Source: Bacteroidaceae bacterium (GTDB taxonomy: Bacteria; Bacteroidota; Bacteroidia; Bacteroidales; Bacteroidaceae). Taken from it: DNA of 42,576 nucleotides. The stretch is taken from assembly GCA_024401225.1 (NCBI GenBank), contig JAKSLM010000022.1:1-42576 (forward strand), read 5' to 3'. The notes under the pieces were generated by a model. The model worked only from the letters and a program-made list of their open reading frames with translations, searched no databases and was not told the origin of the DNA. The translations under genes were made by a program, and so were the position numbers. The number at the start of each line of letters is the position of its first letter. Position 1 is the stretch's first letter. Of this stretch, positions 1 through 42,576 are shown piece by piece.

Positions 1-1556
1 TTCCTGGCTTTCATGCCGACCCTTCGGTATGCCGTGCTGGCGATGATTTCTATCTGGTCAATTCCACTTTTCAATACTTCCCTGGAGTGCCCGTGTTTCA
101 TAGCAAAGACTTGATACATTGGGAGCAAGTGGGCAACTGCTTGACACGTCGTTCACAGCTTGACTTGTCGGGTTTGTATTCCCAGCAGAACGCTGAATTA
201 GGATGGACAAATGGCGGTGTTTATGCCACAACCATTCGCTACAATGAGCGCAACAAGCGTTTCTACATGGTCACTACCGTCTTCCCTTCGCGTCGTCATT
301 TCTATGTGTGGACGGATGATCCTGCTGGTGAATGGTCGGAACCTGTGGTGATTGATTTTGCCATCGGTTCGTGCGACCCTACGCTCTATTTCGAGGGCGA
401 CAAGACATACTTTCTTTGGAAGGAAGGCGACATCAAGATTTGTGAGATTGACTTGGAGACTGGCAAGCAACTTGGTGAGATCCATCATCTTGGCACTGGT
501 CTTGGCGGGCGCTATCCTGAAGGTCCTCACATTTACAAGAAGGATGGCTTCTATTATATGATGCTTGCAGAAGGTGGTACGGAGCATGGGCATCAAGTCA
601 ATATACTTCGTAGCCGTTCGCTCTTCGGACCATACGAACCGAACCGCGCAAATCCAATCCTCTCGCACTTCAACATGGAGATGCAGGGCAGCGAGATACA
701 AGGACTTGGTCATGCCGACCTTGTGCAAGCTCCCGACTCTTCGTGGTGGATGATCTGTCTTGGTTATCGTACGAGCGGCTATCTATTGCATGTGATGGGA
801 CGCGAGACGATGCTTGCGCCTGTGCGTTGGGATGAAAATGCGTGGCCTGTGGTGAATAGCAACGGTACTTTGTCTGTAGATATGAAGTGCAAGACTTTGC
901 CACAAGTGCCTGTGGCTGTCGATCCTGAGCGCGAAGAGTTCAACTACGTGAAGCGCAATGTACCGACCGACAGCTACAGTTCCATCGGTTTACCTTGGGG
1001 ATGGATGAGCATAGGCAATCCCGACTATTCATGTTACTCACTCACTGAGCGCAAGGGATGGCTTCGTCTTCACCCAACTACTACTCCACTCGATGCTGCC
1101 ACTTCTCCTACATTCGTTTCAAGACGACAAACGGAAAAGTCCTTTACTGCAACCACTCTACTCGATGCTTCTCATCTTGCAGAAGGTTCTGTGGCAGGCA
1201 TCACAGCATACGCAGCTCCGCTCAATCATTATGATGTCATTGTGGAGAATCGTTGTGGACAACTTGTTGTGCGTCCGAATATCCGTCTTGGCGAACTTGC
1301 TCATTCGGAAAAGGAGATTACCATGAAGGGCAAGAAGGCATTTCTGCGTATCAGTTCCGATGGAGCATATTACTACATGCAGGTTTCTGAGAATGGTAAA
1401 TCCTTTGACACACTCTGCAAGATGGATTTCCGCTACCTATCTACCGAAGTCATCGGTGGTTTCACAGGTGTAATGCTTGGCGTCTTCGCACAAGGAACGG
1501 ATAAGAAGGGCTATGCTGATTTCGATTGGTTTGAATACAATACAGAGAACAGATAA
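1..1556 (+). CDS. GH43 family glycoside hydrolase (5'-truncated by window)
   Basis: The reading frame is open from base 3, so the gene starts before the window and its signal peptide is not visible. The first visible residues, PGFHADPSVCRAGDDFYLVN, are the start of a GH43 five-bladed propeller, including the catalytic-base aspartate of HADPS. The pKa-modulating aspartate is probably in GSCDPTLYF and the general acid glutamate in GRYPEGPHIYK. After about 280 residues comes a C-terminal beta-sandwich of the kind found in beta-xylosidase/arabinofuranosidase-type GH43 enzymes. It probably cuts xylosyl or arabinosyl side groups from plant polysaccharides; the exact substrate cannot be read from sequence. 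The stop overlaps the next start by one base (TAATG), so it was translationally coupled to the damaged DUF418 gene that follows. Confidence 0.93.
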   Translation, partial: PGFHADPSVCRAGDDFYLVNSTFQYFPGVPVFHSKDLIHWEQVGNCLTRRSQLDLSGLYSQQNAELGWTNGGVYATTIRYNERNKRFYMVTTVFPSRRHFYVWTDDPAGEWSEPVVIDFAIGSCDPTLYFEGDKTYFLWKEGDIKICEIDLETGKQLGEIHHLGTGLGGRYPEGPHIYKKDGFYYMMLAEGGTEHGHQVNILRSRSLFGPYEPNRANPILSHFNMEMQGSEIQGLGHADLVQAPDSSWWMICLGYRTSGYLLHVMGRETMLAPVRWDENAWPVVNSNGTLSVDMKCKTLPQVPVAVDPEREEFNYVKRNVPTDSYSSIGLPWGWMSIGNPDYSCYSLTERKGWLRLHPTTTPLDAATSPTFVSRRQTEKSFTATTLLDASHLAEGSVAGITAYAAPLNHYDVIVENRCGQLVVRPNIRLGELAHSEKEITMKGKKAFLRISSDGAYYYMQVSENGKSFDTLCKMDFRYLSTEVIGGFTGVMLGVFAQGTDKKGYADFDWFEYNTENR

Positions 1557-1803
1557 TGACTGAATTTCAGAATCACATACAACCAGGTCCTGTAAAGAAG
1601 CGCCTGAAGGTGTTGGACGCTATGCGTGGATTTGCTTTACTTGGAGTGTGCCTTGCCAACTACAAGGAACTGACGCTCTATGCCTTCTATGACGTGGAAC
1701 GTACCTTTGGCTTAGATGCTTCACATACGGACCACTTGAATGGATCTGGCGAATGCTGACATACAGCAAATGGTTACCTATAATAAAAAGTTTCAACTGG
1801 TAA
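1556..1803 (+). pseudogene. DUF418 membrane protein remnant with internal deletion
   Basis: The first ~55 codons (RLKVLDAMRGFALLGVCLAN) are the N-terminus of a DUF418 (YeiB-like) multi-pass membrane protein, normally close to 400 residues. That frame ends at 1759. From about 1720 a different frame reads FTYGPLEWIWRMLTYSKW to a stop at 1801-1803, which is the typical C-terminal motif of the same family. The middle of the gene, roughly 900-1000 bases by family length, is therefore missing, and the junction near 1719 also shifts frame. The product cannot be functional. The two ends are still well preserved, so the deletion looks recent, unless it is an assembly artefact. Confidence 0.85.
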
Positions 1804-1827
1804 TAACTAATATATACGAATCAAAAA

Positions 1828-2643
1828 ATGAAAATGAAAGACTATTTAGGAGAATTCTTGGGCACATTCATCTTGACTCTGTTTGGATGTTCGTGTGTGG
1901 CAGTAGCAGTACTATTTGGCGAACACAACAGCATCTTCCAAGTCGGCATGGTGTGGGGCATCGCCGTTACGCTTGCCATCTTCCTCACACGCAACATCTG
2001 CTGTGCACATCTCAATCCTGCTATCTCCATTGCGATGGTTGTAGCAGGCAGAATGAAGATCAGCAAACTGCCAGGGTACTTGGTTTCGCAGTTGACAGGA
2101 GCCGTATGTGCAGGATTTGTGCTGTATCTCCTTTTTGGCAGTTCGATTGAGGCATACGAGGCAGCGCACGACATAGTGCGTGGCACGGCAGCAAGTGTTG
2201 ATACTGCACGAATGTTTGGCGAGTTCTATCCCAACCCAGGCGATGCACCAGTAGCAACTGTGTCTTTGCCATTGGCTATGTTTGCCGAAGGGTTCGGCAC
2301 CTTCCTCCTCGCCCTGTTCATCTTTGCCCTGACGGAAGGGTGCAATGTAGGACGTCCATCAGAGACGTTGCAGCCTTTGTTCATCGGCTTGACGGTCAGC
2401 AGCATCATATTCTTCATCGCACCACTTACGCAGGCAGGACTTAACCCTGCACGTGATTTAGGCCCTCGCATCGTGGCTTACATTTGCGGATGGGGCAATG
2501 CAGCCCTCCCCGACCAGTGCGGTGGTTTCATTTGGGTGTATGTGCTAGCTCCTATCGTTGGCAGTTGTATGGCAGCAGCATTCTTCAAGTACATCTTTGA
2601 GCCAGCCAACAAGAAGAGCAATAGCAAATGCTGTTGTGAATAA
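1828..2643 (+). CDS. MIP-family aquaglyceroporin (GlpF-like)
   Basis: This 271-residue inner-membrane channel has the two half-helix signatures of the major intrinsic protein family: HLNPAI (NPA at residues 63-65) and GLNPARD (206-210). The aspartate after NPAR is typical of glycerol-conducting members such as GlpF, which suggests facilitated diffusion of glycerol or other small polyols rather than water only. Six hydrophobic segments plus the two re-entrant loops fit the family fold, and length is normal. The C-terminus ends in a cysteine-rich tail (KCCCE), which is unusual. It lies 24 bases after the DUF418 remnant and 58 bases before a COG0523 GTPase on the same strand. No glycerol kinase is nearby, so the physiological substrate is uncertain. 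Confidence 0.9.
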   Translation: MKMKDYLGEFLGTFILTLFGCSCVAVAVLFGEHNSIFQVGMVWGIAVTLAIFLTRNICCAHLNPAISIAMVVAGRMKISKLPGYLVSQLTGAVCAGFVLYLLFGSSIEAYEAAHDIVRGTAASVDTARMFGEFYPNPGDAPVATVSLPLAMFAEGFGTFLLALFIFALTEGCNVGRPSETLQPLFIGLTVSSIIFFIAPLTQAGLNPARDLGPRIVAYICGWGNAALPDQCGGFIWVYVLAPIVGSCMAAAFFKYIFEPANKKSNSKCCCE

Positions 2644-2664
2644 TAAGAAATTGAATTACCGAAC

Positions 2665-2696
2665 AATCGAATAATCGAATAATCGCAAAATCGAAA
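2665..2696 (+). repeat. Four tandem 8-bp AATCGNAN-like repeats
   Basis: Four head-to-tail 8-bp units (AATCGAAT, AATCGAAT, AATCGCAA, AATCGAAA) fill the spacer just before the COG0523 GTPase start codon. This is short tandem repeat DNA that could change copy number by slippage; whether it affects expression is unknown. Confidence 0.7.
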
Positions 2697-2701
2697 AAAT
2701 A

Positions 2702-3796
2702 ATGAAAAAGACAAGACTTATACTGGTAGGAGGCTTCCTCGGAGCAGGCAAGACGACACTCCTCTGGGAGGCAGCCAAGCGACTGATGGCAGAAGGTAAG
2801 AGAGTTGGATTGGTGACCAACGACCAGGCACCAGAGTTGGTGGACACTCACATTCTACAAGGCGATAACATCAAGGTGGAAGAGGTTGCAGGCAGCTGTT
2901 TCTGCTGCAATTTCAACGGATTTGTTGATGCCATCAAGAATCTGCGCACAGACATCGTTGCCGATGTTATCATAGCAGAACCTGTTGGCAGCTGTGCAGA
3001 CCTCTCCGCCACCATCGTCAATCCGCTGAAGAAGTTCTACAGCACTGATTTGATCATTTCTCCCCTCACCGTGCTCGCCGATCCTTCACGCTTGTGCTCC
3101 ATATTGCAGAATGGCGACGGAGGCTTGCACGAAGATGCTGCATACATCTATCGCAAGCAATTGGAGGAAGCGGATGTGATTCTTATTACCAAAACAGATA
3201 CGCTCACAAAGGAACAAACTGACAAGATATTGTCTGACACACAACAAACATTCCCTACTGCTAAGGTTATGGTAATCAGTAGTGCAACAGGTGTTGGAGT
3301 GGACGAATGGTTGCAAGAGGTGAGCAGTCGCACGGAAGCAGGCACTAAACTTCTCGACATCGACTATGACCGTTATGCACATGGCGAAGCTGTGCTAGGA
3401 TGGCTGAATGGCACGTTGCATCTGGAGGGCGAAGGCATCTGCTGGGATGATGTGCTCAAAGACATAATGTCGAGACTTACTTCTGCTATCACATCCGAGT
3501 CATTGCGCGTAGGTCATGTGAAACTGATTATGGAGTGTGGCAAGGACTATGCTGTAACCAATTTGACTGGCGCTGACAACCAAACCACTTTACGAGGCAA
3601 AGCAGGAATGGCAGGTGATGCAAAGCTCATAATCAATGCCCGTGTGGAGACATCGCCTGAACATCTTGACGAACTTGTCAGAAATGTGCTCGTGGAAACA
3701 TTGCCAGACAACTGTCAGGAGGAAGTGTTGGCATGGCGCTATCTTCAACCTGGACGCCCAAACCCAACACATCGATTCAACGAAGCGGTTCAATAG
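2702..3796 (+). CDS. COG0523/CobW-family G3E GTPase (metal chaperone type)
   Basis: A 364-residue cytoplasmic GTPase of the CobW/COG0523 group. Walker A is GGFLGAGKTT (residues 10-19). The conserved metal-binding CxCC is GSCFCCN (C66, C68, C69). The guanine-specificity motif appears as TKTD (160-163) rather than the usual NKxD. A C-terminal CobW_C-like domain follows. Family members hydrolyse GTP to deliver zinc, cobalt or nickel to client proteins. Which metal is served here is unclear: no Zur box or cobalamin synthesis gene is adjacent, although two cobalamin riboswitches lie 4-8 kb away. It follows the aquaglyceroporin on the same strand and precedes a secreted DUF1593 protein. Confidence 0.9.
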   Translation: MKKTRLILVGGFLGAGKTTLLWEAAKRLMAEGKRVGLVTNDQAPELVDTHILQGDNIKVEEVAGSCFCCNFNGFVDAIKNLRTDIVADVIIAEPVGSCADLSATIVNPLKKFYSTDLIISPLTVLADPSRLCSILQNGDGGLHEDAAYIYRKQLEEADVILITKTDTLTKEQTDKILSDTQQTFPTAKVMVISSATGVGVDEWLQEVSSRTEAGTKLLDIDYDRYAHGEAVLGWLNGTLHLEGEGICWDDVLKDIMSRLTSAITSESLRVGHVKLIMECGKDYAVTNLTGADNQTTLRGKAGMAGDAKLIINARVETSPEHLDELVRNVLVETLPDNCQEEVLAWRYLQPGRPNPTHRFNEAVQ

Positions 3797-3857
3797 AGGA
3801 CGCTTGCGCGAAGATGCAGATATCGACCTACGGTACTCTTTGTAATTCTGTTGACAA

Positions 3858-5249
3858 ATGAAGAAAATACTGTTTTTAATTTGTGTTGCCTTTGCAATGA
3901 CAATCAATACTTATTGTCAGCTTAAACCTCGTGTGGTCGTCCTTACAGACATAGGACGCCCTGACCTTGAACCGGACGACACGGAGTCGCTCGTTCATCT
4001 GCTGTGCTATGCCGACATGCTGGAGATTGAGGGCATCATCACCTCAACGGGGTGGAATTGCGATCCCTACCCTACCGAGAGTGCTGCCTATCGTGACTCG
4101 GTGGTGGAAGCATACGCTGCGGATGTACACATGCTGATGAAGCGCTCGGGACAACGGGCGTTTGCCTCGCTCAACAAGGAGAATGGCAAGCAGCGGATGG
4201 GTTACTGGCCAAGTGCTGAATACATCCGCAGCCGATGCAAGATGGGCAGCCAGCGTGCTGGTATCGGGGTGATTGGCAAGGATAATGACTCGGATGGCAG
4301 CGAACTCATCATCCGTCTGGCAGACGAGAAGGACGACCGCCCTATCTGGGTATGCGCCTGGGGTGGAGCCAACACGTTGGCACAAGCCATCTGGAAGGTG
4401 CAGCAGACACGCACTCCAGAGCAGTTGAAGGCTTTCCTGAACAAGTTGCGCCTCTACACCATCACCGATCAAGACATGGTTTGGGCAATGCGCGAGAACC
4501 TTGCCTACAGTTCCCATCAATGGATGCGACGCGAGTTTGCCGAGGACTTGAAGTTTGTGTGGGACGAAGGTGCGTGGCAGTTGCAATGCGAACTCGGAAA
4601 ACAACATTGGCAAAAGATACAGCAGCACATTCAAGGACATGCCGCAATGGGCAAACAATACCCTAATTATAAATATGGTGTGGAGGGCGATACGCCATCG
4701 TTCCTGAATGTCATACCAAACGGCCTTCACAATCCCGAAGAACCGATGCAAGCTGGTTGGGGCGGTTATCACACATGGGCATTGACCAAGGACTCTGTGA
4801 CCTACGCATGGACAAGCATGCAGGATGCGGTGAAGAATATGTCGGAAGGGTATTACAATCACTTCTACCTTGACAACCTCAACGACTTCATTGCCCGCAT
4901 CGAATGGGCAGAAAAGGGCCAAGGCAACCACAATCCTGTAGCCATCGTCAATGGAAAGAAAGGGACAGGCGCTATCGTCATCAAGGCGGAAGCTGGTCAA
5001 ACCGTCACCCTCGATGCAACCAAATCGTATGACCCGAATCGCGACGAATTAAGTTTCTTTTGGCATCAGCAGAAAGGCATAGGAAAGACAGAAGTGGATT
5101 TGTATGAATTCAGCAACGACCAATCGATAGTGAAAATTCACATTCCAGACACTGCGCATAATGATGAAATCCACATCATCTGCGAGGTGCACGACAACAG
5201 CAAATACACTTTGTCTGCTTATCGCAGAATCATCATCAGGACAGAATGA
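3858..5249 (+). CDS. Secreted DUF1593 nucleoside-hydrolase-like protein
   Basis: A 463-residue protein with an N-terminal signal peptide (about residues 1-20, ending NTYC-QLKP; the cysteine could be a lipidation site, but the lipobox is poor). The mature start VVVLTDIGRPDLEPDD carries an aspartate cluster resembling the calcium-binding motif of inosine-uridine nucleoside hydrolases, as expected for DUF1593. The last ~100 residues form an Ig-like beta domain (GQTVTLDATKSYDPN onwards), the usual DUF1593 C-terminal partner. These proteins occur in polysaccharide-degrading Bacteroidota, and their substrate is not established. It starts 61 bases after the GTPase and is followed by a strong terminator. 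Confidence 0.85.
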   Translation: MKKILFLICVAFAMTINTYCQLKPRVVVLTDIGRPDLEPDDTESLVHLLCYADMLEIEGIITSTGWNCDPYPTESAAYRDSVVEAYAADVHMLMKRSGQRAFASLNKENGKQRMGYWPSAEYIRSRCKMGSQRAGIGVIGKDNDSDGSELIIRLADEKDDRPIWVCAWGGANTLAQAIWKVQQTRTPEQLKAFLNKLRLYTITDQDMVWAMRENLAYSSHQWMRREFAEDLKFVWDEGAWQLQCELGKQHWQKIQQHIQGHAAMGKQYPNYKYGVEGDTPSFLNVIPNGLHNPEEPMQAGWGGYHTWALTKDSVTYAWTSMQDAVKNMSEGYYNHFYLDNLNDFIARIEWAEKGQGNHNPVAIVNGKKGTGAIVIKAEAGQTVTLDATKSYDPNRDELSFFWHQQKGIGKTEVDLYEFSNDQSIVKIHIPDTAHNDEIHIICEVHDNSKYTLSAYRRIIIRTE

Positions 5250-5268
5250 AAAATAAAACAGCATTTAC

Positions 5269-5306
5269 ATGTACAAGTTTCTTTGCGGACAAAGAAACTT
5301 GTACAT
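5269..5306. terminator. Bidirectional hairpin terminator
   Basis: A perfect 16-bp inverted repeat (ATGTACAAGTTTCTTT and its complement) around a 6-base loop lies between two convergent genes, 20 bases after the DUF1593 stop and 11 bases from the stop of the opposite gene. The position fits termination from both sides. Confidence 0.88.
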
Positions 5307-5316
5307 TTTACGAAAA

Positions 5317-6987
5317 CTACATTCTTGGATTCAATTCGAAATCCCATCGTGAAGGCTGATTCTTGATGGTGAGAACGCCGCTTTCTTGGTCATGCTGACT
5401 TTCCATGTAAAGATGCAAGGCAAAAGCTATGGCAGCTTTGTCTGCATCTGAAGCCTCAGAGATTGACTTGTTTCCATTGTTTGCTACTGCTGGAGCGACT
5501 ACATTATTGTCGCCATCTATTCCTTTTGCACGCAACAAGTCTTTTTCGAAATTCTCCTTCGCTTTGCCACTCTTATAGCTGCGGTATTGCTCTGGATGCA
5601 TGGCAAGCTCAAACAGCTCTTCGTCATCCTGTCCTCTATCCCATCCGTTTGTCTCCATTTCCTGAATGAAACCGTCGAGAGCATCAGGATAGAAAGTATG
5701 AGGGTCGGCTGTCACAAATTCACGCTTCTGTTCCTTTGCCAGTTCTCTCAATTCTGGTGCAATCTCTCCTGGCACGTTTCCCGATTTGCCGAGAATCATG
5801 CCCCACACGGCATCGTCCATCATCTTGTAGCGTCCCTTGCCCTGCTCCATCGTCAGGAGATTGAAAAGAGCGATGTTCTTTACATATTGTGAGAATGGAG
5901 TGACAAGAGGTGGGTAGCCTACTCTTGGCCACACATACTCCACTTCGTTGAAAAGGGCAACCAGCATGTCATCCGTTGAGAGCTCTGCCTCCCCCTTCTT
6001 CTTTCTCAAATCATTTATCACTCCCTGAATGCCACCGAGGTCAGCCATCATCGATCCCATCATGCCGCCAGGCAAACCGCATCCAAGCAGCAATGAAGAC
6101 ATGTGCTTGTTGGCAGGGTTGATGAAATAGCCGAGCCATTCGTCAATGAACTGCTGAGTCAGCGATCGCGCCTTCATGTAAGCGCTCATATTAATGTCTG
6201 GCACATCGAAACCTTTCTGTCGGAGCATAGCAAGCACGGAAATGATGTCGGGATGAACCTTTCCCCATGACAGTGGCTCGATAGCTGTGTCGATAATATC
6301 TGCTCCGTTTTCACACACTTCAAGAATGCTTGCCATAGAAAGACCAGGGCCTGAGTGACCATGATACTCAATGATAACTTCTGGATGACGATCCTTGATT
6401 GTTCTTGTCAACTCTCCGAGAAAACCAGGCAACCCAATGCCAGCCATGTCCTTCAAGCATATTTCAGGAGCACCTGCTTCGATGAACAAATCTGCCTTAT
6501 GAGCATAATACTCAACTGTATGAACAGGCGAATTAGTTATGCAGAGAGTAGCTTGCGGAGTCATCCCTGCCTCTGCTGCCCATTTGATTGAAGGTATGAT
6601 GTTTCTCTCATCATTCAAACCGCAGAAGATTCGGGGAATGTCCACACCTTGAGCATGCTTCACTCGATACATCAAGCGACGCACGTCATCAGGTACAGGA
6701 TACATTCTCAACGCATTGAGACCACGATCCAGCATGTGAGTCTTGATTCCTGCTTCGTTGAAAGGTTTGCAGAACGCTCTCACAGCTTCGTTTGGATTGT
6801 TTCCTGCCAGAAGATTCACTTGCTCAAAAGCACCTCCATTTGTCTCTACTCTTGAGAAACATCCCATTTCAATAATCACTGGTGCAATAAGTTCCAATTG
6901 GTCTTTGCGTGGCTGGAACTTACCTGAACTCTGCCACATGTCTCGGTACACGAGACTGAACTGGATTCTTTTTTTCACTTTATCCAT
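5317..6987 (-). CDS. Biotin-dependent carboxytransferase subunit (oxaloacetate decarboxylase alpha / transcarboxylase 5S type)
   Basis: A 556-residue HMGL-like TIM-barrel carboxyltransferase. Visible features are the YRDMWQSSGK metal/substrate motif (R15, D16, Q19), the lysine of CLKDMAG (K179), which is carboxylated in the family, and metal-binding histidines in YHGHSGPG (H209, H211), followed by the PYC_OADA conserved domain. No biotinyl domain with an MKM motif is present, so a separate biotin carrier is needed. The last ~45 residues are an extra tail (AIAFALHLYMES...HDQESGVLTI). The start at 6987 is chosen because homology begins at MDKVKKR; upstream in-frame codons run back into the riboswitch. 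The enzyme probably moves CO2 between oxaloacetate/pyruvate and methylmalonyl-CoA/propionyl-CoA, the step next to B12-dependent methylmalonyl-CoA mutase, which would explain control by cobalamin. Confidence 0.9.
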   Translation of the reverse strand: MDKVKKRIQFSLVYRDMWQSSGKFQPRKDQLELIAPVIIEMGCFSRVETNGGAFEQVNLLAGNNPNEAVRAFCKPFNEAGIKTHMLDRGLNALRMYPVPDDVRRLMYRVKHAQGVDIPRIFCGLNDERNIIPSIKWAAEAGMTPQATLCITNSPVHTVEYYAHKADLFIEAGAPEICLKDMAGIGLPGFLGELTRTIKDRHPEVIIEYHGHSGPGLSMASILEVCENGADIIDTAIEPLSWGKVHPDIISVLAMLRQKGFDVPDINMSAYMKARSLTQQFIDEWLGYFINPANKHMSSLLLGCGLPGGMMGSMMADLGGIQGVINDLRKKKGEAELSTDDMLVALFNEVEYVWPRVGYPPLVTPFSQYVKNIALFNLLTMEQGKGRYKMMDDAVWGMILGKSGNVPGEIAPELRELAKEQKREFVTADPHTFYPDALDGFIQEMETNGWDRGQDDEELFELAMHPEQYRSYKSGKAKENFEKDLLRAKGIDGDNNVVAPAVANNGNKSISEASDADKAAIAFALHLYMESQHDQESGVLTIKNQPSRWDFELNPRM

Positions 6988-7035
6988 AAATAATGCGCCC
7001 ATAATCCCGTAGGCACTGGTTAAACATCCACACAA

Positions 7036-7217
7036 CAGGCAGGTCTTCTGACTCGTCCAAGCGACTTTCTGTCTTCCCAAGCATTGACACGGCAACCAGC
7101 GTGTCCGCTCAGTGACATGATTTAGTGATAGCCACGATAAAAGAAGGACTCACAGCATCGGGTAATGTCGCAGATTTCCACTGCGTTCCCATCTTCGTTC
7201 TCATTCGGAGAAAACCT
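7036..7217 (-). ncRNA. Cobalamin riboswitch upstream of the carboxytransferase
   Basis: Read on the minus strand, the RNA contains the conserved cobalamin-aptamer blocks: a 5' region with GGGAACGCAGTGGAAATC, then GACATTACCCGATGCTGTG and GAGTCC, and at the 3' end the box AGTCAGAAGACCTGCC (7038-7053). Length (~180 nt) fits the class. It ends about 50 bases before the carboxytransferase start, so it probably hides the ribosome binding region when adenosylcobalamin binds. The boundaries are approximate. Confidence 0.93.
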
Positions 7218-7248
7218 ATTGTATCTGAGATTTTCGATAAAATCTATG

Positions 7249-7256
7249 CAAAGTTA
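7249..7256 (-). promoter_or_regulatory. -7 promoter box (TAACTTTG) of the riboswitch transcript
   Basis: TAACTTTG on the minus strand matches the Bacteroidota sigma factor -7 consensus TAnnTTTG and lies about 30 bases upstream of the aptamer. Confidence 0.7.
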
Positions 7257-7316
7257 CTTGTTTTTTTATTGTTGACAAAATGATAACGGAAGAATCTGCT
7301 TTTATGGCGGATGAAT

Positions 7317-8993
7317 TTAGCAAGCCATGAGCACCAATACCTGTGCAACAAGAACACGAAGAAACATGGACAGCGGATAGACGGTGGAGTATGCTATTGA
7401 GGCTTGGTCATTGCCGCAGATGCTGTTTGAATATGCCAGAGCTGGGGGGTCGGTCATGCCACCACTTATCATGCCAATGATGGTGAAATAGCTGCGATGG
7501 AATAGGTAGCGAGCGATGATGCCAATGAGCATGCATGGCACGAAAGTGATGATGAAGCCGTAGAGCACCCACCAGTAGCCACCTTCCATCACTGTTGCGA
7601 CAAAACCTTGGCCTGCACCAAGACCTACTGATGCCATGAAGAGGCAGATGCCTATCTCACGCATGAGAAGATTGGCAGACGAAGTGGAATAGGTGACAAG
7701 ATGGAGGCGAGGTCCGTAATAGGAAAGGAGAATAGAAACAATGAGAGGGCCACCAGCAAGACCGAGCTTGACAGGCACTGGCATGCATGGCAAGAGGATG
7801 GGCAGAGAACCAAGCAACACGCCGAGCGCAATGCCGAGGAAGGTGCAAAAAAGCTGTGGTTGGTCAAGGCGCTTTACGGAGTTGCCAAGCAAAGTGCTCA
7901 CTTGCTTCACATCTTCCTGCATTCCTACCACGGTGACACGGTCGCCAAGCTGAAGGAGGAGTGTAGGCTGTGCAAGAATTTCGATACCAGCTCTGCGCAC
8001 ACGGCTTATGTTGACATGAAACACCTCGCGCAATCTGAGGTCAGCAAGTCGCTTGCCCTGCATTTTTGTGTTTGTCACAATGATTCGCTCGCTCACAAGA
8101 GTGCCGTTTGCTTCCGCCTCCCATTGCCTCTGATCTATATCGTCTAATCTATTACCAATGAGCGCCATCAATGCGTCAGCATCTTCAGGTTTAGCCACGA
8201 GAGAGATGCGGTCGCCCTGTTGTAGTTTAGTCTCTGCTGTGACAAGCTCAATGTTGCCTTCCGATGGGTGCATTATGCGCGTAGCAACAGCTTCACGACC
8301 AGACAAATGCTGGACGTCGCGCAATGTGCGACCACACACTGCTTGGTTTGCCACTTCGAGTGTGACCGTCTGCAATTCGCCTCCCTCTGCCTTGTTGTTC
8401 TTTTCATACAGCTTTTGCTCTTGTCCAAGGTTGATACGAAACATCGACTTCAGCAGTATCAAGCACAAGATGATGCCCACCACTCCGAGAGGATAAGCAA
8501 CAGCGTAGCCCTGGGCGAAAATTGGGTTGAAGTCACCTTGGTTCATGTCACTGAATGTTTGCTGTGCAGCACCAAGACCAGGAGTGTTGGTGACAGCACC
8601 GTAGAGAACGCCAACCATAGCGAATAGGTCTTCGCCTGTGACAATGTGAATGAGGTAGGCAGTGGCTGACCCAATGAGAATCAATCCTATGGCAAGGAGA
8701 TTGAGTGTCACTCCACCTTGTCTGAATGAGGAAAAAAAGCCAGGACCCACTTGCATTCCGATGCTGTATATGAAAAGTATGAGTCCAAACTCTTTCACGA
8801 AATGGGAGGTGACTGAATCGAGCAATAAGCCGAAATGGCTCGCCACGATGCCTACAAAAAGGACCCAAGTCACGCCAAGGCTCACACCTGCCACTCTGAT
8901 GCGAGAGAGGATGAGACCTAACGCTATGATTACGGATACAAGCAGCACACTATGAGCAACGCTTGTTTCGAATACTAAGTTTTCCAACCACAT
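7317..8993 (-). CDS. AspT/YidE/YbjL-family antiporter with two TrkA-C domains
   Basis: A 558-residue membrane protein of the aspartate:alanine exchanger superfamily. About five transmembrane helices (residues 10-180) include the duplicated family motif region (GAVTNTPGLGAAQQ). Two cytosolic TrkA-C (RCK_C) domains follow (about 200-290 and 295-375), then a second membrane half ending in ISGGMTDPPALAY, the partner of the first motif. Members exchange small carboxylates or amino acids; many YidE/YbjL-type proteins have no known substrate. It sits directly downstream of a LysR gene on the same strand (68-base gap containing a hairpin), which suggests, but does not prove, control by that regulator. 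Confidence 0.9.
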   Translation of the reverse strand: MWLENLVFETSVAHSVLLVSVIIALGLILSRIRVAGVSLGVTWVLFVGIVASHFGLLLDSVTSHFVKEFGLILFIYSIGMQVGPGFFSSFRQGGVTLNLLAIGLILIGSATAYLIHIVTGEDLFAMVGVLYGAVTNTPGLGAAQQTFSDMNQGDFNPIFAQGYAVAYPLGVVGIILCLILLKSMFRINLGQEQKLYEKNNKAEGGELQTVTLEVANQAVCGRTLRDVQHLSGREAVATRIMHPSEGNIELVTAETKLQQGDRISLVAKPEDADALMALIGNRLDDIDQRQWEAEANGTLVSERIIVTNTKMQGKRLADLRLREVFHVNISRVRRAGIEILAQPTLLLQLGDRVTVVGMQEDVKQVSTLLGNSVKRLDQPQLFCTFLGIALGVLLGSLPILLPCMPVPVKLGLAGGPLIVSILLSYYGPRLHLVTYSTSSANLLMREIGICLFMASVGLGAGQGFVATVMEGGYWWVLYGFIITFVPCMLIGIIARYLFHRSYFTIIGMISGGMTDPPALAYSNSICGNDQASIAYSTVYPLSMFLRVLVAQVLVLMAC

Positions 8994-9027
8994 GTATTTA
9001 TTATCTTTTATTGCTTACAACATTCAA

Positions 9028-9054
9028 AGTCTGCGTCCTCCGAGGACTCAGAGT
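9028..9054 (-). terminator. Hairpin between lysR and the transporter gene
   Basis: An imperfect dyad with core GTCCTCCGAGGAC and flanking CTG/CAG pairing lies in the short gap between the two minus-strand genes. It lacks a clear T-run, so it may be a weak terminator or an RNA processing site. Confidence 0.4.
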
Positions 9055-9061
9055 TTTACTC

Positions 9062-9964
9062 TTAAAAAATCTCCATCATTGCCATTCCATACGATCTGTT
9101 TTCGCACAAAAGACGAAGGAATTCCTTTGTGGCGCGTTTCATATAAGCATCGCGGAGCACATGGAATGAGCCTTCCATTGACGTGCCTTTGTGGTCGATA
9201 GTGAGGACTGATATGCCAGGCTCTCGAGCCACTGTTGCCTGACTCAGCACCGTTGCCAAATGGGATCCACGCACAAGATCAAGCAGCATGTTCACTTCAT
9301 TGCTTTCCAGTCGCACATTGAAACGATAGTCGAGTCCCTGCACCAAACGGTCGAATGTACATCGTGCCTGCATGCCTTTGGTAGGTATGGCAAGAGGCAC
9401 TGACTCCAAGTCGCTCAGACGCACCGTTTTCTTATTTGCCAAGGGATGCGTGTCACCTACCACAACGGCAAGACGATTGTCGAAAATGATGTGAGAATCA
9501 ATATCTGCGAATGTCTGCGATGGCTTGTAGCTAAGCGCAACATCTATCTTCTGCGTATTCAGCATCCTCATCAGGGTTTGCATTGAGTGGCAGAAGATAT
9601 TGAGTTTCACGCCAGGATAGAGTTTCATGAAGCATTGTACCGTCTCTTTCAGCAGAGGCGAGAAAGTGTAGGTGGCTCCTATGTTCAGCTCCCCTGTGCC
9701 AAGCTGCTGCACATCGTGTATTCTTTCCAGACAGGTGTCGGCATCGTAGATAGTGCGCTGTGCTTGTGGCAAAAACGCTTCTCCGATGTCTGTCAAGCGA
9801 ACATGATGAGAATCGCGTATGAGCAAGTCAGCGCCAAGTTCCCCTTCCAGTTGGCGTACCTGCTGAGAGAGCGTGCTCTGAGTGATGTTGAGCTGACGCG
9901 ATGCCTCTGAGAAGTTGCATAGTTCGGCAACCTTCACGAAATATCTTAGCTGTCGTAATTCCAT
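9062..9964 (-). CDS. LysR-family transcriptional regulator
   Basis: A 300-residue LTTR: winged helix-turn-helix at residues 1-60 (MELRQLRYFVKVAELCNFSE, then ITQSTLSQQVRQLEGELG), a linker helix, and a type 2 periplasmic-binding effector domain (about 90-295). The start at 9964 is chosen because MELRQLRYF is the standard LTTR N-terminus and because a -7 promoter box lies only 21 bases upstream; a longer frame would begin inside that box. It is divergent from the 54-codon membrane ORF at 10226 with two matching dyads between them, and co-directional with the antiporter downstream. The inducer is unknown. Confidence 0.93.
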   Translation of the reverse strand: MELRQLRYFVKVAELCNFSEASRQLNITQSTLSQQVRQLEGELGADLLIRDSHHVRLTDIGEAFLPQAQRTIYDADTCLERIHDVQQLGTGELNIGATYTFSPLLKETVQCFMKLYPGVKLNIFCHSMQTLMRMLNTQKIDVALSYKPSQTFADIDSHIIFDNRLAVVVGDTHPLANKKTVRLSDLESVPLAIPTKGMQARCTFDRLVQGLDYRFNVRLESNEVNMLLDLVRGSHLATVLSQATVAREPGISVLTIDHKGTSMEGSFHVLRDAYMKRATKEFLRLLCENRSYGMAMMEIF

Positions 9965-9984
9965 TTGGGTATTTAATTTTTGTG

Positions 9985-9992
9985 CAAAGTTA
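9985..9992 (-). promoter_or_regulatory. -7 promoter box (TAACTTTG) of lysR
   Basis: The box TAACTTTG on the minus strand, followed by C, places transcription start about 10 bases before the chosen ATG, giving a very short leader. Confidence 0.65.
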
Positions 9993-10036
9993 CACATTAT
10001 AAAAATTATATGGTTTTGTGGATTTATAAATAGTTT

Positions 10037-10142
10037 CGATAATTGCTATCGTTGTAATAGATAGTACCGCTATGATTTATATTGTCTGCTTCGATAGCTG
10101 CATTCGCCTTGAACGATAGGATGGTAACGATAATGACTATCG
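10037..10142. promoter_or_regulatory. Two CGATA-N5-TATCG dyads between lysR and the 54-codon ORF
   Basis: Two 15-bp inverted repeats with identical arms, CGATAATTGCTATCG (10037-10051) and CGATAATGACTATCG (10128-10142), lie 91 bp apart. Single CGATAG half-sites occur at 10092 and 10114. LysR regulators usually bind short interrupted dyads next to their own gene, so these are the best candidate operators. The second dyad is about 44 bp upstream of the rightward -7 box. Confidence 0.6.
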
Positions 10143-10185
10143 AAAATAACAATAAATCGTGACGTTCCATGCAATGTAAACTGTC

Positions 10186-10193
10186 TAACTTTG
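10186..10193 (+). promoter_or_regulatory. -7 promoter box (TAACTTTG) of the 54-codon ORF
   Basis: TAACTTTG matches TAnnTTTG exactly and lies 32 bases before the ATG at 10226. It supports real transcription of this short ORF. Confidence 0.65.
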
Positions 10194-10225
10194 CACTCGC
10201 AAAACGCAACTAAACATTATTTCGT

Positions 10226-10390
10226 ATGACAATTATCCATTCTTTGCCATTGATACTGTCAGGCAGTATCATGGCTCCTATTGCTGTTGGTTGCATTGCT
10301 GCAATCATAGTTTGTTCTTTTGTGTATAGCGCATATCACAAAATCAAGACTTACAATCGGAATCCTAAAGATGTAGCGATTGAAGAATAG
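10226..10390 (+). CDS. 54-residue predicted single-pass membrane protein
   Basis: A short frame from ATG 10226 to TAG 10390 begins MTIIHSLPLILSG. It has one long hydrophobic segment (about residues 8-38, with the centre APIAVGCIAAIIVCSFVY), followed by a basic stretch (HKIKTYNR) and an acidic tail. The basic side suggests a cytosolic C-terminus. I do not recognise a family. Support for a real gene: a matching promoter box upstream, a hairpin terminator 15 bases after the stop, and divergent placement from lysR with dyads between, as is common for LysR targets. Function is unknown. Confidence 0.55.
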   Translation: MTIIHSLPLILSGSIMAPIAVGCIAAIIVCSFVYSAYHKIKTYNRNPKDVAIEE

Positions 10391-10404
10391 GCAGAAAAAA
10401 GAAA

Positions 10405-10436
10405 TGAGCGTCCTGGCTTCGCAGCTTGGGCGCTCA
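10405..10436. terminator. Shared terminator of two convergent short genes
   Basis: TGAGCGTCC pairs with GGGCGCTCA (9 bp with one G-U) and a smaller inner stem caps it. On the minus strand the hairpin is followed by TTTCTTTTTT, a classic intrinsic terminator for the riboswitch-led transcript. It also stands just after the 54-codon plus-strand ORF. Confidence 0.75.
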
Positions 10437-10484
10437 CTGCATTTACAAAACTTTAATCAATATTTTAGGATAAATTTTTCCGTA

Positions 10485-10586
10485 TCAGAATAGTCCTTGA
10501 CGCTTGCAGAAAACCAAGACAATATAGTATACTATAATAACTGTTAATACGATCAGAAGAACATAGAAAGGTTTGGATTTGCTCAT
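10485..10586 (-). CDS. 33-residue predicted membrane peptide downstream of a cobalamin riboswitch
   Basis: This is the only plausible ORF between the second cobalamin riboswitch and its terminator: ATG at 10586, TGA at 10485-10487. The peptide starts MSKSKPFYVLLIVLTVIIVY and ends CKRQGLF. It is a basic N-terminus, about 20 aliphatic residues forming one transmembrane helix, a cysteine and a basic C-terminus. The leader between aptamer and start is about 185 nt. No known family is recognised. It might be a small subunit of a cobalt or cobalamin transporter, or a leader peptide for something lost; both are speculation. The alternative is that the riboswitch controls a non-coding RNA. Confidence 0.5.
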   Translation of the reverse strand: MSKSKPFYVLLIVLTVIIVYYIVLVFCKRQGLF

Positions 10587-10769
10587 GATGGAATAGTTTT
10601 TTTGTTAATGACTCTGTTTCACAATCCCTTAAAAACGTATGCACATAGCATATACACACATGCACAAGACGAGACAATCCCGTCTTTGAGCATCATGTAG
10701 TTGCATTCATTTACGTACGTAGTGTTTCCCAAGCGTCCGTAATCCCGCAGACGCTGGTGACAAAGGCAA

Positions 10770-10976
10770 ATGGCAGGTCTTCTGACTTGATCCTTGGTAG
10801 CGCAGCCTTCCCGCTCATTGAAATAAAGAGCAAAAAAACTAACTCTTAATTTCCAAGCAGTGGCTTGTTTCTTTGCGCTCCCTTTGAATAAGGACTCACA
10901 GCATCGGGTAATGTCGCAGATTCTCACTGCATTCCCATCTTAGCTCCGCCGCACGTTTCGTTGGTGGGGGAGAACC
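10770..10976 (-). ncRNA. Second cobalamin riboswitch, with no large gene downstream
   Basis: The minus strand contains the same conserved blocks as the riboswitch at 7.1 kb: GGGAATGCAGTGAGAATC, GACATTACCCGATGCTGTG, GAGTCC and the 3' box AGTCAGAAGACCTGCC (10772-10787). The peripheral stems differ, so this is not a recent duplicate. It faces a 33-codon membrane ORF and then a terminator. Two further dyads in the leader (AGCGTC/GACGCT near 10732-10755 and AGACGGGA/TCTCGTCT near 10667-10686) could form the expression platform. Confidence 0.92.
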
Positions 10977-10986
10977 AAATGCGGTG

Positions 10987-10994
10987 CAAAGGTA
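10987..10994 (-). promoter_or_regulatory. -7 promoter box (TACCTTTG) of the second riboswitch transcript
   Basis: TACCTTTG on the minus strand lies just upstream of the aptamer 5' end, showing that the riboswitch has its own promoter and is not a leftover in a longer transcript. Confidence 0.68.
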
Positions 10995-11195
10995 TGAATA
11001 AGTATTGAAACGAGCAAGCATTTTTCAATAAAAATCGTCAAGACTGCCGAATGTATCTCAATCTCAACCTCAAAAAGCAAGAGTAAAAACACGAAAAGTC
11101 GGTAGTTTGCTAACATTTTCTTTAATTTCTTTTAATAATAACGAAAAAATGCCGAAATTTGTACGGGAAATAAAAACATAACACCGAAAACGGAA

Positions 11196-12953
11196 ATGAA
11201 TAAATCACTTTTTATTGCTTTTGCCCTGCTATGTGCAGGAAGTGCTAACGCACAGACATTGAAAGAAGGAGAGATGCCAACCTTGCCTCCTTTCCCAGAA
11301 ATACCAGAGAAGAAACCTGTTGGCTCTGTGAAATTGGCCGACATAAATACGTTTGCAGAAGTGAAGCTCGGCATTCCTATCACCGATGGCCCTTTCAAGC
11401 CTACTTGGGAGTCGATAGAGGCAAACTACCCTGGCGATACGGAGTGGCTGAGAGAGGCGAAGTTCGGATTCTGGGTGCATTTCGGTCCGCAGGCTGCAGG
11501 CGAGAGTGGCGACTGGTATGCGCGTCATCTGTATAAGGAGAAGGAGAACCACATTGCAAACAAAAATCATTTGGAACGCTACGGCCATCCTTCGGAGGTA
11601 GGATATAAGGATGTGCTGAAGGACTGGAACCCTACGAAGCTCGATCCAGAATATCTCACAAAGCTCTACCAGAAGGCTGGCGCTCGATTCCTGATGATTC
11701 AGGGCGTTCACCACGACAACTACGACCTCTGGAACTCGCAGTACCACCCTTGGAACTCGGTGAACATAGGTCCGAAGCGCGACCTGCTTCGTGAATGGGC
11801 AGATGCTTGCCGTAAGTACGACATGCACTATGGCGTGACTTTCCACCACGAATACACATGGTGGTGGTGGCAGACAGCCTTCGGCGCAGACTCCAAGGGC
11901 GACAAGGCTGGCATTCCTTACGACGGCAACCTCACACTCGAGGATGGCAAGGGCAAGTGGTGGGAAGGCTATGACCCTCGATTGCTCTACGGCATCGATC
12001 TGCGTGAGTACGAGACGGTAGATGAGCGCGCCCATTCGCCTTGGTCTCCACCCAACCCAGGCATCTTCTGGCGTCACCTCGACTACTGCAAGTGGTATGC
12101 CACTCAATGGGCTCTGCGCATGATGGATGTGGTGGCAAACTACGATCCCGACTTCATCTACACCGATGGCACGGTGCAAGGTCCTTTCACTGGTGATGGC
12201 ACAGGCATGGGCTACAAGTGCAACGCCATGCAGACTGTGATGGCTGACTACTACAACCGCCAGTTGAAGAAGAAGGGCAAGGTGGATGCGTTCAGCATCA
12301 TCAAATTCCGTAATCCCACTAACGGTGCGGTCAATACGGCAGAGTTTGACTTCCCCGACACCATCAACACAGCTCAGCCATGGATTCGCGAGGCTCCTGT
12401 TGGCGACTGGTTCTATGCTCCTGGCTTCACCTACGATTCGGGTTCGATGATACGCTTTGTCATCGAGGCAATCTCTCGCGATGGCAATGCTGCACTCAAC
12501 ATCCCTATGCTGCCTGATGGCTCGATAGAGGATGAATGCGTGACTATGCTTGAAGAGGTGGGCGACTGGATGAGCATCAATGGCGAGGCGGTGTATGGCA
12601 GCAAAGCCTGGAAAACGATTGGCGAGGGCGAAACCACAAAGAATGGCAAGTTGAAGAAACTGCCGGGTGGTGGTTTGGGCAAGAATCATAAGAACTTCAA
12701 GTTCAATGCTCAGGACATCCGTTTCACGGTTGGCAAGAACGGCTCGCTCTATGCCTTCTGCATGGCTCTTCCAAATGGAGGCGAGACCGTGAAGGTGTAT
12801 TCGCTTGCAAAGAAGGAAGGCAAGAAGGTGAAAAAGGTGCAGTTGCTTGGCAGCAATGCAAAACTGAAGTGGACACAGACGAATGAGTGTCTTACCATCC
12901 AATGTCCACAGTCATTACCTTGCAAGACTTCTATCGTGTTCAAGATTGACTAA
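11196..12953 (+). CDS. GH29 alpha-L-fucosidase, secreted
   Basis: A 585-residue enzyme with a signal peptide (MNKSLFIAFALLCAGSANA-QT). The TIM barrel begins near residue 85 (REAKFGFWVHFGPQA, a GH29 hallmark with substrate-contacting H95), includes GVHHDNYDLW (about 171-180), and carries the likely nucleophile D324 in DFIYTDGTVQGPF. A C-terminal beta domain covers about 450-585. GH29 enzymes release terminal alpha-L-fucose, and some accept alpha-L-galactosides, which is notable because an L-galactose operon lies at 37-40 kb. It is followed 34 bases later by an esterase gene. Tryptophan-rich TWWWWQ near residue 221 probably lines the active site. Confidence 0.92.
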   Translation: MNKSLFIAFALLCAGSANAQTLKEGEMPTLPPFPEIPEKKPVGSVKLADINTFAEVKLGIPITDGPFKPTWESIEANYPGDTEWLREAKFGFWVHFGPQAAGESGDWYARHLYKEKENHIANKNHLERYGHPSEVGYKDVLKDWNPTKLDPEYLTKLYQKAGARFLMIQGVHHDNYDLWNSQYHPWNSVNIGPKRDLLREWADACRKYDMHYGVTFHHEYTWWWWQTAFGADSKGDKAGIPYDGNLTLEDGKGKWWEGYDPRLLYGIDLREYETVDERAHSPWSPPNPGIFWRHLDYCKWYATQWALRMMDVVANYDPDFIYTDGTVQGPFTGDGTGMGYKCNAMQTVMADYYNRQLKKKGKVDAFSIIKFRNPTNGAVNTAEFDFPDTINTAQPWIREAPVGDWFYAPGFTYDSGSMIRFVIEAISRDGNAALNIPMLPDGSIEDECVTMLEEVGDWMSINGEAVYGSKAWKTIGEGETTKNGKLKKLPGGGLGKNHKNFKFNAQDIRFTVGKNGSLYAFCMALPNGGETVKVYSLAKKEGKKVKKVQLLGSNAKLKWTQTNECLTIQCPQSLPCKTSIVFKID

Positions 12954-12987
12954 TCACGATTGATTTTCGAATATAACAGAATTGACA

Positions 12988-13977
12988 ATGAAGACATTAA
13001 AGGTTGCAATCGCAGCCTTATCTGTATTGATGATGCTGTCGTTCAAGCAGAATGGAGATGATGAGCCCGAGGTGTACCGTAACGTAGTATTTGCCGAAGC
13101 ACCTACTGCCAACGGTGGCACAAAGAGTCTCAAGATCAACATATGGAAAGGAAAGGGCAAGGCTGCACAACCTGTGCTCCTGTTTGTACACGGTGGTGCA
13201 TGGGTATCGGGCGACAACAACCTCGAATCCGCAGGCTCGGAGCAGATCCGTGCCATCATGCAACTTCGCGAACAGGGCGTGACCATAGCAGCTGCCACTT
13301 ACCGATTCTCCAACGAAGCAATTTTCCCTGCTCAGATTCATGACGTTAAGGCAGCAATACGCTATCTGAAGGCAAATGCCAAGAAGTACGGTATTGACCC
13401 TACTCGCACCATGACAATGGGTGAGTCGGCAGGATCGCAGCTTGCACTCCTTACAGCCGTCTCGAATGGTGAAGAAGCAATGGAAGGCAGCGTAGGCGGC
13501 AACAAGGATGTGGATAGCAAGGTCATAGGATGCGTCGATTGCTACGGCATGACCGACTTCCTCACATTGGCCTCGGACCTCTATACTCGTCCCGATCTGG
13601 GACGCACAGGCAAGCAGGTGTACGAACTGGTGGAGGACAAGGCATCGAGCCGTTCACAGTTGTTTGGTCTTACTACCGATGAGTGCAATCTTGGCACAGT
13701 AAGCGCCAATCCTGCCAAATTCCCAGAGCAGTATGCTTTGGTAAAGTCAGGAAGCCCACTATATCATGTCACTCCCGACGATCCTCCTGTACTGATCATC
13801 AATGGTCAGCGCGACATCCGCGTCCCTTCGGCACAGGCCATCAAGATGTATCAAGCTCTGTACAATGCCGGCGTGGAAGCAGAACTCCTGCTCAACGACA
13901 GGGCGCCTCATGGCGACTTAGGTAAGGAATCGGCAGCCGCCATCAAGGCTTTCGTACTACGAATATTGAAACCATAA
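12988..13977 (+). CDS. Secreted alpha/beta-hydrolase esterase (HGGAW type)
   Basis: A 329-residue alpha/beta hydrolase with an N-terminal hydrophobic signal segment. The oxyanion motif is HGGAW (residues 68-72), the nucleophile elbow GESAG (S147), and the probable remaining triad residues are D276 (NGQRDIRVP) and H308 (RAPHGDL). This arrangement matches the hormone-sensitive lipase/BD-FAE-like group that removes acetyl or feruloyl groups from plant glycans. The ATG at 12988 is preferred over an upstream TTG two codons earlier. It lies just after the fucosidase on the same strand, so it likely helps process the same glycan; the acyl group is not known. Confidence 0.87.
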   Translation: MKTLKVAIAALSVLMMLSFKQNGDDEPEVYRNVVFAEAPTANGGTKSLKINIWKGKGKAAQPVLLFVHGGAWVSGDNNLESAGSEQIRAIMQLREQGVTIAAATYRFSNEAIFPAQIHDVKAAIRYLKANAKKYGIDPTRTMTMGESAGSQLALLTAVSNGEEAMEGSVGGNKDVDSKVIGCVDCYGMTDFLTLASDLYTRPDLGRTGKQVYELVEDKASSRSQLFGLTTDECNLGTVSANPAKFPEQYALVKSGSPLYHVTPDDPPVLIINGQRDIRVPSAQAIKMYQALYNAGVEAELLLNDRAPHGDLGKESAAAIKAFVLRILKP

Positions 13978-14000
13978 CTACCCCTATAAAGCTTAAGACA

Positions 14001-14627
14001 ATGGAAAAAAACATAGTAAAGAAAATTGTGCTGACAGGTGGTCCTTGTGCTGGTAAGACTACCGCACTGGACACAGTAATAGAGAATTTCACACGCACCG
14101 GCTATAAGGTGTTCACCGTACCAGAGGTACCTACCATGTTTACCAAGGCAGGCATGGACTACCTGACGCAGAATCGTCGTTTCTTCATCGAAGGCGAAAA
14201 GGCAACACTCGAGATCCAGATGGCACTTGAGGAGAAATTCATGAGGATTGCAGCTACTCAGGACAAGCCTACGCTGGTGGTATGCGACCGTGGCACCATG
14301 GACATCTCCGCCTACATGACTCCCGAGCAATGGAGTGAGCTGACACAATCCGTAGGCGTAACCACCGACCAACTCCGCTCCAACTACGACCTTGTACTCC
14401 ACCTTCAGACCGTAGCCAACGGCCTCGAGCAATGCTACACCACAGCCAACAATGCCCAGCGCTACGAGGAGGCAAACGAGGAGGGCTTCGCCATAGCCCG
14501 AATGCTCGACGACAAGGTTCGCCAAGCATGGACAGGCCACCCTAACCACATCATCATCAACAACAACATCAATCTCGGCATCAAACTCGCAGAAGTAATC
14601 ACTAACATCGAAAATATACTGAAATAA
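14001..14627 (+). CDS. AAA_28-type P-loop NTPase/kinase-like protein
   Basis: A 208-residue cytoplasmic ATPase. Walker A is GGPCAGKTT (residues 13-21), and a Walker B-like strand LVVCDRGTMD contains a DRG motif typical of AAA_28 proteins, a nucleotide/nucleoside-kinase-like group related to the P-loop domain of NadR. Helical lid segments follow, and the chain ends INLGIKLAEVITNIENIL, as in the family. Substrate is unknown. It begins 23 bases after the esterase stop, but nothing suggests a carbohydrate role. Confidence 0.82.
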   Translation: MEKNIVKKIVLTGGPCAGKTTALDTVIENFTRTGYKVFTVPEVPTMFTKAGMDYLTQNRRFFIEGEKATLEIQMALEEKFMRIAATQDKPTLVVCDRGTMDISAYMTPEQWSELTQSVGVTTDQLRSNYDLVLHLQTVANGLEQCYTTANNAQRYEEANEEGFAIARMLDDKVRQAWTGHPNHIIINNNINLGIKLAEVITNIENILK

Positions 14628-14640
14628 CACTCAACATGCT

Positions 14641-14656
14641 ATGCTGTGAGCAGCAT
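14641..14656. terminator. Small hairpin between convergent genes
   Basis: ATGCTG-TGAG-CAGCAT forms a 6-bp stem 13 bases after the NTPase stop and before the end of the opposite GH3 gene. It has no T-run; a weak candidate. Confidence 0.35.
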
Positions 14657-14716
14657 CTACAAGAGTTAACGTGATGTGGTGATAGATGTACCTTCCTTTC
14701 CTTATATTATGGAATC

Positions 14717-16921
14717 CTATATTTCCACTTCAACTGTAAGAGGGAGGTCGACTGATGAAGTGCCGATGTAGATGATGGCCTTACCCTTTTCGATGTTCCA
14801 TGCGTGCTGGAACTCGTTCCAGTGGCGGAGCTGCTCCATTGGGATGGTGATGGTGACATCCTGGGTGGTGCCACCCTTCACGCTGACACGCTCGAAGCCC
14901 TTGAGCTCGTACTTAGGGCGCTCTACCTTTGAGTCTGGACGAGCCACGTAGACCTGTGCCACTTCCTCTGCCTCCTTCTTGCCTGCATTGGTGAGCTTGA
15001 AGCTTACCTCAAGATTGCCACCCTTCACTTCTGCCTTTGGATCGGAGTAGCTGAATGGCATGTAGGAAAGGCCGTAGCCGAATGGGTACATAGGCTTGAC
15101 ATTCTTGGTTGTAAACCAGCGATAGCCAACGAGGATGCCCTCGGAATAGTCGGCATCAGCCTTCTGTTCTGCCCTGAAGTTGTCGCGATTGACAAGGTCG
15201 ACAAACACATCGCTGCTGCCTGCCTGTGCCTTCTGTGGGAACACGCCGAGCGCATAGGCTGGTGAGTCCTCAAGGCGTACTGGCAATGTGAATGGCAGCT
15301 TGCCCGATGGCGAAACCTTGCCTGTAAGGACATCAGCAAGTGCATGACCGCCTTCCGAACCGTTGAACCATGAATATACAAGTGCCTTTGTGGCTGGGTT
15401 GACTCTGCGCAGATCGACCGGAGCACCTGCCACCATGACTGTAACCAATCGTGGATTGACTGTCGCAATAGCTTCAATCAGTTCCTCCTGATTGAATGGC
15501 AGATTCATGTTGGTACGGTCCGAACCTTCAGTCTCAACCTCACGGTTGTCACCACCAACGAAGATTACCATGTCAGCCTTGCGAGCTGCCTCAATGGCTT
15601 CTGCCTTCATAGTTTCTGCTTTTTTCTTCCATTCATCAAGGTTTGCGTTCTGACCTCTGCGAGCGCGTGGCTGCGGTTCATATCCCTGAGCATAAATTAT
15701 CTTTGCCTTACCCTTGAGGGCTGTCTGCAGACCTTCGAGCGGAGTGATCTCGTACAGCGCCTTGACGCCTGCACCTACTCCACCCTGAGCCATCTTGCGT
15801 GTAGCGTTGTCGCCTATCACGGCAATGGTCTTCACCTTCTTGCCGATAGGAAGTAGATTGTCAGCATTCTTGAGAAGCACGATGCTCTTGCTTGCCACCT
15901 GGTAAGCAATCTGCTGCTGTGCTGGCTGCGATGTGACCTCTTTGTTGGCCTTGTCCTTAGGAACAGGCGTGATGGCCATGCGAACGCGAAGAAGGTTTCT
16001 TACCTTAGCATCGATGACCTCCATTGGTACTGCGCCCGAACGTACAGAATCGATGAGTGCCTGTCCCATGTATGTGTTGCCAGGCATCTCAACGTCGAGT
16101 CCGCCTATGGCAGCCCCTACTGTGGAGTGAGTGCCACCCCAGTCGGAGATGATGATGCCGCGGAAGCCCCATTCGATGCGTAGTATGCGGTTCTGCAGCA
16201 GGTCGTTCTCCGAACACCAACGTCCCCATACCTTATTATATGCAGCCATGACACCATAGGCATTGCCCTGCTTCACTGCCATTTCGAACGGAGTGAGGTA
16301 AATCTCACGCATGGCACGTTCAGTAACGTTCACGTTGACGAATCCACGCATGTTCTCCTGATTATTGAGAGCGAAGTGCTTGAGACACACTGCTTCATCA
16401 TTGTCCTGAGCACCCAGCGTATAGCCAATTGCCAACTGGCCACTCAGTATTGGGTCCTCGCTCAGGTATTCGTATGTGCGACCTCCGGTAGGGATGCGCT
16501 GTATGTTCATTGCAGGACCAAGAATCATGTCCTTTCCACGAAGTCTTGCCTCGATAGCCATAGCCTTGCCATACTGATAAGCGATGTCGCGCGACCATGT
16601 TGCTGCAAGCGCCGAACCTGTAGGGAAGAATGTGGCACGGTCTGTTTCCCAGCCAAGTCCCTTCCAAGAGTGAGGCTCCATCTCCTCACGGATGCCGAAC
16701 GGACCGTCAGCATACTCAATGTCAGCAATGCCAAGGCGCTCCACTCCGGCCGAAGAGAACATATTCTTGCCGTGAAGCATATTTACCTTCTCTTCAAGAG
16801 TCATGCTCTTGATGATGCCTGTGATTTCTGATTCGTGTTGCAACAGTGGGTTGGTCTGCTGCGCATTCATGCTGCAATTCATCAGCAGCAATCCAGCCAT
16901 GATAGCGATAGTTTTTTTCAT
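14717..16921 (-). CDS. GH3 beta-glucosidase-type enzyme, secreted
   Basis: A 734-residue enzyme with a signal peptide (about residues 1-20, MKKTIAIMAGLLLMNCSMNA-QQ). The N-terminal GH3 barrel contains KHFALNNQE (181-189) and the nucleophile D260 in GIIISDWGGTHS. The GH3 C-terminal alpha/beta sandwich spans about 345-600, and a fibronectin III-like domain ends the chain (about 650-734). Length and three-domain order match bacterial beta-glucosidase/xylosidase enzymes of the BglX type. It probably cleaves short beta-linked gluco- or xylo-oligosaccharides in the periplasm. It is divergent from a carboxylesterase gene, each with its own promoter box. Confidence 0.92.
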   Translation of the reverse strand: MKKTIAIMAGLLLMNCSMNAQQTNPLLQHESEITGIIKSMTLEEKVNMLHGKNMFSSAGVERLGIADIEYADGPFGIREEMEPHSWKGLGWETDRATFFPTGSALAATWSRDIAYQYGKAMAIEARLRGKDMILGPAMNIQRIPTGGRTYEYLSEDPILSGQLAIGYTLGAQDNDEAVCLKHFALNNQENMRGFVNVNVTERAMREIYLTPFEMAVKQGNAYGVMAAYNKVWGRWCSENDLLQNRILRIEWGFRGIIISDWGGTHSTVGAAIGGLDVEMPGNTYMGQALIDSVRSGAVPMEVIDAKVRNLLRVRMAITPVPKDKANKEVTSQPAQQQIAYQVASKSIVLLKNADNLLPIGKKVKTIAVIGDNATRKMAQGGVGAGVKALYEITPLEGLQTALKGKAKIIYAQGYEPQPRARRGQNANLDEWKKKAETMKAEAIEAARKADMVIFVGGDNREVETEGSDRTNMNLPFNQEELIEAIATVNPRLVTVMVAGAPVDLRRVNPATKALVYSWFNGSEGGHALADVLTGKVSPSGKLPFTLPVRLEDSPAYALGVFPQKAQAGSSDVFVDLVNRDNFRAEQKADADYSEGILVGYRWFTTKNVKPMYPFGYGLSYMPFSYSDPKAEVKGGNLEVSFKLTNAGKKEAEEVAQVYVARPDSKVERPKYELKGFERVSVKGGTTQDVTITIPMEQLRHWNEFQHAWNIEKGKAIIYIGTSSVDLPLTVEVEI

Positions 16922-16976
16922 CTTTAGTAGTGTATTAGTATTATTGTGTTTATTCCATGTTTTATTTTACTGCTTG

Positions 16977-16984
16977 CAAATATA
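16977..16984 (-). promoter_or_regulatory. -7 promoter box (TATATTTG) of the GH3 gene
   Basis: The minus strand reads TATATTTGC 55 bases before the GH3 ATG, matching TAnnTTTG. Confidence 0.6.
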
Positions 16985-17141
16985 CACTTCTTTTTTCATT
17001 TCACAAAAAAATGACCAAAATTTTGGGTCTACAATGTATTTGGAAGCATGATAGCAGCCTGCTATGTCCCGTAAAGTCTAAGAATACTGAGTAAATGGAT
17101 AATTCTATTGCAAAATCTTAGGTACTGTAAAAAATAATCTT

Positions 17142-17149
17142 TACCTTTG
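17142..17149 (+). promoter_or_regulatory. -7 promoter box (TACCTTTG) of the carboxylesterase
   Basis: TACCTTTG lies 24 bases upstream of ATG 17173. It overlaps the more upstream possible start at 17149, which argues against that longer start. Confidence 0.68.
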
Positions 17150-17172
17150 TGCACATAATACATTACTTGACA

Positions 17173-18720
17173 ATGATGAAAAGAAGATTAACAGTTAGCG
17201 CCATAGCGATTCTGCTCGCATGCTGCAACCTATTCGTACAGAGTGCGTGGGCACAGAAACCTGTAGTTAGTATCTCATCTGGTAAGATTGAAGGCGTTTA
17301 TGCTAAGGATGTGTTTGCCTTCAAGGGCATCCCTTATGCTCAGGCAGAGCGTTTCCAGCCTTCAACACCAGTATCCTGGCAAGGCGTCAGGAAATGTGAT
17401 GAGTATGGCCCTTGGGCAAAGCAGGCAGAGAATGAGGGCAAATCAGTCGAAGGCGCAGGCGACTTCCTTGCCAACGTGTGGACCTCGGGCCTTAATGACG
17501 GAAAGAAGCGTCCTATCATGTTCTGGATTCATGGAGGCGGATTCTCCGTAGGTTCGGCCAATGCTGACCCTACGGATGGCGTGGCTCTTGCACAGAAGGG
17601 AGCCGTAGTGGTGAGCATCAACCATCGTCTCGACGTTATGGGCTTCCTCGACCTCTCTGAGTTTGGAGGCAAATGGGAGAAATCCGTCAATGTAGGCATG
17701 CTGGACATCGTCAATGCCCTGAGGTGGACAAAGCAGAATGCTGAAGCCTTCGGTGGCGATCCTGACAATATCACCATCTTTGGTGAGTCGGGCGGTGGAG
17801 GCAAGGTAGGCACATTGCTCTGTATGCCGGAAGCTAAAGGACTATTCCAAAAGGCGATAATACAGAGTGGTGCAAAGATCAACATCACCACAAGCGAGGT
17901 ATCCAAGCAACTGGGCAAGAACGTAGTCAAGGAACTGGGCCTTACTGCCGAGACTCTCGATCGCATCCAGGCCATCAGCTTCGACTCACTTCTCACCGTG
18001 AGCCGTAAGTGCCAGGCAGAGATACTTGGAGCCCGCACTCCAGGCAGCATCAAGATGTGGGGATTCTGCCCTACTGCCGATGGTGTCACACTCCTGCAGC
18101 AGCCATACACCCCGGGATTCTCTTCCCTTGCCCACAACATACCGATAATGATAGGCACCACGTTCAACGAACTCGAGCGTAAGTTCTATACAGACAAGAG
18201 CCTCGATCAGGCAAAGGCCGATGGCATCCTCAAGTCGCGCTATGGTGATGATGCACAGGCGTATGCCAATGCTTTCCGAACTGCTTACCCTGACGGTTCA
18301 CTTGCAGACATGCTCGGTACCGACTCCAACATACGCACTCTTACGCTTGCTACTGCTGATGCAAAATCGGCCGAAGGTGGTGCTCCCGTATATGTATATC
18401 TGCTGAGATGGGTGTCAGACTTCGATGCTGAGGGCAGCGGATGCTACCATTCGCTCGACATTCCTCTGTGTTTCAACAACCCATACGACGAGCGCTACCA
18501 GGTCAAGGCAGGCGATCCTAAGGCTGCATCCATAGCCGATAGGATGAGCGACCTCTGGCTCAGTTTTGCACGCGATGGAAAGCCTGTAGCCAAGGGAGTA
18601 CCAGAGTGGACACCTTACACTAAAGCCAACGGTGCAACGCTCATTCTTGACAACGAATGCACGATGAAGAGCAACTTCGACCGCAAGCTTCAGGACTTCC
18701 TCTACCAGAAACTGAAATAA
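17173..18720 (+). CDS. Type B carboxylesterase, secreted
   Basis: A 515-residue alpha/beta hydrolase of the carboxylesterase/cholinesterase family with a signal peptide (ending SAWA-QK). Triad: S206 in FGESGGGG, E333 in GTTFNELER, H426 in GCYHSLDIP. The oxyanion region is HGGGF (120-124). The start at 17173 (MMKRR) is chosen because the promoter -7 box overlaps an upstream ATG. Family members hydrolyse carboxylic esters; within this glycosidase cluster a role in removing acyl decorations is plausible but not shown. The next esterase starts 65 bases downstream on the same strand, so the two probably form an operon. Confidence 0.9.
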   Translation: MMKRRLTVSAIAILLACCNLFVQSAWAQKPVVSISSGKIEGVYAKDVFAFKGIPYAQAERFQPSTPVSWQGVRKCDEYGPWAKQAENEGKSVEGAGDFLANVWTSGLNDGKKRPIMFWIHGGGFSVGSANADPTDGVALAQKGAVVVSINHRLDVMGFLDLSEFGGKWEKSVNVGMLDIVNALRWTKQNAEAFGGDPDNITIFGESGGGGKVGTLLCMPEAKGLFQKAIIQSGAKINITTSEVSKQLGKNVVKELGLTAETLDRIQAISFDSLLTVSRKCQAEILGARTPGSIKMWGFCPTADGVTLLQQPYTPGFSSLAHNIPIMIGTTFNELERKFYTDKSLDQAKADGILKSRYGDDAQAYANAFRTAYPDGSLADMLGTDSNIRTLTLATADAKSAEGGAPVYVYLLRWVSDFDAEGSGCYHSLDIPLCFNNPYDERYQVKAGDPKAASIADRMSDLWLSFARDGKPVAKGVPEWTPYTKANGATLILDNECTMKSNFDRKLQDFLYQKLK

Positions 18721-18785
18721 GTCCGGATGCACAATGCAAGAAGTTACATGATTATAACATACAACACATATAAAAACATACTACC

Positions 18786-20144
18786 ATGAACATTCTCAAA
18801 ACATTACTATCCGTTGCAGCCCTTTCTGCAGCAACGGCTGCGGGTGCACAAACCCTTAAGATGACCAATCAGGCCGTGCGCATCACAGCCTACGAAGCAT
18901 CAACATCAGTCAACCTCGTCATCGTAAAACCAGAGCACACACTCGATGCCCTCGATCCTTCAGCATTTACTGTTGAGACCAACGGCGTAGCTCGCAAAGT
19001 GAAGATCGTCTACACGTGCGATGATCGTGGCGAATGGGCCGATGGAGGCACATACCTCGCCTTCGGACTCGAAGTCAGCAAGGAACGCGGCGCAGCACCA
19101 CTCGTCACAAAAGGCATGGGAACATGGAGCACAGCCTACCCTGTCAAGGTAGGTCTCAAGGCAGGCAAAAGCATCAAGGCAGGTGGCAAGAAGTACACAG
19201 CAGTCGATTGTGCTACAAGCCACGCCCTGCGCAACTTCCTCTCTGAGTCCGACTTTTTCCACCGCGGCACCTACACATCCCCATCCACAGGCAAGCCAGG
19301 CATGGAGACCCTCACATACGGAGCCTACGAACCTGAGGCACTTCGCATGGATGGCAAGAAGAATCCGATGATCATCTGGCTTCATGGCATGGGTGAAGGT
19401 GGTACTGACGTTTCCATCGAACTCATGGGCAACGAGGTAGTATCACTCATCCGCAACGACATCCAGTCGCACTTCACCACCGAGGGCGGTGAATCAGGCT
19501 GCTACGTACTTGCAGTCCAGTGCCCAACCATGTGGATGAACACAGCCAAGGGATTCGGCAATGGTACCCATCCATCCATGTACTCCGATGCCCTCAAGGC
19601 ATGTATCGACAATTATCTCAAACTCAATCCTGATGTCGACCCTAACCGTATCTATATCGGCGGATGCTCCAACGGAGGTTACATGACAATGAACATGCTC
19701 ATTCGTCATCCAAGATTCTTCGCTGCAGCCTACCCTACTTGCGAGGCCTATGCCGATGCCAACATCTCCGACCTTCAGATCAAGCAGCTTGCTGAGGAGA
19801 ACATCTGGTTCGTACAGTCGTTCGACGACACCACTGTCAAACCAAAAGAATACTGCATCCCAACCTACAAGCGCCTCATGCAGGCAGGAGCAAAGAACGT
19901 GTGGATGTCTATGTTCGAGAGCATCATTGGTACCGACATGCCAGGCAGCCGCCTCATGGGACACTTCTCGTGGGTATACGTATTCAACGATCAGGTACTC
20001 GGCGCCCAGGAACAGTCCACAGCCGACATGAAGCCATCCAACCAGGGCGGTGGTTCCGTTGCCCCTCAAGGCCACACCAACCTCTTTGACTGGATGAACG
20101 CCCAGGTCCTCACAGCACCAAAGGCAGCAGAACGCCGTCGCTAA
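18786..20144 (+). CDS. Secreted esterase/peptidase-like alpha/beta hydrolase with N-terminal Ig-like domain
   Basis: A 452-residue protein with a signal peptide (MNILKTLLSVAALSAATAAGA-QT). Residues ~25-135 form an Ig-like beta domain; residues ~145-435 are an alpha/beta hydrolase with oxyanion motif LHGMGEGG (199-206), nucleophile S295 in GGCSNGGYM, and candidate Asp and His in SFDDTTV and MGHFSW. This Ig-plus-hydrolase architecture resembles Bacteroidota esterases and PHB-depolymerase-like enzymes annotated as putative peptidases. It probably deacylates glycans. It is the third esterase-type gene in 7 kb. Confidence 0.84.
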   Translation: MNILKTLLSVAALSAATAAGAQTLKMTNQAVRITAYEASTSVNLVIVKPEHTLDALDPSAFTVETNGVARKVKIVYTCDDRGEWADGGTYLAFGLEVSKERGAAPLVTKGMGTWSTAYPVKVGLKAGKSIKAGGKKYTAVDCATSHALRNFLSESDFFHRGTYTSPSTGKPGMETLTYGAYEPEALRMDGKKNPMIIWLHGMGEGGTDVSIELMGNEVVSLIRNDIQSHFTTEGGESGCYVLAVQCPTMWMNTAKGFGNGTHPSMYSDALKACIDNYLKLNPDVDPNRIYIGGCSNGGYMTMNMLIRHPRFFAAAYPTCEAYADANISDLQIKQLAEENIWFVQSFDDTTVKPKEYCIPTYKRLMQAGAKNVWMSMFESIIGTDMPGSRLMGHFSWVYVFNDQVLGAQEQSTADMKPSNQGGGSVAPQGHTNLFDWMNAQVLTAPKAAERRR

Positions 20145-20202
20145 ACCAACCTCTCCCGACATCAATCAAGATCAAGCATTTTCCAAGTTGAAGAAATTTG
20201 TG

Positions 20203-20210
20203 TACTTTTG
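20203..20210 (+). promoter_or_regulatory. -7 promoter box (TACTTTTG) of the iron alcohol dehydrogenase
   Basis: TACTTTTG followed by C lies 27 bases before ATG 20237 and inside the upstream in-frame extension, fixing the shorter start. Confidence 0.68.
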
Positions 20211-20236
20211 CGACCTCAAGAATCAATAACACAAAG

Positions 20237-21418
20237 ATGAACAATTTTACTTTCTATAGCCCAACGGAGTTTGTGGTGGGCAAAGAGACAGAGAACCAGG
20301 TAGGCACTTTGTGTGCCAAGTATGAGGCAACACGAGTGATGATAGTGTATGGCGGCGGCAGCGCGGTACGCTCTGGGTTGCTGGACAGGGTGAAGGTATC
20401 CCTGGCAGCTTCGGGCATGGAGATGTGCGAGTTGGCTGGCGTGCAACCTAATCCTATCGACACTAAGGTGCGTGAAGGATTGGAGTTGGCACACTCATTC
20501 CGTCCTGACTTCCTCCTTTCTGTTGGTGGCGGTTCGGTGATCGATACGGCTAAGGCCATTGCGGTGGGATATCACTACGAGGGCGACTTCTGGGACTTCT
20601 ATGCTGGCAAGGCTAAGCCTGCAAAGGCTCTGCCTATCGGCGTGGTGCTGACCATACCGGCTGCTGGCAGCGAGGGTTCCGGCAATTCGGTGATAACAAA
20701 CACAAAGACTCACGTGAAGGTGGGCATCCGCCAACCAATGATTCTGCGTCCGAAGTTTGCCATCATGAACCCAGAGCTTACACTCACATTGCCAGAGTGG
20801 CAGACGGCAAGCGGCATAAGCGACATGATGGCTCACATCCTGGAACGCTACCTCAGCAACACGCCGGAGGTGCAGATTGGCGACCGACTTGCCGAAGGCA
20901 TGCTGCTTGCCATCATGGAGACAGCCGAGCGACTGATGGAGAATCCCAACGACTATGATGCACGTGCCAACATCATGTGGTGCGGCACTATAGCCCATAA
21001 CGATACGTGTTCGCTGGGACGCGTGGAGGACTGGAACAGTCATGCCATGGAGCATGAGATCTCGGCCGAATATGATGTGACACATGGTGCAGGTTTGGCA
21101 GTCATATTCCCTGCCTTCCTGCAGTATGCAGCAAAGCACAATGCGCACAAGGTGGCTCAGCTGGCTCACCGTGTGCTGGGCATAGCCGACTCGGGCAATG
21201 CAGAGGCCGATGCGTTGGCAGGTGCCCTCAAGTTGAAATCGTGGTTGCACGACACACTTCACATGCCTGTCACGTTTGCTCAACTGGGCATCGAAGAGCC
21301 AGATCTTGAATTGCTCAACACTCGCCTGCACAATCTGAAGGGAGCCATTCTTCCAGGCGGATATATGCCTCTTGATGCACAGGCAACGATGGAGATCTAC
21401 AAGCTGGCTATGGAATAG
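20237..21418 (+). CDS. Iron-containing alcohol dehydrogenase (butanol-dehydrogenase-like)
   Basis: A 393-residue group III alcohol dehydrogenase. The N-terminal nucleotide-binding part has YGGGSAVRSG and VGGGSVIDTAKAIA. The helical C-terminal part carries the metal ligands: GISDMMAHILERY (D and H) and the later histidines in SHAMEHEISAEYDVTHGAG. Such enzymes reduce aldehydes to alcohols with NAD(P)H, often a YqhD/BDH-type activity towards medium-chain or toxic aldehydes. It has its own promoter, and its 3' end meets an oppositely oriented transporter gene with an 11-base gap. Confidence 0.92.
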   Translation: MNNFTFYSPTEFVVGKETENQVGTLCAKYEATRVMIVYGGGSAVRSGLLDRVKVSLAASGMEMCELAGVQPNPIDTKVREGLELAHSFRPDFLLSVGGGSVIDTAKAIAVGYHYEGDFWDFYAGKAKPAKALPIGVVLTIPAAGSEGSGNSVITNTKTHVKVGIRQPMILRPKFAIMNPELTLTLPEWQTASGISDMMAHILERYLSNTPEVQIGDRLAEGMLLAIMETAERLMENPNDYDARANIMWCGTIAHNDTCSLGRVEDWNSHAMEHEISAEYDVTHGAGLAVIFPAFLQYAAKHNAHKVAQLAHRVLGIADSGNAEADALAGALKLKSWLHDTLHMPVTFAQLGIEEPDLELLNTRLHNLKGAILPGGYMPLDAQATMEIYKLAME

Positions 21419-21429
21419 CGAACAACGCG

Positions 21430-22302
21430 TTACCTGCGCCCCATCTGCATAAGGACGGCGGCGATAATGAGGGCTATGCCAGCATAGAAGGCGAGGCTTA
21501 GTTCGCTTGCCTCACCGAAGATGAGCATGGCAAGAAGGATGGTGTAGACGGGCTCAAGGTTGTAGGTGAGATTGACCGTGAAGGCGGAGATGTGGCGAAG
21601 CGCCTGCAGCTGGAGAAGGAAGGGAGCGATGGTAAAGACGCTGGAGAAGAGCAGTAGCATCATCCAGTCGTGCGGAGTAGGCATGATGGCTACATCGGGA
21701 AACAGCGCAGAATAGAAGGGGGTGGCAAGGGTGAGAACCATGCCGCCTCCTATCATTTCGTACAGGAGCATGGTACTGCTTGACTGACCCGTGGAGCTCT
21801 GCACTCGCTTGGTGGAGATGGAGAAGAACACATAGATGAGGGATGACACAATGCCAAGGGCGATGCCGAGGCGATAGCGAGCATCGAGGCCGTAGATGAG
21901 GCCGATGCCAAGCACGGAGAGGGCTCCAAGCAGGAGCTCACGCCCCGAGGGACGATGGCGATCGAGGAGGGGTTCGATGATGGCAGTAAAGAAGCCCACG
22001 AGGGCAAAGCATACGGCTCCGATGGAGACATTGGCTGCCTTGATGCTTCCATAGAAGAACACCCAATGGACAGAGAGCAGGACGCCACACCCCATAATCT
22101 GCAACAAGTGGCGGCGTGACATGCGGTGCAACTTATGCTGCACTCCCAGAAGGGCGCTGAGCAAAAGGGACGCAAGGATGACACGCAAACACACCAGAGG
22201 GAGTTCACCGATGGTGATGAGACGACCGAAGAGGCCTGTGCCTCCTGCTATAAGGACTGCCGTGTGAAGACGGATATACGCTTCCTTTTCTACAGATGTC
22301 AT
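21430..22302 (-). CDS. EamA/DMT-superfamily transporter
   Basis: A 290-residue inner-membrane protein with about ten hydrophobic helices in two EamA repeats (roughly 10-140 and 150-288). The second repeat has the typical Tyr/Asn-Leu-Glu-Pro motif (LTYNLEPVYTILLAMLIFGE). Members export amino acids, nucleosides or drugs; the substrate here is unknown. It lies 12 bases downstream of a DUF1294 gene and is probably co-transcribed with it. Confidence 0.9.
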   Translation of the reverse strand: MTSVEKEAYIRLHTAVLIAGGTGLFGRLITIGELPLVCLRVILASLLLSALLGVQHKLHRMSRRHLLQIMGCGVLLSVHWVFFYGSIKAANVSIGAVCFALVGFFTAIIEPLLDRHRPSGRELLLGALSVLGIGLIYGLDARYRLGIALGIVSSLIYVFFSISTKRVQSSTGQSSSTMLLYEMIGGGMVLTLATPFYSALFPDVAIMPTPHDWMMLLLFSSVFTIAPFLLQLQALRHISAFTVNLTYNLEPVYTILLAMLIFGEASELSLAFYAGIALIIAAVLMQMGRR

Positions 22303-22314
22303 ACTGGAGGCGAA

Positions 22315-22602
22315 TCAACGATTGTTGTTGGTGAGGTACAGGTAGAGGACATAGCCCGCCAAAACAAGCTGAAGGATGATGATGGCTGGCACTCCGTACT
22401 TGAACTTCTTGTGCTGAGTCTTGTGGTGCCACACTTTCATGCCAATCCATGCTCCTATGCTTCCACCAAGGATTGCAGGCAAGAGAAGTTGAGTCTCTGA
22501 TATGCGCCACCAACCCTTGCGAGCCTTGAGTTTGTCAATCCCATACACGATGAAGGTGATGAGATTGATTGCTAACAGATAGATGAGTATATACTTTGTC
22601 AT
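22315..22602 (-). CDS. DUF1294 small membrane protein
   Basis: A 95-residue membrane protein with three hydrophobic segments and the DUF1294 signature: YGIDKLKARKGWWRISE and a later GGSIGAWIGMKVWHHKTQHKKF. The family has no established function. It is the first gene of a two-gene unit with the EamA transporter and has a promoter box close upstream. Confidence 0.87.
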   Translation of the reverse strand: MTKYILIYLLAINLITFIVYGIDKLKARKGWWRISETQLLLPAILGGSIGAWIGMKVWHHKTQHKKFKYGVPAIIILQLVLAGYVLYLYLTNNNR

Positions 22603-22628
22603 TAGAACCTACTTGTTGAATTTTTATG

Positions 22629-22636
22629 CAAATGTA
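22629..22636 (-). promoter_or_regulatory. -7 promoter box (TACATTTG) of the DUF1294-EamA unit
   Basis: The minus strand reads TACATTTGC 26 bases before the DUF1294 ATG. Confidence 0.62.
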
Positions 22637-22743
22637 GGCTTTTTTCTGCAATTAGCATCTTCTTTTTCTCTCCTAAACGCATATAAAGACCGCTTTTCTC
22701 TTTTTTTATTATAAAAATAGCCATGTTATTGCAAGAAAAAGCG

Positions 22744-22751
22744 TAACTTTG
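22744..22751 (+). promoter_or_regulatory. -7 promoter box (TAACTTTG) upstream of the VOC/Dabb pair
   Basis: TAACTTTG followed by CG lies 103 bases before the VOC start, implying a leader of roughly 95 nt. I see no riboswitch motif in that leader. Confidence 0.6.
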
Positions 22752-22854
22752 CGACAAAACAAGGCAGAAGCAGCGTTCTGAACGTAAGAATGGAATAACG
22801 ACTGCATAAAAGTATATACTACACACTAACAGAAATATAAAAACGAACAAATCA

Positions 22855-23073
22855 ATGATTAAAGACATTGCACACATTGCCTTGAATCCATTGAACATGG
22901 ACAAGACAATAGAGTATTTTGATAATGTGTTCGGGTGGAAGAAGGTCTTTGAACTGCACCATGATAATGGCGATCCAAAGCGAGTGGAGCACTTCTACCC
23001 AGGTGGCAGCTGGACCATCATAGACAGCGAACAGATGCTGGGAGTGAACCTGAACGTGAAACCAGCCATGTAG
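22855..23073 (+). pseudogene. Half-length VOC/glyoxalase-like protein
   Basis: The 72-residue product starts like a vicinal-oxygen-chelate protein (MIKDIAHIALNPLNMDKTIEYFDNVFGWKKVF) but stops after one beta-alpha-beta-beta-beta unit, where family members usually have two (about 120-140 residues). A metal-binding histidine is present near the start (IAHIAL), but the second half with the remaining ligands is absent. I see no continuation in other frames in the 78 bases before the next gene. It is either a truncated remnant or a single-module protein working as a dimer; the promoter is intact. Confidence 0.6.
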
Positions 23074-23151
23074 CTGTCACTTGTAAAAGGGAAAAGGAAA
23101 AAGACGAGCAATACAAATATAAATAACAACCAATCTAATCACAATCAATTT

Positions 23152-23457
23152 ATGGTAAAGCATATTATTCTCTGGACACTGAATCCAGAACTCTCGGAAG
23201 AAGAGAAGAAGAGCGTGAAGGCTGGCATCAAGGAAGGCCTTGAGGGACTGATGGGCAAGGTGCCAGGACTGATCGATGTGAAGGTTAACATTGACGGTCG
23301 TCTCGATTCAAGCAACTGCGACGTGATGCTTGACTCTACGCTCGAAAGCGAGGAGGCACTCAAGGGCTATGCCAAGCATCCTGAGCATGTGGCTGTAGCC
23401 GATGGCAAGGTGCGCCCTTATACGGTGCAGCGCACATGTCTCGACTTTGAAGTGTAG
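23152..23457 (+). CDS. Dabb (stress-responsive A/B barrel) domain protein
   Basis: A 101-residue dimeric alpha+beta barrel protein: MVKHIILWTLNPELSEEEK, then VPGLIDVKVNID and the C-terminal HPEHVAVADGKVRPYTVQRTCLDFEV region are typical of the Dabb family. The role is poorly defined; some relatives act as small enzymes or bind aromatic ligands. It lies 78 bases after the short VOC gene and shares its orientation. Confidence 0.88.
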   Translation: MVKHIILWTLNPELSEEEKKSVKAGIKEGLEGLMGKVPGLIDVKVNIDGRLDSSNCDVMLDSTLESEEALKGYAKHPEHVAVADGKVRPYTVQRTCLDFEV

Positions 23458-23504
23458 ACACAGGCACATAGGCACCAACAATGCAGAAGCCTCACACAAG
23501 AAAC

Positions 23505-23537
23505 GAGGGCGCAACGACTATCGGTCATTGCGCCCTC
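23505..23537. terminator. Bidirectional hairpin terminator
   Basis: A perfect 10-bp stem GAGGGCGCAA/TTGCGCCCTC, extended by an inner GAC/GTC, lies between the Dabb gene and the convergent rubrerythrin gene and is followed by TTGTT on the plus strand. Confidence 0.82.
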
Positions 23538-23569
23538 TTGTTATGTTCGTCCGTAAGGGGACAATATGT

Positions 23570-24133
23570 TTACTTCTCGAAGTAACGACGGAAAAGTCCT
23601 TGGAAACCAGCACCGTGACGTGCCTCATCCTTTGCCATCTCATGAACAGAGTCGTGGATAGCATCGAGGTCGAGCTGCTTAGCGACCTTTGCAATCTCCA
23701 TCTTGCCTGCACAAGCACCTTCCTCTGCAAGCATACGCTTCTCAACGTTTGTCTTTGTGTCCCATACTACCTCACCAAGCATCTCTGCAAAGCGTGAAGC
23801 GTGATCAGCCTCCTCGTATGCATAGCGCTTGAATGCCTCTGCGATCTCAGGATAACCCTCACGATCTGCCTGACGGCTCATAGCAAGATACATACCTACC
23901 TCAGTACACTCACCGAGGAAATGGTCCTTCAATCCCTGACGAACGAAGTCGCCCTCTGGACCTGCAGGAATAGCATCAGCGATGCCGAGCTCATGCTCAG
24001 TAACAAACTGAAGGCCCTTACCTTCTTCCATCATCTTAAACTTGCTTCCTGGCACCTTACACTGTGGGCACTTTTCTGGAGCAGTATCACCCTCGTGTAC
24101 ATAACCGCACACTGGACAAATCCATTTTGCCAT
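23570..24133 (-). CDS. Rubrerythrin with N-terminal rubredoxin domain (reverse rubrerythrin)
   Basis: A 187-residue protein. The N-terminus is a short rubredoxin-type iron site (C6, C9, C22, C25 in CPVCG...CPQC). A four-helix ferritin-like di-iron domain follows (about 50-187) with ligand-bearing helices [25 protein letters not shown] and KDEARHG. This domain order is the reverse of classical rubrerythrin. Such proteins reduce hydrogen peroxide in the cytoplasm of anaerobes and aero-tolerant Bacteroidota. It is monocistronic, with its own promoter and terminator. Confidence 0.93.
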
Positions 24134-24187
24134 AATAATTACGTGTTTTTTTAAGTTAGTTAAACAATCTTTGTATTTTTCTCATTA

Positions 24188-24195
24188 CAAAAATA
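24188..24195 (-). promoter_or_regulatory. -7 promoter box (TATTTTTG) of the rubrerythrin gene
   Basis: TATTTTTG on the minus strand lies 54 bases upstream of the start. An oxidative stress operator could lie nearby, but no clear one is visible. Confidence 0.5.
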
Positions 24196-24301
24196 ATGAA
24201 TTAAGAGCGTTTTACCAAACAAAAAGGGCATAATGATGGTATATTTCGGTGTGTAAGTGCAAAAAGTCTACCCTATTGTCAGTTTTTACCGTTTTTCTCT
24301 G

Positions 24302-24309
24302 TATCTTTG
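24302..24309 (+). promoter_or_regulatory. -7 promoter box (TATCTTTG) of the AlaX-YjbQ-polymerase-YolD unit
   Basis: TATCTTTGC matches TAnnTTTG and lies 40 bases before the first ATG. All four genes downstream are co-directional with gaps of 16-54 bases. Confidence 0.68.
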
Positions 24310-24349
24310 CCTATAAAAATAGTACATAAACATTGAATACCACAGAAAC

Positions 24350-24817
24350 ATGGAACAGCCAATACTCAATGCACATAATAAGGACGAACACCGTCCGTCG
24401 CACACAGCAGAGCACCTTCTCAACCAGGCAATGGTGAGGATGTTCGGTTGTGAGCGCTCAAGGAACATGCACATAGAACGCAAGAAGAGCAAGATAAACT
24501 ACGAACTGGCAGAATGCCCTACACAGGAGCAGATAGCAGAGATAGAACGCACAATCAACGATCTGATAAGCGCCGACCTCCCTGTAACGTACGAGTTCGT
24601 GACTCGCGACTCAATCCCAGAAGGGGTGAAGCTCGACAAGCTGCCAGAGGATGCAAGCGAAACTCTGCGCCTGGTGCGCATCGGCGACTACGATGTGTGT
24701 CCATGCATCGGTCAGCACGTAGCATCGACCAAGGAGATAGGCGGATTTCGCATCACCAGTACAAGCTACAACGAGGGCAGTTTCCGCATCGTGTTTAAGG
24801 TGGCAAATGTAAACTAA
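24350..24817 (+). CDS. AlaX-like alanyl-tRNA editing domain protein
   Basis: A 155-residue stand-alone tRNA editing domain. The zinc-binding HxxxH is H18-TAE-H22, and the second pair is C119-IGQ-H123 in VCPCIGQHV, both characteristic of AlaX and of the alanyl-/threonyl-tRNA synthetase editing domain (tRNA_SAD). It probably deacylates Ser- or Gly-tRNA(Ala) in the cytoplasm. The short form lacks the N-terminal barrel of longer AlaX proteins. It is first in a four-gene unit. Confidence 0.88.
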   Translation: MEQPILNAHNKDEHRPSHTAEHLLNQAMVRMFGCERSRNMHIERKKSKINYELAECPTQEQIAEIERTINDLISADLPVTYEFVTRDSIPEGVKLDKLPEDASETLRLVRIGDYDVCPCIGQHVASTKEIGGFRITSTSYNEGSFRIVFKVANVN

Positions 24818-24854
24818 GTCCCCTACCCTGCTTTAACTTAAATATCAATCACAG

Positions 24855-25268
24855 ATGATACAGCAAACAGAGTTTTCGCTCTCAGCCAAGCGCCGAGGAT
24901 TCCACCTTGTGACAGGCGAGGTGTTGAAGAACCTTCCACCTCTCCCACGAACAGGTCTTCTGAACCTATTCGTGCAGCACACGAGCTGTGCACTCAGCAT
25001 CAATGAAAATGCCGATCCTGATGTACGCACAGACATGGAGCAGATATTCAACAGGTTGGTTAAAGAAAACGAACCCTATTACGACCATGTGCTGGAGGGA
25101 GCAGACGATATGCCGGCACATGCCAAGAGCACGATGTGCGGAGTGAGCCTTAGCATCCCCATCACCAACGGGCGCCTGAACCTGGGCACTTGGCAAGGCA
25201 TTTATCTATGCGAGTTCCGCAACTATGGGGGAGCACGCCGGATTGTAGCAACCATAATCGGAGAATAA
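24855..25268 (+). CDS. YjbQ/UPF0047 family protein
   Basis: A 137-residue protein with the complete YjbQ signature: LNLFVQHTSCALSINENADPDVR, PAHAKSTMCG, GTWQGIYLCEFR. The conserved His, Asn, Asp and Glu cluster forms the presumed active site. Some members have weak thiamine-phosphate synthase activity in vitro, but the physiological role is not settled. It sits 37 bases after the AlaX-like gene and 16 bases before the DNA polymerase gene. Confidence 0.92.
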   Translation: MIQQTEFSLSAKRRGFHLVTGEVLKNLPPLPRTGLLNLFVQHTSCALSINENADPDVRTDMEQIFNRLVKENEPYYDHVLEGADDMPAHAKSTMCGVSLSIPITNGRLNLGTWQGIYLCEFRNYGGARRIVATIIGE

Positions 25269-25284
25269 AGGAAAAACGAGGCAG

Positions 25285-26844
25285 ATGCATAGCGAAGAGC
25301 GCACATACATAGCCATAGACTTGAAGTCGTTTTTCGCTTCAGTGGAGTGCGTGGAAAGGGGGCTGGATCCGCTTACCACGAATCTCCTTGTGGCAGACGT
25401 AAGCAGGACTGAGAAGACCATCTGCCTTGCGGTGTCGCCTTCGCTCAAAGCATACGGCATAGGAGGCAGAGCGCGCCTGTTTGAAGCCATACAGAGGCTC
25501 AAGGAGGTGAACTGTGAGCGTATGATGAAGACGCCTGGATATCGTCTGACAGGAAAGACGTGGGACGATACTGAACTGAAACAACATCCCGACTGGGAGG
25601 TAGACTATATTGCTGCGCCCCCAAGGATGGCAAAGTATATCAAGTACAGCACTCAGATATACGAAATATACTTGAAATACGTAGCACCGGAGGACATTCA
25701 TGTATATTCGATCGATGAGGTCATAATGGATGTTACATCCTATCTCAAGACACCATCCGTATGCTCGAAGACCGAGACACTCTCCACTATGGAAAAAGCA
25801 AAAAGGCTGACCTTGAAAATCATCAAGGATGTGCTTAAGTCAACGGGCATCACGGCTACTGCAGGCATAGGAACGAACATGTACCTGTGCAAGGTGGCAA
25901 TGGACATCGTGGCAAAGCATATCCCTGCCGATAAGGATGGTGTACGCATAGCTACACTCGATGAGAAGACATACCGCGAACAGCTATGGGATTACACTCC
26001 TATCACCAAGTTCTGGCGCATAGGCAGAGGCATAGCCACAAAGCTTGCCCAATACGGTATGCAGACCATGGGCGACATCGCTCTTTGCTCGGTAAAGAAT
26101 GAGGAAGTGCTTTACAAACTGTTTGGAGTAAACGCCGAACTGATCATCGACCACGCATGGGGATGGGAACCATGTACTATAGACTATGTAAAGGCTTACA
26201 AGCCAGAGACCAATTCGCTTAGCACAGGACAAGTGCTACAATGTGCCTACGACTTCAGCAAGGCACGCATAGTGATACAGGAAATGGCAGAGGCTGCAGC
26301 ACTCGACTTAGTGAGCAAGCGCCTGGTAGCAAACCAGATCGTGCTTACCGTTGGCTACGATATAGAATCGCTCACAAACCCTGAGATTAAAGCAAAGTAC
26401 CAGGGACCTATAACAAGGGATTACTACGGCAGGGAGGTGCCGAAATATGCACATGGTTCCATACAGCTGGGCAAGCATACATCGTCAACAGAGATTATAA
26501 GCAAATGTGTTCAGGAACTCTATGACAGAGTAGTCAATCACGACCTTCTGATACGCCGACTGAATCTTACTACCAACCATGTAGTGCCGGAGGACTCCCC
26601 TACCCTACGCAAGGAAAAATGGGGAGGCACACCTATACAGTTGGACCTCTTTACCGACTACGAAAAGATAAAAGAGGAGAACCAACAGCAGGAAGAGAAA
26701 CTGACAAGGGAAAGGCGAATGCAAGAAGCATTGCTCGGCATCAAGAGGCGCTACGGCAAGAATTCCATCCTACGCGGATTGAACCTTGAAGAAGGGGCAA
26801 CAGCCATAGAACGCAACAAGCAGATAGGCGGTCATAAAGCCTAA
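25285..26844 (+). CDS. Y-family DNA polymerase (UmuC/UvrX-like)
   Basis: A 519-residue translesion polymerase. The catalytic acidic residues are D12 (YIAIDLKSFFASVE) and D144-E145 (VYSIDEVIMDV). Helix-hairpin-helix (thumb) and little-finger regions follow (about 215-470). The insert VSRTEKTICLAVSPSLKAYGI and the overall length resemble the UvrX/ImpB branch found in Firmicutes rather than short DinB. The next gene encodes a YolD-like protein, the usual partner of UvrX-type polymerases. No LexA box is evident, and it is co-directional with unrelated genes. It would perform error-prone bypass of DNA lesions. Confidence 0.92.
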   Translation: MHSEERTYIAIDLKSFFASVECVERGLDPLTTNLLVADVSRTEKTICLAVSPSLKAYGIGGRARLFEAIQRLKEVNCERMMKTPGYRLTGKTWDDTELKQHPDWEVDYIAAPPRMAKYIKYSTQIYEIYLKYVAPEDIHVYSIDEVIMDVTSYLKTPSVCSKTETLSTMEKAKRLTLKIIKDVLKSTGITATAGIGTNMYLCKVAMDIVAKHIPADKDGVRIATLDEKTYREQLWDYTPITKFWRIGRGIATKLAQYGMQTMGDIALCSVKNEEVLYKLFGVNAELIIDHAWGWEPCTIDYVKAYKPETNSLSTGQVLQCAYDFSKARIVIQEMAEAAALDLVSKRLVANQIVLTVGYDIESLTNPEIKAKYQGPITRDYYGREVPKYAHGSIQLGKHTSSTEIISKCVQELYDRVVNHDLLIRRLNLTTNHVVPEDSPTLRKEKWGGTPIQLDLFTDYEKIKEENQQQEEKLTRERRMQEALLGIKRRYGKNSILRGLNLEEGATAIERNKQIGGHKA

Positions 26845-26898
26845 ACAAATAGCCCTTACTCCATTTTTGAAACAAAACCAACATCAACAGTTCCGTCC

Positions 26899-27312
26899 AT
26901 GGGTAAATACGACGATATCATCAACTTACCGCACCACGTTTCCAATAAGCATCCACAGATGTCAATGTATCAACGTGCAGCACAGTTTGCTCCGTTTGCT
27001 GCACTAACCGGCCATGGTGCAGCAATCAATGAAACTGCACGAAGGACGGACAGCGAAATTGAGTTATCAGAGCAAGAAAGACAGAACCTGAACAGGAACC
27101 TTAACATAATACTCGAGAACATAAAGTCCTACCCATCCGTCACCATAACGTACTTCATTAACGATGAGCACAAGTCAGGAGGCAGATACTCTACCATCAA
27201 GGACAACATAAAGAAATACGACGAGTATAGCGGCACCTTGCATCTGGAATGTGGGCTGGAAATACAGATCAGTCACATTGCAGACATCAAGAGCGAGCTA
27301 TGCGAGAGATGA
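26899..27312 (+). CDS. YolD-like protein
   Basis: A 137-residue protein whose N-terminus (YDDIINLPHHVSNKHPQMSM, then RAAQFAPFAALTGH) is the YolD-like signature; the C-terminal half forms beta strands. YolD proteins are found next to UvrX/UmuC-like polymerases, as here, and were proposed to be a functional counterpart of UmuD. It begins 54 bases after the polymerase. Its last 26 bases overlap the 3' end of the opposite Gate-domain gene. Confidence 0.9.
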   Translation: MGKYDDIINLPHHVSNKHPQMSMYQRAAQFAPFAALTGHGAAINETARRTDSEIELSEQERQNLNRNLNIILENIKSYPSVTITYFINDEHKSGGRYSTIKDNIKKYDEYSGTLHLECGLEIQISHIADIKSELCER

Positions 27313-28222
27313 CGCCCTCCGCACAGCGTTTTCCCCACACGAGCAAGACGGCAAAGAGCATACGGGTGAAGACAACAAGGAATCCGGAGATTCCCGTAGC
27401 AGCGAACACTATCGTATCCTCAAGCATCGAATGGTTCATTATGAGATGGTAATTAACGGCCTTGGCATCCTCGCTTGTGATCAAATTACGCTCTTTCAAC
27501 TCTACCATCACCGCAGAACCGTAACTAATGCCCAACACATTTCCTACCAGCCACATGTAAGAAGAATTGCGAGGCAATCCAAATAGCGACATAAGAGGTG
27601 CAAACACACGCGAAAGTGGCTTAAGCAACCCCTTGATCTCAATGAATCGCTGCACAACCATAAGACTGTAGATGATGAGCGCCATCACAACTGCCATTTT
27701 CGATTGTGACACGAACCACGTCTGGAGAACATCCATCAGCGTTCCCCCACTCTGCGCTCCCATGTAGATGTATTGTTCCGGCATTTCAGGCAGCAGCCAA
27801 TCAAGGAAGGCTGCACACAGGAATGCAGCACAAATTCGTATCACGCCCATTTTCCAAAACGAGGAACCCGTCTTGTGGTTTACGGCACACTCCATCGGCA
27901 AAGCATGGCATATCGCTATCATGATACCCATGATCGTCGCTTCACGAAGGGTGAGATGTATGCTCATCATAACAGCAATGCCAGCATACGTTCCTGCAGC
28001 CGCACCAGATATAAATGCCACAGCCGACTCTCCCGGCAGATTGAAATGGCAGAAGAACGGATTGATATACGATGCTATCCAAGCTATTATGCCATAGTAC
28101 TGGAGCAAAGCGACTGCAAAAGAGATAGGAACCATCAATTGCAAGAGCCACGTAAGACTCTTGATCGTAGCAGGCACCGCACGACTGAGGCACAATCGTA
28201 CAGTTTCAATAAAATGAGACAT
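27287..28222 (-). CDS. Nucleoside recognition (Gate) domain membrane protein
   Basis: A 311-residue inner-membrane protein with about eight hydrophobic helices and two Gate-domain halves (SpmA/SpmB-like; FISGAAAGTYAGIAVMMS and LVGNVLGISYGSAVMVEL). Members are thought to move nucleosides or other small solutes or to assist envelope processes; the substrate is not known. The ATG at 28222 is used rather than a TTG two codons upstream. The gene starts 46 bases downstream of the partition gene at 28269, so it may be transcribed with the partition operon. Confidence 0.82.
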   Translation of the reverse strand: MSHFIETVRLCLSRAVPATIKSLTWLLQLMVPISFAVALLQYYGIIAWIASYINPFFCHFNLPGESAVAFISGAAAGTYAGIAVMMSIHLTLREATIMGIMIAICHALPMECAVNHKTGSSFWKMGVIRICAAFLCAAFLDWLLPEMPEQYIYMGAQSGGTLMDVLQTWFVSQSKMAVVMALIIYSLMVVQRFIEIKGLLKPLSRVFAPLMSLFGLPRNSSYMWLVGNVLGISYGSAVMVELKERNLITSEDAKAVNYHLIMNHSMLEDTIVFAATGISGFLVVFTRMLFAVLLVWGKRCAEGVISRIARS

Positions 28223-28268
28223 TTGCAAATATCAAACTTGTATTTGAATTATTCAACGCCTTTGCGCA

Positions 28269-28619
28269 TCATCCCTCGTAACGCTTCTTCATCGCATCGA
28301 AGTTTCGATCTAACCAGTCGCATGTAGCTTCATAGATAATATCGTCGACCGACACACGCTTCATGCCATCCTTGAAACGGCGCCACTGCTTGATGGTCTC
28401 CAGTTTGTCATTTACATCAAAATCGAAGAAAACTGACTTCTTTATTATACGCTCAGACGATGAGTCCTTTCCCACCTTCTTAGTAGTTGGTTTTGGTTGA
28501 GACTCCAGGATATTATCGGCAGGAACACCATTCTGTATCGCATCCTGTGATACTTCAATGTTCTTACGAACACCTCCCATTATGTCCTGAGTAAAGTTGG
28601 TCTTTTGCTTAAGTGCCAT
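28269..28619 (-). CDS. Ribbon-helix-helix-like centromere-binding partner of ParA (putative)
   Basis: A 116-residue protein encoded after parA. The first ~55 residues are polar and likely disordered. The C-terminus can form strand-helix-helix: KKSVFFDFDVNDKLE (strand), ETIKQWRRFKDGM (helix), SVDDIIYEATCDWLDRNF (helix), as expected for a ribbon-helix-helix fold. That layout (flexible N-terminus, RHH C-terminus, about 100 residues, next to a short ParA) matches the ParG/omega type of centromere-binding protein. It would bind the repeated TMGCA boxes and stimulate ParA through its tail. Homology by name was not recognised; the call rests on context and fold pattern. Confidence 0.68.
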   Translation of the reverse strand: MALKQKTNFTQDIMGGVRKNIEVSQDAIQNGVPADNILESQPKPTTKKVGKDSSSERIIKKSVFFDFDVNDKLETIKQWRRFKDGMKRVSVDDIIYEATCDWLDRNFDAMKKRYEG

Positions 28620-28692
28620 AGTTTCTGTTGTTTAATTTATCAAATAGAATCAAGTTTATACATTTTCTCTTTCTTGAAGTCATAAAGTTGCA

Positions 28693-28726
28693 AGCGAAGC
28701 GAAACAACGCAACTGCGATTTTGCGA
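28693..28726 (-). repeat. Secondary cluster of TCGCA/TCGCT boxes before the RHH gene
   Basis: On the minus strand TCGCA occurs at 28722-28726 and 28714-28718, and TCGCT at 28698-28702 and 28693-28697. The first three are spaced 8 and 16 bp. These are the same core as the array upstream of parA, lying in the 223-base gap between parA and the RHH gene; probably an extra binding or autoregulatory site. The rest of the gap shows nothing else clear. Confidence 0.6.
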
Positions 28727-28842
28727 AAAAAGTCATTTACGAATATACGTCACTTTCCTTTGTCTCCCCTACCCTATCTTATACGACTAAATAATCTAAT
28801 CCATCAATATAAATGAACGATAACTTATAAAAACAAAATAGA

Positions 28843-29622
28843 TTACTTAGTTGATGTCGACTTTTTCTTTATTCCTGTTATCTCACGAGCAAGCTGCATA
28901 TAGTCCTCTGCTCCGGCACACGTAGGATTGTACTGGAAAATGCTCTTGCGTGCAGCTGGCGTCTCGGTGAGTTTGATGTTGTCGCGAATCTTTGCATTGA
29001 ACACCTTATCTGGGAAGTTTTCGCGCAACGCATTAGCAACATCACGGTAAACGCGAATGTTTGACTTAAACTTGGTGAGAAGATAACCCTCGATCTCAAC
29101 ACCAGGATTGAGCTTCGACTTCACCACTCCAAAGTCGCGCTGTATCTCACCCAGTCCTTGAAGTGCCAAAAGCTGTGAATCGACAGGAATGATAATAGAA
29201 TCAACAGCACACATGGCATTGATGGTTATCATACCACGATTAGGTGGGCAATCAAAAAGGATGTAATCATACTTACCCTCTACTTGCGATACAAGATCCT
29301 TAATGATTGTTTCACGACCTATACGAGTTACAAGCAATTCGTCTGCCCTTCCAAGGCGACGATCACTTGGTACGAGGTCCACATTCTTCATCTCTGTATC
29401 ATAAATAGTCAGAGGTTGCAGTTCCTCTACCTTGATCGAATCATAGATAGTTGCGCCATCTCCCTCATCAAAGCCGATAAGATAGGAAGTATTAGCCTGG
29501 CTATCCAAGTCAACAATAAGAACCTTCTTCTTCAAGATTCCCAGTGCTGCACCTAAGTTTACTGTTGTGGTAGTCTTTCCTACACCACCCTTAAAATTCA
29601 AAATTGCGATCTTCTTTGCCAT
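28843..29622 (-). CDS. parA: ParA-type partition ATPase
   Basis: A 259-residue Walker-type ATPase. The deviant Walker A is KGGVGKTT (residues 11-18), followed by the A' motif VLIVDLDSQANTSY and the Walker B strand YDYILFDCPP. There is no N-terminal helix-turn-helix extension, as in the short Soj/type Ib ParA proteins. It would bind nucleoid DNA with ATP and move replicon copies apart with its centromere-binding partner. It has its own promoter, a phased repeat array just upstream and an RHH-like gene downstream. It is more likely a plasmid/chromid than a main-chromosome ParA because no ParB_N-type parB follows and a Rep gene lies 5.4 kb away. Confidence 0.93.
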   Translation of the reverse strand: MAKKIAILNFKGGVGKTTTTVNLGAALGILKKKVLIVDLDSQANTSYLIGFDEGDGATIYDSIKVEELQPLTIYDTEMKNVDLVPSDRRLGRADELLVTRIGRETIIKDLVSQVEGKYDYILFDCPPNRGMITINAMCAVDSIIIPVDSQLLALQGLGEIQRDFGVVKSKLNPGVEIEGYLLTKFKSNIRVYRDVANALRENFPDKVFNAKIRDNIKLTETPAARKSIFQYNPTCAGAEDYMQLAREITGIKKKSTSTK

Positions 29623-29652
29623 ATTTCAATTCTTTTGTTCTCTTTACGGATG

Positions 29653-29660
29653 CAAAGATA
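29653..29660 (-). promoter_or_regulatory. -7 promoter box (TATCTTTG) of parA
   Basis: The minus strand reads TATCTTTGC 30 bases before the parA ATG, between the gene and the phased repeat array. Confidence 0.68.
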
Positions 29661-29692
29661 AAGTATATTAATAAATTACAAAATGAAAATTG

Positions 29693-30000
29693 TAGCAAAA
29701 TCCATTATTAGCAAACGGAAAAGGTCGCAATAGGACAATTTCGCAGAAAATCTTTATCGCATTAGAGTATTTTATATTATTAGCACATATCTATAATAGC
29801 AAATACGATTTTAGCATTTTACGATTATTCTAATATTCAATTATTACATATTTAGCATTTTACAATAATGCATTTCTCGCAGTATAGTATTGTCGCAGTT
29901 TACCTTACTCGCTTTTTCGCTTTACGTCATATTCGCACATGACACTTTGAGCAAAGGCGCTAATATTCTTCTTCGCATTGTATATTTTTCGCATTTGCGA
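29693..30000 (+). repeat. Candidate centromere: 17 TMGCA-like boxes on a 16/8-bp lattice
   Basis: Exact TAGCA/TCGCA boxes in one orientation start at 29693, 29709, 29725, 29741, 29757, 29781, 29797, 29812, 29853, 29877, 29893, 29933, 29973 and 29989. One-mismatch boxes start at 29909 and 29917 (TCGCT) and 29949 (GAGCA). Steps are 16 bp or other multiples of 8 (24, 8), with two one-base slips (15 and 41). The array is AT-rich, has no coding potential and lies just upstream of parA, where type Ib centromeres are found. It ends with the dyad TCGCATTTGCGA. Confidence 0.8.
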
Positions 30001-30035
30001 ATTTTCTAAAAAAGTAAAAAGGAAATTCTCGACAA

Positions 30036-30911
30036 TTAGCGCATTGTGTCGCGGTATTCAAGTGGAGTACGTCCTGTTAGCTTCTTGAACAGACGAATGA
30101 AGTAGGAGTGATCGTTGAAGCCTAACTTGTAAGCAACTTCTTTGACTGGTAAATCCTCTGTAATAAGTATAAGCTGTGCTTTCTCTATCTTCTTATTATT
30201 GATGTATTGAAGAGGGGAGATTGAGAAGTTTTTCTTAAATATACGAATTAAGTAGGGTTTGGTGACACAAGCCTTGTCAGAAAGGGTATCAAGATTGATC
30301 TCATCATAGATATGAGAATGAATATAATCCAAAACCTTTAACAATCGGTCATCACTAATCCAAACCTTTTTTGAAGCGAATTTGAGAAAATGCGAAAAAA
30401 ATATTAATATCAAACCGCGAATCTTCATTTTTTGAAAAAGGTCAAGATCATTATAACGTCGCACATAGTCAGTAAATACAGTTGTGTTATCGTATGATTT
30501 TGGATCAGAAGCTGGCAAACTGAAGTCAGGGTACTCATTTAACAGCAAGGCAAAGAGATCCAATTCTCCCGATTCTGCATTCACCTCATAAGGAAAATTA
30601 TAATATTCAAATATATCTGTTTCTTTCTTAAATCCCTCATATACATGCAAATAATAATGAGAAAACACACTATCACATTGGTAGGAATGAACAGTATAAG
30701 CAGGAATCATGTATAGATGATTAGGCTTTAACGTGATAATCGTTTTTTGAGAGGAATTTGCTTGTTCAATAATAATTTGCGCGTTACCCTCTGTGACATA
30801 GTAGATGCGGGCAAAAGGAGAGGACACATTTTGCCAGTTCCAATCACCATTATGATTGGCATATCCAACATTCAACATCAGCAGATTGAGTGATTCTATA
30901 GGTAACTGCAT
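30036..30911 (-). CDS. AraC-family transcriptional regulator
   Basis: A 291-residue regulator with an N-terminal cupin-like sugar-sensing domain (residues ~15-150; ARIYYVTEGNAQIII, HLYMIPAYTVHSY) and a C-terminal double helix-turn-helix AraC domain (~190-290; KPYLIRIFKKNFSISPLQYI and AYKLGFNDHSYFIRLFKK). It probably controls the adjacent GH31-mutarotase unit or itself in response to a sugar. The gene is AT-rich, and its 3' end abuts the centromere-like array. Confidence 0.92.
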   Translation of the reverse strand: MQLPIESLNLLMLNVGYANHNGDWNWQNVSSPFARIYYVTEGNAQIIIEQANSSQKTIITLKPNHLYMIPAYTVHSYQCDSVFSHYYLHVYEGFKKETDIFEYYNFPYEVNAESGELDLFALLLNEYPDFSLPASDPKSYDNTTVFTDYVRRYNDLDLFQKMKIRGLILIFFSHFLKFASKKVWISDDRLLKVLDYIHSHIYDEINLDTLSDKACVTKPYLIRIFKKNFSISPLQYINNKKIEKAQLILITEDLPVKEVAYKLGFNDHSYFIRLFKKLTGRTPLEYRDTMR

Positions 30912-31013
30912 AATTAGGTAATCGTATTTATGTATATAAGAACTATAGCTTTAATATGACTATGTTCAAATATAATTACACTTATATCAGAAGAAACAAT
31001 TCGTTTTGCAGCA

Positions 31014-31021
31014 CAAATTTA
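31014..31021 (-). promoter_or_regulatory. -7 promoter box (TAAATTTG) of the araC-type gene
   Basis: TAAATTTG on the minus strand is 103 bases before the ATG. A second match, TATATTTG, at 30967-30974 is closer, so either could be the real start site. Confidence 0.5.
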
Positions 31022-31069
31022 ATATAGTTTTTTCAATCAGCAAAAGATTTTTGGAAAAAAGACAAAAAA

Positions 31070-31095
31070 AGAGAACCGCAACGTTGCGATTCTCT
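31070..31095 (-). terminator. Intrinsic terminator of the GH31-mutarotase unit
   Basis: The near-perfect dyad AGAGAATCGCAAC/GTTGCGGTTCTCT (one T-G wobble) is followed on the minus strand by a run of seven T. It stands 18 bases after the mutarotase stop. Confidence 0.88.
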
Positions 31096-31113
31096 CAGAA
31101 GTAGCGTTAAATT

Positions 31114-31485
31114 TCAATATAAGAAAAACATTCTTTCCATCATTTTCCATTTTTCATCGCTTCGTGCATTAGGATCACATCCTTGCAGTTTAGCGACAAA
31201 TGCTTCCCATTCTGCTTGGCGGGGTAGGGTAGCGAGCTTATCCATTGATGATTTCCAATCGAAATCAAGGGGCGTATCAACGATCATCACAAGCTTAGTG
31301 CCTAAAATGTATATTTCCATCTCTAGAATGCCCACTTCACGTATACCATCGCGAATCTCTTGCCAGCTCTCTTCTTTTGAATGACACTTACGATAGGCAG
31401 CTATCATCTCCGGATCATCACGAAGTTCAAGAATCTGAACATATCGTTTTGTTTTGCCAAAGTCTTTTTGTATGTAACCGTTCAT
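31114..31485 (-). CDS. L-rhamnose/L-fucose mutarotase-family protein (RhaM-like)
   Basis: A 123-residue dimeric ferredoxin-like barrel of the RhaM/DUF718 family: RYVQILELRDDPEMIAAYRK, then CHSKEESWQEIRDGIREVGI with the conserved catalytic-region histidine, and a C-terminal MMERMFFLY. Members interconvert alpha and beta anomers of 6-deoxy-sugars. The gene starts 11 bases after the GH31 stop, so it likely equilibrates the sugar released by that enzyme or by the GH29 fucosidase elsewhere. Which deoxy-sugar is used cannot be decided from sequence. Confidence 0.87.
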   Translation of the reverse strand: MNGYIQKDFGKTKRYVQILELRDDPEMIAAYRKCHSKEESWQEIRDGIREVGILEMEIYILGTKLVMIVDTPLDFDWKSSMDKLATLPRQAEWEAFVAKLQGCDPNARSDEKWKMMERMFFLY

Positions 31486-31496
31486 ACTTATTCTAA

Positions 31497-33995
31497 TTAC
31501 ATTTTTACAGAAACAGCCTTACCGCTATATGTAACAGTCCTAACAGTGTTCTGACCCACTACGTTAACAACAAACTTTCGAGATGGGGTAGGGGAGTACT
31601 GACCATTGCGAGCATTGATTGTCAATGTCTTAGTTTTGTCATTCCACTTTACCAATACAGTCGAACTATTACCCTTCTCATAGTCATAGCTATCACCGCT
31701 ATCCTCATAGATGGTAAACTCAGCATCAGCACCTGGGTATACACGAAGTTCCCAAAGAGCCTTGTCTACCTGATCAGAATACTCGATTGCATCTGCACAC
31801 ATTGGGATGATTGATCCTGAGCGAACATACAAAGGCATCTTGTCTATTGGAGCATCAGCACTAAGCGAAATGCCCGATTCTATCTGCTCGTTGGTCCAGA
31901 AATCATACCATGTGCCTTTCTTTGCCTTACCATCTACATTCTGTGTGAATGATGGCAGATATACGTTTCTAGTCATGCGAACGCCCTGAATAGGCTCAGA
32001 ATCCTTGTTATAGTACATTGGAGTCGTTACTGGAGCCACAAGCATCGAATTTCCAAACATGAACTCATCACGCATATCCAACACATTGATGTCGTTAGCG
32101 AAGTCGAATGCAAGAGCACGAGTCATGGTGTAAGCTTCGTTGCTAACACGCGAACTCAATGAATATGTGTAAGGTAGAAGTGCATAGCGAAGACGAATGA
32201 ACTTAAGGATGCTATCATAGAATGGTTCGCCCTGCTTACCGAATCTCCAAGGTTCGCGTGGTGTATCAGAACCGTGACTTCTCATCACTGGCAAGAATGT
32301 AGCGTACTGAAGCATACGAGTATACAACTCTCGATAGCCCATATCGTCTACACCTTTTGGGTAATCTCCGTTATAGAACCATGCCCAACCCTTCTTTGTG
32401 AAGAAGGCACCGATATCAATCGACCAATAAGGACATCCTGTTGCCATGAAGTTCAAACCAGCAGGAATCATCTGCTTGAACGAATCCCATGCTGCATAAG
32501 TGTCACCATTCCAAGTGATGGTAGCATAGCGCTGCTGGCCAGCATACGATGAACGTGTCAGATTCACTACACGCTTTCTATCTGTCACCTTGCGCTGATT
32601 TTCATAGATACCCATCGAGTGATAAAGCGAATAGAGCTGTGAGCGCTCATGACCTAATGCATCGCCCAGTTTCTTTGAGCAGAGTTCGAATCGCCTCTCG
32701 TGGCTATCCTTATCATATCCCTGTCCCTGGTTGCTCCAGTCAGCATCCAATGGTTCAGAGGAATCGCACCACCATGCATCAAAATCGTTGCTAAAGAACT
32801 CATTATTAGCATATTCCCAGTACAAGTCACGTGCTTTCTCCGAGAATGCATCGTAGGCGTTAGTTCCGTTTATCATCATGCCTCGCTTGATGAAGTCATC
32901 AGCCTGAGGCGAATTGGAGAATGTAGGCCAGATGCTGATCATCAGCTTTGCATTCATGTCATGAATGGTCTTTGACAACAGTTTCTTGTCAGGGAAGTCC
33001 CTTGTATTCATCTTCATGTGTCCCCAGCTGCCATTCTCCCAGTAGTTCCAGTCCTGCACTATCATATCCACAGGAATATGCTCGCTGCGCAAGCGTGAAA
33101 GGGTGGAGATAAGGTCCTGCGAGCTGACGTAACGCTCCTTCGACTGAGTGTAGCCGAACAGGTATCGAGGCATCATAGGTGCTTCACCAGTCAACCATCG
33201 ATAGCAAGCCACAGTCTTATCCATAGTCTTGCCCTTCATGAAGTAGTAATCGAGCTGCTGTGTTGCTCCAATCTCTATCACATCGTCATCATAGATCATC
33301 TCACTTCCGGCATTGATGAGCAAACCGTATCCAGCAGTTGAGTTGAGCACAGGTACCATGGCCTTGAGGTTATGCTGGCAAAGGTATATCTTGCTGCCAC
33401 GAAGGTTCATCACATTCTCTATATGCGATCCAAGGCCATAGATTGCCTCATCCTGCTTATATTGCCAATTCAAACGGTACTTCCATGTAACACCCACCGT
33501 ATCTCGGCGCAGTACATCACGAACCTCCTTGTCGCCATCGGCAGTATGTACCGTACGGCGCGATGCCTCATCATAAGTTACATTTTCGGTTACCACCTTC
33601 TCATAGTAGTGTGGGGTAGTGGACTTCTCCTTTGCTATAAGTGCATTCGTTTTCTTATCAAAATACGATATTGCACCACTCTCCAGGTTTATCTCCACTT
33701 TCAAGCTATCAGAAGTCATGGTGTATACATTGTTCGATTTTTTTCCAATCACCGAAAACTTCCTTGGCTCATTATGATCTACACATACGTTTGTCAGATT
33801 GGCATCAATTATTTTTCCCTGAGCACTGTGGCGCACACGAACTATATCCGGACGCACCATTTCCACTTTCATTTTGGCTCCGTCCTTCAAGCTCAGTTCC
33901 ACACCATAGCTTTGCTTATTTACATTTGCTGCTGTCTGGGCAAACATCATTGACGTTTGTGACAACATCATCAATGCTATTATTTTCTTTTTCAT
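31497..33995 (-). CDS. GH31 glycoside hydrolase, secreted
   Basis: An 832-residue enzyme with a signal peptide (about residues 1-20). The N-terminal beta-sandwich covers ~25-255, and the TIM barrel ~270-610 has VDMIVQDWNYW (309-319) and the nucleophile D411 in DAWWCDSSEP, the GH31 WxDxxE-type motif. Two C-terminal beta domains follow, ending in a DUF5110-like module. GH31 includes alpha-glucosidases, alpha-xylosidases and related enzymes; the substitution around the nucleophile (WWCDSSEP) is close to the alpha-xylosidase-like group, but specificity is uncertain. It is the first gene of a two-gene unit with the mutarotase. Confidence 0.92.
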   Translation of the reverse strand: MKKKIIALMMLSQTSMMFAQTAANVNKQSYGVELSLKDGAKMKVEMVRPDIVRVRHSAQGKIIDANLTNVCVDHNEPRKFSVIGKKSNNVYTMTSDSLKVEINLESGAISYFDKKTNALIAKEKSTTPHYYEKVVTENVTYDEASRRTVHTADGDKEVRDVLRRDTVGVTWKYRLNWQYKQDEAIYGLGSHIENVMNLRGSKIYLCQHNLKAMVPVLNSTAGYGLLINAGSEMIYDDDVIEIGATQQLDYYFMKGKTMDKTVACYRWLTGEAPMMPRYLFGYTQSKERYVSSQDLISTLSRLRSEHIPVDMIVQDWNYWENGSWGHMKMNTRDFPDKKLLSKTIHDMNAKLMISIWPTFSNSPQADDFIKRGMMINGTNAYDAFSEKARDLYWEYANNEFFSNDFDAWWCDSSEPLDADWSNQGQGYDKDSHERRFELCSKKLGDALGHERSQLYSLYHSMGIYENQRKVTDRKRVVNLTRSSYAGQQRYATITWNGDTYAAWDSFKQMIPAGLNFMATGCPYWSIDIGAFFTKKGWAWFYNGDYPKGVDDMGYRELYTRMLQYATFLPVMRSHGSDTPREPWRFGKQGEPFYDSILKFIRLRYALLPYTYSLSSRVSNEAYTMTRALAFDFANDINVLDMRDEFMFGNSMLVAPVTTPMYYNKDSEPIQGVRMTRNVYLPSFTQNVDGKAKKGTWYDFWTNEQIESGISLSADAPIDKMPLYVRSGSIIPMCADAIEYSDQVDKALWELRVYPGADAEFTIYEDSGDSYDYEKGNSSTVLVKWNDKTKTLTINARNGQYSPTPSRKFVVNVVGQNTVRTVTYSGKAVSVKM

Positions 33996-34027
33996 TTGTT
34001 ACACCTATTTAATATTATTACTGGTTG

Positions 34028-34035
34028 CAAATTTA
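34028..34035 (-). promoter_or_regulatory. -7 promoter box (TAAATTTG) of the GH31 gene
   Basis: TAAATTTGC on the minus strand lies 32 bases before the GH31 ATG. Confidence 0.65.
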
Positions 34036-34342
34036 GGCATTTTACTATTTTTTCCGTTGGACTTATTGAAATGATGATAGGACATTTTATTCAAATCAAC
34101 AGTTATCCCTATCTACTTATTCACCTTACACAGTAATGCGCTATATTCAGAAAAAGGTCTACATAAAAAGTTGAAAAAAATTTACGCCAGTGATTGTTTA
34201 AATTAATAAACATGGTTATAATGTTGAATTTTCGTCATTTATCATTTTTGGCAAAAGTAACACTTTAATATATTCTTATCTATAATACCTGTAAAAACGT
34301 TTTTCTGCATAAAATAAGAATGAATATCTCTTTTCAGTAAGC

Positions 34343-34359
34343 GTAACAAAATATCAACT
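34343..34359 (+). repeat. Outlying iteron
   Basis: GTAACAAAATATCAACT matches the 17-bp iteron consensus of the main array but stands 186 bp upstream of its first unit. It has the same orientation. Confidence 0.72.
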
Positions 34360-34528
34360 CTATTTTTCCGTTATTATTGACTATATCTTATTGATATTTA
34401 ATTATATAAATGATTAATCTTAAAAACTGAAAATGATCGATCTTTATTTTTCTATGTTATTATAATAAGTATGATTAGTATAAAGGACGCTATAACTATC
34501 GGTTTTTTAATAAGATACGCATCAAATA
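34360..34528. other. AT-rich segment, candidate DNA unwinding element
   Basis: This stretch between the outlying iteron and the main array is very AT-rich (for example TTAATTATATAAATGATTAA) and has no ORF. Such segments next to iterons are typically where the origin opens. No perfect DnaA box was found; TTATCCCTA at 34106 differs at two positions from the consensus TTATCCACA. Confidence 0.5.
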
Positions 34529-34969
34529 GTAACGAAATGTCAACTTTATCGTAACGAAATATCAAGATTTCCGTAACTGATTTACAATACTTTGTAACGA
34601 AAACTCAACTCTATTGTAACCAAATATCAACTCTTTTCACTAACGTAACGTATTCTCAACTCTATATACCTGATTTTGTAACGAATTTACAAGTTCTTGA
34701 TTTTCCGTAACAAATCTACAACTCCCTTTGCAAGCGTGTGGCGTAACGAATTATCAACTTATCTTCAAGGCTATAGCGTAACAAAAATACAACTATTATA
34801 AATACAGAAGTGTAACGAATTGTCAACTCATTATCGTTGCATAGCGTAACTAATTTACAACTTTTCGCGTTCTTGTTTTCCTTTAATCGTAGGTACCAAA
34901 ACAGGCCAAAAGCGTAACTAATTTACAACTTCTTTTTGCAACTTATTGAACCGTAACGAATTGTCAACT
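34529..34969 (+). other. Replication origin: array of 14 iterons
   Basis: Fourteen directly repeated 17-bp units, consensus GTAACNAATNNTCAACT, start at 34529, 34551, 34573, 34594, 34616, 34645, 34678, 34707, 34743, 34778, 34812, 34846, 34913 and 34953. The first five are spaced 21-22 bp (two helical turns); later ones mostly 29-36 bp (about three turns), with one 67-bp step (six turns). Units 11 and 14 are identical, as are 12 and 13. All point towards the rep gene, whose start is 83 bp after the last unit. This is the layout of an iteron-controlled Rep_3 origin. Confidence 0.92.
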
Positions 34970-35025
34970 TTTCGCTGAAATTTAAAATATTTTGGAAAAT
35001 GTTTTTTTGTTTCGGATAAATGTCG

Positions 35026-35033
35026 TAAATTTG
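35026..35033 (+). promoter_or_regulatory. -7 promoter box (TAAATTTG) of rep
   Basis: TAAATTTGC lies 19 bases before the chosen ATG and 57 bases after the last iteron. Rep bound to iterons could repress this promoter, as in other iteron replicons. Confidence 0.68.
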
Positions 35034-35051
35034 CGCCAAATATCAATACCG

Positions 35052-36557
35052 ATGGCAAAAAAAACAGAAGAGGCTAAGAAAACGGCAAAGAAAGCGAAGA
35101 GTTCCACCTCAGCCAAGAAAAGGGAGAAAGTCATCCTGCAGAATCTCCCAGCCGAGGCAAAATGGCTCAAGCAGCCAACGAGCATCACATTCCTCAACCA
35201 GGACATGACTTTAACCCAGGTTGGCACCATGGTCGAAATAGTCGATGTGCTGCAGGACCGCATCAAGCAGGCTATAGCCAAGCGCGAACGAACGCTCTTT
35301 GATGAGTCAGAGTTTAGCAGCGATGGCACACTTGACATTGAGGTACAGTTGTCAGCTATCTACCCTGATGCTACTCAGTACCGCAATCTTGAGGACACGA
35401 CTAAGTCCATGCTTAAGTGGAATGTGCAGAAGGAGTATGTGGATGAGAAGGGGGAGAGCCGAAAGGTGATGCAGAACATTTTCTCATCAATCGATATTCC
35501 TACATCCGAGAATGGACGCCGAAAGGGCACGGTGCGTTTTTCTATTTTGAAGAACGCCGTTGACTCTGTCTTCGTGCTTGATCAGTATAATAAGTATTTA
35601 AAGTCCATCTCCCGAAGTGCAAACAGCGTTTACACCTCTCGTATATATATGTTCATCACGGCCTATCTCAACCTTGGCAAGTGGGAACCTAAGTACGAGG
35701 ACTTGCATCGCATGTTCGGTTTTACGGTGTTCAAGACCGATGAGACTACGAAGAAGCAGGATTGGGTGGTGGAGAAATATCCCAACTATCGCCAGTTTAA
35801 GCAGAAGGTATTGAAGGTTGCTCAGGAGGAACTGAAGACGCTTGCTGAGGAAAACAAGGTCGATTGCTTCTTCGACTTCTACGAGATCTATCCTAACGGA
35901 AAGAAGAACGGACAGCCTTACAAGATACATTTCGATATTTACCGAACAAGCTTTGGACGCCATCAGCAGGAGGCCGATGCCTCTATGAAGGAATACTTCG
36001 CCATTGAGTCTATGCTGAAGAATGAGTTTGCATTTGGATCGACCGAGATCAATCAGCTGCGAAAATTGATGAAGGCGGAGGACTATCCGTTCCTCAAGAT
36101 CAAGATCTCCGAGGTGAAGCTGTACATCGATTCGCATGCCGATAGCATAAAGGACCCTAAGCGCTATGCGTTCACATCACTTCGCCAGGCACTCCTCGAC
36201 CTTGTACCCGAGGCTGAGGTTGAGATGACTGCTGGAACTCAGCAGCCACCGGTTGATGCAGAACTGACAAACGCAGAAGGGCAGGGTAGTGTGAATGTTG
36301 AACAGACTACCAATGAAGTTGCCGCTGACACTCTTGCTCTGTTCAATAAGGCAAAGCAGAACATTCTGGATGAAGGCCATGATCCTGAGGGATTCACTTC
36401 CGGAATGACTCTGGTTGGTGAGGATGCCAAGACCTTGATCATCCAGGTAGGTTCCCAGTCGTTTATTGATGCCTACATCAATATGCATGGCACAGAGTTC
36501 TTTGATGTGTTGAAGTCCCTGACTGGAAAGAGCGTGAAGTTCGTGAAGCAGAGCTGA
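35052..36557 (+). CDS. Rep_3-family (RepB-like) replication initiator
   Basis: A 501-residue initiator. A lysine-rich N-terminus (1-25) leads into two winged-helix domains of Rep_3 type (about 75-320): SRIYMFITAYLNLGKWEPKYEDLHRMFGF, then YRQFKQKVLKVAQEELKTL and KIHFDIYRT. An unusual C-terminal ~75 residues follow after a low-complexity linker (LALFNKAKQNIL...TLIIQVGSQSFIDAYI). The start at 35052 (MAKKTEEAKK) is chosen because an earlier ATG at 34992 lies upstream of the promoter box. The protein would bind the adjacent iterons and start replication. A terminator follows 77 bases after the stop. Confidence 0.92.
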   Translation: MAKKTEEAKKTAKKAKSSTSAKKREKVILQNLPAEAKWLKQPTSITFLNQDMTLTQVGTMVEIVDVLQDRIKQAIAKRERTLFDESEFSSDGTLDIEVQLSAIYPDATQYRNLEDTTKSMLKWNVQKEYVDEKGESRKVMQNIFSSIDIPTSENGRRKGTVRFSILKNAVDSVFVLDQYNKYLKSISRSANSVYTSRIYMFITAYLNLGKWEPKYEDLHRMFGFTVFKTDETTKKQDWVVEKYPNYRQFKQKVLKVAQEELKTLAEENKVDCFFDFYEIYPNGKKNGQPYKIHFDIYRTSFGRHQQEADASMKEYFAIESMLKNEFAFGSTEINQLRKLMKAEDYPFLKIKISEVKLYIDSHADSIKDPKRYAFTSLRQALLDLVPEAEVEMTAGTQQPPVDAELTNAEGQGSVNVEQTTNEVAADTLALFNKAKQNILDEGHDPEGFTSGMTLVGEDAKTLIIQVGSQSFIDAYINMHGTEFFDVLKSLTGKSVKFVKQS

Positions 36558-36634
36558 TGCATATCCTACTTGTAGGGTGAAAGATGGATAGTGTGCTTCC
36601 GCGCTTGCTTGCAGCAATCATAATGATACAAAGA

Positions 36635-36667
36635 AACCCTCCCGAAGAGTTTTGCTTTGGGAGGGTT
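36635..36667 (+). terminator. Intrinsic terminator after rep
   Basis: AACCCTCCC pairs with GGGAGGGTT (9 bp) around a 15-base loop and is followed by CTTATTTTCTTT. It separates rep from the convergent HU gene. Confidence 0.85.
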
Positions 36668-36696
36668 CTTATTTTCTTTAGGACAAAGGTGCTGTA

Positions 36697-36969
36697 TTAC
36701 TTAAGCATTTCCTTCCACTCATTACATGGCTTTACGTATGGAATCTTGTGCTCTGGTACGATGACAGCAGTATTCTTACCGATGTTACGGCCTACCTTTT
36801 CCTTGCGTACCTTAGTTGTGATAGTACAGAGACCACGGAGGAAGATGTCCTCACCCTCAACTGTAGCTTTCTTCACCTGATTCATGAGAGACTCAATAAC
36901 AGCGAGAACCTTTACGTTCTCAATGCCTGTCTCTTCTGCAATTGCCTTTACGAGATCTTGTTTTGTCAT
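36697..36969 (-). CDS. HU/IHF-family DNA-binding protein
   Basis: A 90-residue histone-like protein: MTKQDLVKAIAEETGIENVKV helix pair, then GEDIFLRGLCTITTKVRKEKVGRN, the beta-arm region, ending YVKPCNEWKEML. The usual arm-tip RNPQ/T-like segment is changed to GRNIGKNTAVIV, as seen in many Bacteroidota paralogues. It bends DNA non-specifically or at preferred sites. Its place directly behind rep suggests it may assist origin opening, although HU genes also occur elsewhere. Confidence 0.93.
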   Translation of the reverse strand: MTKQDLVKAIAEETGIENVKVLAVIESLMNQVKKATVEGEDIFLRGLCTITTKVRKEKVGRNIGKNTAVIVPEHKIPYVKPCNEWKEMLK

Positions 36970-37020
36970 TTTTTTGAATTTATTTTATTGGTTTTACTTT
37001 AATTACATGCAAAATCAATG

Positions 37021-37028
37021 CAAATATA
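37021..37028 (-). promoter_or_regulatory. -7 promoter box (TATATTTG) of the HU gene
   Basis: The minus strand reads TATATTTGC 51 bases before the HU start. Confidence 0.62.
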
Positions 37029-37127
37029 GTGAATATTTTTCAAACCAATCTAATAGAAACAAAAAAATTATGCCAAAAAGCGTAAAAAAGACCTAAATGA
37101 TTGATTAGTGGACTATAAAAGTACAAA

Positions 37128-37170
37128 AAAAGCATCTTGAATGACTCTTTTCTTCATTCAAGATGCTTTT
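37128..37170 (-). terminator. Strong intrinsic terminator of the L-galactose operon
   Basis: A perfect 17-bp stem (left arm AAAAGCATCTTGAATGA) with a 9-base loop is followed on the minus strand by a T-run. It stands about 60 bases after the operon's last stop and also insulates the HU promoter. Confidence 0.9.
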
Positions 37171-37228
37171 TGCTTATCCTTCTATCTGCTAAGGGGTGTG
37201 ATATAGTGGTGCAGAGGCAGTTATGGTA

Positions 37229-38248
37229 TCAGAATTCCACAAGTATTCTGAACACCTTGCCTGGGTTCTTGCTCCACCACTGCATGGTTTCCAAAGCCTC
37301 TTCCGGCTTGATGACCTTGGTGATGAAGGTGTCGATAGGGCACGAACCGCGCTCGAGATACTTGATCACTCCGCGGAAGTCCTCAGGAGTAGCATTGCGC
37401 GAACCGCGTATGTCGAGTTCCTTCTGTACGAAGTACTTGGTCTGGAACGACACCTCCGACTTTGCATATCCAATGCATACCACACGTCCTGTGAATGCCA
37501 CTTCGTTGATTGCCATCTGGTAGGTTGGTACGCTTCCTACAGCCTCGATGATCACATCAGGTCCGTAGCCATCGGTTATCTCCATGAGTCGGGCATGCAC
37601 ATCCTCCGAACCGGTGTTGATGGTGTAGGCAGCACCCACCTCCTTTGCAAGGGCGAGCTTCTCATCGTCCAAATCGACTGCTATCACCTTTGCTCCGCGA
37701 GTCACGGAACGTACTATGGCACCCATGCCCACCATTCCGCATCCGATGATCATCACCGTATCCACATCGGTCACCTGACCTCTGCTCACAGCGTGGAAAC
37801 CTACTGACATTGGTTCGATGAGCGCACTTGTCTTTGCTGTAAGAGTGCCAGCAGGGATGATCTTCTGCCATGGAAGGGTGATGTACTCCATCATGGCACC
37901 GTTGCGCTGCACACCAAGAGTCTCGTTGTGCTGACATGCGTTTACGCGTCCGTTGCGGCACGAAGCGCAGTTGTTGCAGTTGGTGTAAGGATTGCATGTT
38001 ACCACCATGCCAGGCTTCAAGCTGTCTGGCACGCCTTCGCCTGTTGCTTCAATCACGGCACCGATCTCGTGTCCCGGTATCACAGGGTTAAGGGCCATAG
38101 TGTTTCGGCCCAGGAAAGTGTTGAGATCCGAACCGCAGAAACCTACATAGTTGAGACGCAGGAGTACCTCGCCTGCTGCAGGAGCCTGAGGACGGTCGAG
38201 CGTGATGACGTTCAGCTCCTGGTTGTGAGTTATCTGAATTGCTTTCAT
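37229..38248 (-). CDS. Zinc alcohol dehydrogenase, probable L-galactonate 5-dehydrogenase
   Basis: A 339-residue medium-chain dehydrogenase. The catalytic zinc site has C38, H60 and E61 (GFCGSD, PGHE); structural zinc cysteines are C91, C94, C97 and C105. The Rossmann motif is IIGCGMVGMG, followed by VIAVDLDDEK, whose acidic residue indicates NAD rather than NADP. It is the last gene of an operon whose two upstream members match L-galactose dehydrogenase and a sugar lactonase. In the known Bacteroides L-galactose pathway the third enzyme is a zinc dehydrogenase turning L-galactonate into D-tagaturonate. A related possibility is L-fuconate or idonate metabolism. Confidence 0.85.
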   Translation of the reverse strand: MKAIQITHNQELNVITLDRPQAPAAGEVLLRLNYVGFCGSDLNTFLGRNTMALNPVIPGHEIGAVIEATGEGVPDSLKPGMVVTCNPYTNCNNCASCRNGRVNACQHNETLGVQRNGAMMEYITLPWQKIIPAGTLTAKTSALIEPMSVGFHAVSRGQVTDVDTVMIIGCGMVGMGAIVRSVTRGAKVIAVDLDDEKLALAKEVGAAYTINTGSEDVHARLMEITDGYGPDVIIEAVGSVPTYQMAINEVAFTGRVVCIGYAKSEVSFQTKYFVQKELDIRGSRNATPEDFRGVIKYLERGSCPIDTFITKVIKPEEALETMQWWSKNPGKVFRILVEF

Positions 38249-38309
38249 TTTCTTTATTCTGTTCTTCTTTATTTTCTTTTACACCTTATTTATATATATA
38301 GGATCACAT

Positions 38310-39272
38310 CTATTCCGACATATTCTTGATGTAAGGTAGGTCGATGATGTTCTTGAATCCGTAGAATGCCTTTGCATTTTCACCCAGCATCATGTCCTTC
38401 TCCTTGTCAGTCAGTTCGTCCGATTTGGTGATGAAGTCGTAGCTCATACGGTAGGTGATGGCAGTTATGGTGCGAGGGTAGTCGCTTCCCCACATCAGTC
38501 GGTCCATGCCCACGAGGTCGGCAGCTCGGCGTATGCTCTTTATTGCCGATGGGTAAGGGTAGAACTCGCTATTGTACAACCATGTAATACCTCCCGATTC
38601 CACCATTACTTTATCTCCTTCACGTGCCAGTTTCACCTGGCTTTCGAACGATGGGGTAGTCACCATTCCAAAGTGGCCGATAGCCACTTTCAGGTTCGGG
38701 CACTCCTGTATCACCTCAGCCATTTCCTTGATCTGAGCTTCATCGTCAGCCAGGCACATGGAGAGTATCAGTCCCTTGCTCTCGAGCATCTTGAACATGC
38801 TCATCATCTCAGGGCTGTTGAGGTGTAGGGTGGTGAAGCAGCTCTCCTCCTCATTGGTTGGGACCGAGAGCAAGCGGTGGCCCGGGATGGCAAGTCCCTT
38901 GAATCCTGCATCGATCACATCGCGCACTCCTGCCATGTAATCGTTGCCGTAGCGGAACTCAGTCATGCCCATTGTCACGAAGCGGTCGGGATAGGTCTCC
39001 TGCACCTTCTTGAGGTACTCGTTCTGGTTGCCATCTATGATCTCCTGTACCACAACGGCACCTGCTACCTGGGCATAGTTCATGTTCGAGAGGAACACTT
39101 CGGCCGAGTTTACCCCGTCTATCATGAACGGTGGGATCATCTGCACCTCCTCATCGAGGAAGATGCTTCGACCGTTCTTCAGCGAACGAATGGTCTTGCC
39201 GTCCACCTTTGTGTCCTGCTTGAGCCATAGGTGTGAGTGGGCATCAATGATGCATTTCTTTTCGTAGTCCAC
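38310..39272 (-). CDS. Amidohydrolase-family lactonase, probable L-galactono-lactonase
   Basis: A 320-residue TIM-barrel metal hydrolase. The first metal site is DAHSHLW (H12, H14), and the C-terminal metal aspartate is in MLWGSDYPRT, both standard for the amidohydrolase superfamily branch that includes sugar lactonases. Given its neighbours it would hydrolyse L-galactono-1,5-lactone (or L-fucono-lactone) to the acid. It lies 32 bases after the aldo/keto reductase gene and 61 bases before the zinc dehydrogenase on the same strand. Substrate assignment is by context; the fold assignment is firm. Confidence 0.82.
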   Translation of the reverse strand: MDYEKKCIIDAHSHLWLKQDTKVDGKTIRSLKNGRSIFLDEEVQMIPPFMIDGVNSAEVFLSNMNYAQVAGAVVVQEIIDGNQNEYLKKVQETYPDRFVTMGMTEFRYGNDYMAGVRDVIDAGFKGLAIPGHRLLSVPTNEEESCFTTLHLNSPEMMSMFKMLESKGLILSMCLADDEAQIKEMAEVIQECPNLKVAIGHFGMVTTPSFESQVKLAREGDKVMVESGGITWLYNSEFYPYPSAIKSIRRAADLVGMDRLMWGSDYPRTITAITYRMSYDFITKSDELTDKEKDMMLGENAKAFYGFKNIIDLPYIKNMSE

Positions 39273-39304
39273 GTTGCTATCGTTCTTAAATGTTGGACTT
39301 ATGA

Positions 39305-40252
39305 TTATGAGTTGGCCCAGCTTACTCGCTGCTGATCGCCTACTATCTCCTGTACCTTCTTCACGAGTTCCCAGTCAGGTTCCTCGTTGGCCCAGTCGAT
39401 GTTGCGCTTCACGTTCTCAGGATTGGCAGACGAGAAGAGGGTGCCGGCAATGCGAGGATTGCTTACCGAATACTGTATGGCAAGCTTCTCGATAGGGTAG
39501 CCCTGCTCGTAGCAGTACTGTGCAGCCTTGGCGCATGCCTCCACCAGCGGCTTTGGTGCAGGATGCCAGTCAGGCACGCCTCGCTTAGTGAGCAGTCCCA
39601 TCGATAGAGGCGAAGCATTGATCACTCCTATGCCCTTGCTCTCGAAGTAGTCGAGATAGTCGGTGAGCTTATCGTCGTTCAGACAGTAGTGGCAGAAGTT
39701 CAGTATGCTCTCCACCGTGCCCTCCTCCGAGTGGTCTATTACCCACTTGAGGTTCTCGAGCTGCAGGTCCGTGATGCCCACATGGCCCACGATGCCCTTC
39801 TTCTTCAGTTCCACGAGTGCTGGCAGAGTCTCGTCCACCACCTTCTGGAGTCCTCCTGGCAGGGCAGCCTGAAACTCGATGTCATGTACATTGATGATGT
39901 CTATGTAATCGATGTTCAGTCGTTCCAGGCTCTCGTACACACTTTCCGTAGCTCGCTTTCCGCTGTAGTCCCAGGTGTTCACTCCGTCCTTGCCGTATCT
40001 GCCCACCTTTGTGCTGAGGTAATACTTGTCGCGAGGTATGATCTTGAGCGCCTTGCCCAGCACAGTCTCAGCCTTGTAGTGTCCATAGTATGGACTCACG
40101 TCGATAAAGTTTATGCCGCCTTCAATGGCAGTTTCCACCGCCTTGATGCATTCTGCCTCCTTCGTTTCGTGAAACACGCTGCCGAGCGATGAAGCTCCGA
40201 AAGCAAGGTTTGAGATCTTCAAACCAGTATTTCCTATTTCCGTATATCTCAT
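39305..40252 (-). CDS. Aldo/keto reductase, probable L-galactose (L-fucose) dehydrogenase
   Basis: A 315-residue aldo/keto reductase barrel. The catalytic tyrosine/aspartate region is FIDVSPYYGHYKAETVLGKAL. Long stretches resemble plant L-galactose dehydrogenase: SVYESLERLNIDYIDIINVH, LNFCHYCLNDDKLTDYL, and INASPLSMGLLTKRGVPDWH. It would oxidise L-galactose, or the related 6-deoxy sugar L-fucose, at C1 to the lactone with NAD(P). It heads a three-gene operon with a promoter box 43 bases upstream and a palindromic repeat cluster further up. Confidence 0.87.
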   Translation of the reverse strand: MRYTEIGNTGLKISNLAFGASSLGSVFHETKEAECIKAVETAIEGGINFIDVSPYYGHYKAETVLGKALKIIPRDKYYLSTKVGRYGKDGVNTWDYSGKRATESVYESLERLNIDYIDIINVHDIEFQAALPGGLQKVVDETLPALVELKKKGIVGHVGITDLQLENLKWVIDHSEEGTVESILNFCHYCLNDDKLTDYLDYFESKGIGVINASPLSMGLLTKRGVPDWHPAPKPLVEACAKAAQYCYEQGYPIEKLAIQYSVSNPRIAGTLFSSANPENVKRNIDWANEEPDWELVKKVQEIVGDQQRVSWANS

Positions 40253-40294
40253 GCCTTTTCTTATTATTATGTCACATGTATTCTAAATCGAGTG

Positions 40295-40302
40295 CAAAGT
40301 TA
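40295..40302 (-). promoter_or_regulatory. -7 promoter box (TAACTTTG) of the L-galactose operon
   Basis: TAACTTTGC on the minus strand sits 43 bases before the aldo/keto reductase ATG. Confidence 0.65.
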
Positions 40303-40411
40303 TGCACAATTAGCAACAAACAGTTGGATTATTTTCCAAAGGAATAGGACACATTTATTCAACTGCCATCACCGCTATATTGTAGAAAAGATATGGATGA
40401 CTCAATTATTA

Positions 40412-40467
40412 TCCTTGCAAGGACTTTATCATTTCCTTGCAAGGAGTTGCCCGATTCCTTGCAAGGA
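40412..40467. repeat. Three TCCTTGCAAGGA palindromes at exact 22-bp spacing
   Basis: The perfect 12-bp palindrome TCCTTGCAAGGA occurs at 40412-40423, 40434-40445 and 40456-40467, each start 22 bp from the next, so all three face the same side of the helix. The second and third units also share the following GTTG. They lie 110-165 bp upstream of the operon's -7 box and 60 bp past the acetyltransferase stop. Either an operator for a dimeric regulator or a small intergenic repeat family. Confidence 0.75.
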
Positions 40468-40527
40468 GTTGGACTACTTCTTACTATAAAGAAATAAGTA
40501 AATAAAGGAGCAATCGGGGACACCTGA

Positions 40528-41124
40528 TTATACGTTCTTTATGAATTTGGCAGGAACACCTCCTACCATGGTTCTTGGAGCAACATCCTGTGTCACAACG
40601 GCTCCCGCTGCCACCACGGCACCATCGCCTATGGTCACACCTGCCGTCAGTATGGCTCCTGCACCTATCCAGCAACCATTGCCAATCGTGACTGGCAAGG
40701 CACGTGTGCGACAGAAATATTCCTGGCTGCCGGGATTCCAATTGGGTGTCAGGCGCTCATCGAGCGAGATGGGATGCGTAGAGGTGTTGATCTGCACACC
40801 TGGAGCAATGAGCACATTGTTGCCGATGACAATCTTGTTGCTATCCACGAAGAGGCAACGGTGGTTTATACTCACATTGTTGCCTATGTGGATGTTGTCG
40901 CCGAAGTCGCAGATAAAGTCGGTGCCGATGGATACGTTAGTACCAACACTTCCAAGCAACTCGCCAAGCATCTGCTTTCGTTCACTTCGTCTTGCATACG
41001 GAATGGAATTGTATCGCTCGCACCATTCCGCAGCTTTGGCTTTCCGTTCTATGAAGATGGGGGCATGACAATCATAGAGTTCGCCATGCATGCATTTCTC
41101 AAGTTCTTCCTTGCCGTAATTCAT
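40528..41124 (-). CDS. Maltose/galactoside O-acetyltransferase-type hexapeptide protein
   Basis: A 198-residue left-handed beta-helix acetyltransferase of the LacA/Maa/NodL group. The N-terminal Mac domain covers residues ~1-60. Hexapeptide repeats run from ~70 (VSIGTDFICDFGDNIHIGNN). The catalytic histidine is probably in NTSTHPIS, and the end PAKFI is typical. It transfers acetyl from acetyl-CoA to a sugar hydroxyl. It starts 7 bases after the short-chain dehydrogenase stop, so the two form an operon. The physiological acceptor is unknown. Confidence 0.92.
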   Translation of the reverse strand: MNYGKEELEKCMHGELYDCHAPIFIERKAKAAEWCERYNSIPYARRSERKQMLGELLGSVGTNVSIGTDFICDFGDNIHIGNNVSINHRCLFVDSNKIVIGNNVLIAPGVQINTSTHPISLDERLTPNWNPGSQEYFCRTRALPVTIGNGCWIGAGAILTAGVTIGDGAVVAAGAVVTQDVAPRTMVGGVPAKFIKNV

Positions 41125-41131
41125 ATAATGA

Positions 41132-41839
41132 TTAATCCTCTTTTACGATAGGATATAGTTCTATGAATTCGCCATTGTGGTTGTTGCCATCGTTGATGAG
41201 TTCTGCCATTTTCAGACCCACAGTATTTATGTCGTGGAATCCTGGCAATGCCATGTTGCCGTTGAGGTCGGTAGTCGTAGGTCCTGGATGAACGCTGAAT
41301 ATCTCTACAGGGACATTGTTCTGGGTGAACTCCAATGCCATAATGCCCATCATGGCATTCTGGGCAGCTTTGCTTGCCACGTATGCCAATGGATGCCAAT
41401 ATGGATTTGCTTCTGATGGAACTGTAATGTTCACGATGCGTCCCTCATTCTTCTGTATGAGCGGAAAGAGTGCCTTGGTCAATGCAAATGTGCCGATGAA
41501 ATTAACGTCAATGGTCTCCTTGATGTGCTTCATGTCTGTAGCATAACTTGCCTGACTCATGTCGCCTGGAATACCAGCATTGTTGATGAGCATGGTAAGT
41601 TCAGGATATTCAGCAGTAATGGTAGCAGCAGCCTTTTCGATGCTATCGAGGTCTGCAAGTTCTACGTTTACCCAACCTGCAACGTCGATGCCAAGGTCTT
41701 TCATTTCCTTGATTGCCTTTTCCGCACGTTCTTCATTGCGTGCTCCGAGTACGATACTCCATCCCGAAAGTCCAAGATGCTTTGCTATGCCATAACCAAT
41801 ACCTTTGTTGGCACCTGTGATAAATACTGTCTTTTTCAT
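41132..41839 (-). CDS. Short-chain dehydrogenase/reductase
   Basis: A 235-residue classical SDR: cofactor motif TGANKGIG (residues 8-15), NNAG, an active-site serine region changed to NITVPS, and YVASK (Tyr-x-x-x-Lys). The start at 41839 (MKKTVFITG) is used; MTMKK at 41845 is equally possible. An upstream in-frame extension starts only ~10 bases after the predicted transcription start and has no homology. Substrate is unknown; carbonyl reductase-like proteins of this type reduce small ketones or aldehydes. Confidence 0.9.
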   Translation of the reverse strand: MKKTVFITGANKGIGYGIAKHLGLSGWSIVLGARNEERAEKAIKEMKDLGIDVAGWVNVELADLDSIEKAAATITAEYPELTMLINNAGIPGDMSQASYATDMKHIKETIDVNFIGTFALTKALFPLIQKNEGRIVNITVPSEANPYWHPLAYVASKAAQNAMMGIMALEFTQNNVPVEIFSVHPGPTTTDLNGNMALPGFHDINTVGLKMAELINDGNNHNGEFIELYPIVKED

Positions 41840-41919
41840 TGTCATGTATATTTTATGGATTTTTGAAACAGTTTGTTCTCTTCGGTCGAATGCCCTATGC
41901 ATGAAGCAAGTTCATGGTA

Positions 41920-41927
41920 CAAAGTTA
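41920..41927 (-). promoter_or_regulatory. -7 promoter box (TAACTTTG) of the SDR-acetyltransferase unit
   Basis: TAACTTTG on the minus strand followed by T lies about 80 bases before the SDR start. Confidence 0.6.
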
Positions 41928-41953
41928 CATATTTGACTACAAAAATCACAAAA

Positions 41954-41980
41954 TACTAATAAAAAAACGTGTGATTAGTA
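41954..41980. repeat. Inverted repeat TACTAAT...ATTAGTA
   Basis: A 7-bp inverted repeat with a 13-base centre in the 365-base gap between the SDR and the antitoxin gene. It could be a regulator site for either promoter. The remaining gap holds the two promoter boxes and nothing else I can identify. Confidence 0.35.
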
Positions 41981-42021
41981 TAAATCAATGCTTTTCATGT
42001 TGAATTTCCGAGAAATTTTAG

Positions 42022-42029
42022 TAATTTTG
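42022..42029 (+). promoter_or_regulatory. -7 promoter box (TAATTTTG) upstream of the toxin-antitoxin pair
   Basis: TAATTTTGC matches TAnnTTTG, 176 bases before the antitoxin ATG, implying a long leader. A closer promoter cannot be excluded. Confidence 0.5.
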
Positions 42030-42204
42030 CACACACGTTAATTGCGATTTAATGTCAATACAACGAATGAAATAACGTAAAGTCAAACGATTAAATTTAT
42101 ATAACTCGTCTTGCTACCGACATCGGCTTTGCAGAATCAAAGGCGGGAGAAACAACATAGAAGGAATAGAAATCGTTACGTACAACATATAATGTGCATT
42201 CACT

Positions 42205-42501
42205 ATGGCAAAAAAGAAATACGAAATACCCGAAGATGATGTCATGATGGCGGCAGAACCAGCAACGGAGTATGTAGGCGCATTAGCTGCGCCTATTCCC
42301 ACGCAGATTACGGTTAATATTGAAGATGTTTCGATGCTCAAGGATATAAAGCGAGCCATCAGCATGATACGTGGCGTTGTGAGCGTTGAAAAGAGTTCGG
42401 CAATGAAATCGTATGAACGTTCCCGTGCCGATGTGAAAGCAGGAAGAGTAGTGAAGTTTGAGAGTCTTGATGACCTCAAAGCTTATTATGACAATCTATG
42501 A
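42205..42501 (+). CDS. Type II antitoxin (RelB/DinJ-like)
   Basis: A 98-residue protein preceding a YafQ/RelE-like toxin with an ATGA overlap. The middle (QITVNIEDVSMLKDIKRAIS) can form a strand followed by helices. The C-terminus (KSYERSRADVKAGRVVKFESLDDLKAYYDNL) is the acidic, toxin-binding tail common in RelB-type antitoxins. It would neutralise the toxin and repress the operon. Family assignment rests mainly on context and tail pattern. Confidence 0.7.
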   Translation: MAKKKYEIPEDDVMMAAEPATEYVGALAAPIPTQITVNIEDVSMLKDIKRAISMIRGVVSVEKSSAMKSYERSRADVKAGRVVKFESLDDLKAYYDNL

Positions 42502-42576
42502 AGTACACGTTGGTTGCTTCCAAGAATTTCTTACGCGATTTGAAAACGTGCAAGAAACGTGGTTATGACATTAATA
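42498..42576 (+). CDS. YafQ/RelE-family mRNA interferase toxin (3'-truncated by window)
   Basis: The ATG at 42498 overlaps the antitoxin stop. The 26 visible residues, beginning MKYTLVASKNFLRDLKTCKK and continuing RGYDIN, match the N-terminus of YafQ-type RelE superfamily toxins, which cleave mRNA at the ribosome. Catalytic residues lie beyond the window. Near a replication/partition locus it may act as a maintenance module. Confidence 0.8.
   Translation, partial: MKYTLVASKNFLRDLKTCKKRGYDIN

Follow-up and report, generated by a model that had tools for sequence, protein, structure and literature searches.

In the RepB/RepC system of the enterococcal plasmid pAD1, 8-bp direct repeats lie beside a gene of the ParA type. 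Type Ib ParA proteins are described as proteins of about 200–250 aa without an N-terminal helix-turn-helix (HTH) domain (PMC9178275). The parFGH system of TP228 (ParF, ParG, and parH) combines a short ParA protein without HTH, a small protein encoded downstream, and a repeat array upstream. Its boxes are given as degenerate tetramers in PMC7308502, and its centromere and operator as adjoining repeats in PMC5016525. In the delta/omega/parS system of pSM19035, a ribbon-helix-helix (RHH) protein is accompanied by consecutive 7-bp repeats that cover part of the promoters of both genes, the parA-like one and the one for the RHH protein (PMC9499535). The ParAB system of pCXC100 is presented in PMC5016525 as a type Ib system with a centromere composed of direct repeats only.

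The locus analyzed here shares the three components of parFGH: a short ParA without HTH, a small protein encoded downstream of it, and a repeat array upstream of it. The 8-bp period of parH is also seen (z 14.7 in the window, and present in two of three ParG loci, L138 and L140). The differences from parFGH are in the letters of the boxes, TMGCA (M = A or C) instead of degenerate tetramers, in the length of ParA (259 aa, against 206 aa in the ParG control L138), in the small protein, which is not recognized by the Pfam ParG family, and in the exact boxes, which avoid neighbouring lattice sites. With pSM19035 the locus has in common a proposed RHH protein and short repeats overlapping a putative parA promoter, but the lattice is of 8 bp, and period 7 is not raised.

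The window, meaning the whole stretch of DNA analyzed, is an entire contig of 42,576 bp (C21 of genome G000) with a GC content of 47%, from a draft genome of 3.0 Mb in 105 contigs that is 84% complete. Its features are collected in Table 1. The Rep_3-like gene and its own iterons lie 5 kb from the parA-array region, and the iterons are probably the replication origin, distinct from the array. The secondary replicon may be a plasmid or a chromid. A chromosomal ParABS system was rejected; there is no HTH ParB gene beside parA, and in the 84%-complete genome the sole ParB-domain (ParB_N) match found lies elsewhere, on contig C70. The remaining genes read on the contig are largely for sugar, enzyme, and transport functions. 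Many carbohydrate and redox genes are spread over positions 1–42576 (GH43, GH31, GH3, fucosidase, esterases, alcohol and short-chain dehydrogenases), and at 25285–27312 a UmuC/DinB-like polymerase (IMS family) precedes a small protein whose match to YolD falls short of the threshold (E 0.019).

Table 1. Coordinates of the features in the window.
Feature	Position	Strand	Basis or remark
Small protein of 116 aa, proposed RHH centromere-binding protein	28269..28619	-	223-bp gap after parA
Second small cluster, between parA and the small gene: TCGTA, TCGCA, TCGCA, TCGCT, steps 16, 8, 16	28698..28742	-	
parA, 259 aa, Walker ATPase without N-terminal DNA-binding domain	28843..29622	-	Pfam AAA_31 from residue 3, E 4.1e-49
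Putative parA promoter, Bacteroidetes type: TTTG, 18 bases, TATCTTTG	29653..29682	-	Sequence and spacing
Periodic array, proposed centromere and operator	29672..30040	.	About 46 positions on 8-bp lattice, about 370 bp
Exact TMGCA boxes (14; 13 in one phase modulo 8)	29693..29993	+	Motif count
Many iterons of about 22 bp, GTAACGAATTGTCAACT type	34338..34969	+	Repeat families D1-D4; before Rep_3-like gene
Replication initiator, Rep_3-like	34992..36557	+	Pfam Rep3_C E 9.7e-5 (passes cut-off); Rep3_N E 0.0016 (fails cut-off)

Exact TMGCA boxes, which read TGCKA on the parA strand, start at 29693, 29709, 29725, 29741, 29757, 29781, 29797, 29812, 29853, 29877, 29893, 29933, 29973, and 29989. The out-of-phase one is 29812, one base early. 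The steps between them are 16, 16, 16, 16, 24, 16, 15, 41, 24, 16, 40, 40, and 16; 11 of the 13 are multiples of 8, and none equals 8. One-mismatch boxes occupy the lattice at four further sites (29885 TAGTA, 29909 and 29917 TCGCT, and 29949 GAGCA). In 5000 dinucleotide shuffles of 29689–30000, a mean of 2.6 boxes and a maximum of 8 were found, with at most four in phase, against 14 and 13 in the real sequence. Among lags from 1 to 44, only 8, 16, 24, 32, and 40 were matched by none of 2000 shuffles, and lag 8 reached z 5.2 in the array against z 0.6 for lag 7. The 8-bp comb over the 400 bases upstream of parA gave the z of 14.7, as high as in none of 400 shuffles. When the comb was applied to 211 tiles of the window, two array tiles scored z 14.5 and 11.9, and the next highest tile scored 3.1. 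The maximum-likelihood period-8 segment runs from -418 to -50 relative to the parA start, and the array fills nearly all of the space that separates the parA start (29622) from an AraC-type gene ending at 30036. In the own genome, all three exact matches to a three-box pattern sit in the array and none elsewhere; four one-mismatch matches outside the array are at the control level.

The preliminary description had been made from the letters of the sequence. Its count of fourteen exact boxes, its five consecutive starts exactly 16 bp apart, and its statement that chance would not give such phasing are all borne out by these data. Its placement of the array upstream of parA also stands, but the limits of 29693..30000 are corrected to about 29672–30040. 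Near-matches do occur on the lattice as it had said, at four sites rather than three. Steps of 8, 16, or 24 bp had been described as nearly general; multiples of 8 do prevail, but a step of 8 is missing between exact boxes and some steps are of 40 or 41 bp. The mainly 16-bp step is real as well, but it mostly reflects the use of alternate sites on an 8-bp lattice and is not the unit.

The unit of 8 bp is indicated by the octamers between the exact boxes. The mean PWM score of the non-box on-lattice octamers is -4.9, while the other phases score from -7.9 to -13.2. As these octamers resemble the box, the lattice is of 8 bp with weaker boxes between strong ones. Between the first and the last exact in-phase box there are 38 lattice sites with 13 exact boxes, among which no pair is neighbouring and seven pairs are two sites apart. 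The chance of zero neighbouring exact boxes is P 0.002 by formula and 0.004 by simulation, and that of at least seven pairs two sites apart is 0.014. The 16-bp step thus arises because exact boxes avoid neighbouring lattice sites. The exact in-phase boxes are split over both 16-bp registers (7 and 6), and once the one-mismatch boxes are added, neighbours appear at 29877/29885/29893 and 29909/29917. Both observations indicate that spacing by 16 bp is preferred without being the unit. The alternate-site rule applies to exact boxes only.

The encoded ParA fits the description of a type Ib ATPase, being 259 aa long, with AAA_31 from residue 3 and without an N-terminal HTH. The nearest solved chain is 8ray, a ParA family protein (E 7.1e-48). 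The consensus of Bacteroidetes promoters is TTTG-N(about 19)-TAnnTTTG, and the putative parA promoter of this type overlaps the left edge of the array. Downstream of parA, in the gap before the small gene, box-like pentamers are present in one 8-bp phase at 28742, 28726, 28718, and 28702. The comb of this gap (z 1.4) is not significant alone, and the cluster partly coincides with a terminator-like stem; it is possibly the operator of the small gene. In the genus relatives (excluding G008, with a gap of less than 70 bases), the corresponding gap is 8-bp periodic in four of six (z 5.2–7.3), and weakly so in G025 (2.2) and G002 (2.6).

The 116-aa protein matched no family in Pfam at E <=1, ParG (PF09274) included, and none in NCBIfam; its best PHROG match has an E-value of 0.15. 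A tblastn search against plasmids at E 0.1 returned no match, and scanning of viral contigs with the alignment A1 of the protein confirmed no relative. The AlphaFold2 model, built from three sequences, predicts a low-confidence tail at residues 1–56 and helices at 67–84 and 91–115, with a block pLDDT of 75–83 for residues 61–110; no strand forms in the model of the single chain. With Foldseek, the top match of this model is the RHH centromere protein ParB of pCXC100, which is non-significant (E 3.5), and ParD-like RHH proteins also appear, all at E >1. A profile of 11 small proteins compared with solved structures gave three matches, none of them significant: an unrelated protein (0.22), ParG 1p94 (0.26), and 2k9i ORF56 (0.36), which we take to be an RHH protein. 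The ParG alignment spans the strand through both helices. These similarities are suggestive of an RHH protein. Since the ParG match is weak (E 0.26), we infer rather than observe both the RHH character and the binding to the array.

Matches to parA at E 1e-60 or better were found from nine of 44 other genomes of the genus, with 46–53% identity. A recognizable small protein adjoins parA in eight of the nine and a diverged one in the ninth, G019; these small proteins have an N-terminal tail and an RHH-like end. A Rep-like match (23–26% identity) is present on the parA contig in seven of the nine genomes. Two orthologues have too little upstream sequence (G044 with 5 bases and G001 with 60), which leaves seven testable. 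The comb over 400 bases upstream of parA (294 for G002) gave z values of 8.7 for G025, 4.5 for G016, 11.9 for G035, 3.6 for G002, 4.6 for G024, 5.0 for G019, and 6.6 for G008, each reached by none of 400 shuffles. Period 8 scores highest in six of the seven, and G019 is ambiguous, with z 5.1 for period 6 and 5.0 for period 8. All of the seven but G019 also exceed the best of 12 shuffles in the segment test. Among control tiles from the same genus loci, only one of 148 reached z >=3.5 (one of 28 among tiles of at least 62% AT). This sole tile, L027 1601–2000 (z 4.5), lies about 1.2–1.6 kb upstream of the G025 parA and is perhaps a second site.

Phased boxes ahead of the parA orthologues had been set in advance as one of the tests of the centromere reading, and the 8-bp lattice is present in all seven testable orthologues, with the ambiguity of G019. 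A search for the motif itself in other replicons had been suggested as a check; the 8-bp phasing is kept, but the letters are not TMGCA. They are, for example, of the GAAARCWA or TWGTTTTA types, and the 16-step TMGCA pattern (at most one mismatch) is absent from the 33 other genus genomes sampled. The conserved feature is the spacing, not the letters. A two-strand EM motif search yielded blurred, half-palindromic motifs, and a phase-locked segment model was used instead.

A wider sample was composed of 16 parA loci whose upstream sequence was long enough: ten came from plasmids, five from genome contigs, and one from a second genus of the family. Plasmid records with a parA match numbered 340, of which 11 were fetched; L042 (80 bases) and L021 (60) were dropped for short upstream sequence. 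The lattice is clear upstream of parA in two of the 16, L036 from the other genus and L038 from a Bacteroides plasmid, and borderline in L040, where it is seen only 350–700 bases upstream. The 84-aa partner encoded in L038 shows weak matches to the Pfam ParG and RHH families (ParG E 0.0012, below the cut-off). Among 79 IMG/VR parA loci (from the best 80 of 438 relatives), the 8-bp comb reaches z >=3.5 in seven of 78 testable loci, and in all seven an ORF of 116–166 aa directly follows parA; L104, with no upstream sequence, was dropped. L048 (1–6412), of which L049 was dropped as a duplicate, is a phage-like contig. Its parA is 51% identical and is accompanied by a small protein and by octamers in a nearly perfect run (z 14.0); together with ORFs judged by eye to be portal-like, peptidase-like, and methylase-like, these suggest a phage-plasmid. 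A small protein directly follows parA in the genus orthologues, L036, L038, and L048 alike. The clear lattice in few distant parA loci indicates a recurrent solution that is not universal among ParA relatives. Strong arrays with a 9-bp step were observed upstream of parA in the IMG/VR loci L071 and L073, which have identical upstream sequence (z 13.9 and 13.7), and downstream of parA in L039 from a Lawsonia plasmid (z 7.1); the step may therefore change between lineages. As controls, three of the 773 plasmid records matched by a ParG stretch were fetched. Upstream of parF, the 8-bp comb gave z 9.1 in L138 (an E. coli plasmid with ParF/ParG) and 17.7 in L140 (Ewingella, more distant), and no 8-bp lattice was found in L139 (Serratia symbiotica; z -0.5).

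These results support the centromere reading of the preliminary description as the most likely one, with the lattice seen at all seven testable orthologues and at two of three ParG controls. The array is proposed to be the centromere, with an operator at its left edge, of a type Ib module (array, parA, and a small RHH protein) on an iteron-controlled secondary replicon, with a probability of about 0.83. It is unlikely that the array is an operator only, at which the small protein represses parA while the true centromere lies elsewhere. The array does abut the putative parA promoter and the smaller cluster precedes the small gene, but an array of 370 bp with about 46 steps would be far beyond the need expected of an operator, no second long period-8 array exists within the 42.6-kb window, and in TP228 the centromere and the operator are likewise adjoining repeats (PMC5016525). 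Direct repeats on a Rep-encoding replicon could also be taken as replication iterons bound by the Rep_3-like initiator. This reading is extremely improbable: the rep gene has its own repeats of about 22 bp directly upstream, at 34338–34969, none of which is in the array, and the array differs from them in period (8) and letters. Moreover, five of the closest Rep relatives in the genus, read over 11–20 kb, show neither a ParA-type P-loop motif nor a leading 8-bp array.

Very unlikely, too, is that the array is one of the intergenic octamer repeat arrays of the family, standing beside parA by chance, although such arrays exist. The 16-step TMGCA pattern with at most one mismatch matched 11 of 399 family genomes, that is, the own genome and 10 of the 398 others. 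Nine of the latter (G203, G213, G252, G387, G290, G176, G161, G273, and G325) have octamer arrays of similar letters, and the match in G107 looks like chance. The pattern read backwards as a control matched 13 of the 399 genomes, the own genome included, which indicates that arrays phased by octamers, with a variety of letters, are no rarity within the family. With 11 matches against 13 for this control, and none in the 33 genus genomes, the TMGCA letters were rejected as a handle for orthologous centromeres. The octamer-array loci are L141–L149 and L151–L160 minus the window's own L143 and L154; the DNA was read in 13 and the ORFs were listed in five, in which the arrays are intergenic and parA is absent. 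The arrays, with units such as AATGTGCT/AATGTGAC or TTTGCGAC, stand between genes and are on more than one contig in seven of the nine genomes. Nothing on point about intergenic octamer arrays of these genomes was found among the literature matches listed. Against a chance neighbour of this kind, exact matches in the own genome are confined to the array, and the 33 other sampled genus genomes do not have the pattern, yet in the genus orthologues an array with different letters occupies the corresponding position. The 8-bp signal was found in one of 148 control tiles from the genus loci and none of the 209 other tiles of the window. A common octamer form of the family arrays is absent from the own genome, and it matches three of 45 genus genomes, while its control matches five.

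If the array is the centromere of a type Ib module, dimers of the 116-aa protein would bind one lattice step each, the strong TMGCA boxes first, and the weaker intervening boxes would be filled through cooperation. By analogy with the described type Ib systems (PMC5016525, PMC7308502, and PMC9499535), the RHH dimers may cover the array and form a protein helix that surrounds the DNA. The coated array would repress the adjoining parA promoter, and the flexible N-terminal tails of the protein would be presented to ParA, both by the same analogy. ParA would then move two copies of the replicon apart, using the nucleoid, and each daughter cell would inherit a copy.

A more specific proposal is speculative and rather doubtful: these proteins of Bacteroidales might form a clade of unannotated RHH-like centromere proteins with a fixed 8-bp geometry, in which changes in the letters go along with changes in the strand residues that face the DNA. 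In the window, with the strong boxes on alternate lattice sites, the binding unit might be a pair of dimers (16 bp), the second dimer being recruited to a weak box. If so, the natural pairs of protein and box would provide a recognition code for RHH centromeres. The distance between box profiles was compared with strand similarity by Mantel tests, with strands aligned by eye and G002, G019, and L140 left out. For 17 loci, r is -0.62 for the outward residues, -0.56 for the whole strand, and -0.41 for the inward residues (each p 0.0002). For 12 representatives, r is -0.32 (p 0.014), -0.22 (p 0.065), and -0.06 (p 0.34), respectively. Letters and residues of the strand thus correlate weakly after relatives have been collapsed, and the comparison serves as a lead only.

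This kind of plasmid centromere is already known; what is unusual is the alternate-site use by exact boxes and the natural series of lattices with changing letters. Among the literature matches listed on such partition systems, there was no mention of Bacteroides. The reading gives a candidate function to an unannotated gene pair and its site on secondary replicons of Bacteroidales, and a simple test of 8-bp periodicity detects such arrays without knowledge of their letters. The natural pairs of protein and box bear on how RHH centromere proteins may shift specificity at a fixed geometry, and thereby on plasmid incompatibility.
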